Shown here: positions 1 through 64,000 of the stretch, piece by piece
How positions within the stretch are numbered: the stretch's first letter is position 1
How the letters are laid out: every line of letters begins with the position of its first letter
Assembly: GCA_903826575.1 (NCBI GenBank)
Contig: CAIKEU010000069.1
Coordinates: 62,001-126,000 of the forward strand
DNA: 64,000 nucleotides
Direction: 5' to 3'
From: an uncultured bacterium
Lineage (GTDB): Bacteria > Actinomycetota > Actinomycetes > S36-B12 > CAIYMF01
The notes under the pieces: generated by a model
Seen by the model: only the letters and a program-made list of their open reading frames with translations
The model's database searches: none
What the model was told of the DNA's origin: nothing
Made by a program: the position numbers and the translations under genes

Positions 1-962
1 CAAGCTGTCGATGGAAGTGGTCCGACAAGGCCCGCACCCAGCGAGAGCCCGGCAGGTTTCAACGCGGCGGGATCAATACGCATCTCGCGGATGTCGGTCC
101 ACGACACCCACGAGCCGCCATACCCGCCCAAAAGAATCGCCTGCGGCACCCCTGCGGTGAAATCAGACCAGTGCGCGGCGACGACCATTCCAAAGGTTTG
201 ATCCGCGGTCACCTCCACCACCGAGCGATGACCACGCGAGATGACTGTGAGCAGTGAGGTGGGCACGTACTGGGCGGCGCCACGCAAAGCGACGAGTCCC
301 GCTCTGGCCATTGTCTCGGTGTTGTTGACCAACACCGGACGTCCACCATCTGACCACGGCTGGGCCGGGTTGAGGACGAATCGTGGGAGCGTCGGCCCAC
401 CTTCAATGGTTCGGATGATCGACGTCGCCTCACCAGACAGGTACCGGTCTGGGGCTAGGACAACGCGCAACGAACCGTCTGTCTCGCCGGCCGCAGCTCG
501 CTCTGCGATTGCGGAGCGGACCGATCTGATGGTTGAGTCGGCGCCCTGATGAAGCCACACGATTCCTTCACGTGCACCGATCGTCTCCATGGCGCAAACA
601 ACGCCATCGAGGATTAGATGCGGCCGGGTTTGCCATAGAACCGCATCTTTCGCCGAGCCAGGTTCACCCTCGGCGCCATTGACCACCACAAGCCCACCCG
701 GACCAGCGGCCGCAACCGATCGCCATTTGGCCGCGGCCGGAAAATGTCCGCCACCTCGGCCAGTCAGCCCGACAGCAGCGAGTTCATCGATAAGAGCCGC
801 CCCGCTCGTACTGTGGCTTGGGTGGCGCCGACCGAAGTGTGAGCGATGCTCGGTCAAATCCATCCGAGAAATACCGGAGACGTGTCCTGAATCGGCGCGA
901 GGCACGTGGGCGATAGCCGAGCCCAGCAGGCTTCGATCGACAACGACATTTTGCCCACTCAT
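1..962 (-). CDS. NuoF-like FMN/NAD-binding oxidoreductase subunit (3' end cut by window)
   Basis: Open for 320 codons from an ATG at 962 to the window edge, so the C-terminus is missing. The reading shows the NuoF-type FMN loop (GRGGGHFPAAAKW, about residues 68-80), then NGAEGEPGSAKD, YLSGEATS, and GRPVLVNNTETMA. These match the 51-kDa subunit of NADH dehydrogenase (flavin and NAD site); the C-terminal SLBB/iron-sulfur part would lie outside. The ATG overlaps the stop of the ferric-reductase-like gene by four bases (ATGA), so the two are translationally coupled. Inference: it feeds NAD(P)H electrons into the membrane cytochrome encoded next to it. It is not a standard complex I gene because no other nuo genes are adjacent. 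Confidence 0.8.
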   Translation of the reverse strand, partial: MSGQNVVVDRSLLGSAIAHVPRADSGHVSGISRMDLTEHRSHFGRRHPSHSTSGAALIDELAAVGLTGRGGGHFPAAAKWRSVAAAGPGGLVVVNGAEGEPGSAKDAVLWQTRPHLILDGVVCAMETIGAREGIVWLHQGADSTIRSVRSAIAERAAAGETDGSLRVVLAPDRYLSGEATSIIRTIEGGPTLPRFVLNPAQPWSDGGRPVLVNNTETMARAGLVALRGAAQYVPTSLLTVISRGHRSVVEVTADQTFGMVVAAHWSDFTAGVPQAILLGGYGGSWVSWTDIREMRIDPAALKPAGLSLGAGLVGPLPSTA

Positions 963-1747
963 AGGAACCTGCCATCCGCTGAGCGACGACTAGCCGCGCC
1001 ACGTTGCTGAGCCTTCGTCGGATGCAGGATCAGCTCCTGCGCCTGTTCGGCGGCCAAGTCGGCAAGCTCGTCGTTCGTACTCTTCGTCACGTACCGGCTG
1101 ATGGCTAGGAGAAGAACAGCCAGACCCGTCACTAAGTACATTCCGAGGAGTGCGGGCGTATCAACGCCAGCGAGCACTCCGTGAATCCACACCAGAATCA
1201 AGGACACGATCGCAACCTTGTGGATCGGCCACCAGATTCGCTGAGAGACACGACCGGCCAGCGCTGCGGTCAGCCCAGCAGCAAGCCCGGCATACATCCC
1301 AATAACACCAAGAGTTACCGCGACCGGTCGATAGGACGAACCCATCGGCACGAACGATCCCCACCAGCCAACGCCCGCGTACTTATCGGTGGCTAAGACC
1401 ACGATATGCAGTGCTACGAAGACAAGGGTAAACACCGACAAGCTGACGTGAATCCGGATACGTGTGGCTGAACTCGGCCGACTCCACTGAGCGCGCCGAG
1501 GATGCGACAGCAGTAGACCCATGATCACCAGTGCCAGCACAAGTACGTACGAGGTGATGCCCGCAGCGCGGCCCAGAATCCACGGTGCCATTCGATCGGA
1601 TGCGATAGACGCGACTGCAGTCCCAATCAGAAAGGACGAAGCAATGGCGCTGAGGGTGACCCCGACAACCAATCCGGCACCCCACGCGACGCTACGCGGA
1701 TGCGCATTTAGCTCCGGGCTATGAACTCCAGCTGACGATTCAGACAT
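959..1747 (-). CDS. Ferric-reductase-like transmembrane protein
   Basis: 262 residues from an ATG at 1747, which follows AGGTG by a few bases and overlaps the apbE stop by eight bases. About six hydrophobic segments are visible, with paired histidines typical of a b-type cytochrome: a histidine in VSLSVFTLVFVALHIVV and others in WPIHKVA and LVWIHGV. This fits the ferric reductase / YedZ (MsrQ) / NADPH-oxidase membrane family. There is no FAD/NAD domain in the protein, so it needs a partner; the NuoF-like gene directly downstream is the obvious candidate. Likely role: carrying electrons across the membrane to extracytoplasmic flavin or another acceptor. The acceptor is not shown by sequence. 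Confidence 0.8.
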   Translation of the reverse strand: MSESSAGVHSPELNAHPRSVAWGAGLVVGVTLSAIASSFLIGTAVASIASDRMAPWILGRAAGITSYVLVLALVIMGLLLSHPRRAQWSRPSSATRIRIHVSLSVFTLVFVALHIVVLATDKYAGVGWWGSFVPMGSSYRPVAVTLGVIGMYAGLAAGLTAALAGRVSQRIWWPIHKVAIVSLILVWIHGVLAGVDTPALLGMYLVTGLAVLLLAISRYVTKSTNDELADLAAEQAQELILHPTKAQQRGAASRRSADGRFL

Positions 1748-2729
1748 CTGACACCTGCCAAGCGACATACGGACGCATCGCCCGACTCGTGGTGACTCGG
1801 CCGTCAACATCTACCCAAAGGGCAGCCAATCCCTTGTCGTCAGACATTTTCCGGATCTCGCTTCGTCCAGCAATGAACAAGGACTTGCTCCAAACCTCAG
1901 CGTAAGCGGGATCGTCATGCACCACGGTAACGGAGCGCAGAAATGACTGAGCAGAACGGCCAGTACGAGGATCGATGATGTGATGCACGTCTTCCCCATC
2001 GACGCGCCACGAGCGGATCCGGATGGACGAGGTGGCGACGGCACGATCTGTCAACTGAAGAACAGCAACGGGATCTGGACCACCCATGGGGCTTTCGACA
2101 GAGATCATCCAGCCATCTTCGTTGGGCCCACCACCAAGAGCCATCACATCGCCGCCTGCCTCCACCAGGACCGATCTCCCCGCGTCTCGCAGTACGTCCG
2201 AACTCCATCGCACAGCCAATCCCTTGCCAATGCCACCAAGATCGATTGGCTCATCGCCGACGCGAACGGCATAACGCGCGGGATCAAACTTAGGCTTCCA
2301 CGGACGGAGTCGTTGGACCTTCGGCGCATCCGGTGAAGAGCTCACCGAAATTGGCTCTGCACCATTCAACGCACCTTCAAAAGGCAGGGTCGCCGCGTAA
2401 CCGAGAGCCGTGAGCGGCCGAAGGGTGCGCGGATCAAAAATGCCGGCGGTGACCCGATGGGCTTCGTAGGCAGTAGATAGCGCTTCGAAGCATTCGGTTG
2501 GCACCACAGCCCAGTTATTTCCAGCCGAATTCGCCCTCATCAAAGCGCTCGATGGGTCAAAGCGCGTGCATGAACTGGCCACGGATTCGAAGATCCCTTG
2601 CGCTCGGGCAGCAAGCTCTTCGGCCCGAGCGTTTGGTCGATGGACCCAGAACCGCACCTGCGATGCCATCGAGGTGAACGATGTTCGAAGGTCGACCCCG
2701 CTCTCAGCTGACTGCGAGGGCATCGTCAT
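1740..2729 (-). CDS. apbE: FAD:protein FMN transferase (ApbE)
   Basis: 329 residues. ApbE transfers FMN from FAD to a Thr/Ser of target proteins, usually outside the membrane. Family motifs are present: FDPSSALMRAN near the N-terminus, FDPRTLRPL, DLGGIGKGLAV (flavin binding, about residue 165), GGDVMALGG, and HHIIDPRTGR (metal/FAD site). No clear signal peptide or lipobox is visible, which is unusual for an exported ApbE and may mean a cytoplasmic or differently exported form. It starts three bases after the stop of the upstream Ser-rich gene, with GGAG a few bases ahead; a second ATG lies at 2723. It sits inside a five-gene electron-transfer operon, so its substrates are probably encoded there. 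Confidence 0.9.
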   Translation of the reverse strand: MTMPSQSAESGVDLRTSFTSMASQVRFWVHRPNARAEELAARAQGIFESVASSCTRFDPSSALMRANSAGNNWAVVPTECFEALSTAYEAHRVTAGIFDPRTLRPLTALGYAATLPFEGALNGAEPISVSSSPDAPKVQRLRPWKPKFDPARYAVRVGDEPIDLGGIGKGLAVRWSSDVLRDAGRSVLVEAGGDVMALGGGPNEDGWMISVESPMGGPDPVAVLQLTDRAVATSSIRIRSWRVDGEDVHHIIDPRTGRSAQSFLRSVTVVHDDPAYAEVWSKSLFIAGRSEIRKMSDDKGLAALWVDVDGRVTTSRAMRPYVAWQVSDV

Positions 2730-2732
2730 CGC

Positions 2733-3197
2733 CTAGGCTCCGGAGGCACCCGTCGAACCCTGGGCGGGCGGTGGAGCAACATAAGACGATCCACCCGAAC
2801 TTGAGTTCGACGAGCTTGACGACTTCTTCTTTTTCTTGGTGGCTGACCCATTCGACGATGAGTACGACGACGATCCACTAGAAGAACTCGACGCACTACT
2901 CGACGAATGCTTCTTCTTTGACTTAGTTGCGGTGCCTTTGACGATGGCATCCGCCTGCTTTTGCAACGACGCCACAGACTTACGAAGGTTGGCCACTTGG
3001 GCCGCATTTGAATCGACCGCCTGCCGCAATGCGACCACCGTGGGGTCGACCGTGGCGGCAACCTTAGGCGTTGCTTTGATGCTAGACGCTGGCTGATGAC
3101 CTGCGGCCCACACGGTCGTTCCGGTAAACAGCGCAGCCGCCGTGGGAGCTACCAGTGCTGCAGTTGTCCAACGTGCTCGGGTTCCGCGATTAGTCAT
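2733..3197 (-). CDS. Secreted Ser/Lys-rich low-complexity protein ending in STGASGA
   Basis: 154 residues from the ATG at 3197, which overlaps the preceding gene's stop by eight bases. Order: an N-terminal signal or membrane segment (about 10-32), a short coiled-coil-like stretch (VALRQAVDSN to LQKQADAIV), then a Ser/Lys-rich disordered tail with KSKKK and KKKKK clusters, a Pro patch, and the terminus GSTGASGA. No domain is recognised. The tail motif [S/T]GA[S/T] is the core of the sequence in which ApbE attaches FMN in NqrB/NqrC/FMN-bind proteins, and apbE begins three bases downstream. That it is flavinylated is inference. It could also be a surface or wall-associated protein of other role. 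Confidence 0.7.
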   Translation of the reverse strand: MTNRGTRARWTTAALVAPTAAALFTGTTVWAAGHQPASSIKATPKVAATVDPTVVALRQAVDSNAAQVANLRKSVASLQKQADAIVKGTATKSKKKHSSSSASSSSSGSSSYSSSNGSATKKKKKSSSSSNSSSGGSSYVAPPPAQGSTGASGA

Positions 3198-3672
3198 CGT
3201 TGCCACCTTCGTTGTCACCATTAGAGCTCGAGGTCGAACCACTTGCACCGGTGGAACCGTGAGAGGTAGGAGCCGGCGATGCATAGTTCTTTGCTTTCGG
3301 TGCTGTGGCCTGCGAGGGAGGCGCCGACGACGAGTAGTCCACGGCCTGCTGAGTTGCGCGCTGCGCGTCGGCGGCCGCTGCGGCCGCGGCATCTGCCTGC
3401 GCCTGCTGGGCAGCCACTGCCTGAGCATGACGCGCCAAGCGCAACGCCTTCGCCGCTGCCTGTTCCTCAGTTTGAAGAGCTGTAGTTTGATCGGTCAGCG
3501 ACGCCAGTTGGCGCTCTAGGTCGGCAATAACTGCAGAGGTCGCTTGAGCATGGGCCACGTTCGATGCGGCGGGCGCGGCCGTCGGCATCCCCAAAGCTGC
3601 GGCCACCCCAGCGGTGGCAACGACCGCGGTGGCCGCCAGCCCTGTCGCCGCAAGACGACTGGTGCGCTTCAT
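3190..3672 (-). CDS. Secreted Ala-rich coiled-coil protein with a C-terminal STGAS motif
   Basis: 160 residues. The start at 3672 (MKRTSRLAATG) is chosen because GGGGAG lies six bases upstream and the following residues make a good signal peptide ending near AAPAASNVAHA. The middle (about 40-105) is a long Ala/Gln-rich helix likely to be a coiled coil. The tail is Ser/Pro/Gly-rich and contains HGSTGASGSTSSS before an acidic end (DNEGGNDD). It is the first gene of the operon with the neighbouring Ser-rich gene, apbE, the ferric-reductase-like gene and the nuoF-like gene. The shared STGAS tail in two otherwise different proteins suggests a functional site. No known domain; function unassigned. 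Confidence 0.7.
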   Translation of the reverse strand: MKRTSRLAATGLAATAVVATAGVAAALGMPTAAPAASNVAHAQATSAVIADLERQLASLTDQTTALQTEEQAAAKALRLARHAQAVAAQQAQADAAAAAAADAQRATQQAVDYSSSAPPSQATAPKAKNYASPAPTSHGSTGASGSTSSSNGDNEGGNDD

Positions 3673-3941
3673 CTCGAACTCCCCTGGTTGATACGCATGC
3701 AGCGAACATTCGTTAACTGCATGTCTCAATCATCGGGCAGGCCGACCCGAAGGGTATACCAGAAAGGGCGTATTACGCCTTTGAATTGGATAAGAATTGT
3801 CGAACTCGGTCAATTTCCGTCATTCAGCCGCATTGATTTACGCATCACAACTCACAAAGCGGACACATTTCGCTCGTCTACGACGCCGCCCGCATCACAC
3901 GTATGGTTGAACGCCTACCTCAGCAGCCGGGCAACAAGCAC

Positions 3942-4886
3942 CTATAACTGGTTGGTGTTCCAGGTATCGCACTTGTTTGGATCGCCAGTGGTGAACCCGG
4001 TGGTCAGCCAACGCTGACGCTGGGCCGACGAACCGTGCGTGAACTTTTCCGGGTTTACGCGCTGGCCTGCGGTCTGCATGATGCGATCGTCACCGATCAC
4101 CGATGCTGCATTAAGACCATCCTCGATGTCTGCCTGAGTAATCGTCTTCACGAATCCCGTCGCGACGGCATTACGTGCCCAGACACCGGCGAAACAGTCT
4201 GCCTGCAACTCCAGCCGCACCGAACCACTCTTCGGTCCGCTGCGGTCACGTCCGACCAACTTGTCGTAGCCGACGATGTGCTGCACGTGATGGCCGTATT
4301 CATGCGCGATGACGTACGTCTCAGCGAACGGGCCACCCTTGGCGCCGAAATCACGTCGAAGTTGATCAAAGAAGCCGAGGTCGATGTAGACCTTCTGGTC
4401 GCCGGGGCAGTAGAAAGGTCCGACGGCTGCAGTGGCCGGGCCGCACGCAGTCTTCACCGAGCCCCGGAAGAACACTGTGGGCGCTTGGTAATACGGGGTC
4501 TTACTGCCCGCTAGCGCCTTACTCCAGTATGCCTGAGTACTGTTCACGGCCGCGACGATGCGACAGTCAGGCTTAGTGTTCGCGTCCGCACCCGTGATGC
4601 ATGTGGAAGCGATGTTCTGCACCCCGTTTGTCGGCGCCTGAGCTTGGGTCTTCGCGTCGTTTGCGTGTGAGCAACTGTTGAGAATGAAGAACAGCAAGCC
4701 AACGGCGATCAAGCCGCCGATGCCACCACCGAAAAGGCGGCTAATCATGCTCGCACCCATCACCGTGCCCATGCTGGGACCACCGCCAGCGCCGGAAGCA
4801 CCGAACGTCCCACCCCCAGATCCACCCTGATCTCGGATGTCATTGATCTGTGAGGTATCAAGCTGCGCGTTCTCGTCGAACTCCAC
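3942..4886 (-). CDS. Neutral zinc metallopeptidase (YpfJ-like), membrane-anchored
   Basis: 314 residues from a GTG at 4886; AAGGA stands about seven bases upstream and the following VEFDENAQLD matches how this family begins. A Gly-rich linker (about 20-45) precedes one membrane segment (about 55-72), then an extracytoplasmic domain with four or more cysteines, the HEYGHHVQ zinc/catalytic motif near residue 195, and a downstream LELQADCFAGVWA motif. This is the putative neutral zinc metallopeptidase family (Zn_peptidase). Substrate unknown. It stands alone between the electron-transfer operon and the glycerol-phosphate operon, with about 270 bases on one side and 214 on the other. Confidence 0.85.
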   Translation of the reverse strand: MEFDENAQLDTSQINDIRDQGGSGGGTFGASGAGGGPSMGTVMGASMISRLFGGGIGGLIAVGLLFFILNSCSHANDAKTQAQAPTNGVQNIASTCITGADANTKPDCRIVAAVNSTQAYWSKALAGSKTPYYQAPTVFFRGSVKTACGPATAAVGPFYCPGDQKVYIDLGFFDQLRRDFGAKGGPFAETYVIAHEYGHHVQHIVGYDKLVGRDRSGPKSGSVRLELQADCFAGVWARNAVATGFVKTITQADIEDGLNAASVIGDDRIMQTAGQRVNPEKFTHGSSAQRQRWLTTGFTTGDPNKCDTWNTNQL

Positions 4887-5100
4887 GACACATTCCTTAG
4901 GTAGAGCACATGAATAGCAATAAGCGTACAAGAGGCTTTGCTACCCTACGGCGTCACACGGCAATCGCGGCACGGCGTCGGTAAAGATTTGCAACATTGT
5001 GACCTCAGACGGTTTCAACGCTGAACACACAACGCTCGAATCACATGTAGTAACAACACCCACCGACCGCCATGTACCCCTGTCCCGAGAGGCGCAAACA

Positions 5101-6336
5101 TCACGTAAGCGCGACGGTGATGGGGCCTGCGCTGAAGTCAGCTCGTGCTAGCAATGCCGAGGGCACCCGAAGAACTCGCCCCGGTGCCGCAGGCCACGGA
5201 AGGGTGATCCTTCCAATGACTGCGTGGCCCTGAGTTGCCGTCAGACGTGCTACCGGTCGATACTCATCGGTCCAGAACAAGAATTTGCGACGTGCGGGCG
5301 CACCATCTCCTACCCTCATGACAGATGGCGAGATCCAGCGAAGAGGCGCCTGTACGACGATCGACACGGACTGACCTGGCGTCGATCGTTGTGCGAGAAA
5401 ATCGCGGACGGCTGTGGCGACATGCCGTCCGTCGAGGGCACAGACGTCCGCTGTATCGACGGGATGTACGAGATTTCCGATGGCGAAAAGACCCGGACGG
5501 GAAGTGCGCAACATGGTGTCCACCTGAGGCCCACCCGATCCAGCTGCCATGTCGATATGTGCCAAGCGCGCCAATTCGTTATCCGGGATCCAGTCAGCGG
5601 TGAATACGACTGTGTCGCAATTAATCGTTCTCAAAGCACCCGTCGCAACGTCTTCAACTTCGACGGCCTCTACGCGGTCACGGCCAAGAATGCGGCGCAC
5701 CTTCGTCATCGTGGACACCGGAGTCGACAGGCCGACCTTGGCACCGTGATGAAAAGCGGCGTAAGACTCGGGACGATCGCGTTCGGTGATCATTGCGACC
5801 GTTTCACATCCAGCCTCCCGCAGCGTGAGAACCGCGGACCAACTCACCAACTCTGTACCCACCACTAGCGCTTTCGATCCGGGTGAACCGTGATGCAGGT
5901 GCACAAGGTTCTGCAATGACCCGGTTGTGAAAACACCTGCGGGCCGATCCCCTGCGACTAATCGTGCCGATCTCGGCCGCTCGCGAGCACCTGTTGCCAA
6001 AATGATTGCCGGCGCTGAGATCTCATACCTGCCTTGCGGCGAAGTCACCGCAACGGTGTGATCGTCAACCCACGACGTCATCATCGACTCGGTACGAATC
6101 TCCGCACCCGCCGCCACTGCTCGTTCCACCAGAACCCGCGCATACTCCGGACCCGACATCACGCGGCGAAGATCGCGTAAGCCATATCCGGTGTGATCGC
6201 TGTGTCGCGGAATACCGCCAGCGGCACTCTCTCGCTCTAGGACAACAACGCGACACTGCGCCGCGAGATTGGCGGCCGCGGTGAGTCCCGATGGTCCACC
6301 ACCAATAACCAGTACACCGCAGGTCTGGGGCGTCAC
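5101..6336 (-). CDS. NAD(P)/FAD-dependent oxidoreductase, partner of GlpA-like protein
   Basis: 411 residues, starting with a GTG that overlaps the upstream stop (GTGA). An N-terminal dinucleotide-binding motif (VIGGGPSGLTAAANLA, 11-26), an internal ILATGARERPRSAR, a second nucleotide site (KALVVGTELVSW), and a late GLFAIGNLVHPVDTAD are all typical of pyridine-nucleotide-disulfide-type flavoproteins. The closest context is the second flavoprotein of the three-gene GlpA-like / oxidoreductase / DUF1667 sets known from Thermotoga and clostridia. No DUF1667 gene follows here. Probable role: re-oxidising the GlpA-like dehydrogenase, or moving its electrons to NAD(P). The sequence does not decide the acceptor. 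Confidence 0.8.
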   Translation of the reverse strand: MTPQTCGVLVIGGGPSGLTAAANLAAQCRVVVLERESAAGGIPRHSDHTGYGLRDLRRVMSGPEYARVLVERAVAAGAEIRTESMMTSWVDDHTVAVTSPQGRYEISAPAIILATGARERPRSARLVAGDRPAGVFTTGSLQNLVHLHHGSPGSKALVVGTELVSWSAVLTLREAGCETVAMITERDRPESYAAFHHGAKVGLSTPVSTMTKVRRILGRDRVEAVEVEDVATGALRTINCDTVVFTADWIPDNELARLAHIDMAAGSGGPQVDTMLRTSRPGLFAIGNLVHPVDTADVCALDGRHVATAVRDFLAQRSTPGQSVSIVVQAPLRWISPSVMRVGDGAPARRKFLFWTDEYRPVARLTATQGHAVIGRITLPWPAAPGRVLRVPSALLARADFSAGPITVALT

Positions 6337-7763
6337 AACGACGTACCCCGTGCGTGCACTCCATCATTGAGTAGCGCTTGAACCTCAGCCCCACAGTAAA
6401 AGCCCTGGCAGCGTCCCATTAATGCTCTGGTTCGCCGTCGTAGACCGTCGAGATCCGTTGGTGGAACGGCGCTTTCAAGCGCATCACGGATTTCGCCCCG
6501 GCTAACTCGCTCACAAAAACAAACGATGCGTCCGTACTCCGGATCACGAGCAATGAGTTCGGCATTTTCGAACGGGCGCAGTGATGCCTGGCCGATTGAC
6601 GGCATGCGCGGCGCATCCGGCAACTGCTCACTCACGCGCAGAACCTCACCAGCATTCTTCATCAGCTCAACGACATGTTCACCCAGTGCCATGGACGCTG
6701 TCAGCCCCGTAGAGCGAATTCCACCGAGCAGGATGTAACGCGTTAGCGGATCACTGTCAAGGACGAAATCATCGTGCTCAGTTGACGCCCGTAGTCCCGC
6801 GTAGGTAGCGGTCACTTCTTCATCGAGGAGTGTCGGCATGATCTGCTGACCCTTCGACTTCAGGAACGACAACCCCGCAGGTGTCGTGGATGTGTCGGAT
6901 CGATCGTGAATGTTCTCCGAGGTCGGGCCAAGCATGACGTTGCCGTAAATCGTCGGGCTAACCAACACTCCCTTACCTCGCGATGATGGCACGGGTAACA
7001 CAATGGAATTGACCAACCGACGCGCACACTTATCGAACACGATGAGTTCACCTTTGCGCGGGACAACTGTGAAGCGGTCGTAACCCAGAAATTGATCGAT
7101 CACATCCGCGCCATGACCCGCTGCGTTGACAACCCACCGGGCATGCACCTGTCCACGAGTCGTTGAGATTTCAGTCACCGGACCGGAGGCATCAAGGCCG
7201 GTGACAGATCGATCAAGTAGCAGATGAAGTCCCCGACCAACCGCCTCAGTGACATACGCCAGAGCACTGGTCCACGAACAGATGATGGACTCGTCAGGAA
7301 TCGCCAGGCCACCCAGGGCGCCAGGGCCAAGGTGAGGCTCACGACGGTATACCTCTTGCGCATCAACGAGTTCCGCGTGTTCATATCCGTTCTTATATGC
7401 CTTGTCCGCAAGCTTTGGCAGTGCGTCACGTTCTTCATCTGTCCACGCCACAAGAAGTGCACCGGTTCGTTCCACAGGTATTCCGGTCACTGTCGAATAA
7501 CGGCTCAGCAGTTCGTACCCTCGACGAACTAAGCGTGACTCCAGCGAGCCCGGGGTCGCATCGAAGCCCGTGTGCAGAATTGCAGTGTTGGATTTACTCG
7601 TGACATCGCCGATATCGGCGCGAGCCTCAACAAGCGCAACCGTCAAATCAAACGCCGTGAGCTCACGAGCGACCGCGCACCCAACAATGCCGCCACCAAT
7701 GATCACGACGTCAAATACGTCTGGGGCTTCACGATTGGGTTGGTTCCACGTCACCGGACTCAT
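6333..7763 (-). CDS. GlpA-like FAD-dependent glycerol-3-phosphate dehydrogenase with BFD [2Fe-2S] domain
   Basis: 476 residues from the ATG at 7763, chosen because it overlaps the kinase stop as ATGA. A DAO-type FAD domain begins with VVIIGGGIVGCAVARELTA, followed by DVTSKSNTAILHTGFD and GGIRSTGLTASMALGEHV. The C-terminal 70 residues form a BFD-like [2Fe-2S] module with cysteines in VCFCERV and GRCQGFYCG. This architecture is that of anaerobic-type glycerol-3-phosphate dehydrogenase A and its relatives. Being co-transcribed with an FGGY kinase supports oxidation of a polyol phosphate, most simply sn-glycerol 3-phosphate to dihydroxyacetone phosphate. 2-Hydroxyacid oxidation is the main alternative. 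Confidence 0.8.
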   Translation of the reverse strand: MSPVTWNQPNREAPDVFDVVIIGGGIVGCAVARELTAFDLTVALVEARADIGDVTSKSNTAILHTGFDATPGSLESRLVRRGYELLSRYSTVTGIPVERTGALLVAWTDEERDALPKLADKAYKNGYEHAELVDAQEVYRREPHLGPGALGGLAIPDESIICSWTSALAYVTEAVGRGLHLLLDRSVTGLDASGPVTEISTTRGQVHARWVVNAAGHGADVIDQFLGYDRFTVVPRKGELIVFDKCARRLVNSIVLPVPSSRGKGVLVSPTIYGNVMLGPTSENIHDRSDTSTTPAGLSFLKSKGQQIMPTLLDEEVTATYAGLRASTEHDDFVLDSDPLTRYILLGGIRSTGLTASMALGEHVVELMKNAGEVLRVSEQLPDAPRMPSIGQASLRPFENAELIARDPEYGRIVCFCERVSRGEIRDALESAVPPTDLDGLRRRTRALMGRCQGFYCGAEVQALLNDGVHARGTSL

Positions 7764-9190
7764 GGTGTGCCACCGACTGTCGCCAGGGAGGTAGCGACAG
7801 CCTCTCTCCAACGCCCCACGTAATTCGCAGCTCGATCAGCCGACCAGCGCGGCTCGTAGCGAGCCTGTGGTATCCACGATCCGACGATCGCATCTACGGA
7901 ACGCTCCGGCCACAAACCGATTTCCGCAGCCGCCGCAACACCGAGCGCCGTGGCGTTCGGCGAGGGATAGACCTCAACAGGAATCTGGGCCAGATCACTT
8001 TGAAGTTGCATGAAGGGGGCTGAGTTCGCCAGGCCACCGTCAACACGCAGCACGTCCACGGGATGCTCCGCATCCTTCCCAACGACCATCAGTACATCCA
8101 CAATCTGAGTAGCTATCCCGCGCAAAACCGACAGCACAATATCTGCGCGGGAGGTCGACAAGGTCAGTCCGACGAAGGACGCCTTGGCGTCAGTTCGCCA
8201 CCAAGGCGCGCCTAGGCCGGCCAACGCCGGCACGAAGAGCAGTTCGTCGTTGGCGTCAGGGTCAAGGACGGACAACGAATCCTGCACATCGCCAACCACT
8301 CCGAGGTCGGTCAACCAACGCATCGCCGAACCCGCGGTAAACACCTGTCCGTCAAGACAATACGTCGTTTCGCCTCGCAATGTCGCAGCAACGGACGTGG
8401 TGAGTCCATGCCTAGATCGTGGTGCATGCGGTCCCAATGCCGCGAGCAGGAACGCACCCGTTCCATACGTGCATTTCGTTTGGCCTGATGTTCGACAATC
8501 TTGCGCCAGCAGTGCTGCTTGCTGATCGACCATCAAACCGTGCAGCGGCAGTTCTTCGCCGAAAAGTGAAGTCATTCCGATGAATTCATCGCACGCGACG
8601 ACGCGCGGGAATGACTCATCTGCGAGCCCAAAGACCGAGGCCAACTCGCGATCCCAACTCGCACTATCGAGGTCAAGGAGTAGCGAACGGCTGGCCGTAG
8701 TGACGTCCGTTACGAACTCACCCGTCATAGCGTGGACAAGCCAACTGTCTGTGGTGGTGACGACCCCTGCCTTAGTGAGGTTTCGCCTGATCCATGTCAT
8801 TTTTGGCGCGCTGAAGTACGGGTCCAGAACCAAGCCTGTTCGGGCAGCGATCCAGTCGGCGTCATCGGCCAACTCGATACACACATCGGCGGCTCTGCCG
8901 TCTTGCCAGACAATCGCGGTCGTCAACGGATCACCCGTTGACTCGTCCCAGGCCAGTACGGTTTCGCCCTGGTTTGCCAGAGCGACTGCATCGACACTGC
9001 CCACTGACGAAAGAGCTTTCGAACCCGCTACCCGCACGGACTCAAGCAACTCGGAGGGGTCTTGTTCAACGCGACCATCCGGCAGATACGTAGGACGCAC
9101 AGCCACGCTCGATTCGCTCAGGACAATCCCATCATCAACGACGAGCGCCTTTGTTCCCGAGGTTCCTTGGTCGATCGCCAGAATGCGCAT
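7760..9190 (-). CDS. FGGY-family carbohydrate kinase, glycerol-kinase-like
   Basis: 476 residues, near the usual FGGY length of about 500. Phosphate-binding loop DQGTSGTKALVVD at 7-19, the family signature region (YGTGAFLLAALG) and ATP-site motif RVDGGLANSAPFMQLQSD are visible. It resembles glycerol kinase (ALANQGETVLAWDESTGDPL, AIVWQDGRAA), but some glycerol-contacting residues of GlpK differ, so xylulose, erythritol or another polyol remains possible. It is the first gene of the kinase / GlpA-like / flavoprotein operon, joined to the next gene by an ATGA overlap. The combined reading is uptake-independent phosphorylation then oxidation of a polyol. No transporter is adjacent. Confidence 0.8.
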   Translation of the reverse strand: MRILAIDQGTSGTKALVVDDGIVLSESSVAVRPTYLPDGRVEQDPSELLESVRVAGSKALSSVGSVDAVALANQGETVLAWDESTGDPLTTAIVWQDGRAADVCIELADDADWIAARTGLVLDPYFSAPKMTWIRRNLTKAGVVTTTDSWLVHAMTGEFVTDVTTASRSLLLDLDSASWDRELASVFGLADESFPRVVACDEFIGMTSLFGEELPLHGLMVDQQAALLAQDCRTSGQTKCTYGTGAFLLAALGPHAPRSRHGLTTSVAATLRGETTYCLDGQVFTAGSAMRWLTDLGVVGDVQDSLSVLDPDANDELLFVPALAGLGAPWWRTDAKASFVGLTLSTSRADIVLSVLRGIATQIVDVLMVVGKDAEHPVDVLRVDGGLANSAPFMQLQSDLAQIPVEVYPSPNATALGVAAAAEIGLWPERSVDAIVGSWIPQARYEPRWSADRAANYVGRWREAVATSLATVGGTP

Positions 9191-9255
9191 ACTGCACCTC
9201 CCCTGCGGGCAAGGTGATCTCGTTGGCGGATGAAGTCACGTGTCGCAGCGAACTT

Positions 9256-10011
9256 CTATTTCTGTGCGCCATCTTGCGCTTGACGCGCAGCGCGCGCCTT
9301 CGCGACGAACGCGTACTGATTCACATAAATCAGATCGCCTAACTGAATGAGCGCATCCTTGACGATGTTCACCATTTCGTCTGCACTCATCACAGCAGCA
9401 TCGACGGCCAGCCGCGGGGAGATTTTTACCGTCGCTCGAGTACGGCCTAACGAAATTGGCTCGTACCGCGTTGCAACGGCGTGCACCGGGATCGAGGGAT
9501 TAGCTACCAGGAGCGGAACAAGAATTCGCGAGTGCAGTCGGTACAGCTTTCCCTCATCAGGTGCCCGAGTGCCCTCGGGGTAGATGCCAACCTTGTTGCC
9601 ATCGTTCAGCGTCGATTGCGCCATTCGCATCGCCCAGTCCGTAACTGGCTCATCGCCACGACGCAGTGGAATCTGGCCCATAAAGCGAAAGAAGGGACCG
9701 ATCGTGTGTGAAAACCACTCTGCCTTAGTAAACGCTGTGACTCGCCAACCGGTCTCCATGACAAGCACGATGGGATCGAACGTGGACGTGTGATTGCCGA
9801 TCAAGATCGCGGGGCCCGGGGCAACATTGCTCTGGCCGGACAACTCAATAGACATTCGAACTCGCAGCGCATTGAGAGCGCGCACAGTCCACCGATACGT
9901 CTTAGCGCGCCCTGGACGTCCGATGGGGACATCTCCGTATAACTCCTGCCCTTCCTTGAGCAGTAGTTCATAGGCGTCGGCGGTTGTTGTCACGCATTCA
10001 TCTTTGCGCAT
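9256..10011 (-). CDS. 1-acyl-sn-glycerol-3-phosphate acyltransferase (PlsC family)
   Basis: About 251 residues. The NHTSTFDP block (NHx4D catalytic motif, roughly residue 75), a PLRRGD block and the YPEGTRAPD block (acceptor binding) identify a PlsC/LPLAT enzyme that adds the second acyl chain in phosphatidate synthesis at the inner membrane face. Start uncertain: ATG at 10011 or GTG at 9993 are both weakly preceded; a TTG at 10041 lies inside a hairpin and is unlikely. It ends 65 bases before the kinase operon on the same strand and may be co-transcribed with it, which would join polyol-phosphate and phospholipid metabolism. Confidence 0.85.
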   Translation of the reverse strand: MRKDECVTTTADAYELLLKEGQELYGDVPIGRPGRAKTYRWTVRALNALRVRMSIELSGQSNVAPGPAILIGNHTSTFDPIVLVMETGWRVTAFTKAEWFSHTIGPFFRFMGQIPLRRGDEPVTDWAMRMAQSTLNDGNKVGIYPEGTRAPDEGKLYRLHSRILVPLLVANPSIPVHAVATRYEPISLGRTRATVKISPRLAVDAAVMSADEMVNIVKDALIQLGDLIYVNQYAFVAKARAARQAQDGAQK

Positions 10012-10038
10012 ATCGACGGGAATGACGATGCGAACATA

Positions 10039-10083
10039 CAACTGCCCCTGTGAAACTCGGCATAGAGTCCACAGGGGCAGTTG
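10039..10083. terminator. Perfect 14-bp hairpin between the holin-like gene and plsC
   Basis: CAACTGCCCCTGTG at 10039-10052 is exactly inverted at 10070-10083, leaving a 17-base loop. It begins nine bases after the minus-strand stop at 10092. It probably ends transcription of the small membrane-protein gene, although no long T-run follows on the minus strand. Confidence 0.7.
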
Positions 10084-10091
10084 AAAAGTCT

Positions 10092-10469
10092 CTATACGTT
10101 GCTTGTCTTCTTAAGGAGCATGGGCAAAATGAACGCGGCAAGTGCGCCGAACAGCCAGATGATTGCCGCGCCACCAATCCATGATCCAAAGTCGTCAATG
10201 CTGATGCCCTTGAACAAGAGGTTCACAATCGCCAATGTCACCAAGCTCGCGACCAAGCTCACTCCGCCCATGAGGATCGGCGCGTTCTTTTGGAGAGTCT
10301 TCGCAACGATCGGTGATAACAGCGCCATGATCAGCCCGAAGATCAATGGCACGACGATGTACGCCCAACCACCGTCAACATGAAAGCCGGGCAAAAGCAT
10401 GTCAGCGGCAAAGATCCCGATGAAGGCAGCCAGAAAGTAACCGGCGGCACTCTGAAACATGTGCGTCAT
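10092..10469 (-). CDS. Small integral membrane protein, phage-holin-4 / DUF family-like
   Basis: 125 residues from the ATG at 10469 (a second in-frame ATG at 10460 is as likely). Four hydrophobic segments occur, with the family signature LPGFHVDGGWAYIVVPLIFG and a following LSPIV, as in the mycobacterial four-TM phage-holin superfamily (Phage_holin_4_2). Members are chromosomal and not phage-borne; their role is unknown. It lies downstream of the GH84 gene with a 55-base gap and is followed at once by a perfect hairpin. There is no reason to see a prophage here: no other phage genes are near. Confidence 0.7.
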   Translation of the reverse strand: MTHMFQSAAGYFLAAFIGIFAADMLLPGFHVDGGWAYIVVPLIFGLIMALLSPIVAKTLQKNAPILMGGVSLVASLVTLAIVNLLFKGISIDDFGSWIGGAAIIWLFGALAAFILPMLLKKTSNV

Positions 10470-10524
10470 AGGACAACTGTAGCGTTTACTATGGTGTTTG
10501 TCCCGCACGTCAGTGCACGACGCC

Positions 10525-12180
10525 TTAGCGGCCAGCCCAGTTCTGAGCGAGAACGTCATCGATAAACATGGACAGCGTGTCGGCGAAAACTCGGGGGTGA
10601 TCGCCGAAGGCGGCCTGATGAGTCATGGGACGCAAGACGTTACGTGCCACATCAGGGCTGATACCTCCCGAAACTAGGGCCGCGATCTGGCGTAGCGCCG
10701 CGGCCCCACGTGCATACTGCTCGATCCACGGACGTGACTGTTCGATCAACAGCGGATTGCCAACATCGGATTTCAGGAGCGCGTCAGCAGTTTCACCGAT
10801 CTCGCTTGCAAAATCAGTCAGAACCCGGCAGCCCGCAACGTTGTCGCCCGACCCGAAGTGCAGCCACGCCTTTGCGATCACATCACCCAACGCGGGAGCA
10901 TCCACCGTCGCAAGGCATGACCATTGCGCATTCTCAGCAAACCGTAGGTAGGCATCCGCCTCGGGGCCCGCAGTTTCTCGAATCGCGTTTTCCCAACTTC
11001 CCTGCGCTGAATAGCCCTCGGGATCACGCAGGTAGTCGCCGATGGTGGCAAGCGAGATTTTCGACGTCTCGGCCCGGTCACTCGCGTTCGCGGCGATGCC
11101 AGCGCTAAGCCGATACAGATGTCGATCCCGACCGCGATACGGCCCGATATGCAATTCTCCGACCATAGCCACATCGTTAACGGGGTAGTTATCCCAATAC
11201 AACGGCGGTCGGCGCGTCGAGCGCATGAAAACCGCAGCATCGAGCAAATCCAAACGATGTGAACAGATCTCCCGCCCGGTCCAGAACAGATCAATCCGCG
11301 GGTGCAACGCTTCACCAAGCTCGACGACATACTGCTCGTCACCGATCCCGTGATAGACCAGTGGGCAGACTGCCAGCTCAATATCTGGAGAAACCGCCCA
11401 TAGCGCTTGGGCCACGTACGTCGCGAGAGCTCCGTGAGCATGCGCAATGGATCGGTAAGCGGAGCGATCTTCATCGAACTGTAAATCCTCAGGAATATCA
11501 TCAAGCAGGAGACCAATCCGCCTTACCCCAAGCTGATGGAACGCAAGCATTCGCGCGACGAGCGCTTGGCGATCATCACCATCGCTGTAGCGAATGCTCA
11601 GGCCTGGTGAGACACAGCACATGATTTCAATGCCGTTAGCCCCTGCCCGAGTGGTGATTTCGGCGATGTTGAACCGATCGGTATCGCTCAGCTGACTACG
11701 CCAGTCCCAACGCTGCGATGCTTCGTCCTTGGGAGCCAAAACAAATAAGTTGAAGTCGTGATCAGCCAGGAAATCCACCATGTCGAGACGCTCCGCATGT
11801 GACCACGGAGGTCCGTAGAAACCTTCGAGCACCCCGCGCTGGGCAAATTTTCCATACACGGTTTGTTCGGTCGCCCAATCGTCGGTGCGAAGCCCGCGGC
11901 GGATGGCGTTGAACCCGGAACGAATTCCAACGTCATGGGCAGCGGTTAGCCGCACCCGCAGGGGGCTGCCGGACTCAACGTCCAACCGAAAGCGCTCATT
12001 GAGTTGACGTGCAGTCAGACCCGAATCGACGTGGGCGTGTAGCAACGACGGATCAATGCGGCTCGAGATCGACACATCAGCCTCGGATTCGTGCTCGACT
12101 AACCGATACCCCCAGCGCGTCACGCACTCGCGGAGGACGTCAGTCCAAACACCTTGACCAAGGAACCACGCAGTACTCAT
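10525..12180 (-). CDS. GH84 beta-N-acetylglucosaminidase (O-GlcNAcase / NagJ-like hexosaminidase)
   Basis: 551 residues with no signal peptide, so it is probably cytoplasmic. The GH84 core is clear: RGVLEGFYGPPWSHAER (115-131), FNLFVLAPKDE, the catalytic Asp pair in RRIGLLLDDIPEDL (about D227-D228), LFWTGREICS and YWDNYPVND. GH84 enzymes remove beta-linked GlcNAc by substrate-assisted catalysis using the 2-acetamido group. The N-terminal 110 residues correspond to the usual alpha/beta prelude domain, and the C-terminal 200 are helical. The ATG overlaps the stop of the BadF-SIS fusion gene (ATGA). Product GlcNAc would be the natural substrate of that kinase. Natural glycoside substrate unknown. 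Confidence 0.88.
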   Translation of the reverse strand: MSTAWFLGQGVWTDVLRECVTRWGYRLVEHESEADVSISSRIDPSLLHAHVDSGLTARQLNERFRLDVESGSPLRVRLTAAHDVGIRSGFNAIRRGLRTDDWATEQTVYGKFAQRGVLEGFYGPPWSHAERLDMVDFLADHDFNLFVLAPKDEASQRWDWRSQLSDTDRFNIAEITTRAGANGIEIMCCVSPGLSIRYSDGDDRQALVARMLAFHQLGVRRIGLLLDDIPEDLQFDEDRSAYRSIAHAHGALATYVAQALWAVSPDIELAVCPLVYHGIGDEQYVVELGEALHPRIDLFWTGREICSHRLDLLDAAVFMRSTRRPPLYWDNYPVNDVAMVGELHIGPYRGRDRHLYRLSAGIAANASDRAETSKISLATIGDYLRDPEGYSAQGSWENAIRETAGPEADAYLRFAENAQWSCLATVDAPALGDVIAKAWLHFGSGDNVAGCRVLTDFASEIGETADALLKSDVGNPLLIEQSRPWIEQYARGAAALRQIAALVSGGISPDVARNVLRPMTHQAAFGDHPRVFADTLSMFIDDVLAQNWAGR

Positions 12181-13898
12181 AACGACCTCACCTGATGACG
12201 GTAACGATCTAACAGAACCTTATTAATCTCATCTCCACCGACCGTATTCGAACTTGCGAATACCTCGGGTTCAACCCCGCTATCGACGAGAAGCGCAACA
12301 ACTTCGGCAGCCAATGCTTGCAAGAGGGCAGCGCCTACGACAGTGCTCGTCGCACCCACTCGACGATCAAGTCCTGGAATTGAAACTGCCGCATCGCCTA
12401 CTACTCCGTGGTTATTTAGCACCACATCCGCGATATCGTGCAGTCTCGTCGATGCACCAGCCCGAGCATGTGTCGACGTCGCGTGGGACAGACTTGTCAA
12501 TGCGATCACAAGCACCCCCATGCTGCGCGCTAGCTGGGCAAGTTCAACGCTGACTGAGTTACCGCCCGAGTTCGAAACAATAATCAGAACATCACCCGCC
12601 TTCATCGGGTGCTGGCTGACAATCGACTGCGCGAGGCCGGGCCTGCGCTCGATTTCAGTGCTCATCGACGCCGATTCGTGCAACATGAGTTCGCCGATCA
12701 GAATCGGATCTACCCGTGCCAATCCGCCTGCCCGGTAGAACAACTCCTCGGCAAGCATGTGGGAGTGTCCGGTACCGAACGTGTGAATCATTCCGCCCGC
12801 CAGAATCGCGGCGGAAACTCGCGTTGCAGCGAGCGTCAGGTTGCCTGACTCAGCAGAGGCTGCCTGAGCCAAGGTGACGGACGCGGCTCGAAGGTACGCG
12901 GATGCGGCTGATCCCACGGGTCGATGTTTCAGAGCTCGACTCGCTGCGGTGGATCGAGCGGTGACCGCATTCGAATACACGCCAAGGTCTTTCGAAGCGG
13001 CCATCGCGAGCGCGCCATCCAATGGGGATTGAGCAGTCAGCGTCACCGTCAAACTCGGCGATATTCGTTCGAGGGCGGACGTCACCAACGTTGAGTACGT
13101 TTCCGACCCGGTCACGAGCCGGCCCATCAACGCGACCCCACCTAGTGCCGATTCCGGGAGGGTCGCCGCACACGCTTGGGCACAATCTGCTAACTCGTCT
13201 GCAGCCCGGTCGAGAATGCTCAGCGCAACCAGATCACCCGCATCGGCCGCCGCAATGACGTCAACAGCGAACGCGGCGATCGACGACACGGCACGCTCAT
13301 CGACGTGGACGCGAACCGCGAGATCCTCGGGTGAGGTCGAAAATCGGGACGAGGCTGCCTGCACAAGTGTGGTCGATGGGCCTCTGCCATCGAAACCTTT
13401 GATAGCCGAGGCCAATCCCTGGCGTCCGATCCAGTATGCGCCGCCTTCGTCACCGATCAGATAGCCAGCGCCACTGGCTTGGTGGATACGCCGATTGGCG
13501 GCATCCACAGCCAAACACGCAATTCCCGTTCCTACAACGAGCACGATTCCCGAAGCACCGTCGAATGCAGCACTATGCGCCGTCACGGTGTCGTCCACAA
13601 TGAGAACGTCCTCGGCGCCAAGCGCCTCGGCGATTTCGTCTGCCAGCAACTCAATGGCTGCGAGCTCGGCCGGAAGTGCTGTGAGACCTGCAACCACACG
13701 GGCACACGACGAAACTCCACCAGCCTGCCCCGCCTCGATGACCGCGTCACGAACCCGAGCACCCACGTCATCGCCATGGCTGACTCCAGCAACAACGATG
13801 ACGTCTTTGGATCCGTCTACCTGCAACCGGAGTTGGGACTGCCCGCCGTCGATTCCGACACCTCGCGGACGTCTGGGCGATTCGGAATCAACAATCAC
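12177..13898 (-). CDS. Fused BadF-type amino-sugar kinase and SIS-domain protein
   Basis: 573 residues from a GTG at 13898 (GGGAG eight bases ahead). Residues about 1-310 form a BadF/BadG/BcrA ASKHA kinase: GIDGGQSQLRL phosphate loop, VDDTVTAHSAAF, LVVGTGIACLAV and GYLIGDEGGAYWIGR as in GlcNAc kinases. Residues about 330-573 form a SIS domain of the UPF0309/YckH-like kind: FGTGHSHMLAEELFYRAGG, VSNSGGNSVSVELA, and a late SSNTVGGDEIN. Such domains bind phosphosugars, and MurQ-type etherases are relatives. The fusion suggests that one chain both phosphorylates GlcNAc and isomerises, lyses or senses the product. Length equals a normal kinase plus a normal SIS protein, so no part is missing. Confidence 0.85.
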   Translation of the reverse strand: MIVDSESPRRPRGVGIDGGQSQLRLQVDGSKDVIVVAGVSHGDDVGARVRDAVIEAGQAGGVSSCARVVAGLTALPAELAAIELLADEIAEALGAEDVLIVDDTVTAHSAAFDGASGIVLVVGTGIACLAVDAANRRIHQASGAGYLIGDEGGAYWIGRQGLASAIKGFDGRGPSTTLVQAASSRFSTSPEDLAVRVHVDERAVSSIAAFAVDVIAAADAGDLVALSILDRAADELADCAQACAATLPESALGGVALMGRLVTGSETYSTLVTSALERISPSLTVTLTAQSPLDGALAMAASKDLGVYSNAVTARSTAASRALKHRPVGSAASAYLRAASVTLAQAASAESGNLTLAATRVSAAILAGGMIHTFGTGHSHMLAEELFYRAGGLARVDPILIGELMLHESASMSTEIERRPGLAQSIVSQHPMKAGDVLIIVSNSGGNSVSVELAQLARSMGVLVIALTSLSHATSTHARAGASTRLHDIADVVLNNHGVVGDAAVSIPGLDRRVGATSTVVGAALLQALAAEVVALLVDSGVEPEVFASSNTVGGDEINKVLLDRYRHQVRSL

Positions 13899-13939
13899 GA
13901 CGCCAACTCCCGACTACGATAAAGGGCGTGGAGGCCGCT

Positions 13940-14530
13940 ATGACGTTGCGATTGGCACAACCGCACGACCACGACGCGCTCTATAACGTTGCACTTCTGA
14001 CCGGCGACGGTGGCGCAGACGGCACACATTTGTTTGACGATCCTCGACTTCTTGGAGAGGTATTTGTTGGACCCTACATCCATCTTGAACCCGAATTCGC
14101 CTACTCGGTGGAGCTTGACGGGCCAGCTGGTTATGTTCTCGGCTGCCTTGATACAGGTTCACTTGAGGACCGGTGTGAATCGTCGTGGTGGCCGCCCTTG
14201 CGAGTTCGGTACCCGCTCGAGAACGTACGTCGAGACAGCGATCAGGAGTTAGTCCGCTTCATCCATTTTCCTGAACGTCGACCTGAAGCACTTGTTCGAG
14301 ATTTTCCCTCGCACCTACACATCGACTTGGCGCCGCGCGCACAGGGCCACGGTTACGGTCCGCGGTTCCTGGAGTTTCTGTTAGATCGACTGACGCAAGC
14401 AGGCTCGCGCGGCGTTCACCTGGGTGTCGCCAGCGGCAACCTCAGAGCGCAGTATGTCTACCGTTCACTGGGCTTTCAGGATTGGGAGAACGCTGGCGGC
14501 GAACTCATCATGACGAAGGAACTCAGCTAG
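13940..14530 (+). CDS. GNAT N-acetyltransferase resembling the O-GlcNAcase HAT-like domain
   Basis: 196 residues. Start at the ATG at 13940 because GGAGG lies five bases before it; an upstream GTG at 13928 is the alternative. GNAT features: RLAQPHDHDALYNVALLTGDGG at the N-terminus, a mid-protein YVLGCLDT strand, the acetyl-CoA loop RAQGHGYGPRFLEFLL (about 135-150), and a final ASGNLRAQYVYRSLGFQ. The N-terminal pattern and the WWPPLR-RYP stretch are those of bacterial proteins related to the C-terminal pseudo-acetyltransferase domain of animal O-GlcNAcase. It is divergent from the GH84/kinase operon with about 40 bases between starts, so a shared promoter region is likely. Acceptor unknown. 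Confidence 0.75.
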   Translation: MTLRLAQPHDHDALYNVALLTGDGGADGTHLFDDPRLLGEVFVGPYIHLEPEFAYSVELDGPAGYVLGCLDTGSLEDRCESSWWPPLRVRYPLENVRRDSDQELVRFIHFPERRPEALVRDFPSHLHIDLAPRAQGHGYGPRFLEFLLDRLTQAGSRGVHLGVASGNLRAQYVYRSLGFQDWENAGGELIMTKELS

Positions 14531-14564
14531 GAAGCGCGCTTGCGCGGCAGAGCCCGGACAACGA

Positions 14565-15119
14565 CTAGACGTTTGAAACCGTGCCCGGCTGATCCGTCAC
14601 CTTGTTCGGCCGCTGGGCAAGGAATCCAGCGACCAGGGTTACTACGCCAGCCGTCAGCGGAACCCACCGAGCAACATCGGGCATCACCTGGATCAGCCCA
14701 TTCCACACCAGCACGCCACCACCTAGAGCGGTGACAAGCGAGATGCCCCAGTCAATTGATGCTTTGACTATTGCGTACCCAATGGCTGCGCCGATCGCGA
14801 ATCCGACGAGGCGCAGGAATGTGTTGTTATCGAACCACTCATTAGCCAGTGTCATACCGAACAGGCCGACAAGCACCGCACCCATAGCCAGACCGATGAT
14901 GGGCAGACCACGAAGCGCAACAACAGCCATCGCGATACCTACCACTGCGCCAACGAGCAGTCGCGCCAGCGAGTCAATGTTTGGCAAGAGCAAAAGAGTG
15001 AAAAGCCAGCCAACGCCAAAACCTGCAATGCCAACAGCAAGCCAGATTAAACGCTTCCCCGTGAAGGCAAGCACGATTCCAAGAGCAATCAGAATCCATC
15101 CACCAAGTGCGGCACTCAC
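14565..15119 (-). CDS. DUF4203/TMEM198-like multipass membrane protein
   Basis: 184 residues from a GTG at 15119, with AAGGTGAG upstream; longer starts lack hydrophobic or coding character. Seven or so short hydrophobic segments (from LGGWILIALGIVLAFTG to VPLTAGVVTLVAGFLAQ) with Gly-rich helix packing, as in TMEM198-like proteins. Function is not known for the bacterial members. The gene is divergent from the C45-peptidase gene (117 bases between starts) and convergent with the GNAT gene. Confidence 0.6.
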   Translation of the reverse strand: MSAALGGWILIALGIVLAFTGKRLIWLAVGIAGFGVGWLFTLLLLPNIDSLARLLVGAVVGIAMAVVALRGLPIIGLAMGAVLVGLFGMTLANEWFDNNTFLRLVGFAIGAAIGYAIVKASIDWGISLVTALGGGVLVWNGLIQVMPDVARWVPLTAGVVTLVAGFLAQRPNKVTDQPGTVSNV

Positions 15120-15235
15120 GGGGATCTCACCTTCATTTGGACGGTCAACAATTCGTGGATCATCCTTGCAGCAACGTCCCGTCGATGCACGCACCGAGGC
15201 ACCGGCACGTGAGTCTTGGCGCTACTGTTTCGCCC

Positions 15236-16297
15236 ATGGACGCTTCCAGTGCTAGCCATCAGAGTGTGATCGACGTTCACGGCGACGGATACGAACGCGG
15301 GCTTGCCCACGGTGAGCATTTGCGAGCCGCGGTGCAGAATTCTGTTCGAAGTCTTGTGGAAGCACTCGGTGGCCAAGCCGAGATTGAACGATTCATCGGC
15401 GAGACGAACTTCCTTCCAACCATTGATCGCCTCACACCTGATCTTGGTCAGGAAGTCCGCGGTATCGCCGTCGGAAGCGCAATGCCGCTCAACCTCGTAC
15501 TCGCTCATAACCTGATGGACGAGCACTGGTGGTGGTCGACGAAGCGCAACCGACGCGAAGCGTGCACACTTTTCGCAACCACCTCCCCCACCCCGATCAT
15601 TGGTCAGACGATGGATCTTCCGTCATACATGGACGGGAGTCAGTTCATCTTGCGCAGTCATTTCGCAGACGGATCGGTGTCCGCTGTTCTGAGTTCCGCC
15701 GGATTGATCGGGCTCTGTGGCACTAACTCACACGGCGTTGGCATCTGTGTAAATGCGTTGTCGATGTTGAATCACTCAGGTGCCGGACTCCCCGTGGCGT
15801 TCGTCATGCGTGGCGCGCTCGCCTCGGCAACGTCTACCCGGGCGATCGAGTTCATTCGATCAGTGCCGCACGCTTCCGGACAGCACTATGCAATTCTCGG
15901 TCCGAATGATGATGGTGAAATCACGTCAACTGGCATCGAATGCTCGGCCTGGGGCGCAGTCGACTCCAGTGACGGCGCCTCGCGCTTTTCGCACACAAAC
16001 CATCCGCTAGCAACTACCGATCTCGACCCAGAAGTTGAGACGCCGACTTCCTCAACATATGCACGATTCGACGTCGTCACCACGCGCGGCGAAACAGTCG
16101 AAACCGGTGACGATCTCATCGCAATCCTGCAGGACCGCAGCGGCCCGATTTGCGTCGAGCGTGCCGACACCGGCCTGTGGATGACGTTCGGCGCCATCGT
16201 CACGGAGTTCACTAACCCGATTCGGATGCGTTACGCGCTCGGCCCACCCACGCAAAGCACGTGGGCTGACGTTGAGTTAACAACGATGTCGTTTTAA
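15236..16297 (+). CDS. C45-family (acyl-CoA:6-aminopenicillanate acyltransferase-like) Ntn hydrolase
   Basis: 353 residues from the ATG at 15236; longer upstream extensions read poorly. N-terminal VIDVHGDGYERGLAHGEHLR is the usual opening of the C45/carcinine-hydrolase-like family. The conserved Cys (about C110 in NRREACTLFA) would become the N-terminal nucleophile after self-cleavage; QTMDLPSYMDG, GLCGTNSHGVGICVNAL, and SHTNHPL follow as family blocks. No signal peptide. Members cleave or transfer acyl groups on amides (penicillin, carcinine, other N-acyl compounds); substrate here unknown. Its stop overlaps the stop of the converging membrane-protein gene by four bases. Confidence 0.8.
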   Translation: MDASSASHQSVIDVHGDGYERGLAHGEHLRAAVQNSVRSLVEALGGQAEIERFIGETNFLPTIDRLTPDLGQEVRGIAVGSAMPLNLVLAHNLMDEHWWWSTKRNRREACTLFATTSPTPIIGQTMDLPSYMDGSQFILRSHFADGSVSAVLSSAGLIGLCGTNSHGVGICVNALSMLNHSGAGLPVAFVMRGALASATSTRAIEFIRSVPHASGQHYAILGPNDDGEITSTGIECSAWGAVDSSDGASRFSHTNHPLATTDLDPEVETPTSSTYARFDVVTTRGETVETGDDLIAILQDRSGPICVERADTGLWMTFGAIVTEFTNPIRMRYALGPPTQSTWADVELTTMSF

Positions 16298-17880
16298 CCC
16301 TGCGATTCCCCCGGACCACTAAGTGGCCCATACCCCCCTTGTCCATTGGGTCCGCCTCCTGGGAAGCCACCGCCACCCGGTCCATTGGGTCCGCCTCCTG
16401 GGAAGCCACCGCCACCCGGCCCGTGGTCGGTCGTCAGCGTTCCAAACGTACTGACCGAGACAGCCAAGAGCGCAACGACCGCAACTGCCGCGAGCCAACG
16501 TCGCAACTGAACCAGAAGCCACGCACCAAGCGCGGCGATAACACCCAGTGCGGGCATATAAAAGCGAATCGTGTGAATGCTTCCGCCGTGATCATCACCT
16601 GCCATGCGCACCGTCCAGTCATAGGCCAGATAGAGAACCCATAAGCCGAACCATCCGGCAGCCAAGACGGCACCGATCGTTGCGTCACGCCGCGCACGAC
16701 CGCGTGCAATTCCGTCAAGGCTGCGACTTTGTACCAATCGAACGATCATCCATACCAACCCTGCCAATGCCAGAACGATCATCGGCATGCTCTTCACAAG
16801 ATGCGCCGGCATGTGAATGAGATTGGGGCCGATAGACCCCAGGCTGAAGGTGATCTCGCCCGATGAATAGCCCGTCGACAATGGACTCCCGTAGTAATGC
16901 AGATTCCACCACGCCATCAGCAGGGCGAAGGCCACGAGTGATCCGCCCCACCAGCCTGCGGTCGCCTTCGGCAGCGACGTCCTGCGCATGAACACAACAG
17001 CAGCCACTATCGCTACGATCAGGAAAATGATGTTGGTGTAGCGAATCGCCACCGCCGCCTCAAGAGCCACGAATCCGGCCAGTCCAACGATCGTTCGCCA
17101 ACGATCTGCACGATCAGTTGCCAAGAACGCCCAGATCAACGTACCCACTCCCACGGCAATGAGTGAGGCATCGGTAAACGTAGGCATTGTCGAACGCCAT
17201 GCGAACGCAGCAGCCGTTCCTGATGCACAGAACAGTGCGACCGCCCAGGTACCCGCCCAGGACCCCACCCACCGACGTAGACCCGCGAAAAGCGCTAGAC
17301 ATGCCAAGCCACCGTAGAACAGCGGCGCAGCGCGCAAGATGCCCATGGCTTGGAATGGCAACGCTAAGTATGGATAACCAGGATTCTTCTCACTGATGTA
17401 CGTACCGTCCGCACGTTTAACCCACTGCATGATGCCTTGTCCACCCATGTCGTCTGGACCGCCGAATCCAGGTTTTGCCCCGTCACCGCCCGGACCGCCG
17501 GCCCCGAAGGACGGAATCCCAACTCCACCTGGATCTGGCGCAGAACCCGGTCCGACCACATTGCCGCCGGCCGTCGGCAGGGTGATTGAGGTACCACCCA
17601 GTTCCTTCGCGAGAGCTTGGTACTGAGCCGCAGTCAGAGTGACGTTGCCGTGCGAGAGCGCAACGATCGAGGCCCGATAGGCATAGTCGTCCGGCTCCAA
17701 TAGTTGCGGTGCCTTACTTAAGACAAGGCCGCAGAACGCCACGAAAATCGCAACCGCCACCCCGATCTCCCACCAGCTTGGACGAGCCGGTCGTGGTGTG
17801 ATCTCCACTCCCGAATTGTGATCATCGATTTCGTCGACGGCATGGTCCACGTCGTCTGCACCAGGGGGATGGTTACTCAT
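16294..17880 (-). CDS. Large multipass membrane protein, GT-C-glycosyltransferase-like, with Gly/Pro repeats
   Basis: 528 residues. One membrane segment (about 38-57) is followed by an extracytoplasmic loop with EPDDYAYRASI, an acidic motif placed like the catalytic loop of GT-C (GT39-like) glycosyltransferases, and by a Gly/Pro/Asp-rich insert (about 105-150). About ten more membrane segments come next. The C-terminus carries GGGFPGGGPNGPG repeated twice, from a perfect 39-base tandem duplication. Polyprenyl-phosphate-sugar-dependent transfer is the family-based guess; a true sugar-donor signature cannot be seen. Monocistronic: it faces the plus-strand gene at 18011 across 130 bases. Confidence 0.55.
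   Translation of the reverse strand: MSNHPPGADDVDHAVDEIDDHNSGVEITPRPARPSWWEIGVAVAIFVAFCGLVLSKAPQLLEPDDYAYRASIVALSHGNVTLTAAQYQALAKELGGTSITLPTAGGNVVGPGSAPDPGGVGIPSFGAGGPGGDGAKPGFGGPDDMGGQGIMQWVKRADGTYISEKNPGYPYLALPFQAMGILRAAPLFYGGLACLALFAGLRRWVGSWAGTWAVALFCASGTAAAFAWRSTMPTFTDASLIAVGVGTLIWAFLATDRADRWRTIVGLAGFVALEAAVAIRYTNIIFLIVAIVAAVVFMRRTSLPKATAGWWGGSLVAFALLMAWWNLHYYGSPLSTGYSSGEITFSLGSIGPNLIHMPAHLVKSMPMIVLALAGLVWMIVRLVQSRSLDGIARGRARRDATIGAVLAAGWFGLWVLYLAYDWTVRMAGDDHGGSIHTIRFYMPALGVIAALGAWLLVQLRRWLAAVAVVALLAVSVSTFGTLTTDHGPGGGGFPGGGPNGPGGGGFPGGGPNGQGGYGPLSGPGESQG
16342..16419. repeat. Two perfect tandem copies of a 39-base unit
   Basis: 16342-16380 and 16381-16419 are identical. The unit keeps frame and encodes a 13-residue Gly/Pro/Phe/Asn block at the C-terminus of the GT-C-like membrane protein. 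Being exact, it is a recent duplication and could vary in copy number between strains. Confidence 0.9.
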
Positions 17881-18010
17881 GTCACAAGCACATCACAATG
17901 ACATATGAGAATGGTGCAGGGATCTTGAAAGTTTGACCCTTATGCTCACAACCCGAGTTGTGTCGCCAAACCATGCCACGTGAGATGTTGATGTAGACAG
18001 GACGGGAACG

Positions 18011-18610
18011 ATGTCGGAGCTCGACGAACACGTTGAGATCACCGGACCTGGTACAGCACCGTTTGTCTTCACCGCGCCACACGACAAGGCGCATCACCGC
18101 CTCGTCGACGATGTACTACAACGCAAGATGAGCGAACCTGGTACAGGATCCCTGGCTCGATTTCTGGCAGCAGAGTTGCACGGCCTATCAGCCGTAAACG
18201 CAAGTGACATCGGCGACGCCAACTGGGATGCCAGTCACCCGCTCAAAGATGTGCTGTTGGCAGACAATCGAATAGGCCCGGGCACGTACTTACTCGACTT
18301 GCACGGAATGTTGGACAAGCACGGAATCGACATCGCCATCGGCCCAGGCCGTTACCCAGAGCGATCTGAATCGCTCATCGAGCCGATGGGTGATGCTTTG
18401 CGCGAGGCGGGCTTCAACGTGCTGATCGATCGCGACGGAAGATTCGCCGCACGCGGTGAACATCGGGTCACCTCATGGGCCCAATCGCACGGAGCCGATG
18501 CCGTTCAGATCGAGATCAGCTCCACGATCCGACGCCTTGCGTTAGATAGTCCACGACATCGAGACCTGCAGAAAGCATTCACTCACTCCCTACGCGCCTT
18601 GAACCGCTGA
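18011..18610 (+). CDS. N-formylglutamate-amidohydrolase-like protein
   Basis: 199 residues, start ATG at 18011 with GGGAACG ahead. Visible blocks are FTAPHDKAHHR (about 19-29), YLLDLHGMLDKHG with IAIGPGRYPE (about 95-117), and DAVQIEISSTIRR near the C-terminus. Their order and spacing recall the N-formylglutamate amidohydrolase family (PH..., DLHG, QxEI...R), zinc-dependent amidases. The protein is shorter than HutG-type enzymes (about 260) and several conserved residues differ, so substrate and even activity are uncertain. No linked histidine-utilisation genes. Confidence 0.5.
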   Translation: MSELDEHVEITGPGTAPFVFTAPHDKAHHRLVDDVLQRKMSEPGTGSLARFLAAELHGLSAVNASDIGDANWDASHPLKDVLLADNRIGPGTYLLDLHGMLDKHGIDIAIGPGRYPERSESLIEPMGDALREAGFNVLIDRDGRFAARGEHRVTSWAQSHGADAVQIEISSTIRRLALDSPRHRDLQKAFTHSLRALNR

Positions 18611-18824
18611 CTTCTGGACTACTCACGACGCCACTGACGACTGCACTTACGACACCAAGGACGTCTGGTGGTTGAGTACGACGTTGTGCTCGGGCGTGCG
18701 GCCCCGCTCCCGAATTGAAGGTTCTCAGATTCCTCACGTTTATCGAATATCTTGTTGTCGCCCCGCGCAAGATCAGCAGCGCACCGTATTGGATCTTGGG
18801 AGATAACCCGGACTTTGGAGCATC

Positions 18825-19649
18825 ATGCGGTCACGATCGATCATCACACTTGGCACCATTGGTGTCGCCATCAGTGCGTTGCTGATGCCAACGGCACAGG
18901 CCGCAGTGCCCGTCGCGCCACTTCCGACAATCATGGCCGCAGCCGGAGATTCCATTACGCGTGGTTACGACGCAGCCAGCGGCTGTCTGCTCACCGACTG
19001 CCCCCAGTACTCATGGGCCACCGGCACAGTGGCAAGTGTGCAGAGCCAATTGAGCCGAATCATCGCAGCGCCCAAATCCGCTACTGCGATAAATGTGGCC
19101 AAGACTGGCGCAAAGATGATTGACCTTGATGGGCAGTTGACCGCTGCGGCAGCCGGTAATGCGGATTACGTAACCATCTTGCTCGGAGCGAATGACCTCT
19201 GTACACCCACGACTGCGACAATGACGCCCGTCGCCACGTTCACATCTCAATTTCAGTCGGCAGTCACCAAGTTCAGTGCGGCAAAGCCGAACGCGTACAT
19301 CTACGTCAGCTCAATCCCGAATGTGACGACGCTCTACAACCTCTTTTCTAAGAATGCAGGAGCAAAGCTGATCTGGTCGGCAGGGAAGGTTTGCCAGTCG
19401 CTGCTGAGTTCAAGTGCGACCGCAGCGCAACGAACCCAAGTTGCGACACAGGAAACCGCTTTCAACAACGCACTCAAATCCGTGTGCGCAACGTTCGCAC
19501 ATTGCCTCTACGACAACGGCGCAACATACGCCGTGAACTTTGTTGCAGCTGATGTCTCGACGATCGATTACTTCCATCCATCCCCCGCCGGTCAGGCAAA
19601 ACTCGCGGCAGCAACCTGGACCAGTGGCTACTGGCCAACGACTGCGTAG
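18825..19649 (+). CDS. Secreted SGNH/GDSL-family hydrolase
   Basis: 274 residues with a signal peptide (1-26, cleavage near AQAAVP). SGNH blocks: catalytic Ser in AAAGDSITRGYD (about S43), the Asn of block III in LLGANDLC, and Asp/His in DYFHPSPAGQ (block V). Extracellular esterase or lipase of the SGNH type; Streptomyces-like secreted members often act on acyl lipids or acetylated polysaccharides. Four cysteines could make two disulfides, consistent with export. Preceded by about 214 bases without a gene. Confidence 0.85.
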   Translation: MRSRSIITLGTIGVAISALLMPTAQAAVPVAPLPTIMAAAGDSITRGYDAASGCLLTDCPQYSWATGTVASVQSQLSRIIAAPKSATAINVAKTGAKMIDLDGQLTAAAAGNADYVTILLGANDLCTPTTATMTPVATFTSQFQSAVTKFSAAKPNAYIYVSSIPNVTTLYNLFSKNAGAKLIWSAGKVCQSLLSSSATAAQRTQVATQETAFNNALKSVCATFAHCLYDNGATYAVNFVAADVSTIDYFHPSPAGQAKLAAATWTSGYWPTTA

Positions 19650-19731
19650 ATCTCGTCGATCGCACTCCGACTGGGGACCTAACACAACGGGAGCACCAGG
19701 ACGGATTGGACGTCGGCTTTAGGCTGGGATT

Positions 19732-20112
19732 GTGACGACGTCAGGTGGCAGTGTCCGAGTGGATTCATGGGTGTGGGCAATACGTCTGTTCTCAACGCGT
19801 TCGGCTGCTACAAAGGCCTGCAAAGCCGGGCATATCAAAATCAATGGAGTTACGGCTAAGCCCGCCCAGCCGGTGAGAATCGGTGATGCGATTCGAGCCG
19901 TGACGCCCGGCGGCGAGCGAATTGTGGTCGTCACCGGCCTAATTGATAAACGAACGAGTGCGCCCATAGCCGCAGAGCATTACGACGACCAAACACCAGC
20001 ACCGCCAGCTAAAACTGAGCGACCAGCTCCGATCGTGCGGGATCCCGGATCTGGACGACCCACCAAACGTGATCGCCGGCTGGTGGATCGGCTTAGGGGT
20101 CGGGAAACATAA
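19732..20112 (+). CDS. S4-domain RNA-binding protein (Hsp15/YlmH-like)
   Basis: 126 residues from a GTG at 19732. The N-terminal S4 fold is clear: VRVDSWVWAIRLFSTRSAATKACKAGHIKINGVTAKPAQPVRIGD (about 8-55, given in part as the S4 signature VDSWVWAIRLFSTR). The C-terminal third is basic, Pro-rich and probably disordered. Related Hsp15 binds stalled 50S subunits carrying nascent peptidyl-tRNA; the same role is inferred here only by family. Monocistronic. Confidence 0.85.
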   Translation: MTTSGGSVRVDSWVWAIRLFSTRSAATKACKAGHIKINGVTAKPAQPVRIGDAIRAVTPGGERIVVVTGLIDKRTSAPIAAEHYDDQTPAPPAKTERPAPIVRDPGSGRPTKRDRRLVDRLRGRET

Positions 20113-20152
20113 CGACAAGATGCGTCACCGATCAACTAAGGGCGAACACGAT

Positions 20153-21979
20153 CTAACGCACTCCGTTTCCGACAATCACCAACGCGGAGGCAGCATTCAC
20201 ATTCGACGTCCCGAGAGGAGTCCACACCACGAGGTGATAGGCGCCGATTGCAGTTCCGGAGGGAATCGTCACCGCCGCTGACGAGACTGTCTTGGCTTTT
20301 ACAACCAAACCAATGCTCTGGCCGGTGGCGTCAGAAACTAGTCGAACACCACTGGGGTACGGAGACATTAGCGCGGCTAGACCGTCACCCGAGAGCGTGA
20401 CGTCACTGGTGACCGAATTGACCAGCCGCGAGATCGACAGATGCGAAATGGTCGGTGCAAGGAACGGCACCCCGCCATTTGGCCAAGCCAAAATGGCCCC
20501 CGAATCAGGACCAACATACGAAAGCCCGTACGCACCCGTTTCACGCAAAACCGGATCAACCGAGCCTACGAGCGCGACCGCGTAACGACCGTCTGGCGAC
20601 GTCCAAATTCGGTTGAGTGCACCTGAAGCAACATCGTTGAACGCTGCTACCGTCAAAGCGCTCGTTGCACCTGAAGGTGCCACCAAACTCCAGCGAGATC
20701 CGCTCGATAATCCCGCACCTGAAATTGTCAACATGCGGTTGCCATCTGGTCGCTGAACAACCGTCAAGTTCGATATTGCGGGTACATACGTCACCGGCGT
20801 GGACACAATTGCCGGAGCGCCGGAGCGCGTTAACGCAATGGTGGCTGGGCCCACGTTCCCTGCGGGTGCCGTGAACGAGATTTGAGTGGGTGACTGCCAC
20901 GTGACGGGCACAACCGTCCCGCCGACAGTCAACCGCCAACCCAGACTGTTGAACCCCGAAGCACTCGACCCAAAAACGCTTGTCTGGGCTGTCATGGTCG
21001 CAGGTGTTCCAACACCCGCGCTCGACCAAGCCGTCGGAGCTACAGCCACGGTGACCGGCGAACTCGCGAACCCAGCCGTCGTCCATGCTTCGACCACGTT
21101 GTTTGCGACAAAATCCCAGCCGAGGGTGGCAAACCCACCCTTACCCCAGCCGGCACCCCACGAGTTCTCGATGATGAGCCCAGTGGCGTTGTACCCAAAA
21201 GCGGTCACTGCGTGATAGCCAAGGAACGACCCGGAGATATCCGCCTTGGTGAACGTCGATTTGCTTGCGTTGAGATAGTAAAACTTCTCGAAGACTCCAA
21301 TACCGATCACAACGGGCTGCCCCGCGGCCAACGCATTCGAGATCGCGGGGCGAGGATTCGTCCCCTGCCCAAGACCTCCGAACAGCATTGTGGGGCTTAG
21401 CCCTCGGTGAAAGGATGCGGAGATTCTTTGAGCGTTAGTAGGCTTCTTGGACCAGTCGTAGTCGCCCTGCGGTCGGTAGTCCGCCTTGGTGTCAACGCCC
21501 TGAGCGGCCAGAAGTTGGAAGTTGTCAAAGAAGGTCGAACCCTGATCTGACCCGCCATTAACTTGGCTGTAGATATACATCGGAGCGAAGGGGGCCCCTA
21601 CGTGTCCGGTGCGGTTCGCGTAGTAGCCCATCAGGTCATACGCAACCGACCACGACACGCACGAACTGATCTGGCCTTGATCCCCAGGCGGCGGGGCATA
21701 GGCAGTCAGGTCGACGCTCGCAGGACTCGCTGCCGCATGGAAAGACTTACTCGCCGAAGCCGGTTGTGCGAAGTTCGACGCAGCGATAGTCGGCGACGGC
21801 TTGAAACCCAAAGGATGCACGGCCGACGCACCTACGTTTGATGCTGTGGCGGACGGATCTGAGACTGGGCCGCTGGCCTCCGCCGCCCGAGGACTCACAA
21901 CGAGTACGGCAGCGGCTACTAACCCGACGACCCCTGCCGTCGAGCCCCAATGAGCTTTCGTCCTGCCTTGTACCCCCAC
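20153..21979 (-). CDS. Secreted papain-like (C1) cysteine peptidase with IPT-like repeats
   Basis: 608 residues from a GTG at 21979. Signal segment about 12-36; a pro-region follows. Peptidase domain about 88-305: GDQGQISSCVSWS (catalytic Cys about 107), GYHAVTAFGY (His about 256), and IIENSWGAGWGKGG (Asn about 272). The C-terminal 300 residues hold two or more IPT/TIG-like beta domains (VAVAPTAWSSAGVG..., ISNLTVVQRPDGNRML..., LSISRLVNSVTSDVTL), likely substrate- or surface-binding. Papain-like secreted peptidases are unusual in bacteria relative to subtilisins. Convergent with the S4 gene across 40 bases. Confidence 0.85.
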   Translation of the reverse strand: MGVQGRTKAHWGSTAGVVGLVAAAVLVVSPRAAEASGPVSDPSATASNVGASAVHPLGFKPSPTIAASNFAQPASASKSFHAAASPASVDLTAYAPPPGDQGQISSCVSWSVAYDLMGYYANRTGHVGAPFAPMYIYSQVNGGSDQGSTFFDNFQLLAAQGVDTKADYRPQGDYDWSKKPTNAQRISASFHRGLSPTMLFGGLGQGTNPRPAISNALAAGQPVVIGIGVFEKFYYLNASKSTFTKADISGSFLGYHAVTAFGYNATGLIIENSWGAGWGKGGFATLGWDFVANNVVEAWTTAGFASSPVTVAVAPTAWSSAGVGTPATMTAQTSVFGSSASGFNSLGWRLTVGGTVVPVTWQSPTQISFTAPAGNVGPATIALTRSGAPAIVSTPVTYVPAISNLTVVQRPDGNRMLTISGAGLSSGSRWSLVAPSGATSALTVAAFNDVASGALNRIWTSPDGRYAVALVGSVDPVLRETGAYGLSYVGPDSGAILAWPNGGVPFLAPTISHLSISRLVNSVTSDVTLSGDGLAALMSPYPSGVRLVSDATGQSIGLVVKAKTVSSAAVTIPSGTAIGAYHLVVWTPLGTSNVNAASALVIVGNGVR

Positions 21980-22091
21980 CGTTACATAGTGTTCCCATGG
22001 GTCAGCAGAACATAGTCACACTGCGCCATTTGTGTGCCAACGGGAGAAGAGAATTAGCCATTTGGCTTAACGGGTGAGTGCTGACTCCGCA

Positions 22092-22106
22092 TCGCATTCG
22101 ATGCGA
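22092..22106. promoter_or_regulatory. Short inverted repeat upstream of the aldehyde dehydrogenase gene
   Basis: TCGCAT-TCG-ATGCGA is perfect (6-bp arms, 3-base spacer) and lies about 100 bases before the ATG at 22207, in the 227-base divergent region. A possible regulator site, with no regulator gene beside it. Confidence 0.35.
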
Positions 22107-22206
22107 ATCTGACGCTTTCTAGGCAAGTTCACTCTGCAATTCGCTAACGTTCGAACTCACTGCTCACCACAAGTCACGCAACCACAACGAATCTTGGAGC
22201 TACCCG

Positions 22207-23727
22207 ATGGACGCGCAAGCCGAGTTCGATCGCCTTTCCGGCACTTTTTATGTATCCGGTGAATACAGAGCGAGCGCGGGTGATGTGCGCTCGGCTGTGA
22301 TCAATCCAGCCACTGGGGCCAAGGTCGGTGAACTCGCACAGGTGACGTTGTCTGAGGTGGACGAGGTCATTGCCGCCGCTAACGATGCACAAAAGTCGTG
22401 GTGGGCGTTGAGCGGACTCGAACGTTCGGAACTGATGCATGAAGTCGCGCGAACGATCAAAGCCATCGCTCCCGAGGTGGCAGAGATCATGACCCGCGAA
22501 ACGGGTAAGCCATTCAAGGAAGGTGTCGACGAACTCTCCTGGTCGTACACCGCGACGGACTACTACGCCGAACTTGGGCGGCACTGCGTCGGCTCTAACC
22601 TTGGCAATACGGTTCCGGGCCAGATGCACTACACCTCGAAGGAACCTATGGGTGTAGTTGTGATCATTCTTCCGGCTAACTTCCCCATCGTGCTGCTGAT
22701 GTGGGAAGCCGCCGCCGCGCTCGCCGCAGGGAATGCGGTGATCGTTAAGCCTTCTGAGTTCTCGTCCATCACGACGTTGAAGTTCATGGAAGCATTCGAG
22801 TGCCTGCCCGACGGCCTGTTCCAATGTGTCACTGGTGGCGCAGCCGTGGGCAATCATCTTGTGAGTCACCGCGACACGCACATGGTTGGGTTCACGGGAA
22901 GTGTGCCCACGGGTAAAGCAATTGCGCGAGCGTGTGCCGACCAGTTCAAGCCGAACCTCATCGAAGCATCGGGTAACGACCCATTCATCGTGATGCCGTC
23001 CGCAGACCTTGCCACTGCCGCCCGTGGCGTCACGTTCGCAGCCTTCATCAACTGCGGCCAAGTATGTACTTCGGCAGAACGCATCTACGTCCATGCAGAT
23101 ATCTACGACGAGTTCGCCGCCCTCGTTGTGGCCGAGGTTGCCAAACTTCGTGTTGGTAACGGCCTCGACCACGTTGACATCGGCCCCATGGAACATGCTG
23201 GTGAACGTGATCGAGTTGAGCGGATCCTCGCCCGAGCAATCGAACAGGGTGCACGAGTGGCTCAGGGGGGTGGACGTCCAACGAACCTTCCGACCGAACT
23301 CAACGGCGGCTGCTTCTTTGAGCCCACGGTCCTGGTTGATGTCACGCCAGACATGGACATCCTGCACGGTGAAATCTTTGGTCCACTCGCGCCGCTGTGT
23401 CGGGTCGAGTCATTCGACGAAGCAATCGCCCTGGCCAACGCATCCGAGTTTGGTCTCGGCGCGAACATCTACACCGCTGACATCGTCGAGATGGATCGCG
23501 CCTCGCGTGAACTCGTCGCGGGAATGGTGTGGGTTAACGCTCCACTGCTCGACAACGCTGCCGGCCCCTTCGGTGGTCGCAAGATGTCGGGCATCGGTCG
23601 CCAACTCGGTCAGGAGGGCCTTGACACCTTCCGTCACACCAAACTCGTCATGATCGACTACGTACAGAGCGATCAAGACTTCTGGTGGTTCCCCTACTCC
23701 GATGCTGAAGCATTCGTGGCTGAGTAA
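22207..23727 (+). CDS. NAD(P)-dependent aldehyde dehydrogenase
   Basis: 506 residues, standard ALDH length. Cofactor part: IILPANFPIVLLMWEAA, AGNAVIVKPSEF and GFTGSVPTGKAIARA. Catalytic residues: Glu in LIEASGND (about E253; ELGGND is more usual) and the nucleophile Cys in INCGQVCTSAER (about C287); EIFGPLAPL and GPFGGRKMSGIGRQLG follow. The closest general resemblance is to succinate-semialdehyde / gamma-glutamyl-gamma-aminobutyraldehyde dehydrogenases, but no pathway neighbours are present to settle the aldehyde. Cytoplasmic; single-gene unit with a 227-base promoter region shared with the papain-like peptidase gene. Confidence 0.9.
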   Translation: MDAQAEFDRLSGTFYVSGEYRASAGDVRSAVINPATGAKVGELAQVTLSEVDEVIAAANDAQKSWWALSGLERSELMHEVARTIKAIAPEVAEIMTRETGKPFKEGVDELSWSYTATDYYAELGRHCVGSNLGNTVPGQMHYTSKEPMGVVVIILPANFPIVLLMWEAAAALAAGNAVIVKPSEFSSITTLKFMEAFECLPDGLFQCVTGGAAVGNHLVSHRDTHMVGFTGSVPTGKAIARACADQFKPNLIEASGNDPFIVMPSADLATAARGVTFAAFINCGQVCTSAERIYVHADIYDEFAALVVAEVAKLRVGNGLDHVDIGPMEHAGERDRVERILARAIEQGARVAQGGGRPTNLPTELNGGCFFEPTVLVDVTPDMDILHGEIFGPLAPLCRVESFDEAIALANASEFGLGANIYTADIVEMDRASRELVAGMVWVNAPLLDNAAGPFGGRKMSGIGRQLGQEGLDTFRHTKLVMIDYVQSDQDFWWFPYSDAEAFVAE

Positions 23728-23753
23728 TCTCAATCGCGAGGACAGCGCCGGAT

Positions 23754-24518
23754 CTACGCGGCGATCGGATCGTTGTCGAGTTCGTCTAACTCTTCAGCGA
23801 TCCGACACCAGCATTCTTCGACCGCGCCGCACACTGCACACCATGCAGCCGACTTCTGAGCAAGGCGAACGAGAATCAGAGTTGATCCCAGCGCCGACAA
23901 CCCGCCGTAGATGATCTCGGCCGGAACGTGTGCAACCAGACCGTAAGCAGCACCAACGAACGAACATGCAAGTGTCAGCCACCAACTAGCCGCCGAGACG
24001 CCTGATACGTCGCTAACCCGCCACACTTCGATCACGGCGGGCAGCATGTACCAAAGCAGTGACGTACCCAACAGAACCGACATGGTTTGCACGTGTGCGA
24101 CCTGATCAATCGCGGCAGAGGCCACGAGTCCGCCAGCCCACAGCGCGGGCAGCACAAGATCCTTGCTGCGGATCATCGTTCCAGAACGGCGCACGGCCCA
24201 CCACGTCGCCAACAGCGCAGGTACCCCCGCTAGACATGAGGCGATGATCCAGATCAGCGAATTGCTCATAGCCCAGGTGAGCCAAGCGATCGACGACACC
24301 GAACCATTGATCAGACCGGACATCGAAACACCAGCAAGGTTTTCGTTGACGAGTGCATGGCGTGCTTGAGGGAATCCGGTGATGAACGCAAGTGCCAACA
24401 TCGAAAGTCCGAGCAGGTTCACCGTGAGGGTATGCAGATCCAGATGCGTCAACGACGTCATAAGATCATGGAGGAACGTAAATTGGGGAGAGACAAAGGC
24501 CGAGCGCATGGTGGTCAC
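23754..24518 (-). CDS. PQ-loop repeat membrane protein
   Basis: About 254 residues (GTG at 24518; ATG at 24509 or 24461 are alternatives). Seven hydrophobic segments and two PQ-loop-like motifs: ITGFPQARHALVNENLAGVSMSG (about 45-67, cited in part FPQARHALVNENLAGVS) and MLPAVIEVWRVSDVSGVS. PQ-loop proteins include SWEET/SemiSWEET sugar and lysosomal amino-acid transporters; a duplicated form of this size fits a transporter, cargo unknown. The C-terminal tail is Cys-rich (CAVCGAVEECWC), which is odd for the family and could bind metal. Convergent with the aldehyde dehydrogenase gene. Confidence 0.7.
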   Translation of the reverse strand: MTTMRSAFVSPQFTFLHDLMTSLTHLDLHTLTVNLLGLSMLALAFITGFPQARHALVNENLAGVSMSGLINGSVSSIAWLTWAMSNSLIWIIASCLAGVPALLATWWAVRRSGTMIRSKDLVLPALWAGGLVASAAIDQVAHVQTMSVLLGTSLLWYMLPAVIEVWRVSDVSGVSAASWWLTLACSFVGAAYGLVAHVPAEIIYGGLSALGSTLILVRLAQKSAAWCAVCGAVEECWCRIAEELDELDNDPIAA

Positions 24519-24981
24519 ATCAGTTTTCGTTTGGAATGGGAACTAAGGCCGGACGGTGCGCACAGCGGCGCTACTCAACGCGAATTCGCGGGAGTGTGAA
24601 AGACAGATTCAAAAGCGCATTAAGCGCGAACTGCCCCGTCCGGTGGGACCTTAGCCCGGTATGAAAACCCTGAGCCACGATGGGAATTGAAGATCTGTGC
24701 GCCAGCCTCGTCGCGCAAACGATTGCGCAACTCCTGAAGGTCGATGTGCTGGCTCACACCCTCATCCTACCAGCGATTTTAGTTTCGGCTTCTCCAGAGT
24801 TAGTGCCGGCCCATTGGACGGCTGCGGCAGAATGGCGTGCACTAGTTGGGGTATCCCTCATCCACGACAACTGTTCACCTTCGTGTCTCGTTGATTTCAC
24901 GCATCACACGCCCAAGTTATTGACACCGGACTCCCCTACCGAAAGACTCGAGATCCCGAGACAGTTGAGTAGGCCGCGCCG
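24519..24981. other. 463-base region with at most one very small gene
   Basis: Between the divergent PQ-loop and ABC-like genes. It must hold both promoters. The only plausible coding stretch is a 45-codon minus-strand frame at 24620-24757. No tRNA fold or repeat was found. Confidence 0.5.
24620..24757 (-). CDS. Possible 45-residue small protein
   Basis: GTG at 24757 (with GAGG just upstream) to TAA at 24620. The predicted peptide begins MSQHIDLQELRNRLRDEAGA and is charged and helix-prone in its first half, with RGSGFSYR in the second. No family recognised. Support is limited to a ribosome-binding-like sequence, sensible composition and the otherwise empty region; it may be chance. Confidence 0.3.
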   Translation of the reverse strand: MSQHIDLQELRNRLRDEAGAQIFNSHRGSGFSYRAKVPPDGAVRA

Positions 24982-27267
24982 ATGAGCACACGCATTCTCT
25001 CGTCGGTACCGGCTGGAAAATCCAGGGCGGGTACTGGCGAGCTGCTGCATTTCCTCGCACCCTTCATCCAACCGGTGCGCGGTCGACTCGTTCTCGCTCT
25101 TGTACTCGCGACAATTGCTCTCGGATCAGCGGCCATCATCCCGTTGCGCGTCGACGCGGTGCTCGCCGGCGAAGGAAACACAGCGCTCATCGTCGTCGCC
25201 ATTGCCGCGCTCATGGCCCTAACCCTGATTACATCCGGTACGTCGCGGTGGTTGTCGTATCGGTCAGCAGCTCGGATCGGTCAAGACTTGTCGGAGTATG
25301 TCTACGATCGCACTCTCGACGCGCCAATGTTGCGTCAACAGGGAATGCGCCGACCCAGTGTGATCAGTCGCCACACGAGTGATGTTGATCGACTTGAGGA
25401 GGCCGTCGACGTCACAGTCACTGAGGGACTTCCGGGCGTGGGTCGAATCGTGGTGAGCCTTGCACTGCTCATGTACATCGAGCCGAATGCCGGGCTCGTC
25501 ACTCTGGCCGCGACCCTCCTTTTTCTCCTGCTCAACAGCCGAATAAGTCGTGGCATGCTCGCGCGCAATACGGCCAGACTCGACACCAGCAGTGAAATTG
25601 GCGCGGTCGTCGATGAGTCGATCACCGCCAACCGCAACGTAACCGGGATGAACCTCAGCGATTGGATGCGCGATCGCTTTTCGCAGCGTGCAGACAATTT
25701 GAGAATTGCGACAGAGGAACAGAAGCGTGAAGCTAGTCGCCTGATCACCGCTGCACGATTCACGGGATACGCGGCCGTGCTGGCAGTGGTACTGATCAGC
25801 ATTGTTTCTGGGGCTTCTGAGGCTGGCAAGATTGCCGCATCGCTGCTGTACATCGATGCCGTCGTCCGCGGACTGGAAGCACTTCCACATTGGTTACGTG
25901 ATATCCGGCTCGCTGTGACCAGTAAGCGACGCATCGAACAGATCACACAGGCCGAGCCTCGCGTCACTCGATCGACGGGATCGGTCGTCTCGCTACAGGA
26001 ACCATCACTGGTACTACGCGATGTCGCACTGCACCTCGATAATCCACTGATGGTGGGTGATATCCACGTTCCCCGTGGCGTAATCGTGGCAGTCGTCACC
26101 GACATGGGCGTGTCAACCAATACCTTCCTCGAAGTGCTCAGTGGCGACGCCAATCCGGCAGGGGGGTGCGTACTCTTCGATGGAATAGACGTACGTGTTC
26201 CATCCATTAAAAGACGCATCATGTTGCTGACAGATGACCCCGTCCTCATGGATGCGTCGGTGAACGATCATTTGCGGGCGTCCGGTGCGCACTGCACTGA
26301 TGCCGAAATAGCAGTCGTGCTCGAGATGGTCGGAATTGGACACCTAGCAGACCTTCCAAACGGTGGCCTTGACGCACCACTGGGCACTCAGGCCGCGCGA
26401 CTGAGCATGCACGAGCGCCAGCGATTGATGATTGGAATGGCTGCGCTTGGCGATGCTGACGTGGTGGTGCTGCAGGACCTTCCGTTGCTCGCCGACCCAG
26501 ATAGTGCCGCACCTGCCCTTGCCGCGCTGACCCAGCATCCTGACCGCACGGTTGTATTTGCTACGTCGAACGCCGAACTAGCGGCGCGTGCCGATTGCGT
26601 GGTGGCCCCTATCGGCACCCGCATAGCGGTGGGCCCACATCAAGAACTGATGGAAGTTGCGGACTACGCGGCCGTCTGGGAACGACAGATTGCCGGTGGT
26701 GTGGACACGCGAATCCTTGAATCTATCCCGGAGGCTCAGCGCGAAACCCTGCGCTCGCGCTTGCTCACCGAACACTTTCGCAGTGGCGAGATTTTGTACC
26801 GAGCCGGTGCACCCGCCGATCGCGTGATGTTCGTTGTCACTGGCAGAGTCGGCATCTACACCAGCGATAGTGATGGCAACGAGCGCCTCGTTGCTGAGAT
26901 CGGTGCGGGCAACTTCTGCGGCGACGTCGGCAAGGCGGACGCGCGACGCACCGAGACTGTGCGTGCGGTGAACGACACGATGGTGCGCACACTCAGCGTT
27001 GAAGCGTGGTCGGCAGGAGTGATGGGACTACTCGACGCTGACCCTGCCGAACGTCTGGTCATGACCGCGATCTTACGCAGTGATCATCCGACGATCGAGC
27101 AACTTCCGAGCTTGGTTCGCGGCTTGGGCCACGACGCCGTCATGACCACTGCGGCCGAGCTGCTAGAAAGCGGGAAGGTGCGCGCTGACGACGAGGGTCG
27201 ACTTTCAATCACCATGCGACGACGCGCACGCTCTCACAAACTGCTCGATCAATTGACGGGCCTTTAA
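24982..27267 (+). CDS. ABC-exporter-like protein with degenerate ATPase domain and C-terminal cyclic-nucleotide-binding domain
   Basis: 761 residues. Residues about 20-315 form an ABC-exporter membrane domain with about six hydrophobic helices. Residues about 345-565 align with an ABC nucleotide-binding domain but every catalytic motif is altered: Walker A reads VTDMGVSTNT (no Lys), the Q-loop Gln is Asp (LTDDPVLM), the signature is LSMHERQRL, Walker B is VVVLQDLPLL (no DE pair) and the H-loop His is lost (FATSNAE). Residues about 585-700 are a cNMP/CRP-type domain (FRSGEILYRAGAPADRVMFVVTGRVG, GNFCGDVGKADARRTETVRA), followed by a basic tail. Likely inactive as a pump alone; perhaps a regulatory or heterodimer partner. 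Confidence 0.8.
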   Translation: MSTRILSSVPAGKSRAGTGELLHFLAPFIQPVRGRLVLALVLATIALGSAAIIPLRVDAVLAGEGNTALIVVAIAALMALTLITSGTSRWLSYRSAARIGQDLSEYVYDRTLDAPMLRQQGMRRPSVISRHTSDVDRLEEAVDVTVTEGLPGVGRIVVSLALLMYIEPNAGLVTLAATLLFLLLNSRISRGMLARNTARLDTSSEIGAVVDESITANRNVTGMNLSDWMRDRFSQRADNLRIATEEQKREASRLITAARFTGYAAVLAVVLISIVSGASEAGKIAASLLYIDAVVRGLEALPHWLRDIRLAVTSKRRIEQITQAEPRVTRSTGSVVSLQEPSLVLRDVALHLDNPLMVGDIHVPRGVIVAVVTDMGVSTNTFLEVLSGDANPAGGCVLFDGIDVRVPSIKRRIMLLTDDPVLMDASVNDHLRASGAHCTDAEIAVVLEMVGIGHLADLPNGGLDAPLGTQAARLSMHERQRLMIGMAALGDADVVVLQDLPLLADPDSAAPALAALTQHPDRTVVFATSNAELAARADCVVAPIGTRIAVGPHQELMEVADYAAVWERQIAGGVDTRILESIPEAQRETLRSRLLTEHFRSGEILYRAGAPADRVMFVVTGRVGIYTSDSDGNERLVAEIGAGNFCGDVGKADARRTETVRAVNDTMVRTLSVEAWSAGVMGLLDADPAERLVMTAILRSDHPTIEQLPSLVRGLGHDAVMTTAAELLESGKVRADDEGRLSITMRRRARSHKLLDQLTGL

Positions 27268-27300
27268 GGGCTCAAAGCACGTTCGCCGGCCCTCGTCGGC

Positions 27301-28719
27301 TTAGAGTGCGCGAAGAATGTCTTCGACGCGGTCCTTTGCATCTCCGAACAGCATCGCGCTGTTCTCCTTGAAGAACAAGGGATTTTGGACGCCGGCATAG
27401 CCTGACGCCATCGAGCGCTTGAACACGATCACATTCTCGGCTTCCCACACGTGCAGCACGGGCATTCCAGCGATCGGACTGCTTGGCTCTTCTGCGGCCG
27501 CCGGATTAACGGTGTCGTTAGCACCGATGACCAGAACGACGGAGGTATCTGAGAAGTCGTCGTTGACCTCGTCCATCTCCATAACGATGTCGTACGGCAC
27601 CTTGGCCTCAGCAAGCAAGACGTTCATGTGGCCAGGCAGACGGCCCGCCACTGGGTGAATACCGAAACGCACCTCAACACCTGCATCGCGAAGCTTGCGA
27701 GTGAGTTCAGCAACTCCGTACTGCGCTTGGGCCACGGCCATTCCGTAACCCGGCGTGATGATCACCGAATTGGCGTTGCGCAAAAGTTCAGCAACACCTT
27801 CAGCGTTGATCTCGCGGTGATCGCCGTAATCCTTGTCTTCACCCGATGGTGCCTCGATCCCAAAGCCACCAGCGATAACGGAAACGAACGAACGGTTCAT
27901 CGCTTTACACATGATGTACGACAGATACGCACCCGACGATCCAACGAGCGCACCAACGATGATGAGAAGGTCGTTTTCAAGCAGGAAGCCCGAAGCTGCG
28001 GCCGCCCAACCTGAGTAGCTGTTGAGCATGGAGACAACAACCGGCATATCGCCACCGCCGATGGATGCGACCAAGTGCCAACCAAGAAGCAGAGCAATGA
28101 TTGTTACTGCGACGAGCATCCACATCGCTGGCGAGATGACGAACCGCACCGTCAACACAGCGAATGCCAGTAGTGCGCCAATGTTGATCAGGTTCTTCCC
28201 CGGCAGCACGAGTGGTGACGAACTGATCCTCGCTGACAACTTCAGGTACGCGACGATCGAGCCTGTGAAAGTCACCGCACCGATGAACACACCAATAAAT
28301 ACCTCGGCATGGTGGATACCTAGGGTCCCCTGTGCGTCGAGCAGCTGAGCTTCAGGTCCGTTCAGTGCATGTTCAACGAGCAGGTAACCGTTCCAACCAA
28401 CGAGGACGGCAGCAAGGCCAACGAATGAGTGCAAGATCGCGATCAGTTCAGGCATGCCCGTCATTTCGACGGAGCGCGCCCGCTGCAATCCGATGAGCGC
28501 ACCGATGACCATGGCTGCAGCGAGAAGGCCAAGACCAGTGGACGTGATGCCGCGGTCAATCGCCAACGCGATCGTGGCGACCAGAGCAACGGCCATACCG
28601 GCCATGCCGAAGGTGTTTCCGGACTTTGCCGTCTCGTGACGCGACAACCCGGCAAGGGCAAGAATGAAGAGCAGCGCCGAAACGATATAGGCGGCTTGGG
28701 CGGCAGTTTCGATACTCAT
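27301..28719 (-). CDS. pntB: NAD(P) transhydrogenase subunit beta
   Basis: 472 residues, full length. About nine N-terminal membrane helices are followed by the NADP(H)-binding dIII domain: [58 protein letters not shown] and [18 protein letters not shown]. With PntA it couples hydride transfer from NADH to NADP+ to proton entry, supplying NADPH. It follows pntA by three bases on the same strand and is surely co-transcribed. Confidence 0.95.
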
Positions 28720-28722
28720 CGG

Positions 28723-30249
28723 TCAGCTCCTCGAGAACATGGCAAGCATGCGACGGGTGACGGCGAATCCACCGAACACATTGATGCTGGCAAGAAGAAT
28801 GGCGATGAAAGCGAGCGCAGTAATGGCGGTATCTCCTTGCCCGATCTGCAAGATCGCACCCACGACGATGATTCCTGAGATCGCGTTCGTGACGGACATC
28901 AACGGCGTATGCAGCGCGTGATGCACATTGCCAATGACGTAGTAGCCAATGACGATCGCAAGGGCGAACACAACGAGGTGCCCGCGCAATGTAACCGGCG
29001 CGATAGCAGCGAGTAGGAACAGCAGTGCGCCAACAAGTCCGACGCCGAGGAATCGGCGGCTCGCAGGCATTGGCTCGGCTGCTTTTTTGACGGCCATGAC
29101 GGGCGTCGGCGCAGCTGCGGCGGGAGCCGCAGAAACCGCGACGGCCGGCGGTGGCCACGTAACTTCACCGTCCTTCGCGACCGTAATGGCACGCTGCACA
29201 ACGTCATCCCAATCAAGAACGAGTTCGCCGTCCTTGCCCGGGGTCATGAGCTTCATCAGATTGACGAGGTTGGTGCCGTACAACTGCGATGACTGCGCGG
29301 CGAGGCGGCCAGCAAGGTCGGTGTAGCCGATGATCGTCACACCGTTGGGCGTAACTACCGACTCACCAGCAACCGTGCCTTCGACATTGCCTCCATTGGC
29401 AGCGGCCATGTCGACGATCACGCTGCCCGACTTCATCGACGCCACCATGTCCGTGGTTATGAGCCGTGGCGCTGGCTTACCCGGAATCAACGCTGTGGTG
29501 ATGATGATGTCGACGTCCTTGGCCTGCTCGGCGTACATCCGCTCAGCGCGCTGGTTGTAGTCGTCCGACATTTCCTTGGCGTAACCGGTAGAACTCACCT
29601 CGACGTCGGGCGCCGCAACCGCAATGTATTCGCCACCGAGTGATTTCACCTGGTCGGCTACCTCGGGACGAGGATCGGTGGCACGAACAATCGCACCCAT
29701 ACTGCCGGCCGCACCGATGGCGGCAAGACCGGCAACGCCTGCACCGGCGACGAGCACCTTGGCCGGCGGAACCTTACCTGCGGCCGTCACCTGACCGGTG
29801 AAGAAACGTCCAAAGGCGTGGGCGGATTCGACCACTGCGCGATATCCCGCAATGTTGGCCATCGAACTCAGAACATCCAGTGACTGGGCCCGCGAAATAC
29901 GCGGAACAGCGTCCATGGCAAGTGCAGTAATCGGGCGGCGACCGAGGTCTTCAACGAGTTCGGGCTTGAGAGCAGGGCTCAACAGGCTTACGACCGTCGC
30001 ACCTGCGTGAAGCCCATCGAGCTGCGCAGACGAGGGCGCGTTCACCCCGAAGACAATGTCGGCGCTCAGCGGATCACCAATCTCGGCTCCGGCAGCGACA
30101 TACGCTTCATCGGAGAAAGAGGACTTCTCCCCCGCGCCAGCATGCACGATCACGTCATAGCCAAGTTTGCGTAACTCTCCGACCGTCGCCGGGGTTGCCG
30201 AAACACGCGTCTCACCCGGTTGGGCTTCGGCGAGGACTCCGATTTTCAT
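28723..30249 (-). CDS. pntA: NAD(P) transhydrogenase subunit alpha
   Basis: 508 residues from the ATG at 30249, chosen because AGGAG precedes it and [20 protein letters not shown] is the family opening. Residues 1-370 are the NAD(H)-binding dI domain ([47 protein letters not shown]). After an Ala/Pro linker, about 400-508 carry the membrane part (three to four helices, [27 protein letters not shown]). Alpha is thus one chain and not split into A1/A2 as in some actinobacteria. First gene of the pntAB operon; divergent from furA across 232 bases. Confidence 0.95.
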
Positions 30250-30446
30250 TGCACTCCTGCTCTGATCGATGGCACGCCACGAATCACTGATACTGCAAAG
30301 CATCTGGGATTGCGAGCCTACGCGGCAATTCAACAGCAACTGAGCACATCCGGCCAGATGAGACGGACATAAATCAGTTGCGGAAACATTGGTCGACAAA
30401 CGACGTGCCTGACTTAACAAAGGTCTGTCCTAGATCAGTCCTTTTC

Positions 30447-30470
30447 TTGACCGATTCCAAAAAAGACGAA
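30447..30470 (+). promoter_or_regulatory. Candidate FurA operator/promoter ahead of furA-katG
   Basis: TTGACCGATTCCAAAAAAG ends about 16 bases before the furA GTG. It resembles the AT-rich TTGAC-GATTCCA element bound by FurA-type repressors upstream of mycobacterial and Streptomyces furA genes. The match is from memory of those promoters, so it is a candidate only. Confidence 0.5.
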
Positions 30471-30481
30471 AGACTGCTCAC

Positions 30482-33194
<2,713 letters not shown>

Positions 33195-33212
33195 CTCGCT
33201 CACATAGCGTGG

Positions 33213-33239
33213 AAGGGGCTGGCGCAATGCCGGCCCCTT
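33213..33239 (+). terminator. Rho-independent-type hairpin after katG
   Basis: AAGGGGCTGGC (33213-33223), loop GCAAT, GCCGGCCCCTT (33229-33239): 11-bp stem with one G-T pair, followed by CTGCGTTT. It starts 18 bases after the katG stop. Confidence 0.8.
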
Positions 33240-33321
33240 CTGCGTTTCCTGCGCGTGACGAGCTGTCACGTGGCGATGCCAAGTATCGGTCTGCACCGAA
33301 GTGCGAGAGACTAAGGCCACT

Positions 33322-35604
33322 GTGACTGACACCACCATCGATGTACCCGGTGACGACCTATCCGTCGCACGGACGCACGTCAGTCATGCCTACAGCCGCC
33401 TCGATGCGATGCGCGCTCTGGCCGCTGAACGCTTTACGAACGCAACCACAGGAACTAAGGGCGGCACCCACCAAGCCCGTAGCGAGCGGGACGCCACCGC
33501 CGATCATTACGCCCACCGAATCCAAGAACTCGACATGATCGAGGATGGTCTGACCTTCGGACGTCTGGATCGCATGACTGGGCGGACTCGAGCCGACAAT
33601 CTGCCCGACACAATTTGGATTGGACGTATCGGCCTACTGGACGATGATCACAGCGTCCTGCAGGTTGACTGGCGCGCACCTGCCGCAGCCGCGTTCTACC
33701 AGGCAACACATGCCCACAACCACGATGTTGAATCGCGGACGCATATCACCACTCGACACCGCGATGTCGTGGATCTTGTCAAAGACATCCTCGATCTCGA
33801 GTTGCTCGCCGACGCGACTGCTTCTGGGGCCGCACCAGCAGCTGCGGGTTCGGATGCAGCCCTGATGGCTGCACTCACGGCCAATCGCACTGGCCGGATG
33901 AATGACATCATCGCCACGATTCAAGCCGAGCAAGATGCGATCATTCGCGCGGATATTCGCGGCACTCTCGTCGTAGCAGGTGGACCGGGTACGGGTAAGA
34001 CCGCGGTCGCGCTGCATCGTGCCGCTTACTTGCTCTACACCTATCGCGAACGGCTTGAGAATTCTGGCGTTTTGATCGTTGGTCCAAACCCGACGTGGAC
34101 TCGTTACATCGATCACGTGTTGCCGAGCCTAGGTGAGACCAGCGTGGTGAGTACGACGATCTCCACTCTACTGCCGGGCATCATCACGACGCAGGACGAC
34201 TCGGCTGAGGTTGCTGCCATTAAAGGTGATGCGCGGATGGCTGACGTGATCGCCAACGCGGTGAAACTGCTCCCCCGGCTGGATCGTGCACCATTGAAAC
34301 TGCGTCTTCTTGATCTCAGTTTCGAGCTACGCCCACATGATGTTCGCCGAGCAATGTCTTTTGCTCAGGGACAGTTCGATACGTACAACGAGCAGCGCGT
34401 GCCATTCCTGAAAAACCTTCTTGACATTGCGATTACCCGTGTTGCGAATGCTCGCAAACTTGATGCTGGTAATGCAGAGGTGCGTGAAGAGATCGGTGAC
34501 GAACTCCGCGAGGACGTGAACGTCCGTCGTGAGTTCAACTTGCTGTGGATGCCCGTTGATGAACTCACTGCGCTACGGCGCCTGCTGTCGAATCCGTCGC
34601 TTCTTGCGCGAGCGGCACACGGAATTCTTTCGACCCACGAGCAAGATCTGATTCGACGAGCTGCCGATGCGGGTCTCACCACGAGCGATGTTCCACTGCT
34701 CGACGAGTTCGCCGATCTTCTCGGACCTGTGACAAATGAATCAGCAGTGCACGCCTTGGCACTGGCTCAACAACAGGCCACGCTTGCAGCGCTGCTGTCT
34801 CAAGCCGAACGCGATGGCGCCGGCTTTGACTCTGGTGGCCTTGATGCGTATCACGGCATGGTCGACAGCACCCTAATGCTCGAGCGATACACGACGGGCC
34901 AGATCAATGGCACCCTTTCCGAGCGTGCGGCCGGTGATCGCGAGTGGACGTACGGCCACATCGTTGTTGATGAGGCCCAGGAACTTTCCCCGATGGCGTG
35001 GCGGGCGATCGTACGTCGCGTGCCAAGTAAGTCGATGACAGTGGTCGGCGATCTCGCCCAAGCATCAAGTTCTGCCGCGGCCGATTCGTGGGCACACGCG
35101 CTCGACCGCGTGACCGGTGGAAACTGGCGTCTTGAGACCCTGACCGTGAACTACCGAACTCCAGGACGACTACTCATCCCGGCTCACGAGCTCCTCGTCG
35201 AGCGCGGTCTCGGTGGCAGCGAGCCGGTCTCAGCTCGCGAGGGTGATGCTGATCCGGTGCATTACTCGGTCACAACGCAGGAGATTCCAACTGTTGTGGC
35301 ACGTGTCCTCGGCGATAACGCCGCTGCACTCGGTACGTGGGCCGTGATTGCGACCGATGATGAGCTCCCGCACGTTCGTGGCCATCTCGCCGCGACCGGC
35401 TTCATCGATCCGGCCATCTCACAGTTGGATGCACGCATCAGTCTGCTCACAGCACACGAATCAAAGGGCTTGGAATTCGATCACATCATCGTGGTTGATC
35501 CTGCCGCGATTCGACGAAGTTCAGCCGCTGGTGACGCCGATCTCTACGTCGCACTCACTCGGCCAACCCAAAGCCTGCACGTGATCGAGACCAGCGGCGC
35601 GTAA
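33322..35604 (+). CDS. HelD-type UvrD/Rep-family helicase, RNA-polymerase recycling factor
   Basis: 760 residues from GTG at 33322 (TAAGG six bases ahead); GTG at 33301 would add seven residues. N-terminal helical arm (about 1-70), then HelD features WIGRIGLLDDDHSVLQVDWRAP, Walker A VVAGGPGTGKTAVALHRAAYLL (about 225), a long central helical insertion (about 340-540), Walker B IVVDEAQELSPMAW, motif NYRTPGRLL and final HESKGLEFDHIIVVDP plus LYVALTRPTQ. HelD uses ATP to pull RNA polymerase off DNA; actinobacterial (class II) HelD can also confer rifampicin tolerance. Stands alone. Confidence 0.85.
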   Translation: MTDTTIDVPGDDLSVARTHVSHAYSRLDAMRALAAERFTNATTGTKGGTHQARSERDATADHYAHRIQELDMIEDGLTFGRLDRMTGRTRADNLPDTIWIGRIGLLDDDHSVLQVDWRAPAAAAFYQATHAHNHDVESRTHITTRHRDVVDLVKDILDLELLADATASGAAPAAAGSDAALMAALTANRTGRMNDIIATIQAEQDAIIRADIRGTLVVAGGPGTGKTAVALHRAAYLLYTYRERLENSGVLIVGPNPTWTRYIDHVLPSLGETSVVSTTISTLLPGIITTQDDSAEVAAIKGDARMADVIANAVKLLPRLDRAPLKLRLLDLSFELRPHDVRRAMSFAQGQFDTYNEQRVPFLKNLLDIAITRVANARKLDAGNAEVREEIGDELREDVNVRREFNLLWMPVDELTALRRLLSNPSLLARAAHGILSTHEQDLIRRAADAGLTTSDVPLLDEFADLLGPVTNESAVHALALAQQQATLAALLSQAERDGAGFDSGGLDAYHGMVDSTLMLERYTTGQINGTLSERAAGDREWTYGHIVVDEAQELSPMAWRAIVRRVPSKSMTVVGDLAQASSSAAADSWAHALDRVTGGNWRLETLTVNYRTPGRLLIPAHELLVERGLGGSEPVSAREGDADPVHYSVTTQEIPTVVARVLGDNAAALGTWAVIATDDELPHVRGHLAATGFIDPAISQLDARISLLTAHESKGLEFDHIIVVDPAAIRRSSAAGDADLYVALTRPTQSLHVIETSGA

Positions 35605-35628
35605 TAACCAGCGTCTCGTTATCGCCGA

Positions 35629-36885
35629 TCAGTGAAAGGGGCGACGGCGGTCAAGCGCGAGTGATGCGCGACCGGCCAAACGCCAAGCGCGAGCCACGAC
35701 GTCACGATCCTCGGGTGTGACGAGGTTGCCCATCACTCGGAATGCGACCTTCATGACCCCGGGAGTACGCATACCGATCGGCCCAGACATCTTCATAATG
35801 CGTTCACTCGTGATCAGGATGCCGAGGCGGCGGGCGATCGAGAATGCCTCACCGTACTCAGCATAAAGTTCATCGGCCCACGACGTGGTGAGATCAGCCA
35901 GCGGACCACGCTCGATGAGGTGCTCGGCGGCAAGTCGTCCGGTCTCAAGTGCGTAATCGATGCCTTCACCGTTGAGGGGGTTGATACAACCAGCCGCATC
36001 ACCGATCAGCACCCAGTTCTTACCGGCGACTCCGCTCACCGCGCCACCCATCGGTAATGGTGCCGAGCCGTAGCCGGTGAGATCTCCGAGCTGCCACTCG
36101 TCCTGACGCTGACGCGCGTATTCCTCGGTGAGCTTACGGAGATTGATGTTGGCGGGCCTCTTCTTGGTAGCCAAGGTGCCGGCGCCGATGTTCACCAAGC
36201 CATTTCCGAGTGGGAACACCCAGCCATAGCCGCCCATCATGCGTCCGGTCTCATCGCGCAATTCGAGGTGCGAGGTGATCCACGGGTCGTCCGCATTCGG
36301 GCTCGTCGCATAAGCGCGAGATGCAACGCCGAACACTGTTTCCTGATGCCACGTACGGCCCAGTTGGCGACCGAGGTGCGACTTACCGCCGTCAGCGACG
36401 ATCACCTGCTTCGCCTCAACGGTGACAATGCGGTCAGCACTGCGCAGAACAACCCCGGTGAGTTTGCCGCGGTAGAGCACGACGTCGATGGCACGGTGGC
36501 CGTCTAAGCCCGTTGCGCCTGCGTCGAGAGCGGCAGCACGTAGAGCGTTATCCAATACCGTCCGCGCGATTGCCGAACCATGCTTGGGCAGGTGCGGGCC
36601 GTTCCACGGCAGGACCAAGGCCTTGCCGAATCCGTAGCCGCGCAAACCCTTGTTAACCGGTCCACCTTGAAGGACGTGGTCGAGTTTGAGGTGCTCAAGT
36701 TCTGCCACGGCTCTCGGGGTGAGGCCGTCGCCACATGCCTTGTCGCGCGGGAAGGTTGCGCCGTCGGCAAGAATGACATCACGTCCGAGCCGCGCAAGAT
36801 GAGTCGCAGCTGATGCTCCACCAGGGCCGGCACCGACGACGAGGACGTCAGTCCGGACAGTCTCATGGGCGGTAGGCGTAGTCAC
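35629..36885 (-). CDS. Geranylgeranyl-reductase-family FAD enzyme, MenJ-like menaquinone reductase
   Basis: 418 residues, GTG at 36885. FAD-binding VLVVGAGPGGASAATHLARLG, the substrate-side motif PRDKACGDGLTPRA, then IVADGGKSHLGRQLG, GYGWVFPLGNGLVNIGAG and the second flavin motif VLIGDAAGCINPLNGEGIDYALETGRLAAEHL. This is the family of actinobacterial MenJ, which saturates one isoprene unit of menaquinone. Geranylgeranyl-lipid reduction is the alternative. No isoprenoid genes are adjacent. Converges with helD; divergent arrangement is absent because the ABC-F gene upstream is on the same strand 93 bases away. Confidence 0.85.
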   Translation of the reverse strand: MTTPTAHETVRTDVLVVGAGPGGASAATHLARLGRDVILADGATFPRDKACGDGLTPRAVAELEHLKLDHVLQGGPVNKGLRGYGFGKALVLPWNGPHLPKHGSAIARTVLDNALRAAALDAGATGLDGHRAIDVVLYRGKLTGVVLRSADRIVTVEAKQVIVADGGKSHLGRQLGRTWHQETVFGVASRAYATSPNADDPWITSHLELRDETGRMMGGYGWVFPLGNGLVNIGAGTLATKKRPANINLRKLTEEYARQRQDEWQLGDLTGYGSAPLPMGGAVSGVAGKNWVLIGDAAGCINPLNGEGIDYALETGRLAAEHLIERGPLADLTTSWADELYAEYGEAFSIARRLGILITSERIMKMSGPIGMRTPGVMKVAFRVMGNLVTPEDRDVVARAWRLAGRASLALDRRRPFH

Positions 36886-36978
36886 GATGCTCTCTCGGGA
36901 AGGTGGCGGGTCTTGCCCTATTCTCCCCTACGGCGACGAATGCTGCTCCTCGAGTCAGGACGTACGCCGGGCTTGGCT

Positions 36979-38625
36979 TCAGCTCGCCGCGATTTCAGTG
37001 ACCTGGCCGTCTTCAACATGCCAGCGACGGGTCAGGCGGACGGTGTCGAGCATGCGGCGATCGTGAGTTACGAGAAGCACAGTTCCGTCGAAGGATTCGA
37101 GCGCCTCTTCCAACTGCTCGATCGCGGGAAGGTCGAGATGATTCGTTGGCTCATCGAGAACGAGCAGGTTGACTCCGCGGGCCTGAAGTAGCGCCAAGGC
37201 AGCGCGTGTGCGCTCCCCTGGTGAAAGCGACGATGCGGGACGGAATGCGTGGTGCGGGCCTAGCCCAAACTTCGCGAGCAGGGTGCGCACATCGGCCATC
37301 GGCCAGTCAGGAACGAGGCGAGAGAACGCATCAGCTAGTGCGTCGACGCCTTCGAACAACGCCCGCGCTTGATCCACCTCGCCAATGACAACACCAGAGC
37401 CAAGGGACACCTGACCGGCATCCGGCTCGATACGTCCGAGGAGTAGCGCGAGCAGTGTTGATTTACCAGCGCCGTTTGGACCAGTCACCGCTATGCGATC
37501 TCGCAGGGCCAATTGAAGATCGACGGGGCCCAGAGTGAAATCCCCACGACGAGCCGTCGCTGCGCGGGCCGTAGCGACGACGTCCCCTGATCGCGGCGCA
37601 GCGGCGATGCTGAATTGCAGCGTCCATTCCTTTCGCGGCTCTTCAACCGTTTCAAGCCGTTCGATCATGCGCTCACTCTGCCGCGCTTTCGCCGCCTGCT
37701 TTTCCGTTGCCTCGCTTCGGAAATTGCGTCCGATCTTGTCGTTGTCTTTACTCTTGCGACGGGCGTTCTTAACGCCCTTCTCCATCCACGCGCGTTGCAT
37801 GTGTGCGCGTGCTTCGAGCTCGGCTCGACGGCCCGCGTACTGCTCGTAATCAAGGCGGGCCTGACGGCGAGCTACTGAACGCTCGTCAAGATACGCCTCA
37901 TAACCACCGCCGTACGTGGTGATGCGTTGCAGGCTTTGATCTATCTCGACCACAGCGGTGACGGTGCGAGCGAGGAACTCGCGATCGTGACTCACGACTA
38001 CTACCGGGGCGTCCAAACGTTCGACGAAGTCCTCGAGTAAATCGAGCCCGTCCGCATCGAGATTGTTCGTCGGCTCATCGAGTAGGTAGACGTCGAAGCG
38101 TGACAGCAGCAGTGCAGCCAGGCCGACGCGCGCCGCTTGTCCTCCAGACAGCGCGGTCATGTCGAGATCAAGGTCGACGTCGAGCCCGATCTCGTCGACA
38201 ACCTTTGCTACCCGTTCGTCGAAGTCAGCGCCACCGAGTGCCAACCAATTTTCCAGCGCGTCAGAGTACGCGTCCGCGGCGGCTTCATAGTCTTCGCCGA
38301 GGGCAATCGACTGGCGATCAAATTCATCTTGCGCATCGAGCATGCCGGTCCTGCGTTGCAGATGCATCAGTACTGACTCACCCGGAGCCGTCTCAGGTTC
38401 CTGCGTCAGATATCCCATGTGCGCTGATGGCGGCGACACGGTGACAACACCGGAATCTGGTGGCCGAATGCCCGCGAGGATGCGAAGGATCGTCGTCTTA
38501 CCAGCACCATTGGGACCAACCAGCCCAATCACATCGCCCGGAGCTACAACGAGGTCAAACCCTGAGAACAGTTCACGATCACCGTGACCGGCCGAAACTG
38601 CGCGCGCCTGAACGGTTGCGCTCAT
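36979..38625 (-). CDS. ABC-F family ATPase (ribosome-associated)
   Basis: 548 residues, two ATPase domains and no membrane part. Domain 1: GLVGPNGAGKTTILRIL, TALSGGQAARVGLAAL, YLLDEPTNNLDADG. A linker of about 80 residues rich in Arg/Lys (ARHMQRAWMEKGVKNARRKSKDND-type, positions about 255-300) corresponds to the P-site tRNA interaction motif. Domain 2: AVTGPNGAGKSTLLALLLG, SSLSPGERTRAALAL, VLDEPTNHLDLPA. ABC-F proteins act on ribosomes during stalling; some protect against antibiotics. Similar actinobacterial proteins are often labelled as resistance factors, but nothing here shows which drug, if any. Confidence 0.88.
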   Translation of the reverse strand: MSATVQARAVSAGHGDRELFSGFDLVVAPGDVIGLVGPNGAGKTTILRILAGIRPPDSGVVTVSPPSAHMGYLTQEPETAPGESVLMHLQRRTGMLDAQDEFDRQSIALGEDYEAAADAYSDALENWLALGGADFDERVAKVVDEIGLDVDLDLDMTALSGGQAARVGLAALLLSRFDVYLLDEPTNNLDADGLDLLEDFVERLDAPVVVVSHDREFLARTVTAVVEIDQSLQRITTYGGGYEAYLDERSVARRQARLDYEQYAGRRAELEARAHMQRAWMEKGVKNARRKSKDNDKIGRNFRSEATEKQAAKARQSERMIERLETVEEPRKEWTLQFSIAAAPRSGDVVATARAATARRGDFTLGPVDLQLALRDRIAVTGPNGAGKSTLLALLLGRIEPDAGQVSLGSGVVIGEVDQARALFEGVDALADAFSRLVPDWPMADVRTLLAKFGLGPHHAFRPASSLSPGERTRAALALLQARGVNLLVLDEPTNHLDLPAIEQLEEALESFDGTVLLVTHDRRMLDTVRLTRRWHVEDGQVTEIAAS

Positions 38626-38630
38626 ACCCC

Positions 38631-39095
38631 TTAGTACTCGCCCTTGATGACGAAGTACGAGCCGCGAATGGTGCCAGCCAGCTTCGACTTCTGACGGGCA
38701 AACTTGAAGCGATCAGCCAGTTCGGATGGAACGTCCATGCCATCGGAGAGCTTGAACCCGACGGCTCGTTTTCCGGCATCAGCGAGTGTGTAGAGAACGT
38801 TGATCGCCAGCCCACTTTCGTAGAACACGTACGTCCAGCGAATTCCGTCGACTTCAAATTCGGTGGCTTCCAACGGCTTTGATTCGATGATGATGTCGCG
38901 CTCATCTTTGAGAACCTTTGCGACGTAGGCGATTTCCTTCTTCGCCTTGCTCGCTGGTTCGGTGGTGAAGGTGTGGTCGTACTTGTTCTTGAAGTAACGA
39001 GCCTCATTGGCGCGAAGTCCAGCAAGCGCATCCACTACGGGTGACGATTCAAGTCCAACCGTCGACACCGTTTGAAAGTCCACTACATACGACAT
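38631..39095 (-). CDS. Hypothetical 154-residue cytoplasmic protein
   Basis: ATG at 39095 with AGGGGGA seven bases upstream, so translation is well supported. No signal peptide, membrane segment or known motif. The sequence is mixed alpha/beta with basic patches (ARYFKNKYDHTF, KAKKEIAYVAKVLKDERD, RFKFARQKSKLAG) and reads like a soluble single-domain protein. It ends six bases before the ABC-F start and probably forms a two-gene unit with it, hence a possible ribosome or stress link; that is inference from position only. Confidence 0.65.
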   Translation of the reverse strand: MSYVVDFQTVSTVGLESSPVVDALAGLRANEARYFKNKYDHTFTTEPASKAKKEIAYVAKVLKDERDIIIESKPLEATEFEVDGIRWTYVFYESGLAINVLYTLADAGKRAVGFKLSDGMDVPSELADRFKFARQKSKLAGTIRGSYFVIKGEY

Positions 39096-39451
39096 AAATC
39101 CCCCTGAAAGATGAATGCGACACTTCTCGTAACTTCCCCGGCAGGATCGAGAATAGACGGCAGGCCTGACTAGCCCTTAGCGGCATCCCGTTAACCGCTG
39201 GGCAACTTCCTGCTAACGACGTAGCGTGTTATCGGATACAGCGAATTTCTCACCCGAGAGGTCATTACTGCGGACGAACTAGCTCGAATTTCCCGTGCAC
39301 GGCAAATGGTGTTGATGGCACTGGGGAAATGTGAGAACCATTTGCGGTTCGCGCAACATTTTATTAAAGAGTCTTGTGCATCCGACGATGCATGGCTACT
39401 TTAAACCATCATCTAGTTTTCTGATCTTGTTATTCGGAGTGGGGGCACCCC
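39096..39451. other. 356-base non-coding stretch with repeat motif at the left edge of the secreted-protein cassette
   Basis: No coding frame is convincing. It contains copy 1 of the 36-base GCACGGCAAATGGTG motif (39297-39332), followed at 39337-39346 by an inverted half copy (ACCATTTGCG), then an AT-rich run (39355-39425) that probably holds the promoter of the gene that follows. Confidence 0.6.
39297..39332 (+). repeat. Copy 1 of a 36-base motif bounding the secreted-protein cassette
   Basis: Begins GCACGGCAAATGGTGTTG and ends TGGGGAAATGT. Copy 3 (42076-42111) on the other strand is also 36 bases and shares the first 18 bases exactly and most of the rest. Together they form imperfect inverted repeats about 2.8 kb apart. 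Confidence 0.8.
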
Positions 39452-39492
39452 GTGACAATTCGTAAAACCCGCCTTTTTGCAGGCGTCGTACT

Positions 39493-40545
39493 TTGACGGC
39501 ACTTTCTTCTGTTGTAACCGCTGGGGCTACATCCGCTGGTGAGCGTAAGGTGCACGCCACCGGCAAGGTCGTGGAATCAGACGGCCGCGAATCCTCTGGA
39601 GCATCCGTTGCGATGTACGCAGAGCCGGATGCGAAGTTCTTAGCAAGCATGTCGGTGGGGGACAGTTACTCCCCCACGCTAGTCGGGACTGCGACCACGG
39701 ACACAGCCGGGAACTTCACCATCGACGGAGCGGTGACAGCCGGGTCTCAGAATCTGAGGTTCGTGGCATCAGACCTCAAGGGCCATGCCACGGAATGGTG
39801 GGAGCCAGAGAAGGCAAACGCCAGCCTCGTCTTGAAATTGGGTAGCGTTTCAAGCGCCGCTGTTGCCGGCGGAGCAGCCATAGCGAAGTCCAACAGCATC
39901 TCCTCGACTCTAATGTCGAGTTACGTAGTCAACGACATCGTCGGTCAACTGTACTCAACCACCACCGGCGCAACCGGCGATTTCCAATACGGCAGCGGAG
40001 CCACGAGCGAACTTGGCGTTGGGGTGTCCCTCACGGGGTCCGTTGGCGGTTGGACGACATCGGGGACTACTAGCGCTAACTCGACCCTGACGATCGACTT
40101 CCCGCAACAAGCCAGCACCTCGACATGGAAAAAATACTTCAGTTCGCAGTGGCTCTACGGAAAATACAAGGACGTTTTCTCGACTTGCGTTAAGGGCTAC
40201 TGCAGCGTGGACCAGATTCAGTACGGGGCGCGGCCCATCCGATTCAATGGCGGCGCGATCGTAAGCGAAGCAGCCTCTGTTCCCACAACCAACCCGCAAT
40301 ACTGTGCTCCCTACGACCCCAACAGTGGCGTCACGGCCGATTATGGCTCATCAATCACTTGGTCGAATGGTGTCTCCATCGCGGCGTACATTGGCATTAA
40401 TCTGTCAAGCAAAACGGGCTACTCGACCTCCGCGAAGAATGCCTGCAAATTCACCAAAGCTGTCCACCTTTGCGGCACAGGTGGAGTGCCGAGCCAAGGG
40501 AGTGGAGGCTCGCCCAATCCATACTTAATCGTCGTGACACCCTGA
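39493..40545 (+). CDS. Secreted protein of unknown function with frameshifted signal peptide
   Basis: 350 codons open from a TTG at 39493, but the true N-terminus is probably at GTG 39452: that frame encodes VTIRKTRLFAGVVL and then hits TGA at 39494, while the long frame continues TALSSVVTAGATSAGERKV. One extra base in the CTTTG run at 39491-39495 would join them into a perfect signal peptide. So either a one-base deletion has damaged the gene or there is a sequence error. The mature part begins with a short beta domain (HATGKVVESDGRESSGASVAMYAEPD, carboxypeptidase-regulatory-like, about 17-75), followed by a Ser/Thr/Gly-rich region and a C-terminal Cys-containing domain (CVKGYCS, QYCAPYD, CKFTKAVHLCG). 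Family unknown. First of three exported-protein genes. Confidence 0.6.
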   Translation: MTALSSVVTAGATSAGERKVHATGKVVESDGRESSGASVAMYAEPDAKFLASMSVGDSYSPTLVGTATTDTAGNFTIDGAVTAGSQNLRFVASDLKGHATEWWEPEKANASLVLKLGSVSSAAVAGGAAIAKSNSISSTLMSSYVVNDIVGQLYSTTTGATGDFQYGSGATSELGVGVSLTGSVGGWTTSGTTSANSTLTIDFPQQASTSTWKKYFSSQWLYGKYKDVFSTCVKGYCSVDQIQYGARPIRFNGGAIVSEAASVPTTNPQYCAPYDPNSGVTADYGSSITWSNGVSIAAYIGINLSSKTGYSTSAKNACKFTKAVHLCGTGGVPSQGSGGSPNPYLIVVTP

Positions 40546-40571
40546 CCGTGTCACTCACTGAGAGCAAATCG

Positions 40572-41081
40572 ATGGATAGGTTGATCAAGACTGTCGTCGC
40601 GACTGCGCTGGTTCTTTCGGCGAGCGGCTGTTCCGGCCCGATCTCCTCCAATGGCCCAATGAGTTCTGATGCTTGGTCCGGCGAAATGTGTGCGCCAGCG
40701 ACGTTACTGCCCGCTACGGTAGGGGTCGGTTCCCTCACGGCGACACGACCAACGACAATCACAGCGGTCAAACTCATTGGCGCATCGGGCATTGCATCGA
40801 CGGTCAGCTACCTCATTTCAGGCGATGGGCCTCCGCTCGGCGTTTCTGCGGACCCGCCAAGTGAATTCTCACTTAAGTCCATCGGGCCGAACCGATGGAG
40901 GGCCCGGCGCAATGCCGTCGGAGCGGATATCGCAACGGGCCAACCAGCCCCGCAACTTGTCCTGCAAATTACAGGGGCCGTGGGAAAGGCGGACTCGATC
41001 GAGGTCGAGTACACATCCGGAAACTCGCAATACACGTTGAGCATCCCGCGGCGCCTTCGGGTGGCGTCACCGGCGTGCTGA
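40572..41081 (+). CDS. Small lipoprotein of unknown function
   Basis: 169 residues from the ATG at 40572 (GAGAG eight bases upstream). Signal peptide with a lipobox-like VLSASGC, so the mature protein probably starts at Cys about 19. The remainder is beta-rich with two further cysteines (EMCAP, and the terminal C), and no domain is recognised. It starts 26 bases after the preceding stop and its own stop overlaps the next gene's GTG by seven bases, so it is co-translated with the trypsin-like lipoprotein; the pair may work together at the membrane. Confidence 0.65.
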   Translation: MDRLIKTVVATALVLSASGCSGPISSNGPMSSDAWSGEMCAPATLLPATVGVGSLTATRPTTITAVKLIGASGIASTVSYLISGDGPPLGVSADPPSEFSLKSIGPNRWRARRNAVGADIATGQPAPQLVLQITGAVGKADSIEVEYTSGNSQYTLSIPRRLRVASPAC

Positions 41082-41809
41082 AAGTCCATCGATTTATTGC
41101 CAGCGGCGGGCTGGCTCTTATGCTGGGCGTCACAGGATGCGCGAGTACACCCAAGATTCATGACACGACGCCCGTGTATGCCACGGCTGACGCTGATGCC
41201 TCAAGTGTGTACAGCGCGGAAGGGAGCGTAGTCGGGGTAATCGGCAGTTTCGCACCCGAGGGTGACTTACTGCCCGCGCTGAAGTGCACAGGCGTACTGG
41301 TCGAACCAAAACGGGTCTTGACGGCGCGACACTGCGTTACCTCCTCACGTTTGGATGTCGTCGCGGGACAGGACGTTTGCAGACCTTCAGCCGCACGGGT
41401 TCATGCGATCCTTATCCCTGCGTGGGGCGAAGGGACGGATGTGGCAGCACTCAAATTATCTGCAACTCTGCCGGGCAGACCGGTAACGATTGGAGTGAAG
41501 CCCAAGCCGGGTGATCAGGTCATCGTGCTCGGTTTTGGTCACGACTTCGATCAGCCAAGACAATGCGTTGCCTCCGCGACCACCCTCGTCGTTGACCGGG
41601 GCACCTGCCCAGTCGCGCCGCTGGGAATGCCCACGGGAGCATCTTGGTGCGCTACCCCATTTGCCGGGCACCGGAACACATGCCATGGGGACTCCGGCGC
41701 TGGTGCCTTTCTTGCCGGCGTCCTCGTTGGCATAGTGTCTAACGGGCCTGGCTGCGCTGCAAAGAGCTCCGGGAATTACGCATCTGTCCCAAATCCCTCC
41801 AAAGTCTAG
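41075..41809 (+). CDS. Trypsin-like (S1) serine protease lipoprotein
   Basis: 244 residues from a GTG at 41075 overlapping the upstream stop. Signal peptide and lipobox LGVTGC (Cys about 22). The S1 triad is visible: His in VLTARHCV (about 89), Asp in GTDVAALKL (about 129), Ser in TCHGDSGAGAF (about 210). Cysteine pairs around the His and Ser loops fit trypsin disulfides. Short for the family, so it is a compact protease domain without extra modules. Expected outside the membrane, attached by lipid. Substrates may include the cassette's other exported proteins; that is inference. Confidence 0.8.
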   Translation: MLKVHRFIASGGLALMLGVTGCASTPKIHDTTPVYATADADASSVYSAEGSVVGVIGSFAPEGDLLPALKCTGVLVEPKRVLTARHCVTSSRLDVVAGQDVCRPSAARVHAILIPAWGEGTDVAALKLSATLPGRPVTIGVKPKPGDQVIVLGFGHDFDQPRQCVASATTLVVDRGTCPVAPLGMPTGASWCATPFAGHRNTCHGDSGAGAFLAGVLVGIVSNGPGCAAKSSGNYASVPNPSKV

Positions 41810-41965
41810 ACGCCACAGATTCCGGGGTGACCGCCAAGCGCGGAGCGTCATATTGTCATGACCGAGGGAAACGCCAGAGATGTCTGAAGATCGGGGCGGC
41901 AAATGACGATGGCCATGGGACTGACTTGGATACAGTGTCGCTGCAGTTTCCGTAGCATCTCATCT

Positions 41966-41999
41966 GTACGGCAAATGGTGAGGATGCCACCGGGAAAAT
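41966..41999 (+). repeat. Copy 2 of the cassette motif
   Basis: GTACGGCAAATGGTGAGG followed by ATGCCACCGGGAAAAT. Same orientation as copy 1, less similar than copy 3. Confidence 0.7.
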
Positions 42000-42075
42000 A
42001 CCCGAGAAACGTGCATGTCGGGGGCCGCAACGGTTTTTGCGGCTAGCCCACCTTGATCCGGACGAATCGGCGCTG

Positions 42076-42111
42076 ACATTTTCCCCAGCACACCAACACC
42101 ATTTGCCGTGC
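42076..42111 (-). repeat. Copy 3 of the cassette motif, inverted
   Basis: Read on the minus strand it begins GCACGGCAAATGGTGTTG and ends CTGGGGAAAATGT, pairing with copy 1 as an imperfect inverted repeat and with copy 2 as a local palindrome. Confidence 0.8.
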
Positions 42112-42178
42112 TCGGAATCTCGGCGATAAATCTAGATCAGGAGTTCGCCGACTTTGTTACCACTTCCGAGGTGTTAGC

Positions 42179-42718
42179 TCAGTTGGGCACGATGCGGTAG
42201 GTCACGAGGAGGTGACCGGTGGGTGAGGTTGCGCTCTCCATCGTCTCGAAGTGGATCTCAGGCAGTCCATCCAAGAGTCGTCGTCCCCGCCCGATCACGT
42301 TCGGCGCGACAACGACCTTGAGTTCGTCGACAACTCCGGCGGCAAGTAGCGACTGCGCAACGGAGATGCTTGCGTGCACACCGATGTCGCCACCCGGCTC
42401 CTGTTTCATCGCCGAGACGAACTCAACGAGATCACCATCGATTGCGATCGCGCCGTCCCACGCAGCGGCTAGTTGCGTCGACGTCGCGATGTACTTGGGG
42501 ACGCGATTAATGAAGAAGGCGAACGGCTCGATATCGCTGCCCGGCCAGAATCGCGCCCACTCATCATGGCTGCGTCGGCCAAGAATCACAGCGTCCTGTG
42601 TCGAGATTACGTCCGCGAGGTGCGCGTCCATCGCGTCATCCCAACTGGTGATGAAAGAGTCGCAATCCTCGGCCACTCCATCTAGTGACAGCAGCTCGTA
42701 CACAACTACCTTGCGCAT
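42179..42718 (-). CDS. Dihydrofolate-reductase-family (RibD C-terminal-like) protein
   Basis: 179 residues. ATG at 42718 sits behind a full AAAGGAGGTGAT ribosome-binding sequence, one of the best in the window. N-terminal RKVVVYELLSLDGVAED, then VILGRRSHDEWARFWP (nucleotide-binding helix), VHASISVAQSLLAAGVVDELKVVVAPNVIGRGRRLLDG are typical of the YyaP/YwjB group of DHFR-like proteins, distinct from folate-pathway DHFR. Reaction unknown; NADPH-dependent reduction presumed. It lies 119 bases downstream of the HigA gene on the same strand. Confidence 0.8.
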   Translation of the reverse strand: MRKVVVYELLSLDGVAEDCDSFITSWDDAMDAHLADVISTQDAVILGRRSHDEWARFWPGSDIEPFAFFINRVPKYIATSTQLAAAWDGAIAIDGDLVEFVSAMKQEPGGDIGVHASISVAQSLLAAGVVDELKVVVAPNVIGRGRRLLDGLPEIHFETMESATSPTGHLLVTYRIVPN

Positions 42719-42837
42719 GCCATCACCTCCTTTGGCGAGGGGACCTGAATCACGGCGCTCGTCGTCCCACGTTGGATCCGTTGGGCTTTCGAACACTTCG
42801 CGAATTCGATCCCACGTCGTCCAGCGCTCGGCACGAA

Positions 42838-43146
42838 TCAAGCTGCACTTCCATGCCACGGCTTGATCTTCTTCAATTCCTCGCCGAGCAAGCGATGCGC
42901 GACCTCTATGTCGTATGCCGCCTGAGCCCGTAGCCAGTAGCCGTCGGACAAGCCAAAGAAGCGACACAGGCGAAGATCCGTGTCGGCTGTGATCGAGCGC
43001 TTGCCATTGACAATGTCGCCAATGCGCTGCGCCGGCACGTCAATCTCCTTGGCCAGCCTGTAACGCGTCAACCCCATGGGAGACATGAACTCCTCCCACA
43101 GCAACTCCCCCGGAGTTACCGGATCAAGTACCGCACTTCTAGCCAT
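42838..43146 (-). CDS. higA: HigA-type antitoxin (HTH)
   Basis: 102 residues from the ATG at 43146 (GGAG five bases upstream; an ATG three bases earlier is possible). An XRE helix-turn-helix is clear: PGELLWEEFMSPMGLTRYRLAKEIDVPAQRIGDIVNGKRSITADTDLRLCRFFG (about 12-65, typical opening PGELLWEEFMSPMGL). It neutralises the adjacent HigB and represses the operon by binding its operator. Gene order toxin then antitoxin, with 14 bases between, is the HigBA arrangement. Confidence 0.88.
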   Translation of the reverse strand: MARSAVLDPVTPGELLWEEFMSPMGLTRYRLAKEIDVPAQRIGDIVNGKRSITADTDLRLCRFFGLSDGYWLRAQAAYDIEVAHRLLGEELKKIKPWHGSAA

Positions 43147-43160
43147 CATCACTCCTACGT

Positions 43161-43439
43161 CTAGTGGTAATCGACGATTTCGACATCGACTGGACCTGCT
43201 TCCGTCCATCGAAAGCACACCCGCCACTGGTCATTGATCCTGATGCTCATCTGTCCTTTTCGATTACCTTTCAGTGCCTCCAGACGATTGCCCGGTGGCA
43301 CTTTTAGGTCATCGAGTCGACCCGCAATCTCAAGTTGTCTCAACTTCCGTCGCGCGACCGCTTCGAACGAGACGAACCTTCGCACCCGCACTCCGGCTGC
43401 AAGCAATTCGGTGTCTTTATCCCCAAACGAGACGATCAC
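43161..43439 (-). CDS. higB: HigB/RelE-type mRNA-cleaving toxin
   Basis: 92 residues from a GTG at 43439. HigB hallmarks: AVARRKLRQLEIAGRLDDLKVPPGNRLEALKGNRKGQMSIRINDQWRVCFRW in the central and C-terminal part (key pieces PPGNRLEALKGNRKGQ and SIRINDQWRVCF). A ribosome-dependent endoribonuclease that halts translation. The GTG begins only a few bases after a -10-like TATATT within the palindromic operator, and no Shine-Dalgarno is seen, so the mRNA may be leaderless. Intact toxin and antitoxin suggest a functional module, acquired or for element stability. Confidence 0.88.
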   Translation of the reverse strand: MIVSFGDKDTELLAAGVRVRRFVSFEAVARRKLRQLEIAGRLDDLKVPPGNRLEALKGNRKGQMSIRINDQWRVCFRWTEAGPVDVEIVDYH

Positions 43440-43441
43440 AC

Positions 43442-43474
43442 GGAATATAGTAACGCATGGCGTTACTATATTCC
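43442..43474. promoter_or_regulatory. Perfect 33-bp palindromic operator of higBA
   Basis: GGAATATAGTAACGC (43442-43456), spacer ATG, and its exact inverse (43460-43474). The downstream arm carries the presumed -10 (TACTATATT on the minus strand) immediately before the higB GTG. Binding of HigA or HigBA here would block RNA polymerase. Confidence 0.85.
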
Positions 43475-43560
43475 TAGCCCTTCGCTGCCTCCGGTGCGGA
43501 TCATGCGGCTAGTGCAATTCACGCCGACGGCACCCGTCACCCAAGCCAGGGCCTCGCACT

Positions 43561-44403
43561 ATGCTCGCGGTTGTGATGCGACGCTTTCAACAGGTTGATG
43601 TCTTTGGTGACGAGCCGTACTTTGGCAATCCGTTGGCTGTCGTCCTCGACGCCGAGGGCCTGGACGACGCAGAGCTCCAAAGATTTGCGCAGTGGACGAA
43701 CTTGTCGGAGACAACGTTCGTTCTTCCCACTACGAATGATGACGCGGACTATCGGGTTCGCATCTTCACCCCCAACGGCGAACTTCCATTTGCAGGTCAC
43801 CCGACCTTGGGAACGTGTCACGCATGGCTGCGCGCCGGTGGTCGGCCGTCGAACAGCAACCACATCGTTCAAGAGTGCGGCGCTGGGCTGGTGCGCATTA
43901 GGCAGACCGACGATGGTCTGGCCTTCGCGGCTCCCGCGTTGGTTCGCTCCGGTGGCGTCGACCCGGAATTGATCTCGCGCATCGCGACGATGCTTCGAAT
44001 CGACGAGGCGGAGATCGTCGATAGCCAGTGGGTTGATAACGGTCCGGGATGGGTGGCCGTTCTACTGCGGGATGCGCAAGCGGTTCTGGCACTCCAACCC
44101 GGCGACGTCGACATAGACCTTGGAGTCGCAGGGCTCTATCCCGAGGGCAGCGATATTGCCGTAGAGGTGCGCTCCTTCTTCCCCGTCAATGGTGCAACCG
44201 TTGAGGATCCAGTAACGGGCAGCCTCAACGCATCACTGGCTTGGTGGCTGCTAGCGACGCGGCGTCTGCGCGCGCCTTACACGGCGAGCCAGGGAACGAT
44301 GCTCGGACGCAGAGGTCGAGTGCACATTTCCCATGACGATGACGGCACGATTTGGGTGGCCGGGAAAACTGTTACGTGCATCGAAGGAACAGTGGATATC
44401 TGA
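43561..44403 (+). CDS. PhzF-family epimerase/isomerase-like protein
   Basis: 280 residues (ATG at 43561; ATG at 43576 is equally good since RRFQQVDVFG is the family opening). PhzF motifs: DVFGDEPYFGNPLAVVLDA, NLSETTFVLP with the catalytic Glu of SETTF, RIFTPNGELPFAGHPTLGTCHAWL, and EDPVTGSLNASLAWWL. Two-fold PhzF/DAP-epimerase fold; PhzF itself isomerises dihydro-hydroxyanthranilate in phenazine synthesis, but most homologues, as probably here with no phenazine genes nearby, have unknown substrates. Single gene. Confidence 0.88.
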   Translation: MLAVVMRRFQQVDVFGDEPYFGNPLAVVLDAEGLDDAELQRFAQWTNLSETTFVLPTTNDDADYRVRIFTPNGELPFAGHPTLGTCHAWLRAGGRPSNSNHIVQECGAGLVRIRQTDDGLAFAAPALVRSGGVDPELISRIATMLRIDEAEIVDSQWVDNGPGWVAVLLRDAQAVLALQPGDVDIDLGVAGLYPEGSDIAVEVRSFFPVNGATVEDPVTGSLNASLAWWLLATRRLRAPYTASQGTMLGRRGRVHISHDDDGTIWVAGKTVTCIEGTVDI

Positions 44404-44474
44404 GCGCCCGCACCAGGGTGGAAATCCACTGCTGATCACGCGCCGATTCAAGCCTCGAGGTATGAGCAAAATTC

Positions 44475-44987
44475 ATGAGCTCCGTTGAAAACGTCGAACT
44501 CGTCAGCGGGACGGTAGACGATATCCCCCGGCTTGAGCCGCTGTGGGTATCAGTCCACCATCAGCATCAGTCAGCCATGCGCGAGCTCGCTCCGTACGTA
44601 ACCGATGAGACGACGTGGGCTGAGCGCTCCGCCCTTTATGAAACCCTGCTCACCAAGCCCGGCACCATCTTGTGGATCGCGCAGATTGACGACCGCGCCG
44701 TCGGCTACGGGCTCGCGCACGTGATGCCCGTCAGCGAGACGTGGATCGCGGACACCTGGGTAACTGGGGAACGCATCGGCGAGATTGAGTCGCTCGCCGT
44801 CCACCCCGAGTTCCGAGGGCAGGGCATCGGCAGTCGCTTGTTACAGCGGCTAATCGATGGCCTCAACGAGCAAGGTGTCGAAGACCATGTGATCGGCGCA
44901 CTACCCGGCAACGTCGACGCGATTCGTCTCTACGAACGGCACGGCTACAAGAAGGCGTGGACGTACCTGATGAACCGACCTAAGTGA
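44475..44987 (+). CDS. GNAT-family N-acetyltransferase
   Basis: 170 residues. The acetyl-CoA loop is RGQGIGSRLLQRLIDGL (about 115-131), preceded by the strand IGEIESLAVHPEF and followed by ALPGNVDAIRLYERHGYKKAWTYL. Complete single GNAT domain, cytoplasmic. Acceptor unknown. Starts 71 bases after phzF on the same strand and could be read through from it. Confidence 0.88.
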   Translation: MSSVENVELVSGTVDDIPRLEPLWVSVHHQHQSAMRELAPYVTDETTWAERSALYETLLTKPGTILWIAQIDDRAVGYGLAHVMPVSETWIADTWVTGERIGEIESLAVHPEFRGQGIGSRLLQRLIDGLNEQGVEDHVIGALPGNVDAIRLYERHGYKKAWTYLMNRPK

Positions 44988-45028
44988 CGTGCGCCGACGT
45001 CGTTCCCAAACATGCGGCCTTAAAAGTA

Positions 45029-45067
45029 CGACGGGTGAGCGACGCCACTGGCGCTGCTCACCCGTCG
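45029..45067 (-). terminator. Hairpin terminator after the 57-residue gene
   Basis: CGACGGGTGAGC (45029-45040) is exactly inverted at 45056-45067; 15-base loop. On the minus strand it is followed by TACTTTTAAGG, a T-run suited to termination of the small gene. It may also serve the plus-strand GNAT gene. Confidence 0.8.
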
Positions 45068-45084
45068 ACAGGTCGTTCTAACGA

Positions 45085-45258
45085 CTAGATCTGATCCTTG
45101 ATTGCGTCGGCGGCCGTATCGACCATGCCGTCAGCTGCGTCCGGGGTGACGCTCTTTACTGCTTCGGCTGCCTGATCGACTGCACCGTCAACGGCATCGC
45201 CCATGCCCGTTGCGTTTACAGCCTCTTTGGCCGCATTAACCATGTCATCGAGTCCCAT
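45085..45258 (-). CDS. 57-residue acidic helical protein (antitoxin-like/CsbD-like small protein)
   Basis: ATG at 45258 follows AGGAG by seven bases and the frame ends in TAG at 45085, just before a strong terminator. The peptide starts MGLDDMVNAAKEAVNAT and repeats a short Ala/Asp/Val/Lys heptad-like pattern (DAVDGAVDQAAEAVK, DAADGMVDTAADAIKD). It is acidic, Cys-free and amphipathic. Composition recalls small actinobacterial antitoxin-like (MT0933-type) and stress proteins, but no firm family can be named. Signals at both ends make it a real gene. Confidence 0.75.
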   Translation of the reverse strand: MGLDDMVNAAKEAVNATGMGDAVDGAVDQAAEAVKSVTPDAADGMVDTAADAIKDQI

Positions 45259-45436
45259 ATTCACTCCTGATTAGTGTGGTTTGCGGATGCCGGTTGGCAG
45301 TTGGCCGCCCCTGAGTATGTCGCCTCTTATGAGCCCATGCCACACATTCAAGCAACTTTTGAGGTACCCACAAGGTTGCTCCGAGTGACGCCGCTCAGAC
45401 GCCGGGGCCATCACAGGTTGCACCCCTCGGCAAACG

Positions 45437-46393
45437 CTACGCGGACGTCTCCTGCCGAGTTCGTGCCGACTCGAGCGCGAGGTGCACCGCGCCTGTCACC
45501 GGCGCGGCGGTGACGATCGACAGCGCGGCAAGCGGCGCGCGCTCTGCCAGTGCTCGCCGGGCTGCATCAACCAAGAGAGCGGGGCCGGCGGCTCCGATGC
45601 CACCTCCGAGCACGACCGGCACGGCGGCGCGAGCAAGCCCGAGCCGAGCGAGCAGCGACCCTGCGAGCAAACCAATTTCTGTGCCCTGTCGTTCGATAAG
45701 CGAGATTGCCACGGGGTCGCCAGCGTTCGCGATCTCGACGATGTCAGCTACCCGACCCCACCACAGGGAAGACGACAGTTCCCCCGTGTGCACCGCAAGC
45801 GTTACGTCATGGACAGTGGCGCATCCGGTCCAGCGAAGCAGTGCATCGCGTAAAGCTGTCGGCTCGCCGCGACCGTCCTCCGCGCGCGCGGCAAACCACA
45901 GCACCTCGTCGGCCAGACCGCCCGCACCTCCCCAATCGCCAGAGATGTGGCCGAGGGCCAGTACGCGCGCAGTCGCACCATCAGCGCGCACGGCCACGCC
46001 ATTAATCCCTGTGCCACATACGATAACGGCAGCGTCCGGTGCATCTGTCCCAGCGCGCAGTAGCGCGAATACGTCGTTGTCGACCACGCACGAGCGCGAT
46101 GCCCACGGCATCGTCGACACGGCGGCGTGCACGGCTACCTGCTCGGAGTCGAAATCGATCGAGGTGAGGTAGCAGCCAGCGTGCACGACATCCGTGGGCT
46201 GCACGCCCGCATTCATGAGCGCCGCTGTGACCGCCTCGTCGAGCACCGCGACCGTTGCCTCGATACCAATCTGGTGGTGCGAACACCCGGCACCGCGGCT
46301 GGTTCCGATGACCTCGCCGGTTGCAATGTCGACGACCGCTACGTCCGTTTTGCTACCACCGCCGTCGACTGCAACGACGACCTGTCGATTCAT
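45437..46393 (-). CDS. BadF/BadG-family N-acetylglucosamine-kinase-like protein
   Basis: 318 residues from the ATG at 46393 (ATGA overlap with the GH4 stop). ASKHA motifs: VVAVDGGGSKTDVAVVD (phosphate 1), CVVDNDVFALLRAG, VIVCGTGINGVAVRADG (phosphate 2), LGHISGDWGGAGGLADEVLW, and VVLGGGIGAAGPALL (adenosine). These are the features of bacterial and eukaryotic GlcNAc kinases. Last gene of the binding-protein/permease/GH4 operon, so it probably phosphorylates the imported sugar or the sugar released by GH4. The window's second protein of this family is fused to a SIS domain at 12.2-13.9 kb. Confidence 0.85.
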   Translation of the reverse strand: MNRQVVVAVDGGGSKTDVAVVDIATGEVIGTSRGAGCSHHQIGIEATVAVLDEAVTAALMNAGVQPTDVVHAGCYLTSIDFDSEQVAVHAAVSTMPWASRSCVVDNDVFALLRAGTDAPDAAVIVCGTGINGVAVRADGATARVLALGHISGDWGGAGGLADEVLWFAARAEDGRGEPTALRDALLRWTGCATVHDVTLAVHTGELSSSLWWGRVADIVEIANAGDPVAISLIERQGTEIGLLAGSLLARLGLARAAVPVVLGGGIGAAGPALLVDAARRALAERAPLAALSIVTAAPVTGAVHLALESARTRQETSA

Positions 46394-47667
46394 GATCGAG
46401 CCCACGGTAGGTATGCCTGGTTGCCGGCGAGCAACGCGTCGGTAAGTGTTTCGGCCACGTCGTACTGGCCGACCAGGGGGTGCGCGAGAAGCGCTGCAAA
46501 TACGCGATCGCGACCGCCAAGCGTCGCGGCGTCGAGCGCGAGGTCTTCGTACGCGGAGACGTTCGCGACAAGACCTGCGAAGAGCGGCTCGAGAGGTGCG
46601 GCCGGCCGCGCCACAACCCCGGATGACGACACATCGCACGGCACCTCGATCACCGCATCGTCGGAGAGGAACGGGAAGTGCCCGTCGTTGCGCACATTCG
46701 CCACATGCACTCCGGCGTGCTGCGGCCCGCCGAGCAACGACGCGATCAATGCCACGGCGGCCTCGGAGTAATACGCGCCACCGCGCTGCTCGAGAAGGGC
46801 GGGCTTGGCCACAAGTGCGGGATCCCGGTACATCTCGAGCAGTTCGCTCTCGATGCGCTGCACTTCTTGCGCACGGGTGCCCGTGGCCTTCAACTCACGC
46901 ACAACTTCGTCGTGCGCGTAGAAGTAGCGCAGGTAGTACGACGGCACGACACCAAGACGATCTATGAGCGAGCGAGGCAGTTCAAGCCGCTCGGCAAGGT
47001 CGTCACCATGCTCGGCGAGCAACGCTGGAAGTACGTCGCGACCGTCAACCTCGACGCCTCGGATCCACGTGAGGTGGTTAAGCCCGGCATGATCAAGGTG
47101 CACTTCACCCGGAGCGATTCCAAGCCAGCCGGCGAACAGGCGCTGGAAACCGATCGCCACGTTGCACAACCCCACCGCCCGGTGGCCCTCCTGAAGCAGA
47201 GCGCGAGTGACGATCCCGACCGGGTTCGTGAAGTCGACGATCCATGCATCCTGCGTCGCGCGTTGGCGCACGGCCTCAGCGATGTCGAGCACGACGGGTA
47301 CCGTGCGCATCGCCTTAGCGAGACCACCAGCACCAGTCGTCTCTTGGCCAACGCAATCACACGCCAGCGGAAACGACTCGTCGCCTGCGCGAGCGGCCTG
47401 ACCACCAACGCGCAATTGGAGCAACACAGCAGACGCACCGTCGATCGCGGCGTCGCGATCAGTCGTCAGAGTCAGGCGAGTCGTAGCGCCGCGCTCGTCC
47501 AAGATGCGCTGCGCGAAACCACCCACGACGTCGAGTCGCTCGGCGTCCGGATCCAGCAGCACGAGCTCGGCAACATTGAGCTGATCTCCGAGCCGGGCTA
47601 GACCGTCAACTAACTCTGGTGTGTACGTCGATCCGCCGCCGACGACAGCCAGTTTCATGTCGCTCAT
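46390..47667 (-). CDS. GH4-family 6-phospho-beta-glucosidase-like enzyme
   Basis: 425 residues; ATG at 47667 overlaps the permease stop (ATGA), with a second ATG at 47658. NAD-binding opening KLAVVGGGSTYTPELVDGLARL, then VDFTNPVGIVTRALL, GLCNVAIGFQ (metal-binding Cys) and HAGLNHLTWIRGVEV (metal His). GH4 enzymes use NAD+ and a divalent metal in an oxidation-elimination mechanism and normally act on phosphorylated disaccharides. Here uptake is by an ABC system rather than a PTS, so phosphorylation before hydrolysis would have to come from the adjacent kinase; or this member takes unphosphorylated glycosides. Confidence 0.87.
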   Translation of the reverse strand: MSDMKLAVVGGGSTYTPELVDGLARLGDQLNVAELVLLDPDAERLDVVGGFAQRILDERGATTRLTLTTDRDAAIDGASAVLLQLRVGGQAARAGDESFPLACDCVGQETTGAGGLAKAMRTVPVVLDIAEAVRQRATQDAWIVDFTNPVGIVTRALLQEGHRAVGLCNVAIGFQRLFAGWLGIAPGEVHLDHAGLNHLTWIRGVEVDGRDVLPALLAEHGDDLAERLELPRSLIDRLGVVPSYYLRYFYAHDEVVRELKATGTRAQEVQRIESELLEMYRDPALVAKPALLEQRGGAYYSEAAVALIASLLGGPQHAGVHVANVRNDGHFPFLSDDAVIEVPCDVSSSGVVARPAAPLEPLFAGLVANVSAYEDLALDAATLGGRDRVFAALLAHPLVGQYDVAETLTDALLAGNQAYLPWARS

Positions 47668-48563
47668 CCCTTTACTCCGGTAAGTGTGATGCCCTCGACA
47701 AAGACCTTCTGCGCGAGGAAGAAAACAATGAGTACGGGCAGCATGGCGAGAATCGTCGCTGCCATCGTGAGGTTCCACTGCACCTGGTAGAGGTTGCGGA
47801 ACGATGCGAGTCCGAGCGAAATAGTCCAGCTATCTGGGTTCTCGCTGGTGTAGAGCGTGGGGCCGTAGAAGTCGTTCCAGCAGAAGAAGAACATGAACAT
47901 TGCTGTGGCGGCAATGCCCGGCTTTGCCATTGGCAGGATCACCTTGGTCATCACTCGCCATTCCGAGCAGCCGTCGACGCGCGCGGCGTCCGCGTACTCC
48001 TGCGGGATGGTGAGAAAGAACTGACGGAGAAGGAAAATGCTGAACGCGTCGCCAAGCAGATTCGGCAGGATCATCGGCCACAGAGTTCCAGTGAGGTGTA
48101 GCCGCGTCCACATCACATAGATCGGCACCTGAGTCACCTGCGGAGGGAGCATCATCATCATGAGCACCACCAGGAATGCCGCGTTGCGTCCCTTCCACTG
48201 CAACCGCGATAGCGCGTAGGCCGCAGGGATACTCGACAGCAACATAAAGACAGTGGCGAGTGTCGCGTAGAGCAGCGTATTGCGCAGGTAGAGCAGCATC
48301 GGCGCCTTAGTGAAGACGTCAACGTAGTTCGACGGATGCCAAGTCTGCGGCCAGAGATCACCCGTGAGCGCTTGCTCGCTCGTCATAAAAGACTGCAGCA
48401 CGATGAAGACAAACGGAGCCAAGAACATGATGGCAACTGCGATGCCCACCGAGTGGTCGGCGATGAAACTCAACCGCTTGCGACGCTTTGCCCGACGATT
48501 TCCGCGGGTGTCGATATCGCGGTTGGGCGTGCTCATCGCAGTGGTTGCCGTGACAGCGCTCAT
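47664..48563 (-). CDS. Sugar ABC transporter permease, MalG type
   Basis: 299 residues from the ATG at 48563 (ATGA overlap). A basic N-terminus then six membrane segments; the EAA loop that docks the ATPase is PQEYADAARVDGCSEWRVMTKVILPMAKPG (about 195-224, core EYADAARVDGCSEW). Binding-protein-dependent carbohydrate importer of the CUT1 class together with the gene at 48560 and the binding protein. No ATPase gene is in the cluster. Confidence 0.92.
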   Translation of the reverse strand: MSAVTATTAMSTPNRDIDTRGNRRAKRRKRLSFIADHSVGIAVAIMFLAPFVFIVLQSFMTSEQALTGDLWPQTWHPSNYVDVFTKAPMLLYLRNTLLYATLATVFMLLSSIPAAYALSRLQWKGRNAAFLVVLMMMMLPPQVTQVPIYVMWTRLHLTGTLWPMILPNLLGDAFSIFLLRQFFLTIPQEYADAARVDGCSEWRVMTKVILPMAKPGIAATAMFMFFFCWNDFYGPTLYTSENPDSWTISLGLASFRNLYQVQWNLTMAATILAMLPVLIVFFLAQKVFVEGITLTGVKG

Positions 48564-49546
48564 CGGGTTCCCTCCGCGCCATAAACCAGGCTGCGTGCGC
48601 GTCGAAGCAGAATCAACGTGACGCCGAGTGAGACGGCGAACATCACAACAGCCAGGGCGGATGCGTAGCCAAGGTAATAGTTCTTGAAGCCCATGACGTA
48701 GAGCCACTGGGCGTACGTAAGGGTCGAGCCTTCGGGGTAGCCGAGCAGAGCCGCGTTGCCGCCACCCGTCGTCGCCTGTCCGGAGGCGACGGACGCCGCG
48801 ACGACCGCTTCGGTGAAGTACTGAAGCGCGGCGATAACGCCAGTGATCGCCGCGAACATCAGCACCGGTGAGATGTTCGGCAGCGTGACGTAACGGAAGC
48901 GCTGCCACGGGTTCACGCCGTCGAGTGCCGCAGCTTCGTACTGTTCCTTCGGAACGTCGAGCAAACTCGCTAGGAAGATGATCATCAGATCGCCGACGCC
49001 CCAGAGCCCGAGCATGACCAGCGAGGGCTTCGACAGGGACGGGTCGTTGAACCACAGTGGTTGCGGTAATCCGAGTGCCCCGAGGATCTGATTAACAGGG
49101 CCAGTTGCTGGGTTAAACAGGAAGACGAACGCGAGCACGCCGGCGACGGGAGGTACGAGCGCCGGCAAGTAGAACACCGTGCGGAATAATCCGAGGCCCG
49201 ACTTCAGTCTCGTCACCAATGTGGCGACTGCGAGGCCGAACAACACGCGAGCGGTTACCAGAATCACGACGAGCCACAGCGTGTTGTACGCCGCCTGCAC
49301 AACCTGCGGATCCTTGGTGAACATGAACCGATAGTTGGTAAGCCCAATCCACTTCGGCGGCGACAGCAGGTCGTAGCGAGTGAAGCTCAAGTACACCGTG
49401 TCGATTAACGGGTAGATGAAGAAGATCGCGACCCCGAGCAACCATGGGGTTAGGAACGCCAACACGGTGAGGCGCTGACGACGACGCTTGGCGCGTAGCG
49501 CCGGGCTAGGCTGCCCAGCGCTACGCGCGTCGATTGCGATCGTCAC
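48560..49546 (-). CDS. Sugar ABC transporter permease, MalF type
   Basis: 328 residues, GTG start overlapping the binding-protein stop (GTGA). Six to seven membrane segments with EAA loop VPKEQYEAAALDGVNPWQRFRYVTLP (core YEAAALDGVNPWQRF, about 195-209). Forms the CUT1 pore with the downstream MalG-type protein. Overlaps on both sides show strict co-translation. Confidence 0.92.
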   Translation of the reverse strand: MTIAIDARSAGQPSPALRAKRRRQRLTVLAFLTPWLLGVAIFFIYPLIDTVYLSFTRYDLLSPPKWIGLTNYRFMFTKDPQVVQAAYNTLWLVVILVTARVLFGLAVATLVTRLKSGLGLFRTVFYLPALVPPVAGVLAFVFLFNPATGPVNQILGALGLPQPLWFNDPSLSKPSLVMLGLWGVGDLMIIFLASLLDVPKEQYEAAALDGVNPWQRFRYVTLPNISPVLMFAAITGVIAALQYFTEAVVAASVASGQATTGGGNAALLGYPEGSTLTYAQWLYVMGFKNYYLGYASALAVVMFAVSLGVTLILLRRARSLVYGAEGTR

Positions 49547-50895
49547 GGGGCGGAGCCAAGCGCCAACTGGTCGTTGATCTGCTGGTCAACAGCCTTCAAA
49601 CCGGCTGCAAGGTCATCGACCTTGCCGGCCTGCCAATTCTGCGCAAACGTACCGAGCGTGTCCTGGTATGCCTTGCCACTCGCAGTCGTTGGCGTTGTGG
49701 TGCTGTGCGCATTCGCGAACACATCAAGGAAGGTCTGGTAGTTGGCGTCCTTCTCGAGTGCAGGCGAGGTAAGTGCAGGCGTAGTGGTCGGCACGTTCTT
49801 GATGCCGTTGGCCACCGCGACGACTGAGTCGGTGTCAGTCGACAGGTACTTCACAAGTGCCCACGCCGCCTCAGGGTTCTGAGACCCGCGGCCGATCCCG
49901 ATCACGTTGCCCGTGACGTAGCCGGCGCCGTATAGGTCGGTCTTCGTATCATCCGTCGGGAACGGTGCGGTGCCGTACTCCAGATTCGGCGCCTCGGCCT
50001 TGATGAACGCGTTGCGGTATTCGCCGTCGATCATCATGGCCACCTTGCCCTTCTCGAAGGCGTTGTCGGCTGAGAACTCTTGTCCGAGACCAGCAGTGAA
50101 GCGGGTGAGCTTGTCGTAGCCGTAGAAATCAACGAGCTTCTTCTGCCAGGTGAACATCGACGCCCAGGCGGGATCTGACCCGATATTGGACGTGCCATCG
50201 GCCTTGAACCAGGTGGCACCAAAGCTTGGCGCAAAGTGCGCCGCCGCGTTTTCGTAGAAACCAAAGGTCGGCACAAAGCCGGCGACTTGGATGGCGCCAT
50301 TACCGTCGAGCTTGGTGAGCTTTTCGGCCATGGCAGAGAATTCGGACATTGTCTTGGGCGGCGCGGAGTAGCCAGCATCAGCCAGCAGTTTCTTGTTGTA
50401 GTACAGCCCGTAGGTGTCGGACAGCATCGGCATCGAGCAGCGCTTGCCTTCGAACTGCGTATAGTCACGAACCACAGTCGGGATCTGGTCGAGGTTAACG
50501 CCGTCACGCTTCACATAATCCGATAGGTCGCGCCACGCTCCAGTCGAGCAGAACTTGCCAATCTGGTCGGTCGAATACGACAGAACGACGTCGATTGGCT
50601 GGCCGGAAGCAATGGCCTGAATCGTCTTTTCGTCATCCTGCCCCTTTTTAACGTCCACCTTCACGCCCGGGTTCGCCGCCTGAAACTTATCGACGGCCGT
50701 TTGGATAGCGGCAGCTTCGCGGTCAGTGAAGAAGTGCCAGAACGTAACCGTTCCAGTCAGTTTCGTTGGTGCACTCGATATTGGTGCAGACCCTGCGTCA
50801 GTGCTTCCGCTGGAACACCCGGTGGCGACAAGTGCCAGTCCCGCAGCGGCCGCAGCAATCGCCAACGATCGGCGTCGTCCTCGGATGATGCTCAT
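49543..50895 (-). CDS. Sugar-binding lipoprotein of a CUT1 ABC importer
   Basis: 450 residues. ATG at 50895 with AAGGAGGT upstream, the strongest signal in the operon. Signal peptide with lipobox ALVATGC (Cys about 27), then an extracellular solute-binding protein of family 1: TGTVTFWHFFTDREAAAIQTAV, MLSDTYGLYYNKKLLADAG, GKVAMMIDGEYRNAF. It delivers a sugar to the two permeases. Ligand not readable from sequence; linked GH4, GlcNAc-kinase-like and SIS genes favour an amino-sugar oligomer such as chitobiose. Confidence 0.92.
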   Translation of the reverse strand: MSIIRGRRRSLAIAAAAAGLALVATGCSSGSTDAGSAPISSAPTKLTGTVTFWHFFTDREAAAIQTAVDKFQAANPGVKVDVKKGQDDEKTIQAIASGQPIDVVLSYSTDQIGKFCSTGAWRDLSDYVKRDGVNLDQIPTVVRDYTQFEGKRCSMPMLSDTYGLYYNKKLLADAGYSAPPKTMSEFSAMAEKLTKLDGNGAIQVAGFVPTFGFYENAAAHFAPSFGATWFKADGTSNIGSDPAWASMFTWQKKLVDFYGYDKLTRFTAGLGQEFSADNAFEKGKVAMMIDGEYRNAFIKAEAPNLEYGTAPFPTDDTKTDLYGAGYVTGNVIGIGRGSQNPEAAWALVKYLSTDTDSVVAVANGIKNVPTTTPALTSPALEKDANYQTFLDVFANAHSTTTPTTASGKAYQDTLGTFAQNWQAGKVDDLAAGLKAVDQQINDQLALGSAP

Positions 50896-50896
50896 T

Positions 50897-52168
50897 TCAG
50901 TAGACCTCCTTGTTGGCGGTGCGGGGCATGGGAATGCGTGTTGCGGGTCGAGCAGGGTTGGTGAGCCGGTCGATGGATATGCGTGCGGTGCGGTCTCCCG
51001 CGGCTAGAACGAGGTCGCGTAAGCGTTCGGTGGCGATGGTGCGAGCGCCGGCCAACGCCGGATCGCCCGAGACTTCACTTGGCACAACGGTGCAGGCAAG
51101 ACGGCTCGTCGCGCACAACGCTTTGGTCGTACGGGACGCCAGCGCGCGACCTCCGGCTCGCCCCACCGCGCCGCCGAGGATCACGACGCCGGGGTCAAGC
51201 ACCGCGACGATCACCGTGAGGCCCAGTGCAATCCGACTGGCGAGTTCGTCGAGGAAGGTGCTCGCCCCGGGGTGGCCGTGCTGTCCAGCAACGGCACCGG
51301 AGACGGCTGCGTCAGGGGTGCGGGCGCTGATCCCACGCTCACGTGCAAGACGTAGCACAGCCGCTCCACCGACAAGGTCTTGAAAGTCTGGTCTAGCCGA
51401 ACGGGCTTCGTTCACTGTCGCAGGTACGGGGATGTACCCCACCTCGCCTGCGCCGCCCGCGACACCGCGATACAGGGTCCCGCCCATGTCCGTCGCTAGG
51501 CCGATTCCGGCCGCCAGCCACAGAAGCGACGTGACGCTGCCGTCGTCCGCGGCACCGTGGCGTTCGGCCACGAGGGCAAGGTTTACATCGTTATCGAGGG
51601 TCACGACAACATCGTCATCGAAGGACGCCGAAAGCGAGGCGACGATGTCTGGCACCGTCCAGTCAGGGATGCGGTCGGCATAGCGCACGCGGTCCTGCAT
51701 TGGGTCGTAGGAACCCGGCAGCGCGATGACGATTTCACGGACTGTCTTCACCTTCGTGCCGGCAATTCCGGCGGCTTCGGTGATGAGGGCGCGCGTGGCT
51801 GCAGCTGCACCGCGCGGGAGCTGCGCCCGAGTGCGGGACACACTGCTCATTACGGTGCCATGCGCATCGGTCAGGTCGCACGTAATTCGCGATGGTGTCA
51901 CGGTGAGGGCGGCTCCATGAAGGTGGCCGAGGAGTACGTCATATAGGCGACCGTTAGGACCACGCCGACCGAACGTCTCTCCTGCATCGACAATCAGGCC
52001 CGCATCTTCCAGCCGCACGAGGACCTCTGTGACGGTCGGCTTAGACAGTCCGGTGGTTTCGGCGATGTCGGCCCGCGAACTGGGCCCACGATCGAGCATC
52101 ACCGCAAGCACCGTCCGGTCATTGAGCGTCCGGAGGAGTGCGGGTCGAGCTGCGGACGTGCGCGCCAT
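50897..52168 (-). CDS. ROK-family transcriptional regulator (NagC/XylR type)
   Basis: 423 residues from the ATG at 52168 (AAGGA ahead). Winged helix SSRADIAETTGLSKPTVTEVLVRLEDAGLIV at about 29-59, then a ROK domain: VVTLDNDVNLALVAERHG, LAAGIGLATDMGGTLYRGVAGGAGEVGYIPV, VVILGGAVGRAGG. The Cys-rich zinc motif usual in ROK proteins after GEVGY is absent (only Ala/Arg/Asp there), which hints at altered structure or sugar response. It ends two bases before the sugar-binding protein start, so it heads that operon and probably controls it and the divergent SIS gene from the palindromes at 52185-52214. Confidence 0.87.
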   Translation of the reverse strand: MARTSAARPALLRTLNDRTVLAVMLDRGPSSRADIAETTGLSKPTVTEVLVRLEDAGLIVDAGETFGRRGPNGRLYDVLLGHLHGAALTVTPSRITCDLTDAHGTVMSSVSRTRAQLPRGAAAATRALITEAAGIAGTKVKTVREIVIALPGSYDPMQDRVRYADRIPDWTVPDIVASLSASFDDDVVVTLDNDVNLALVAERHGAADDGSVTSLLWLAAGIGLATDMGGTLYRGVAGGAGEVGYIPVPATVNEARSARPDFQDLVGGAAVLRLARERGISARTPDAAVSGAVAGQHGHPGASTFLDELASRIALGLTVIVAVLDPGVVILGGAVGRAGGRALASRTTKALCATSRLACTVVPSEVSGDPALAGARTIATERLRDLVLAAGDRTARISIDRLTNPARPATRIPMPRTANKEVY

Positions 52169-52184
52169 GGGATCCTTACTTATT

Positions 52185-52214
52185 GGAAGGTTTCCTGTTA
52201 GATTCCGTAATCTA
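52185..52214. promoter_or_regulatory. Paired palindromes between the ROK and SIS genes
   Basis: GGAA-GGT-TTCC (52185-52195) and TAGATT-CCGT-AATCTA (52199-52214) stand side by side 17-46 bases from the ROK start. ROK repressors bind such AT-bounded GGAA/TTCC palindromes. Likely joint operator for the divergent units. Confidence 0.55.
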
Positions 52215-52289
52215 GGTGGCAGGCACGTCCGCGTCAATGATGTGACGCAATTGAACGTGCGCCGTGACACAACTGTGACGGAGTTCTCG

Positions 52290-53384
52290 ATGACAGAAGA
52301 AGAAGCGAACGGCACTTCATCGAACACCGGTGAGGTCTCTGCAGTTCGTGACCTCGGACATGTGATGCGTGCTGAAATCGCCGAACAGCCCGACGTGCTC
52401 GCACGCGTACTCGACCGCGGCCTGGCACCGGCCCGAGAAGCTGCGGACATGATCCGTGGGCGCAAACCTCGCTTCGTTTTGTTTGCGGCTCGCGGCACCA
52501 GCGACCACGCTGCTCTCTACGCCAAGTACCTCGTCGAGGTAAAGCTCGGTATTCCAGCGGGCCTGGCTTCGCCGTCCACGATGACCGCCTATGGCACGCG
52601 ACCAGATCTGAGCGACGTTCTCGTGATTGCCGTTTCGCAGAGTGGCGGTTCTCCCGATCTCGTCGAGACCGCGACCGTCTCGCGCGAATGTGGTGCGACG
52701 GTGCTCGCCGTGACAAATGCACCCGAATCCGACCTCGCACGCGTGGCCGACCTTCATCTCGACGTACATGCGGGCCCTGAACTCGCCGTCGCCGCAACGA
52801 AGTCCTACACCGCAGAAATGCTCACGCTCTGGCTGATGATCGACGCTTGGGTAGGTGGTGATGGTCTTCCGGCGCAGGCAGTCCCCGAGGCAGCGCGCAG
52901 CCACGTGGCACGTACCGGCGAGATGCAGGCTTTAGCGCAGCGATACCGCTTTACCGACCGTATTTTGCTCACTGCGCGCGGCTATTCGTACCCGACCGCT
53001 CGCGAGGCTGCTCTTAAGTTGATGGAGACGTCTTATGTTGCCGCCCATGCATTTAGCGGCGCCGATCTACTTCACGGACCGCTGGCAATGGTCGATAACG
53101 ACCACCCCGTGGTCGCGGTCGTCCCTGACGGTGTGGGCGGTGAGGCGATGAGACCGGTACTAGAACGACTTCGCGAGCGTGGAGTCGATCTCACGGTGAT
53201 CGGTGGCCGAGCATCCATGCCGTTCGGAACTGTCGGAGTCGAGCTCCGTCACGGCCTTCCCGAAGACCTGTCGCCCATCGCGGACATCGTGCTGCTGCAG
53301 CAACTTGCACTTGCTATGGCCACAGATCGCGGTTTCGATCCAGACCAACCCCGTGGTCTATCGAAAGTCACTCGCACGTGGTGA
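52290..53384 (+). CDS. SIS-domain sugar-phosphate isomerase/deaminase (GlmS C-terminal-like, NagB-II/AgaS type)
   Basis: 364 residues from the ATG at 52290 (GGAG seven bases upstream; GTG at 52275 possible). Two SIS domains: FAARGTSDHAALYAKYLVE and VSQSGGSPDLVETATVSRECGA in the first, TARGYSYPTAREAALKLMETSYVAAHAFSGADLLHGPLAMV in the second. The glutaminase half of GlmS is absent, so it should work in the catabolic direction, turning glucosamine-6-phosphate into fructose-6-phosphate and ammonia. Together with the divergent importer, GH4 and kinase it completes amino-sugar entry to glycolysis, although no NagA deacetylase is present here. Confidence 0.85.
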   Translation: MTEEEANGTSSNTGEVSAVRDLGHVMRAEIAEQPDVLARVLDRGLAPAREAADMIRGRKPRFVLFAARGTSDHAALYAKYLVEVKLGIPAGLASPSTMTAYGTRPDLSDVLVIAVSQSGGSPDLVETATVSRECGATVLAVTNAPESDLARVADLHLDVHAGPELAVAATKSYTAEMLTLWLMIDAWVGGDGLPAQAVPEAARSHVARTGEMQALAQRYRFTDRILLTARGYSYPTAREAALKLMETSYVAAHAFSGADLLHGPLAMVDNDHPVVAVVPDGVGGEAMRPVLERLRERGVDLTVIGGRASMPFGTVGVELRHGLPEDLSPIADIVLLQQLALAMATDRGFDPDQPRGLSKVTRTW

Positions 53385-53463
53385 ACTCAGTCTGGCGACT
53401 CACACACTAAAGACGCAGACAGATTATGAAACAGACTCAGACCTGTCAGAGGCCAGATTTGAT

Positions 53464-53483
53464 TTAGTTGATGAATCAACTAA
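53464..53483. promoter_or_regulatory. MarR-type palindrome in the MFS gene promoter
   Basis: TTAGTTGAT-GA-ATCAACTAA is a perfect inverted repeat with 9-bp arms, 18 bases before the MFS ATG, overlapping TTGATG and followed by TATGGT/TACAGT -10-like hexamers. It has the layout of MarR-family operators. No MarR gene lies in the window. Confidence 0.75.
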
Positions 53484-53501
53484 GTATGGTACAGTCCGGC
53501 C

Positions 53502-54923
53502 ATGGTTGAAGCAGATCCAGTAAACAAAAACCGTTGGCTAATTCTGTGCATTGTGCTTGCCGCGGAGATCATGGATCTTCTTGATTCAACAATCGTGAAT
53601 GTGGCTGGACCTTCCCTCCAGCAACAACTTGGGGCAACACCCGCCGCCTTGCAGTGGGTAATCGGCGGTTACACGTTAACCCTAGGAGCTGGTCTTGTAA
53701 TCGGCGCTCGATTAGCAGATCGCTATTCTCGCCGAAATATATTCCTGATTGGTGTTACGAGCTTTACATTTTCTTCGTTTCTCTGCGCGATTGCGCCAAC
53801 TATTGAAGCCCTCATCGCTTTTCGGTTAATCCAAGGTTTTGCTGCTGCCCTCGTTCTTCCGCATGTTATTGGATTCATTCGGGATGTCTTCCCACTGGCT
53901 GAGATCGGTAAAGCCTTCGCAATTTTTGGACCCGTCTTTGGTCTGGGCGGAATTCTCGGACCAGTCATTGGCGGCTTCCTCATTGATAGCAATATTGCCT
54001 CGACCGGTTGGCGCGCAGTCTTCTTGGTAAATATCCCCATTGGCATAGTTGTCATGGCGCTGGGATGGATCTACCTGCCGAAGAACGCTTCAGATCATTC
54101 GATCACCATTGATCTTGTTGGCAGCCTGTTGATTATTGCTTCATCCGGCTTCCTTCTCCTACCGTTGATTCAGGGGCAGCAAGCTGGATGGCCCTTGTGG
54201 ACGTTTATCTCACTTATCGTCTCGCTCTTGGGCTTCCTGATTTTCACATTCCAACAGCGTTGGGTCATCTCGCGAAACAGGTCTCCACTAGTTGATCCAG
54301 ACATCTTCGAGTCGAGAACATACAACTTGGGTCTTGCTGGAATTTTCATCTTCTTCGCCGGCTTCACCGGCGTTTATCTGATCATTACGCTCTTCTTGCA
54401 GATAGGTCAGGGCTACTCGGCCAGCGGTGCTGGAGTCGCAAACATTGCGATCGCGCTCGGCACTGCAGTAGGTGGCGCACTCAGTGGCGCAGTTCTTGCA
54501 GAAAAATTCGGCACACGCGTGCTCCAATTCGGTGCGCTCGCTCAGATTACTGGCGCTCTCCTCATTTTCATCGCCCTGCCGGATATGCAGTCGTTCAATT
54601 TCTGGCATATCGCTCCCGGCATGTTCGTCTCTGGCTTTGGAACCGGCCTCGTTGTGGCTGCGCTTTTCGATGCGATCTTGCTCGCAATCAAAGATGACCT
54701 AGTCAGTTCTGCATCCGGGGTTCTCTCTGCGATCCAGTCGCTTGGCGCCTCAGTCGGAGTGGCGATCTTCGGAACCATCTTCTTCAACCAGGTGGCGACC
54801 GGGCAGATCGATACCGGATTCAAGAATGCCCTACTTCTTCAAGTCGGGCTTGTTTGTGTGTTCTTGGTGATCACCTTCTTCCTACCGAAGAAGGCCGTTG
54901 GCAGTCCCGAATTCGCTCACTAG
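53502..54923 (+). CDS. MFS drug-exporter-like transporter, DHA2 (EmrB/QacA) family
   Basis: 473 residues with 14 predicted membrane segments. DHA2 motifs: LDSTIVNVAGPSLQQQLGATPAALQWVIGGYTLTLGAGLVIGARLADRYSRRNIF in TM1-3 (motif D1 LDSTIVNVAGPSL, motif A GARLADRYSRR), and GPVFGLGGILGPVIGGFLID (motif C of antiporters). Proton-driven export of drugs or metabolites is expected. Codons are richer in A/T third positions than in the adjacent SIS gene, suggesting separate acquisition. A MarR-type operator precedes it. Confidence 0.88.
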   Translation: MVEADPVNKNRWLILCIVLAAEIMDLLDSTIVNVAGPSLQQQLGATPAALQWVIGGYTLTLGAGLVIGARLADRYSRRNIFLIGVTSFTFSSFLCAIAPTIEALIAFRLIQGFAAALVLPHVIGFIRDVFPLAEIGKAFAIFGPVFGLGGILGPVIGGFLIDSNIASTGWRAVFLVNIPIGIVVMALGWIYLPKNASDHSITIDLVGSLLIIASSGFLLLPLIQGQQAGWPLWTFISLIVSLLGFLIFTFQQRWVISRNRSPLVDPDIFESRTYNLGLAGIFIFFAGFTGVYLIITLFLQIGQGYSASGAGVANIAIALGTAVGGALSGAVLAEKFGTRVLQFGALAQITGALLIFIALPDMQSFNFWHIAPGMFVSGFGTGLVVAALFDAILLAIKDDLVSSASGVLSAIQSLGASVGVAIFGTIFFNQVATGQIDTGFKNALLLQVGLVCVFLVITFFLPKKAVGSPEFAH

Positions 54924-55045
54924 CCCTTCGTCATTCGTCGGCTTATGACCAAGACCTGCCGGCTACAGCTGGCTTGCGCGACGTGATGGCCGCAAGTACG
55001 AATGCCGTTTGGTGTCGGGGTCGGGTCCATCGGCACAACGCAGCC

Positions 55046-55499
55046 TCAGGAAAGTCGCGACGCCCACTCAGAGAGCACGCGGTCGAATTCGGCCGGTTCC
55101 TCAAGAAAGGGCACGTGGCTCGACTCGTCGAAAACGACGAGTTCTGCGCCGAGAGTGCGCTCAATGATGAAAGATCCAGCCGCTGGGTCGGTCATCTTCG
55201 GGTCGGCTCCAAAGGCCACGAGCGTTGGGCAGGTGATCGTGCCCAGAACTTCTCGGTAGTCACGAAACGTCTGGTCGGTGAGGATGGTGCTGGCGATCGA
55301 CGCCGGCACTTTCAGAATCTCCTCCACGATCCAGGCCGTCCGCGAGTCATCAGGAACATGTTGAGTCTTGAAGCGCACCATCTAGCTGCTCATGGAAGAA
55401 GCGCCCGCTCGCCAACACTCCGGGTAAGAGCACGAGAGCTGGCCCGTTACCGCGAACCTCGACGTGCACAGTCACGCCGGTATCGAGTTGCAGCTCCAT
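55046..55499 (-). pseudogene. Decayed alpha/beta-hydrolase gene
   Basis: From the ATG at 55499 the frame encodes MELQLDTGVTVHVEVRGNGP, then LVLLPGVLASGRFFHEQ, a normal hydrolase beginning, but after about 50 codons it runs to a stop. The C-terminal third continues in another frame from 55381: TCPTLVAFGADPKMTDP (acid residue) and DESSHVPFLEEPAEFDRV (catalytic His). The central part with the Ser nucleophile elbow, about 100 residues, is missing. An internal deletion with frameshift is the simplest explanation, so the product is non-functional. Confidence 0.75.
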
Positions 55500-55593
55500 G
55501 ACGCCTCCTCGTTCATTCGCGCGGCTCGCGTTGAGGAACTACATCGAGATCAGGAGCCCAGAACCGAGCAAATCGATCTTCCCAACTTCGACC

Positions 55594-55741
55594 GACGCCG
55601 ATCGTCGCCGCGTCAAGGACGGGGTGAGCCAGGAACAGGTCGGCCATGCGCCAGGTGTTCGCGCCACGGCGCGAGTTCTCGCCCGTTGGCCACGGCCGCA
55701 AAGCTCACATCTGCGAGGCGCGCGATGATCGCCTCGGGGTT
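55594..55741 (-). pseudogene. Fragment duplicate of the fic gene
   Basis: This stretch is nearly identical to 59630-59828 inside the intact fic gene (first 41 bases identical), except that 50 bases are deleted at 55671/55672, which breaks the frame. Recognisable peptide pieces are AIIARLADVSFAAVANGRE and RRGANTWRMADLFLAHPVLDAATIGV. It lacks the catalytic HPFADGNGR region. It forms a direct repeat with the intact gene, bracketing about 4 kb. Confidence 0.85.
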
Positions 55742-55762
55742 CTGGTGCCTATCACTGCCGCC

Positions 55763-56347
55763 TCAGGCTTGGTCGGCGAGTAGGTCGCTCAATCGTGTCT
55801 TCAGCTCCGGTAGCAGTTCCTCGGCGAACCAAGGATTCGCTGTGAGCCACCTGTTGTTGCGTGGGCTCGGGTGTGGGAGTGGGACGAGGGCCGGCCAGTG
55901 TGCACGCCAGTCGCGGACCGCCTCGGTGACCGAGGAGCCAGCATCAGGCAGATGCCAGCGAAGCGCGTACTGCCCGATGACCAGAGTGAGCCGCACTGAC
56001 ACGAGCTCGTTGAGCAACGTGGTTCGCCAGTGCGACGCACATTCGGGGCGCGGAGGCAGATCTCCCGACGGCCCGGTTCCAGGGAAGCAGAACCCCATCG
56101 GCACGATGGCGACCAGGCGTGGGTCGTAGAACACCTCCCGAGATACCCCCAACCACGACCGGAGGCGATCCCCGCTGGCGTCGTCGAACGGCACACCGGA
56201 CTCGTGCACCCGACGCCCTGGAGCCTGTCCCACGATGAGCACTCGGGCGGATTCATCGACCTGGAAGACCGGGCGGGGCCCCAGGGGAAGGGCGTCCGCG
56301 CAGATGCGACAAGCCCGGATCTCTTTGACGAGAGGCGAAAGGGACAT
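55763..56347 (-). CDS. Uracil-DNA-glycosylase-superfamily protein, probable [4Fe-4S] type
   Basis: 194 residues from the ATG at 56347; the longer upstream frame is not family-like. Motif 1 VLIVGQAPGRRVHESGVPFDDASGDRLRSWLGV (core VGQAPGRRVHESGVPF, about 37-52) and motif 2 PLPHPSPRNNRWL near the C-terminus mark the COG1573 family. Four cysteines (CRIC near the N-terminus, GFCFPG, PECASHW) are spaced as iron-sulfur ligands of family 4/5 enzymes. Removes uracil from DNA, or a related base-repair role. Divergent from the DauR-like regulator gene across 200 bases. Confidence 0.8.
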   Translation of the reverse strand: MSLSPLVKEIRACRICADALPLGPRPVFQVDESARVLIVGQAPGRRVHESGVPFDDASGDRLRSWLGVSREVFYDPRLVAIVPMGFCFPGTGPSGDLPPRPECASHWRTTLLNELVSVRLTLVIGQYALRWHLPDAGSSVTEAVRDWRAHWPALVPLPHPSPRNNRWLTANPWFAEELLPELKTRLSDLLADQA

Positions 56348-56529
56348 GTCAGCCTCCGGAACTTGATCTCGCTCGATGCCGCGTGCAGGTCGGACCTTCA
56401 GATTGGCTCGCATCAGTCTCGACCCAAGCATGCCTGTGGTCGGATGCCCCTCGAACACCGCAGGCCTATCAGCACGGCCGGTGAGGCCATCCGGAGTCGA
56501 TGCCCGGGCATTGACATTTCATCCAACTA

Positions 56530-56542
56530 TAGACAGAGTCTA
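56530..56542. promoter_or_regulatory. TAGAC-AGA-GTCTA inverted repeat before the DauR-like gene
   Basis: Perfect 5-bp arms, lying six bases ahead of the ATG at 56548 and overlapping a TATAGA -10-like hexamer; likely an autoregulatory site. Short, so could be chance. Confidence 0.4.
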
Positions 56543-56547
56543 CAACC

Positions 56548-57141
56548 ATGGCGAAGCGCAGTCCCGATATTGATCGGGTGGCGGAGGGCATCTCAACCCT
56601 GTTCCACCCGCATGTCGAGGTGGCCTTGCACGATCTGGCGTCGGGTCGGATCGTCGCACTGTGGAACCCGATCTCCGGGCGTCGCCCGGGTGACGAGTCC
56701 CTGATCGAGCCCGACTTTCAGAGCCACGGACCGAACGTGTCCGTGATCGGTCCCTACGAGCAGGTCGATGTCCGTGGCCATCGCACGACGTCGGTCAGCG
56801 TGCCGGTCGAGCAGGGTCGGATGCTGCTGTGCATCAACTTCGACCGGTCGGCGCTCGATGGCGCGATCGGCGTCCTGATGTCGCTTGCCGCCGCCCAGGT
56901 CGATCGACCGGCGGAGCTGTTCGCCCGCGACTGGCGGGTTCGGATCAACGAGTCGATCGCCGACTGGTGCGCGTCGCGGAACCTCGTCGCGCGCGATCTG
57001 GACAAGGCAGCGCGCGGGGAGCTGGTGAAGCACCTCGACCACGAGGGGCTGTTCGAGACGCGGAACGCCGCGGAGCACGTCGCCACTGCGCTGGGGGTTT
57101 CCCGTGCGACCGTCTACAACCTACGTAAGGAGCTGTCCTGA
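56548..57141 (+). CDS. YheO-like PAS / HTH_22 transcriptional regulator (DauR type)
   Basis: 197 residues. N-terminal PAS_6/YheO-like domain (about 8-120: FHPHVEVALHDLASGRIVALWNPISGR, then the YEQVDVRGHRTTSVSVPV region) and a C-terminal HTH_22 (about 160-197: GLFETRNAAEHVATALGVSRATVYNLRKELS, core EHVATALGVSRATVYNLRK). This is the architecture of DauR, the Pseudomonas repressor of D-arginine use, whose operon also carries an ornithine-cyclodeaminase-family gene. First gene of a three-gene unit: its TGA overlaps the aminotransferase ATG by one base. Probably senses the amino acid handled by the next two enzymes. Confidence 0.85.
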   Translation: MAKRSPDIDRVAEGISTLFHPHVEVALHDLASGRIVALWNPISGRRPGDESLIEPDFQSHGPNVSVIGPYEQVDVRGHRTTSVSVPVEQGRMLLCINFDRSALDGAIGVLMSLAAAQVDRPAELFARDWRVRINESIADWCASRNLVARDLDKAARGELVKHLDHEGLFETRNAAEHVATALGVSRATVYNLRKELS

Positions 57142-58292
57142 TGATCGGCGCACTACCGGACTTCCGCCTCGAGACCTGGTTCTCCCGATGGGAGTTCGCT
57201 GCCGCCCACTCCTTCACGGCGTCGGACGCCCAGACGATGAACGTCACCGACCTGCTGGCGCTAGCCGGGCGAAGCGTCGAGGACATCGCTGGCATCGACC
57301 TGGGCTACCGGCCGACCTACGGCACCCGAGAGCTGCGCGACGCCGTCGCGGCGCAGTACGACGTCGTCACATCAGACGATGTGCTTGCCTTCGCTGGGGC
57401 CCAGGAGGCGTTGTTCTGGCTGCTCGCCGAGCTTCTCCGCGACGGTGGCCACGCGGTGGTCACCGTGCCGAACTACCAGTCCGTCGAGACCGTCCCCCTG
57501 GCCAGCCCAGCGAGCGTGTCGGGGCTGCCGCTGTGGACCGGCACTGGCGCGGATCTGCGCTGGACCCTCGACCTCGACCGGTTGGTGTCCCTGCTACGGC
57601 CCGACACCCGCGTCGTCGCGGTGAACTTCCCGAACAACCCTACCGGGTTCGTGCCCGACCATGACACCTTCCGGGCTCTGGCCCACATCTGTCACGAGCG
57701 TGGCATCGTGCTGGTCTGCGACGAGGTCTACCGAGGGATCGAGGTCAACCCCGCGACCACCCTGCCACACGCAGCCGACCTCACACCGTCAGCTGTCAGC
57801 GTCAACGTGATGTCGAAGTCGTACGGGCTCCCTGGCCTGCGGATCGGGTGGGTCGCCACGCAGGACCGCGCCCTGCTCGACCGCCTCGAACGCCGCAAGC
57901 ATTACACCAGCATCTGCAACCCCGGCCTCACCGAGCACCTCGCAGCCATCGCGCTCGGCGTGGGCGAGGCCATCCACGCCCGCAACCGAGCCATCGTCAC
58001 CGGCAACATCACGCTGGTTCGCGAGTTCTTCGCCGACTACCCCGACCTGTTCGAGTTCGAGGCCCCCACCGGTGGCTGCGTGTCGTTCCCCCGCTACCTC
58101 GGCCCCGAGGGCCCGGAGGTGTTCGCCCGCCGAGCCATCGAGGAAGCAGGCGTCCTGACCTTGCCCGCCTCCCTCTACGCCAGCGCCCTCGCTGACGTGC
58201 CCACCGACCGGTTCCGCATCGGCTTCGGCCGCACCAGCCTGCCCACTACCCTCGAGGCACTGCGTACCCACCTCGAGAACCAACCTTCATGA
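57141..58292 (+). CDS. Class I/II PLP-dependent aminotransferase
   Basis: 383 residues. Fold-type I features: GYRPTYGTRELRDAVAAQY, AGAQEALFWLLAELL, VAVNFPNNPTGFVPD (substrate Asn), VCDEVYRG (Asp to PLP nitrogen), SKSYGLPGLRIGW (Schiff-base Lys) and FRIGFGRTSLP (carboxylate Arg). Specificity cannot be read; relatives include alanine/aspartate-type enzymes and capreomycidine-synthase-like proteins. Between a DauR-like regulator and an ornithine-cyclodeaminase-family gene (ATGA overlap), it likely acts on a basic or D-amino acid or a cyclic imino acid. Markedly GC-rich codons compared with the first 50 kb. Confidence 0.88.
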   Translation: MIGALPDFRLETWFSRWEFAAAHSFTASDAQTMNVTDLLALAGRSVEDIAGIDLGYRPTYGTRELRDAVAAQYDVVTSDDVLAFAGAQEALFWLLAELLRDGGHAVVTVPNYQSVETVPLASPASVSGLPLWTGTGADLRWTLDLDRLVSLLRPDTRVVAVNFPNNPTGFVPDHDTFRALAHICHERGIVLVCDEVYRGIEVNPATTLPHAADLTPSAVSVNVMSKSYGLPGLRIGWVATQDRALLDRLERRKHYTSICNPGLTEHLAAIALGVGEAIHARNRAIVTGNITLVREFFADYPDLFEFEAPTGGCVSFPRYLGPEGPEVFARRAIEEAGVLTLPASLYASALADVPTDRFRIGFGRTSLPTTLEALRTHLENQPS

Positions 58293-59197
58293 TCGGCGTC
58301 ATCGGCCCTGACCGGCTTCGCACCGCAGTCACCTGGCATGACGCCGTCGACGCCGTCAGCCAGGCGCTGATCAGCCTCGGAACAGGTCGCGTCGTCCAGC
58401 CGCCCGCCGTCGAGATCCTGATGCCGGACAGCGGAGAGCTGCACGTCAAGGGCGGCTACATCTTCGACAGCGACTGGATCGTGGTCAAGGTCGCGACCGG
58501 CGACTTTCCCGGCGGCCCGCCCACGGGCTGCCTGCTGCTGGTCGACGCAGCCACCGGTGCACCCCGGTGGCTGCTCGACGACCGCGGCTGGCTCACCCAG
58601 CAACGCACCGCAGCCGCCGGCACCCTCGCCACGACCACCTTCGGCTGTCCCGACGCCACCACCGTGCTCGTCATCGGCACCGGAGGACTCACGGCCGCTC
58701 TAGTCGAGGCCCACCGACAGGTCTCGCCGCACCTGGACATCTCCCTCTGGGGTCGAGACCCCGACCGAACCAGTGCGCTCGCTGCCGAGCTCGGCGTCAC
58801 CGCTTCCACGGACCTCGAGCGCGCGGTCTGCGCCGCGGACATCATCGTCACAGCCACCAGCAGCCGTGCTCCGCTCATCGAGGCCGACTGGGTGCAGCCC
58901 GGAACGCACATCACCGCGCTCGGCGCGGACACCGTCGGCAAACAGGAACTACCCGTCGCCCTCCTCGAGCGCGCCGGCGTGATCGTCTGCGACAACATCG
59001 CCACGGCATTGAAGGCCGGCGAACTGCAGCACGCCCCTCCCGCGATCCAGGCCCGCGCCATCGCGTGGCCGGAACTCGCAGCAGCCGAACCGCCGGCACG
59101 CACTGCCGAGGCGATCACCATCGCCGACCTCTGCGGCATCGGAGCCGAGGACGCCGCCATCGCCGCCGCCGCACTAAGAAGCATCGACCTGTCCTGA
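58289..59197 (+). CDS. Ornithine cyclodeaminase / mu-crystallin family protein
   Basis: 302 residues, ATG overlapping the aminotransferase stop. Family blocks: GELHVKGGYIFDSDWIVVKVATGDFPGG (substrate Lys/Arg region, core VKGGYIFDSDWIVVKVA), a lid of ATGAPRWLLDDRGWLTQQRTAAAGTLA, then the NAD(P) fold TTVLVIGTGGLTAALVEAHRQV and DIIVTATSSRAPLIEADWVQPGTHITALGAD. Members include ornithine cyclodeaminase, ketimine/imine reductases, and DauB of the D-arginine pathway. With the transaminase it could reduce the cyclic imine that forms from an amino-keto acid. Exact reaction open. Confidence 0.88.
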   Translation: MIGVIGPDRLRTAVTWHDAVDAVSQALISLGTGRVVQPPAVEILMPDSGELHVKGGYIFDSDWIVVKVATGDFPGGPPTGCLLLVDAATGAPRWLLDDRGWLTQQRTAAAGTLATTTFGCPDATTVLVIGTGGLTAALVEAHRQVSPHLDISLWGRDPDRTSALAAELGVTASTDLERAVCAADIIVTATSSRAPLIEADWVQPGTHITALGADTVGKQELPVALLERAGVIVCDNIATALKAGELQHAPPAIQARAIAWPELAAAEPPARTAEAITIADLCGIGAEDAAIAAAALRSIDLS

Positions 59198-59455
59198 ACC
59201 CCGTTCGACGGCTCATCTCGGGTAATTGAGGCAACGCTTGCGATCAGTTACTGACCAGCAATTGAATCCACCGGCCCTTCGCCCGGGATGAGTGAGAGGC
59301 TGCGAGCTTGAGGCCGTACCGGTCGCGGTAACGCTGCGAAAATCTATCGCCGTTCGGCTAGATCCACAGGCCCGCGTAGACGATCTTTGGGTTACGAACC
59401 CTGCACGTTACCGACGCAAACAGCCACTTACACACCTTGGCACCCACTCTCCTCG

Positions 59456-60676
59456 TCACGAGTTGACCCGGCGCTTTCCAGCCCGAGCAGCGAAGGCGTC
59501 TAGTGCCCCGAGCACTTCGTTGCTTCGCCAAATCTGACCACGACGCTTGTCGTTCGCCTGGGTGAGCACGCCCGCCGACAAGAGCGGTTCCAGCGGCGCA
59601 TACACGTTGCTCGGAGCTATCCCCAAGGTGACGCCGATCGTCGCCGCGTCAAGGACGGGGTGAGCCAGGAGCAGGTCGGCGATGCGCCAGGTGTTCGCGC
59701 CACGGCGTGCGGTGACGCGCTCGTTCCAGGACGCCCGGATTTCGCGAAGCTCCTCAACGAGTTCTCGCCCGTTGGCCACGGCTGCAAAGCTCGCATCTGC
59801 GAGGCGAGCGATGATCGCATCGGGGTTCCCCGCTCGGTAGGTGTTCAACGCAGCGAAGTAGGCCTCGATGTCCACGAGCAGGCCGGCGGACACGGGAACA
59901 GTGACGTTTCTGGTGAGCCCTTTGGCTCGCAGCAGAGCGTGGACTAGCGCCCGGCCAGTGCGACCATTGCCGTCTGCGAACGGGTGAATGGTCTCAAACT
60001 GGGCATGCGCGATGGCGCCTTGCACCAACGCCGGCATGTCATCGCGGTCCATGAACGCAATAAGGTCGTCCATCGCCGATGGCACGCGCGACGCGGTGGG
60101 CGGGACGAACTGAGCATGATGCGGTCCGAGCCGACCTCCGCCGATCCAGACCTGCTCGCTGCGCCAGCGACCGGCGATGTCGGGATCATGTGGACGCATC
60201 AGCGCTTCGTGCATGGCCAGAATCGCCTCCGTTGACAGGTCGCTGGACAAGTCGATCGCAGCAGACATCGCGCGGGTATTCGCCACGACCTGAGCCGCGT
60301 TGCTCGCCCCTCTGCCTCCGGACAGTTCTGCCTCCGCGATGGCGCGAGCGGACGCCGTCAGGTTCTCGATCTGCGAACTGGCTGCCGATTCAGATCGCAA
60401 CAGCAGGGCAGCGAAAGGGGCGATGTCAGCACCCATCTGTTCGTCGAAACGGGCGATCTCCACCGCTGCCTCGTCGACCGATGCCGACAACTCCCCCGGC
60501 AAATGCACATCGAGCCCAGCAATCTCAGCCGGGATCGCCGCCAAGTAGGCGCCTTGATGCTTGCGGATCTCGTTGCGTGAAGCTGAACCCTGCTCGTACT
60601 TCGACACCCAGGGCACCTGCTCGAAAGTCAGCGCAGCCCACTGGTCAGGGCCGCTGCGTCCGATGGATGACATCAT
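59456..60676 (-). CDS. Fic-domain protein (AMPylase), class II
   Basis: 406 residues; ATG at 60676 or 60673, both just behind AGGAGG. Order: N-terminal Fic_N helix region with the inhibitory motif SSQIEN (about 99-104; [S/T]xxxE[G/N]), the Fic core HPFADGNGRTGRALVHALL (about 231-249), and a C-terminal winged helix (WRIADLLLAHPVLDAATIGVTLGIAPSNVYAPLEPL). All catalytic residues are present, so it can transfer AMP (or another nucleotide moiety) to a protein once the Glu finger is displaced. The C-terminal HTH and a palindrome over its own promoter suggest autoregulation. Part of this gene is duplicated 4 kb away. Confidence 0.9.
   Translation of the reverse strand: MMSSIGRSGPDQWAALTFEQVPWVSKYEQGSASRNEIRKHQGAYLAAIPAEIAGLDVHLPGELSASVDEAAVEIARFDEQMGADIAPFAALLLRSESAASSQIENLTASARAIAEAELSGGRGASNAAQVVANTRAMSAAIDLSSDLSTEAILAMHEALMRPHDPDIAGRWRSEQVWIGGGRLGPHHAQFVPPTASRVPSAMDDLIAFMDRDDMPALVQGAIAHAQFETIHPFADGNGRTGRALVHALLRAKGLTRNVTVPVSAGLLVDIEAYFAALNTYRAGNPDAIIARLADASFAAVANGRELVEELREIRASWNERVTARRGANTWRIADLLLAHPVLDAATIGVTLGIAPSNVYAPLEPLLSAGVLTQANDKRRGQIWRSNEVLGALDAFAARAGKRRVNS
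59630..59828. repeat. Direct repeat partner of 55594-55741 (inside fic)
   Basis: Source copy of the duplicated fic segment; 50 bases (59708-59757) are missing in the other copy. The two direct repeats bracket the UDG gene and the DauR-like operon. Confidence 0.85.
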
Positions 60677-60677
60677 G

Positions 60678-60717
60678 CCTCCTACTTATGACTTATATAA
60701 TATCTCATAGTAGGAGG
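60678..60717. promoter_or_regulatory. Fic promoter palindrome with AT-rich centre
   Basis: CCTCCTACTTATGA (60678-60691) and TCATAGTAGGAGG (60705-60717) are inverted copies with one extra T, around CTTATATAATATC, which supplies a -10 on the minus strand. The fic-proximal arm contains fic's own ribosome-binding sequence (AGGAGG), so a bound protein or an mRNA hairpin could govern both transcription and translation. Confidence 0.75.
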
Positions 60718-60824
60718 AAGGTTCTCCATCCGATTATTGAACACTTAGCCGCGGGGACAGATCCGTCGCGGGGTGCAGGTTCCTCGTCTCCGCGCGCATC
60801 ATCGGTGCCATGCATACGCATCAA

Positions 60825-62039
60825 CTACAGCGATTGAGCCACGGCCATGACGGAAACACCCAGGCGTCCGCGAGGCATCAGTAGCGCTTGGTAGGCGTGA
60901 TAGACGTCGGGTCGTCCTGACCAGGTTCGTCGGGAAGGGGCGAGATCGCGGTCCACCTCGTGCAGGAGCGATCCGTCCTGAAGAACGAGGTGATCGACGA
61001 GAAACCCCCAGATCTCCTCGTACCAGTCGTCCCATTGGGCGTCGCCGGTCACGGCATGAAGGGAGGCGGCGGTGGCCAGTGCCTCGCAGGCCCCCCAATG
61101 AAAACGCTCGGTGACCACCGGGTCTCCCTTGAAGTCGGTGGTGTATATCAGGCCGCCTGGTTGGATCCATCCCTCAGCCAGAGCACGCTGGGTTAGGGAG
61201 ATCGCGGCCGGGAGCAGCCACGCTTCGGCCACAGGGTCATGGACCGTTCGGAGCTGCAGGAGCAGCCGCGCCCACTCCAAACCGTGGCCCGGCGTGACGC
61301 CGAATGGTCGGAAGGGGTCTGCTGGTCGATCAATGTTGTAGTCCGGCGAGAACGTCCAGTCGGGCTCGAAGTGCTCCGGGATCCTCCAACCAAGGGCCCG
61401 GGCCCCGCTGTCGACGCCCTTGCGCGCGATCTCGAGTGCACGTCCGTACAGCGATGTGTCACCCGTGGCGTGGCCTGCCGCGAGGTACGCCTCCACGAGA
61501 TGCATGTTCGCGTTGAGGCCCCGGTAAGGCTCGCACTTCTCCCAGTTGGCCGAGAACGCCTCGCGACCGAGACACATTCGTGGCTCCCAGAAATGCGTGT
61601 CGACGACCGCGAGGGCGTCAGCGAGGATGTCGAACCCCCCGTCAACTTGTGCGCAGGCCAGGCTCGAGGCGGCAAGCACGACGAACGCATGGTCATAAAG
61701 CCGCTTTGGAAAATCGGGAAGACCGTCGCCGAGCCGTGTGAACCAGCCGCCGTGCTCGGCATCGCGGAAATCGGTTGAGAGGGCGCGGACCCCGTGGCTA
61801 AGATCTGTGCTCCACCGCTCGTCGCCCTGAGCTGATGCCAGCGCGAACACATGGATCATTCGCGCAGTGATCCACAGCTCGGACGGACGTTGAGGATCCG
61901 GAACCCCGTCATCGGTGAGCCATCCGAAACCGTGCTCGACCCGTGAGCGCGCTGCCCAAGCGAGCTGAGCATCGGCCAGCTGTGCCAGCCGACTCATGTG
62001 CTGAGCATCGGCTGAAGCGAGCAGTTCTTTCCCCGGCAT
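60825..62039 (-). CDS. AGE/YihS-family sugar epimerase-isomerase
   Basis: 404 residues from the ATG at 62039 (AGGGAAG ahead). An (alpha/alpha)6-barrel of the N-acylglucosamine 2-epimerase family: GGWFTRLGDGLPDFPKRLYDHAFVVLAAS, GLNANMHLVEAYLAAG (active-site His), FGVTPGHGLEWARLLLQL (His), and RPDVYHAYQALLMPR at the end. Relatives isomerise mannose/fructose or sulfoquinovose, or epimerise GlcNAc/ManNAc. The neighbouring sialidase favours ManNAc-to-GlcNAc conversion after sialic acid release, but no lyase (NanA) is present in view, and the RPDVYHAYQ ending is more like the aldose-ketose isomerases. Confidence 0.85.
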   Translation of the reverse strand: MPGKELLASADAQHMSRLAQLADAQLAWAARSRVEHGFGWLTDDGVPDPQRPSELWITARMIHVFALASAQGDERWSTDLSHGVRALSTDFRDAEHGGWFTRLGDGLPDFPKRLYDHAFVVLAASSLACAQVDGGFDILADALAVVDTHFWEPRMCLGREAFSANWEKCEPYRGLNANMHLVEAYLAAGHATGDTSLYGRALEIARKGVDSGARALGWRIPEHFEPDWTFSPDYNIDRPADPFRPFGVTPGHGLEWARLLLQLRTVHDPVAEAWLLPAAISLTQRALAEGWIQPGGLIYTTDFKGDPVVTERFHWGACEALATAASLHAVTGDAQWDDWYEEIWGFLVDHLVLQDGSLLHEVDRDLAPSRRTWSGRPDVYHAYQALLMPRGRLGVSVMAVAQSL

Positions 62040-62125
62040 GTTCACTTCCCTACGCGAGACCGTGCATGAGCAACGGGACCAGCCAAGCACCGAAGCCTAG
62101 GTAGAATCAGCCGGTGCAGGCCAGT

Positions 62126-62244
62126 CATGGGATGTCATCGGCGGTACTGACGTTATCGCGAGCAATTCACATCAAGTGAGATTGCCCATTTGTGCGTCTA
62201 GCACAGATTTTTAGCCACGAACTTCTGGCCAAAGACATCCCATG
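62126..62244. promoter_or_regulatory. Separated 11-bp inverted repeat between epimerase and sialidase genes
   Basis: CATGGGATGTC (62126-62136) recurs exactly inverted as GACATCCCATG (62234-62244), 97 bases apart, one near each divergent start. Could be two operator half-sites or two operators for one repressor. Confidence 0.5.
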
Positions 62245-62287
62245 TCTGTAAGGTAGCAACAGTTCCCACCTAAGTCGAGAGGTTCCG

Positions 62288-63457
62288 ATGACCCCTGAGT
62301 CCCCAGGTCCAGCCGTGGATTCCGACGCGCCAGTCGCGCCGGACGGGGGCGATGTGGCAGCCGGCGCGTTGTGGACGGGTGGGACGGGCGGGTACGCGAC
62401 GTACCGCATTCCCGCTCTGGTCAGTACGGCCGATGGCACGGTGCTGGCGTTCTGCGAGGGTCGTCGCACCGGACGCGGCGATTCCGGGCAGATCGACCTG
62501 TTGCTTCGCCGTAGCAGCGACGGCGGGAGGACTTGGTCTGCGACTCAAGTCGTCGTGTCGTGGCCGGGGTTCACCGTCGGCAATCCGACCCCCGTGCTCG
62601 TCCGCGAAACAGGCGATGTGGTCCTTTTATTCTGCTCCAACCCGGCAGAGGCGCATGAGAGCACGATCCGCAAGGGTCTCTATAAGAGGGCTGTCTGGAC
62701 GGTGAGCAGCGCTGACGGCGGACTCACATGGGGCACTCCGGTTGAGATTACTTCGCAGGTCATGGGCGACGACTGGACCTGGTACGCCACCGGGCCCTGC
62801 CACGCGATCCAGCTCCGCTCGGGTCGACTTCTCGTCCCCTGCAATCACCGTCACCTCGACACCGAGACCGTCACGCTTTCGCGACATGCCCATGTCATCT
62901 ACTCCGACGATCTGGGTGCCTCGTGGCACCTCGGCGGAGGAATCGATGTCGAGGGTGCCAACGAGTCGGTTGTTGTTGAGACGCGCACTGGCACTGTCTA
63001 CCTCAACAGCCGCGACCAGCATGGTCGTGGTCATCGCTTTACCGCCCGCAGCGACGACGGGGGCCTCACCTTTCGCGACATCAGCATTGACGAGACCTTG
63101 ACCGATCCCCCTTGCCAGGCAACAGCGCTCGCCGTGACCGGGCTCAGCGTGGAACCTCTCATGTTCGTCAATCCCGCGGGGCCGGGCCGCTCGATGCTCA
63201 CCGCTCGAGTCAGCCTTGACGAGGGCCACAGCTGGCCGGTGTCGCGTCTCATCCACCCCGGACTGGCCGCCTACAGCGACCTGATGCAAGTGGATGTCGA
63301 GACTCGTCCCTCCCCCGATTCGGACGACGGCGAACCAAGTGCGACGCTGCTAGCACTGTTCGAGACCGGCGAAGGCGACGACTGCGAGCGGCTCTCGCTA
63401 ATCAGGCTCACCGTCGACAGCACCGGAAGGATCGGCATTCTCGACCCGGCGCTCTAA
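62288..63457 (+). CDS. Exo-alpha-sialidase (GH33-type BNR-repeat protein), no signal peptide
   Basis: 389 residues. The arginine-binding YRIPALVSTADG motif (about 38-49), the Asp in GRGDSGQIDLLLRRS and Asp boxes SSDGGRTW, SADGGLTW, SDDLGASW and SLDEGHSW at regular spacing show a six-bladed sialidase propeller. The last Arg/Tyr residues of the site cannot be placed with certainty. There is no signal peptide, so it acts in the cytoplasm on imported glycans, unlike most secreted bacterial sialidases. Divergent from the epimerase gene and converging on the sugar-kinase gene. Confidence 0.87.
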   Translation: MTPESPGPAVDSDAPVAPDGGDVAAGALWTGGTGGYATYRIPALVSTADGTVLAFCEGRRTGRGDSGQIDLLLRRSSDGGRTWSATQVVVSWPGFTVGNPTPVLVRETGDVVLLFCSNPAEAHESTIRKGLYKRAVWTVSSADGGLTWGTPVEITSQVMGDDWTWYATGPCHAIQLRSGRLLVPCNHRHLDTETVTLSRHAHVIYSDDLGASWHLGGGIDVEGANESVVVETRTGTVYLNSRDQHGRGHRFTARSDDGGLTFRDISIDETLTDPPCQATALAVTGLSVEPLMFVNPAGPGRSMLTARVSLDEGHSWPVSRLIHPGLAAYSDLMQVDVETRPSPDSDDGEPSATLLALFETGEGDDCERLSLIRLTVDSTGRIGILDPAL

Positions 63458-63461
63458 GCCT

Positions 63462-64000
63462 CTACGGCGCGGGCACGTGGCGGGAGATCTCAGCCGCTGT
63501 CGGCATGGCGCCTTGAGCCCCGTGGCGAGTGGTCGCCAACGCGCCCGCCGTACAAGCTCGAAACAGTGCCTCGACGACCGACAGGCCACCCCCCAGATCA
63601 ACCGCGAGCGACCCGCAGAACGCGTCGCCCGCCCCGACAGCGTCGACGACGTCGACGGACGGCGGCTCGGCACGCGCAACCTCGCGCCCGCCTTCAATCG
63701 CGACCGCTCCCTGCGACCCAAGCGTCACAACTAGAAGACCCTCGAAATGCGCCAACTGCTCGGCCATCGCGGTGTGCTCGCCTTGGTTGGCGATGACTAC
63801 GTTGGCTCGGGCGAGCACTGACGGGGGCACTGGCCGCGAAGGGGCGACGTTGAGCACGAACAAGCCACTCGCTTGGCGCGCGGATTCGATGATGGCCGAG
63901 TCAGGGATCTCGAGTTGGCTCAGGACAACGTCGAACCGGCTTACGTCGACTCCCGCAAGATCCAGCAGGTGGTTGGCGCCAGACGCGACGCTGATCTGGT
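63462..64000 (-). CDS. PfkB/ribokinase-family sugar kinase (5' end cut by window)
   Basis: About 179 C-terminal residues; the N-terminus lies beyond the window. Visible: SVASGANHLLDLAGVDVSRFDVVLSQLEIP at the cut edge, then VLNVAPSRPVP, VVIANQGEHTAM, LVVTLGSQGAVAIEGG and the ATP/anion-hole signature VDAVGAGDAFCGSLAVDL with the catalytic Asp. The spacing is that of ribokinase. Stops four bases after the sialidase stop on the opposite strand. Probably phosphorylates a sugar released by, or made next to, the sialidase/epimerase set. Confidence 0.88.
   Translation of the reverse strand, partial: QISVASGANHLLDLAGVDVSRFDVVLSQLEIPDSAIIESARQASGLFVLNVAPSRPVPPSVLARANVVIANQGEHTAMAEQLAHFEGLLVVTLGSQGAVAIEGGREVARAEPPSVDVVDAVGAGDAFCGSLAVDLGGGLSVVEALFRACTAGALATTRHGAQGAMPTAAEISRHVPAP

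Follow-up and report, generated by a model that had tools for sequence, protein, structure and literature searches.

Organization of the operon

The window analyzed here, a stretch of 64,000 nucleotides from contig CAIKEU010000069.1 of an uncultured member of the order Ca. Nanopelagicales (Actinomycetota), carries a tightly packed five-gene operon on its minus strand, in which two genes termed A and B are followed by apbE and by the genes for an MsrQ-like haem protein and a NuoF-like NADH dehydrogenase subunit. Gene A (positions 3190 to 3672; this and all following window coordinates are on the minus strand) encodes 160 amino acids and overlaps gene B (2733 to 3197; 154 amino acids) by 8 bases. 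The stop codon of B occupies 2735-2733, and apbE (1740 to 2729) starts three bases away, at 2729; its product is an FAD:protein FMN transferase (PF02424, E=2e-48) without a signal peptide. The gene for the MsrQ-like, or ferric-reductase-like, membrane haem protein (959 to 1747) likely starts at 1747, overlapping apbE, with the open frame beginning at 1810, and its homologues have 4 invariant His residues. The NuoF-like gene (1 to 962; PF01512, E=2e-31) runs past the start of the window.

On re-checking, the coordinates and sequence facts that the original prediction gave for A, B, and apbE hold, the three-base step from the second gene to apbE among them. That prediction had also stated that the operon has no FMN_bind gene, which agrees both with the profile matches and with a genome-wide FMN_bind search that placed no match inside the operon.

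Proteins A and B

Protein A, which is secreted or anchored, comprises a hydrophobic N-terminus, a helix spanning residues 38-115, and a disordered tail. Protein B has a hydrophobic N-terminal anchor with a conserved Trp (W30), a helix at residues 52-92, and a disordered, Ser/Lys-rich tail with the motif at its end. In AlphaFold models built with homologue alignments, the helix of A has pLDDT values mostly >90 and that of B about 90, and each is followed by low-confidence coil to the end of the protein. The helices expected in both proteins from the sequence are thus recovered with high confidence, and the accompanying description of the pair as unstructured carriers fits the tails but not the long helix that precedes each of them. 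Signal peptides had been assigned to both proteins. This may stand for A, but the N-terminus of B is more like an uncleaved signal anchor: because the family as a whole retains the hydrophobic segment and its invariant Trp30, we read this N-terminus, from these sequences, as probably a membrane anchor rather than a cleaved signal peptide.

In A, HGSTGASG lies 16 residues from the end and is followed by a short Ser-rich, acidic stretch that ends in NEGGNDD; the predicted ApbE site is the 7-mer H-G-S-T-G-A-S (3241 to 3261), with Ser144 as the predicted FMN attachment residue. The C-terminus of B is QGSTGASGA, so its predicted site, Q-G-S-T-G-A-S (2742 to 2762), is close to the very end of the chain, with the predicted attachment residue, Ser152, only 2 residues from the C-terminus. 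Both the shared GSTGASG near the C-termini and the difference in sequence between the two proteins had been noted before, and we find the same: apart from the motif, A and B are unlike. Comparison with Pfam and NCBIfam assigned A and B to no family, yielding only weak, scattered coiled-coil or low-complexity matches, and no match to the FMN_bind domain (PF04205) was obtained for A, B, or their homologues.

Conservation of the tail motif

Related operons, metagenome assemblies being among their sources, supplied a homologue set of 43 A and 51 B proteins. The operons occur in the window's genus, in other families of its order, in about eight more families of its class, and in one genome of the phylum Actinomycetota outside that class, as well as in MAGs labelled Pseudonocardiales, Acidimicrobiales, Propionibacteriaceae, Cellulomonas, Microbacteriaceae, Chloroflexi (Chloroflexota), and Bacillota. 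About 50 related gene clusters retain the tail tip.

As a check on the original prediction, it had been proposed to look for the tail in homologues beside apbE, with homologues in the same operon that lack it as grounds for rejection. Where the DNA of the operon is assembled, proteins of the B family keep the motif. A strict [ST]GAS falls within the last 12-14 residues in 38 of 51, against a shuffle expectation of 0.55 (last 12 residues), and the relaxed form [ST][GKRHSAT][AGS]S, that is, [ST]xxS, is present in the last 14 residues of all 51, where shuffling would give 6.4. No tail-less B homologue was thus found, but some A proteins have lost the motif: it is present in strict form in the last 100 residues of 28/43 (2.9 expected by shuffle) and missing from 15/43. 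Among background open reading frames from the same loci, the strict motif occupies the last 14 residues in 11 of 2753 (0.4%).

In both A and B, conservation is highest in the motif. In an alignment of 24 A members the only invariant positions are Met1 and T141, G142, and S144 of the motif, and B has few near-invariant positions, the tail Thr and Ser being two of them. The extended tail consensus reads P-x-x-[H/Q/D/N]-[T/A]-x-T-G-A-S-[G], with linkers that vary in composition as well as length and a motif that keeps its place at the tip. Several lineages have tips other than TGAS, namely TKAS, TRAS, THAS, TAGS, TGGS, and TSAS. In L136, L137, L154, L155, L159, L162, and L167, where TAGS, TKAS, TRAS, TSAS, and TTAS are seen, the tip retains its first hydroxyl residue and its final Ser, and the Gly-Ala core is changed; such tips may mark ApbEs with altered recognition.

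The published ApbE site is D-x-x-[S/T]-G-A-[S/T], in which a change of D to A has a minor effect, whereas flavinylation drops to half with G to A or A to V; seven residues are enough for ApbE, a terminus is the best location, and Ser is reported to be a poorer acceptor than Thr (PMC12052999). Proteins A and B of the window both have the [S/T]GA[S/T] core expected of an ApbE substrate and lack the Asp at position 1, which is H in A and Q in B. The full published 7-mer, as D-x-x-T-G-A-S, is present in both proteins in one family of the order (f6), with the A/B site pairs DATTGAS/DATTGAS and DTTTGAS/DTSSGAS, and drift of the core is shared by both proteins in the pair DTWTGSS/DTWTGSS. When the first motif residue of A is compared with that of B from the same genome, D goes with D in all 5 true D pairs, the two D/non-D pairs being non-motif matches in A; these five pairs come from close relatives, and the pairing statistic is not independent. 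Some A tails carry more than one site, with three full ApbE motifs in one disordered tail of L099 (G085) and two in that of L104 (G144), possibly forming a multi-flavin chain.

ApbE and its predicted electron transfer partners

The ApbE encoded in the operon keeps the conserved blocks DLGGIGKG, EAGGD, and HHIIDPRTG, in keeping with its PF02424 membership. ApbE is usually exported, and cytosolic ApbEs are known; no clear signal peptide was detected in the ApbEs of tail operons. In a tree of 116 rows, the tail-linked ApbEs fall on one side of a branch with 100/99 support, and four Chloroflexota rows labelled as controls are on the same side. Two of these, L171 and L179, have tails by eye, with the tips TGASGG and TSASGKP; L172 shows no tail, and the sequence of L173 begins at apbE, leaving the upstream genes outside it. 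The automatic finder misses the tails of L171 and L179, and the contrast between loci with and without tails is thus approximate for distant ApbEs. A special active site in the tail-linked clade was considered and rejected: the segment AE..[ST]K, which replaces AD..[ST]T, is also present in other actinobacterial ApbEs and is therefore not specific to the clade.

In the MsrQ-like family, His 121, 135, 197, and 210 (open-frame numbering) are invariant in 21 homologues. PF01794 is matched by 6 of the 21 (best E=2.8e-6) and not by the window protein itself, and a PDB sequence search with the family profile returned only a weak match (E 0.51), to a 'FAD-binding FR-type domain-containing protein'. 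The NuoF-like protein has, in the longer reading of the gene and in its orthologues, the PF10589 4Fe-4S region, which together with PF01512 identifies it as an NAD-binding partner.

Gene order and content vary in the more unusual loci. In MAGs of Bacillota and Chloroflexi (L166, L168, L170, and L171), the MsrQ-like gene comes before A, B, and apbE, with no NuoF-like gene detected in the vicinity; NuoF was likewise not detected near the cassette in L067, L140, L157, or L158. Distant groups of NuoF, MsrQ-like, and ApbE genes in the same order (L063, L064, L065, and L113) had no detectable tail motif.

Other ApbE substrates in operon-bearing genomes

Eleven of the 30 operon-bearing genomes have no FMN_bind protein. 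In five of these, G048, G054, G076, G081, and G085, which are 88-97% complete, the operon ApbE is the sole ApbE, and both ApbEs of G079 are of the tail-operon type. The search for known substrates covered FMN_bind, NqrB/RnfD, and DUF2271, with genome-wide DUF3570 outside its scope; in the 12 genomes tested, it found no NqrB/RnfD and no DUF2271 above the cut-off for that family. With a sole ApbE and no other tested substrate domain, the five genomes leave the tails as the evident substrate, and they count as 'orphan apbE' genomes as Meheust et al. use the term.

The genome of the window itself encodes, elsewhere, two FMN_bind proteins (L001 and L002 on contig C29, with YSGATYTS and IGGASYTS) and, on contig C68, a second ApbE. 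On this basis it appears to run two flavinylation systems.

Proposed flavin-tagged carriers and alternative explanations

On the comparative evidence, we consider it likely that A and B carry electrons on a natural flavin tag, their tails being predicted substrates of the operon ApbE, although attachment of FMN has not been shown. Flavinylation of the two proteins, its location with respect to the membrane, and the path of the electrons are all inferred, without biochemical data.

A reading that we find improbable, but cannot set aside, is that the tail goes unflavinylated and serves as a docking or sorting peptide for ApbE, the MsrQ-like protein, or a cell-wall enzyme, with A and B acting as scaffolds or maturation factors. 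The long helices of the two proteins could be scaffolding, the TKAS and THAS variants break the published core, and Ser is the weaker acceptor. A docking peptide, however, need not match the acceptor sequence of ApbE, with the D at position 1 found in one lineage, and the genomes in which this is the only ApbE would be left with no recognized substrate for it. More doubtful still is the possibility that A and B have some other role and that a canonical FMN_bind protein from another locus is the real substrate. Such proteins are indeed encoded elsewhere in the window genome and in relatives from its genus, but the window genome has a separate ApbE, and the 11 genomes that lack FMN_bind, five of which have this as their sole ApbE, do not fit this explanation. 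There is next to no room for an accident of Ser/Thr/Gly/Ala-rich low-complexity tails handed down from a common ancestor, for although the tails are rich in Ser, Thr, and Ala and shuffles yield a few matches, the linkers vary while motif and tip position stay, and a strict motif in 38/51 against 0.55 expected, in many families of the phylum, indicates at the level of sequence that the motif is not a chance product.

Taking A and B as flavin-tagged carriers, the operon ApbE would take FMN from FAD and attach it to the final Ser of [D/H/Q/N]-[T/A]-x-T-G-A-S at the disordered tail tips. Because this ApbE has no signal peptide, FMN would have to be attached either while the proteins are still in the cytosol or by some route not yet known; the likeliest order, itself an inference, is that attachment in the cytosol precedes export, with the chain exported unfolded, as would be possible for a carrier without domains. 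Electrons would then most likely move from NADH to the NuoF-like subunit, to the MsrQ-like haem protein, to FMN on flexible arms outside the membrane, and finally to an external acceptor, with the NuoF-like protein as cytosolic donor and the MsrQ-like protein as membrane conduit, as in MsrQ-like flavinylation systems. In its fullest form, which we put forward tentatively and at slightly less than even credence, the proposal is of a separate class of carrier, disordered and free of domains, that has no cofactor site other than an ApbE tag at the end of its flexible arm. A signal-less ApbE would flavinylate it in the cytosol, and after export it would swing through the cell wall, from the MsrQ-like haem protein to ferric iron outside and back.

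Relation to known flavinylation systems

MsrQ-like flavinylation clusters are common in Actinobacteria, with 31 clusters that include a NuoF-like protein, and some contain VIT1; assimilatory iron reduction has been proposed (Meheust et al. 2021, PMC8238504). The window operon has in common with these clusters the MsrQ-like membrane haem protein, apbE, and the NuoF-like protein, but where they typically encode a protein with an FMN-binding domain, it has the domain-less A and B (PMC8238504). To pass the filter of that survey, an ApbE had to have a signal peptide or a lipidation site, or a known substrate gene had to be present (PMC8238504), and we infer that the tail operons would have been dropped by it.

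Substrates without FMN_bind are not unprecedented. DUF2271 and DUF3570 have [S/T]GA[S/T], are encoded beside orphan apbE genes, and have been shown to be flavinylated (PMC8238504); these, however, are domains of about 135 and 420 amino acids, whereas the site in A and B is at the tip of a disordered tail. FMN_red of Lactococcus, for which flavinylation has also been shown, resembles A and B in that its C-terminal extension is unstructured and contains one or two motifs, but it is a folded reductase with this flavin at its flavin pocket, and A and B have no such domain (PMC11334425). Flavin-tag (Tong et al. 2021), to the extent that it is described in PMC12052999, is a 7-amino-acid ApbE motif that is enough for flavinylation and works best at a terminus; it is an engineered tool, and the tails of A and B would, going by that description, be a natural equivalent used for electron transfer. 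Our literature searches for disordered or tail-borne ApbE sites found no matching description. Electron transfer based on flavinylation is thus known, and it is the form of the substrate, a disordered tail tip, that we have not found reported.

To our knowledge, every ApbE substrate described to date is a folded protein that holds its flavin in position. If our proposal is correct, covalent flavin works as an electron carrier without a binding pocket, on a disordered arm comparable in principle to lipoyl or acyl-carrier arms, and a class of substrate invisible to domain-based annotation is added. This would help to explain 'orphan' apbE genomes, 4% of the set of Meheust et al. having remained unexplained (PMC8238504), and would provide a testable, ready-made flavin-tag system that uncultured Actinomycetota perhaps use to take up iron.

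A role in the reductive uptake of a metal, probably ferric iron, is weakly supported. Since most actinobacterial operons with checked neighbors have no metal transporter gene, this role is only a lead, with the transporters that do lie beside the cassette hinting at reductive uptake of iron or manganese. A VIT1 gene is found 90 bases upstream of A in a Microbacteriaceae MAG (L165, 2202-2912), ZnuA and ABC-3 genes precede the cassette in a Chloroflexi MAG (L171, 3-2103), and sequences similar to the metal transporters of the latter can be recognized by eye in L179 and L168.

Follow-up and report, generated by a model that had tools for sequence, protein, structure and literature searches.

The sulfonylurea receptor SUR is a Mg-nucleotide-binding ABC protein that controls a potassium channel, and in SbmA/BacA an exporter-type membrane domain moves its substrate without ATP. 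In CRP, the phosphate-binding cassette of the cNMP domain follows the pattern FGE...R-[ST]-A. ABC exporters with degenerate ATPase sites are also known, and in TM287/288, TmrAB and MsRv1273c/72c catalytic residues have been lost in one half. Such sites retain much of the ATP-binding machinery, as is generally known and as stated in PMC7756269. Finally, HetC, a cNMP-ABC exporter, is reported to bind ppGpp (PMC10986499).

The gene described here, C0, lies at 24982..27267 of the 64-kb window, by which we mean the whole stretch of DNA analysed; all its features are on the + strand. It encodes an ABC-exporter-derived protein of 761 aa without ATPase motifs and with a CRP-like C-terminus, in a frame that is free of internal stops. 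Pfam detected ABC_membrane at residues 56-291 (66.5 bits), ABC_tran at 362-497 (30 bits, cut-off 25) and cNMP_binding at 597-675 (PF00027, 58.9 bits). Since both PF00664 and PF00005 scored above cut-off, C0 has the exporter fold, composed of a six-helix membrane domain and an NBD fold. The full-length structure prediction from 37 sequences (mean pLDDT 79.6, pTM 0.77) contained six long helices, the full NBD fold, the cNMP domain and a winged helix at about 688-743. The transmembrane domain comprises residues 18-322 (25033..25947), while the NBD-like domain, residues 341-571 (26002..26694), has retained its fold and lost its active site. Using Foldseek and VIA-align, the model of residues 6-571 fell among ABC exporters, including TM287/288 and MsRv1273c/72c, with a Z of ~22.

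The cNMP-binding-like domain (residues 597-675, 26770..27006) shows the strongest conservation of all domains in the family, with a mean column entropy of 1.19, compared with 1.93 for the NBD; the linker after it reaches 0.84. Its phosphate-binding cassette (residues 643-658, 26908..26955) is remodelled, with CGD in place of the FGE of CRP. The earlier note had described a cNMP domain fused at the C-terminus. The domain is indeed there, but it does not form the end of the protein, since it is followed by a winged helix at residues 688-743 (27043..27210), with the order H-H-H-strand-strand in both models. With a winged helix after the cNMP domain, the last ~190 residues of C0 resemble a CRP/FNR protein. 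Folded alone, the C-terminal 192 residues gave a mean pLDDT of 74.6 and a pTM of 0.47, and Foldseek matched them to whole CRP/FNR proteins over ~200 alignment columns, nearly the whole length of CRP. The models and these matches support a CRP/FNR-like layout, but with a TM of only ~0.4 and an rmsd of 16-20 the matches do not reproduce how the two domains are placed relative to each other; VIA-align of this model covered the cNMP part alone. The chain closes with a basic/leucine tail, RRRARSHKLLDQLTGL (residues 746-761, 27217..27264), delimited from the family alignment, in which R747 and D756 are present in at least 90% of the 37 rows.

The motifs of C0 were read by alignment to ABC exporters with intact motifs from the same genome, and their conservation was followed in a set of 37 distinct full-length homologues with 86 to 29% identity, one of which (L088) ends at a contig edge before the cNMP cassette. 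The Walker A equivalent, VTDMGVSTNT (residues 372-381, 26095..26124), carries T379 in place of the lysine, which is found in 0/37 members, and the Ser/Thr position of this motif is Ser in only two of them and mostly Asp (26/37). In the Q-loop equivalent LLTDDP (residues 415-420, 26224..26241), Gln is replaced by D418, and four of the 37 members keep it. The signature equivalent, LSMHERQR (residues 474-481, 26401..26424), has LSMHE for LSGGQ, retaining the L and S, and is marked by an invariant Arg-Gln pair directly after it. The Walker B equivalent, VVVLQDLP (residues 494-501, 26461..26484), reads Q498 for Asp and D499 for Glu. The first position is never Asp in the family (Gly in 29/37), and the second is the catalytic Glu in a single member and Asp in six, the window protein among them. 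The H-loop equivalent FATSN (residues 526-530, 26557..26571) has S529 for a His that one member of 37 retains. Of the remaining motifs, the A-loop aromatic is also absent and a D-loop-like stretch, LADPD (residues 503-507, 26488..26502), has kept its acid, which is present in 37/37 members. C0 has neither the Walker A Lys, the Walker B Asp and Glu nor the H-loop His of a working ATPase. The former active-site columns show a variability that is ordinary for the NBD (percentiles 8-72).

No sister with intact motifs was found among the 37 full-length family members. To judge from this alignment, the loss of the ATPase motifs is ancient and common to the whole family. We then estimated dN/dS by NG86 on 14 close pairs, with dS high or saturated in several. 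The whole-gene ratio was 0.05-0.19 in 13 of the 14 pairs, where it was computable, and that of the NBD 0.03-0.11 in the 10 computable pairs of the 12 with NBD data. The low ratios indicate purifying selection, so that neither intact close homologues nor a near-neutral dN/dS, the outcomes named by the earlier note as speaking against it, appeared. Together with the family-wide motif loss, they rule out a recent decay of C0. From the sequence alone, that note had claimed that the Walker A, Q-loop, LSGGQ, Walker B and H-loop residues are all replaced while frame and fold are intact over 761 codons, and had suggested selection for a non-hydrolytic membrane protein. The alignment to the exporters of the same genome bears out the first point, the ORF, Pfam matches and model the second, and the third agrees with the lack of an intact close homologue, the loss in 37/37 members and the whole-gene ratios. 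The homologue alignment it had called for found the loss conserved throughout.

Two half-degraded relatives, from genomes G256 and G762, score 317 and 326 bits and belong to the class of G256. Their Walker A retains some Gly and has Ile for the Lys, Asn-Asp or Thr-Asp takes the place of the Walker B Asp-Glu pair, and Asp that of the H-loop His. They have kept the A-loop Tyr and an FGE or FGD cassette, and they already carry the linker and the winged-helix end. Further away, at 181-199 bits against the family model, L111-L113 represent intact ABC exporters whose C-terminal cNMP domain is canonical and which lack a winged helix; such intact ABC-cNMP exporters were found solely as distant proteins. 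In a quick maximum-likelihood tree, for which the program flags long branches, the 37 motif-less proteins all fall on the same side of a branch with an SH-aLRT of 100, which the two intermediates adjoin (100). These half-degraded relatives show a possible route from a pump to another function.

Family members are present in 35 of the 166 genomes of the order (at 1e-60), so C0 is not a chance product. Among 396 genomes sampled from the phylum, matches at 1e-42 were confined to G000, G181, G256 and G317, and the last was discarded as an ordinary exporter with intact motifs that lacks a cNMP domain. Relatives with a name include freshwater MAGs deposited under the title Candidatus Nanopelagicales and Actinobacteria bacterium IMCC26256, whose genome is complete. 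Six loci (L038, L046, L047, L048, L052 and L055) place a freshwater actinobacterial C0 locus under Bifidobacterium breve MAG titles, which look wrong. We found no relative of C0 in viral contigs and rejected a virus-borne origin; among the 20 plasmid homologues listed of 31 records, there were only ordinary ABC exporters at a coverage of at most 53%.

Five genes, C1-C5, recur around C0. C1 comprises Cache-HAMP proteins that have neither a kinase nor a methyl-accepting domain and share a common C-terminal peptide. C2 is a MinD/ParA-like ATPase with 71% mean column identity, and C3 is a polytopic protein with a weak MFS match and a basic tail. C4 is GNAT-like, with a weak GNAT match in the copy of the window genome (L097) and none in L031, L032 and L104. 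Finally, C5 resembles acetolactate decarboxylase and carries a winged helix, its C-terminal HTH match being weak. At least one of the five lies within 8 kb at 27 of the 36 family loci (C1 at 22, C2 at 20, C3 at 13, C4 at 13 and C5 at 9). This count includes related, hence non-independent, loci and several short contigs, and it used C1-C5 models derived from the same clusters. The other nine loci have no module gene within this distance, partly through contig ends. In several loci the cluster is close to rpoC, the S12 gene or EF-Tu (L046 14692-18630, L031 1-507, L037 3923-5149), which points to a core chromosomal place.

Across the 166 genomes of the order, C2 is present in 32/35 genomes with C0 and 10/131 others, and C3 in 26/35 and 2/131 (Fisher p <1e-19, in a statistic that ignores kinship). 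Within the window genus, all four C0 genomes have C2 and the seven genomes without C0 lack it. C2 was also found in 5/5 further genomes with C0 or an intermediate and in 0/3 with an intact ABC-cNMP exporter, and none of C1-C5 lies near the intact exporters L111-L113. In G256, whose own C1 and C3 are rows of the C1 and C3 models, C5, C0, C2, C4, C3 and C1 occur together, all five neighbours within 10 kb of C0. The relative in G762 (L119) lies outside the cluster, though the genome has C2. In IMCC26256 (G181), a C1 adjoins C0, while C2, C4, C3 and another C1 are clustered elsewhere. C2 also occurs without C0 in G574 and G586.

A plasmid of Deinococcus sp. KNUC1210 (NZ_CP092194.1, L103) carries at 9458-18006 a C2-like MinD, a second MinD-like gene, two C1-like genes and a C3-like gene near SpoIIE/STAS genes and without C0, so the module exists outside Actinomycetota. 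No plasmid match was obtained with C3, and among the 15 plasmid matches of C5 listed out of 141 records, 14 were an ordinary budA and one was unannotated. A PhyH-type dioxygenase gene adjoins C4/C2 in the window genome (L097 292-1215) and in IMCC26256 (L129 7354-8301). Also adjoining C2 is a 176 aa protein without a Pfam match (L129 8321-8848), which by eye resembles a stand-alone winged helix with a terminal basic/leucine tail similar to those of C0 and C5.

No C1-C5 gene was found within the 64-kb window or within 10 kb on either side of the orthologue of the window gene, L022; at another locus, L023, there is little flanking sequence. The window genome does encode C1, C2, C3 and C4 outside the window, with C2, C1 and C4 in one operon, in that order (L097), and C3 at L096. 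It also has a second C0 copy (L002/L098), which is 50% identical, equally motif-less and divergently oriented beside a Cache-HAMP gene. With these genes elsewhere and none beside it, the window copy is a second, detached member of the family, an orphan paralogue.

Building on the observed anatomy, the ancient and selected motif loss and the gene association, we propose with moderate confidence that the C0 family serves a sensory module of the Cache-HAMP/MinD type as its membrane scaffold or relay, having descended from an ABC exporter and being unable to run an ATP cycle. The usual location of its relatives amid sensor-system genes suggests that a pump has become a component of signalling. The six-helix membrane domain and NBD fold would have been retained as a scaffold that carries the CRP/FNR-like cytoplasmic end. 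A signal received by C1, the Cache-HAMP receptor, or a small ligand bound to the cNMP domain of C0 would alter how the NBD-like and CRP-like domains are arranged in their pairs. The winged helix, together with the basic tail, might then serve as a protein contact, read by the MinD-like ATPase C2 or another cytoplasmic partner. We infer the dimeric state of C0, its physical contact with C1 or C2, the direction of signalling and the existence of a ligand. The window copy may work with the module genes encoded elsewhere in its genome.

A different possibility, which we consider unlikely, is that C0 is a passive or gradient-driven transporter or channel, independent of ATP and gated by its cNMP/winged-helix end. 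The membrane domain has kept its six helices and is under purifying selection (dN/dS 0.05-0.23 where computable), and the weak MFS match of the neighbouring C3 means that the module touches transport. Furthermore, C39-like ABC exporters adjoin C0 at two related loci (L040 1166-3406 and L047 12980-17478), with intact Walker motifs and N-termini that by eye are C39 peptidase-like. However, the NBD-like part has remained whole and constrained, which a pure channel would not need, and most loci lack any association with substrate genes.

We also doubt that C0 is itself a receptor for a nucleotide or second messenger (cAMP, c-di-AMP, ppGpp or other) with the cNMP domain as its true input. The high conservation of this domain speaks for such a role, as does R656, presumably the phosphate-binding Arg, which is retained in 31 of the 36 family rows with data. 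Residues 646-648, on the other hand, are C-G-D in 36/36 of these rows, so the canonical cassette has been remodelled throughout. A search of the window genome for class III cyclases (PF00211) gave no match, in a search whose control was positive in 5/14 genomes; this weakens the case for an endogenous cAMP or cGMP ligand, and we discarded such a cyclase as the ligand source in this genome. The same genome encodes one protein with a diadenylate cyclase (DAC) domain. In G574, a cluster without C0 (L130, contig G574:C22, 5480-10281) combines C5 and C2 with a class III nucleotide cyclase of two domains (PF00211, 112.9 bits) and a Cache-HAMP C1, a possible tie between the module and a cyclic nucleotide. 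Weighing the CGD cassette and the missing PF00211 match against the DAC domain, the G574 cyclase and ppGpp binding by HetC (PMC10986499), a cyclic nucleotide may possibly be the ligand of C0. The earlier note had envisaged a membrane receptor responding to a nucleotide or other ligand. Its non-hydrolytic membrane protein stands, whereas the ligand response and the receptor role do not follow from these data, and in the gene clusters the neighbouring Cache-HAMP protein is the obvious receptor.

It is improbable that C0 is the inactive half of a heterodimeric exporter of the kind of TM287/288 or MsRv1273c/72c, with the gene for the intact partner at another place, even though heterodimeric exporters in which one site is degenerate are its best structural matches and the window genome has intact ABC exporters elsewhere. 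Unlike known degenerate sites, C0 has lost nearly all of the ATP-binding machinery, and its sole close second copy in the genome (L002) is likewise dead. The search for a partner half-transporter proposed earlier found no adjacent intact one in the window. By pattern, a Walker A together with a signature-like motif occurs in only one other window ORF, at 36982-38712 (577 codons), which is perhaps an ABC-F protein. As for a decaying pseudogene, to which the alteration of every ATPase motif might point, the 761-codon open frame, the 37 distinct full-length members surveyed and the low dN/dS in all parts leave it practically no chance, and we ruled it out.

Returning to the scaffold or relay that we favour, a broader and more tentative proposal is that C0 belongs to an undescribed sensory system, in which Cache-HAMP receptors devoid of an output enzyme would signal via a MinD/ParA-like ATPase, and an ABC exporter would have been fully converted to a membrane relay or scaffold by ancient ATPase loss and the gain of a CRP-like end. 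Our literature search, which covered sources other than subscription papers and preprints and is thus weak evidence of novelty, returned no description of the C0 family or the C1-C5 gene set. Degenerate ABC sites are known, but we found no account of a whole family that has lost nearly all ATPase motifs while its fold remains under selection. The conserved gene neighbourhood suggests that freshwater actinobacteria have a signalling module with an unusual output, a MinD/ParA-like ATPase, and IMCC26256, a complete genome with C0-C4, makes the question of this module testable.

Compared with the known systems, C0 shares the membrane-domain and NBD folds of TM287/288, TmrAB and MsRv1273c/72c. These, however, retain ATP binding and a second active site, whereas C0 is without Walker A, Walker B, H-loop and A-loop and has no evident active partner. 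HetC-type exporters of Nostoc, like C0, join an ABC exporter and a cNMP domain in a single chain (PMC10986499), but HetC has both its cNMP domain and a C39 peptidase in N-terminal position and requires its ATPase, while the Pfam domain order of C0 is different, with a C-terminal cNMP domain, a winged helix and neither peptidase nor ATPase. L111-L113 are similar to C0 in being ABC exporters with a C-terminal cNMP domain; they differ in their complete set of ATPase motifs, their canonical FGEMALLDDAPRNATV cassette and the absence of both a winged helix and nearby C1-C5 genes. With CRP/FNR proteins, C0 has in common a cNMP domain followed by a winged helix, but it is membrane-anchored, in the model joins the two by a short linker rather than a long helix, and has CGD instead of FGE. 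Finally, SUR resembles C0 in being an ABC protein that serves as a regulator and not as a pump, from which C0 differs in being bacterial and in having no nucleotide-binding motifs.
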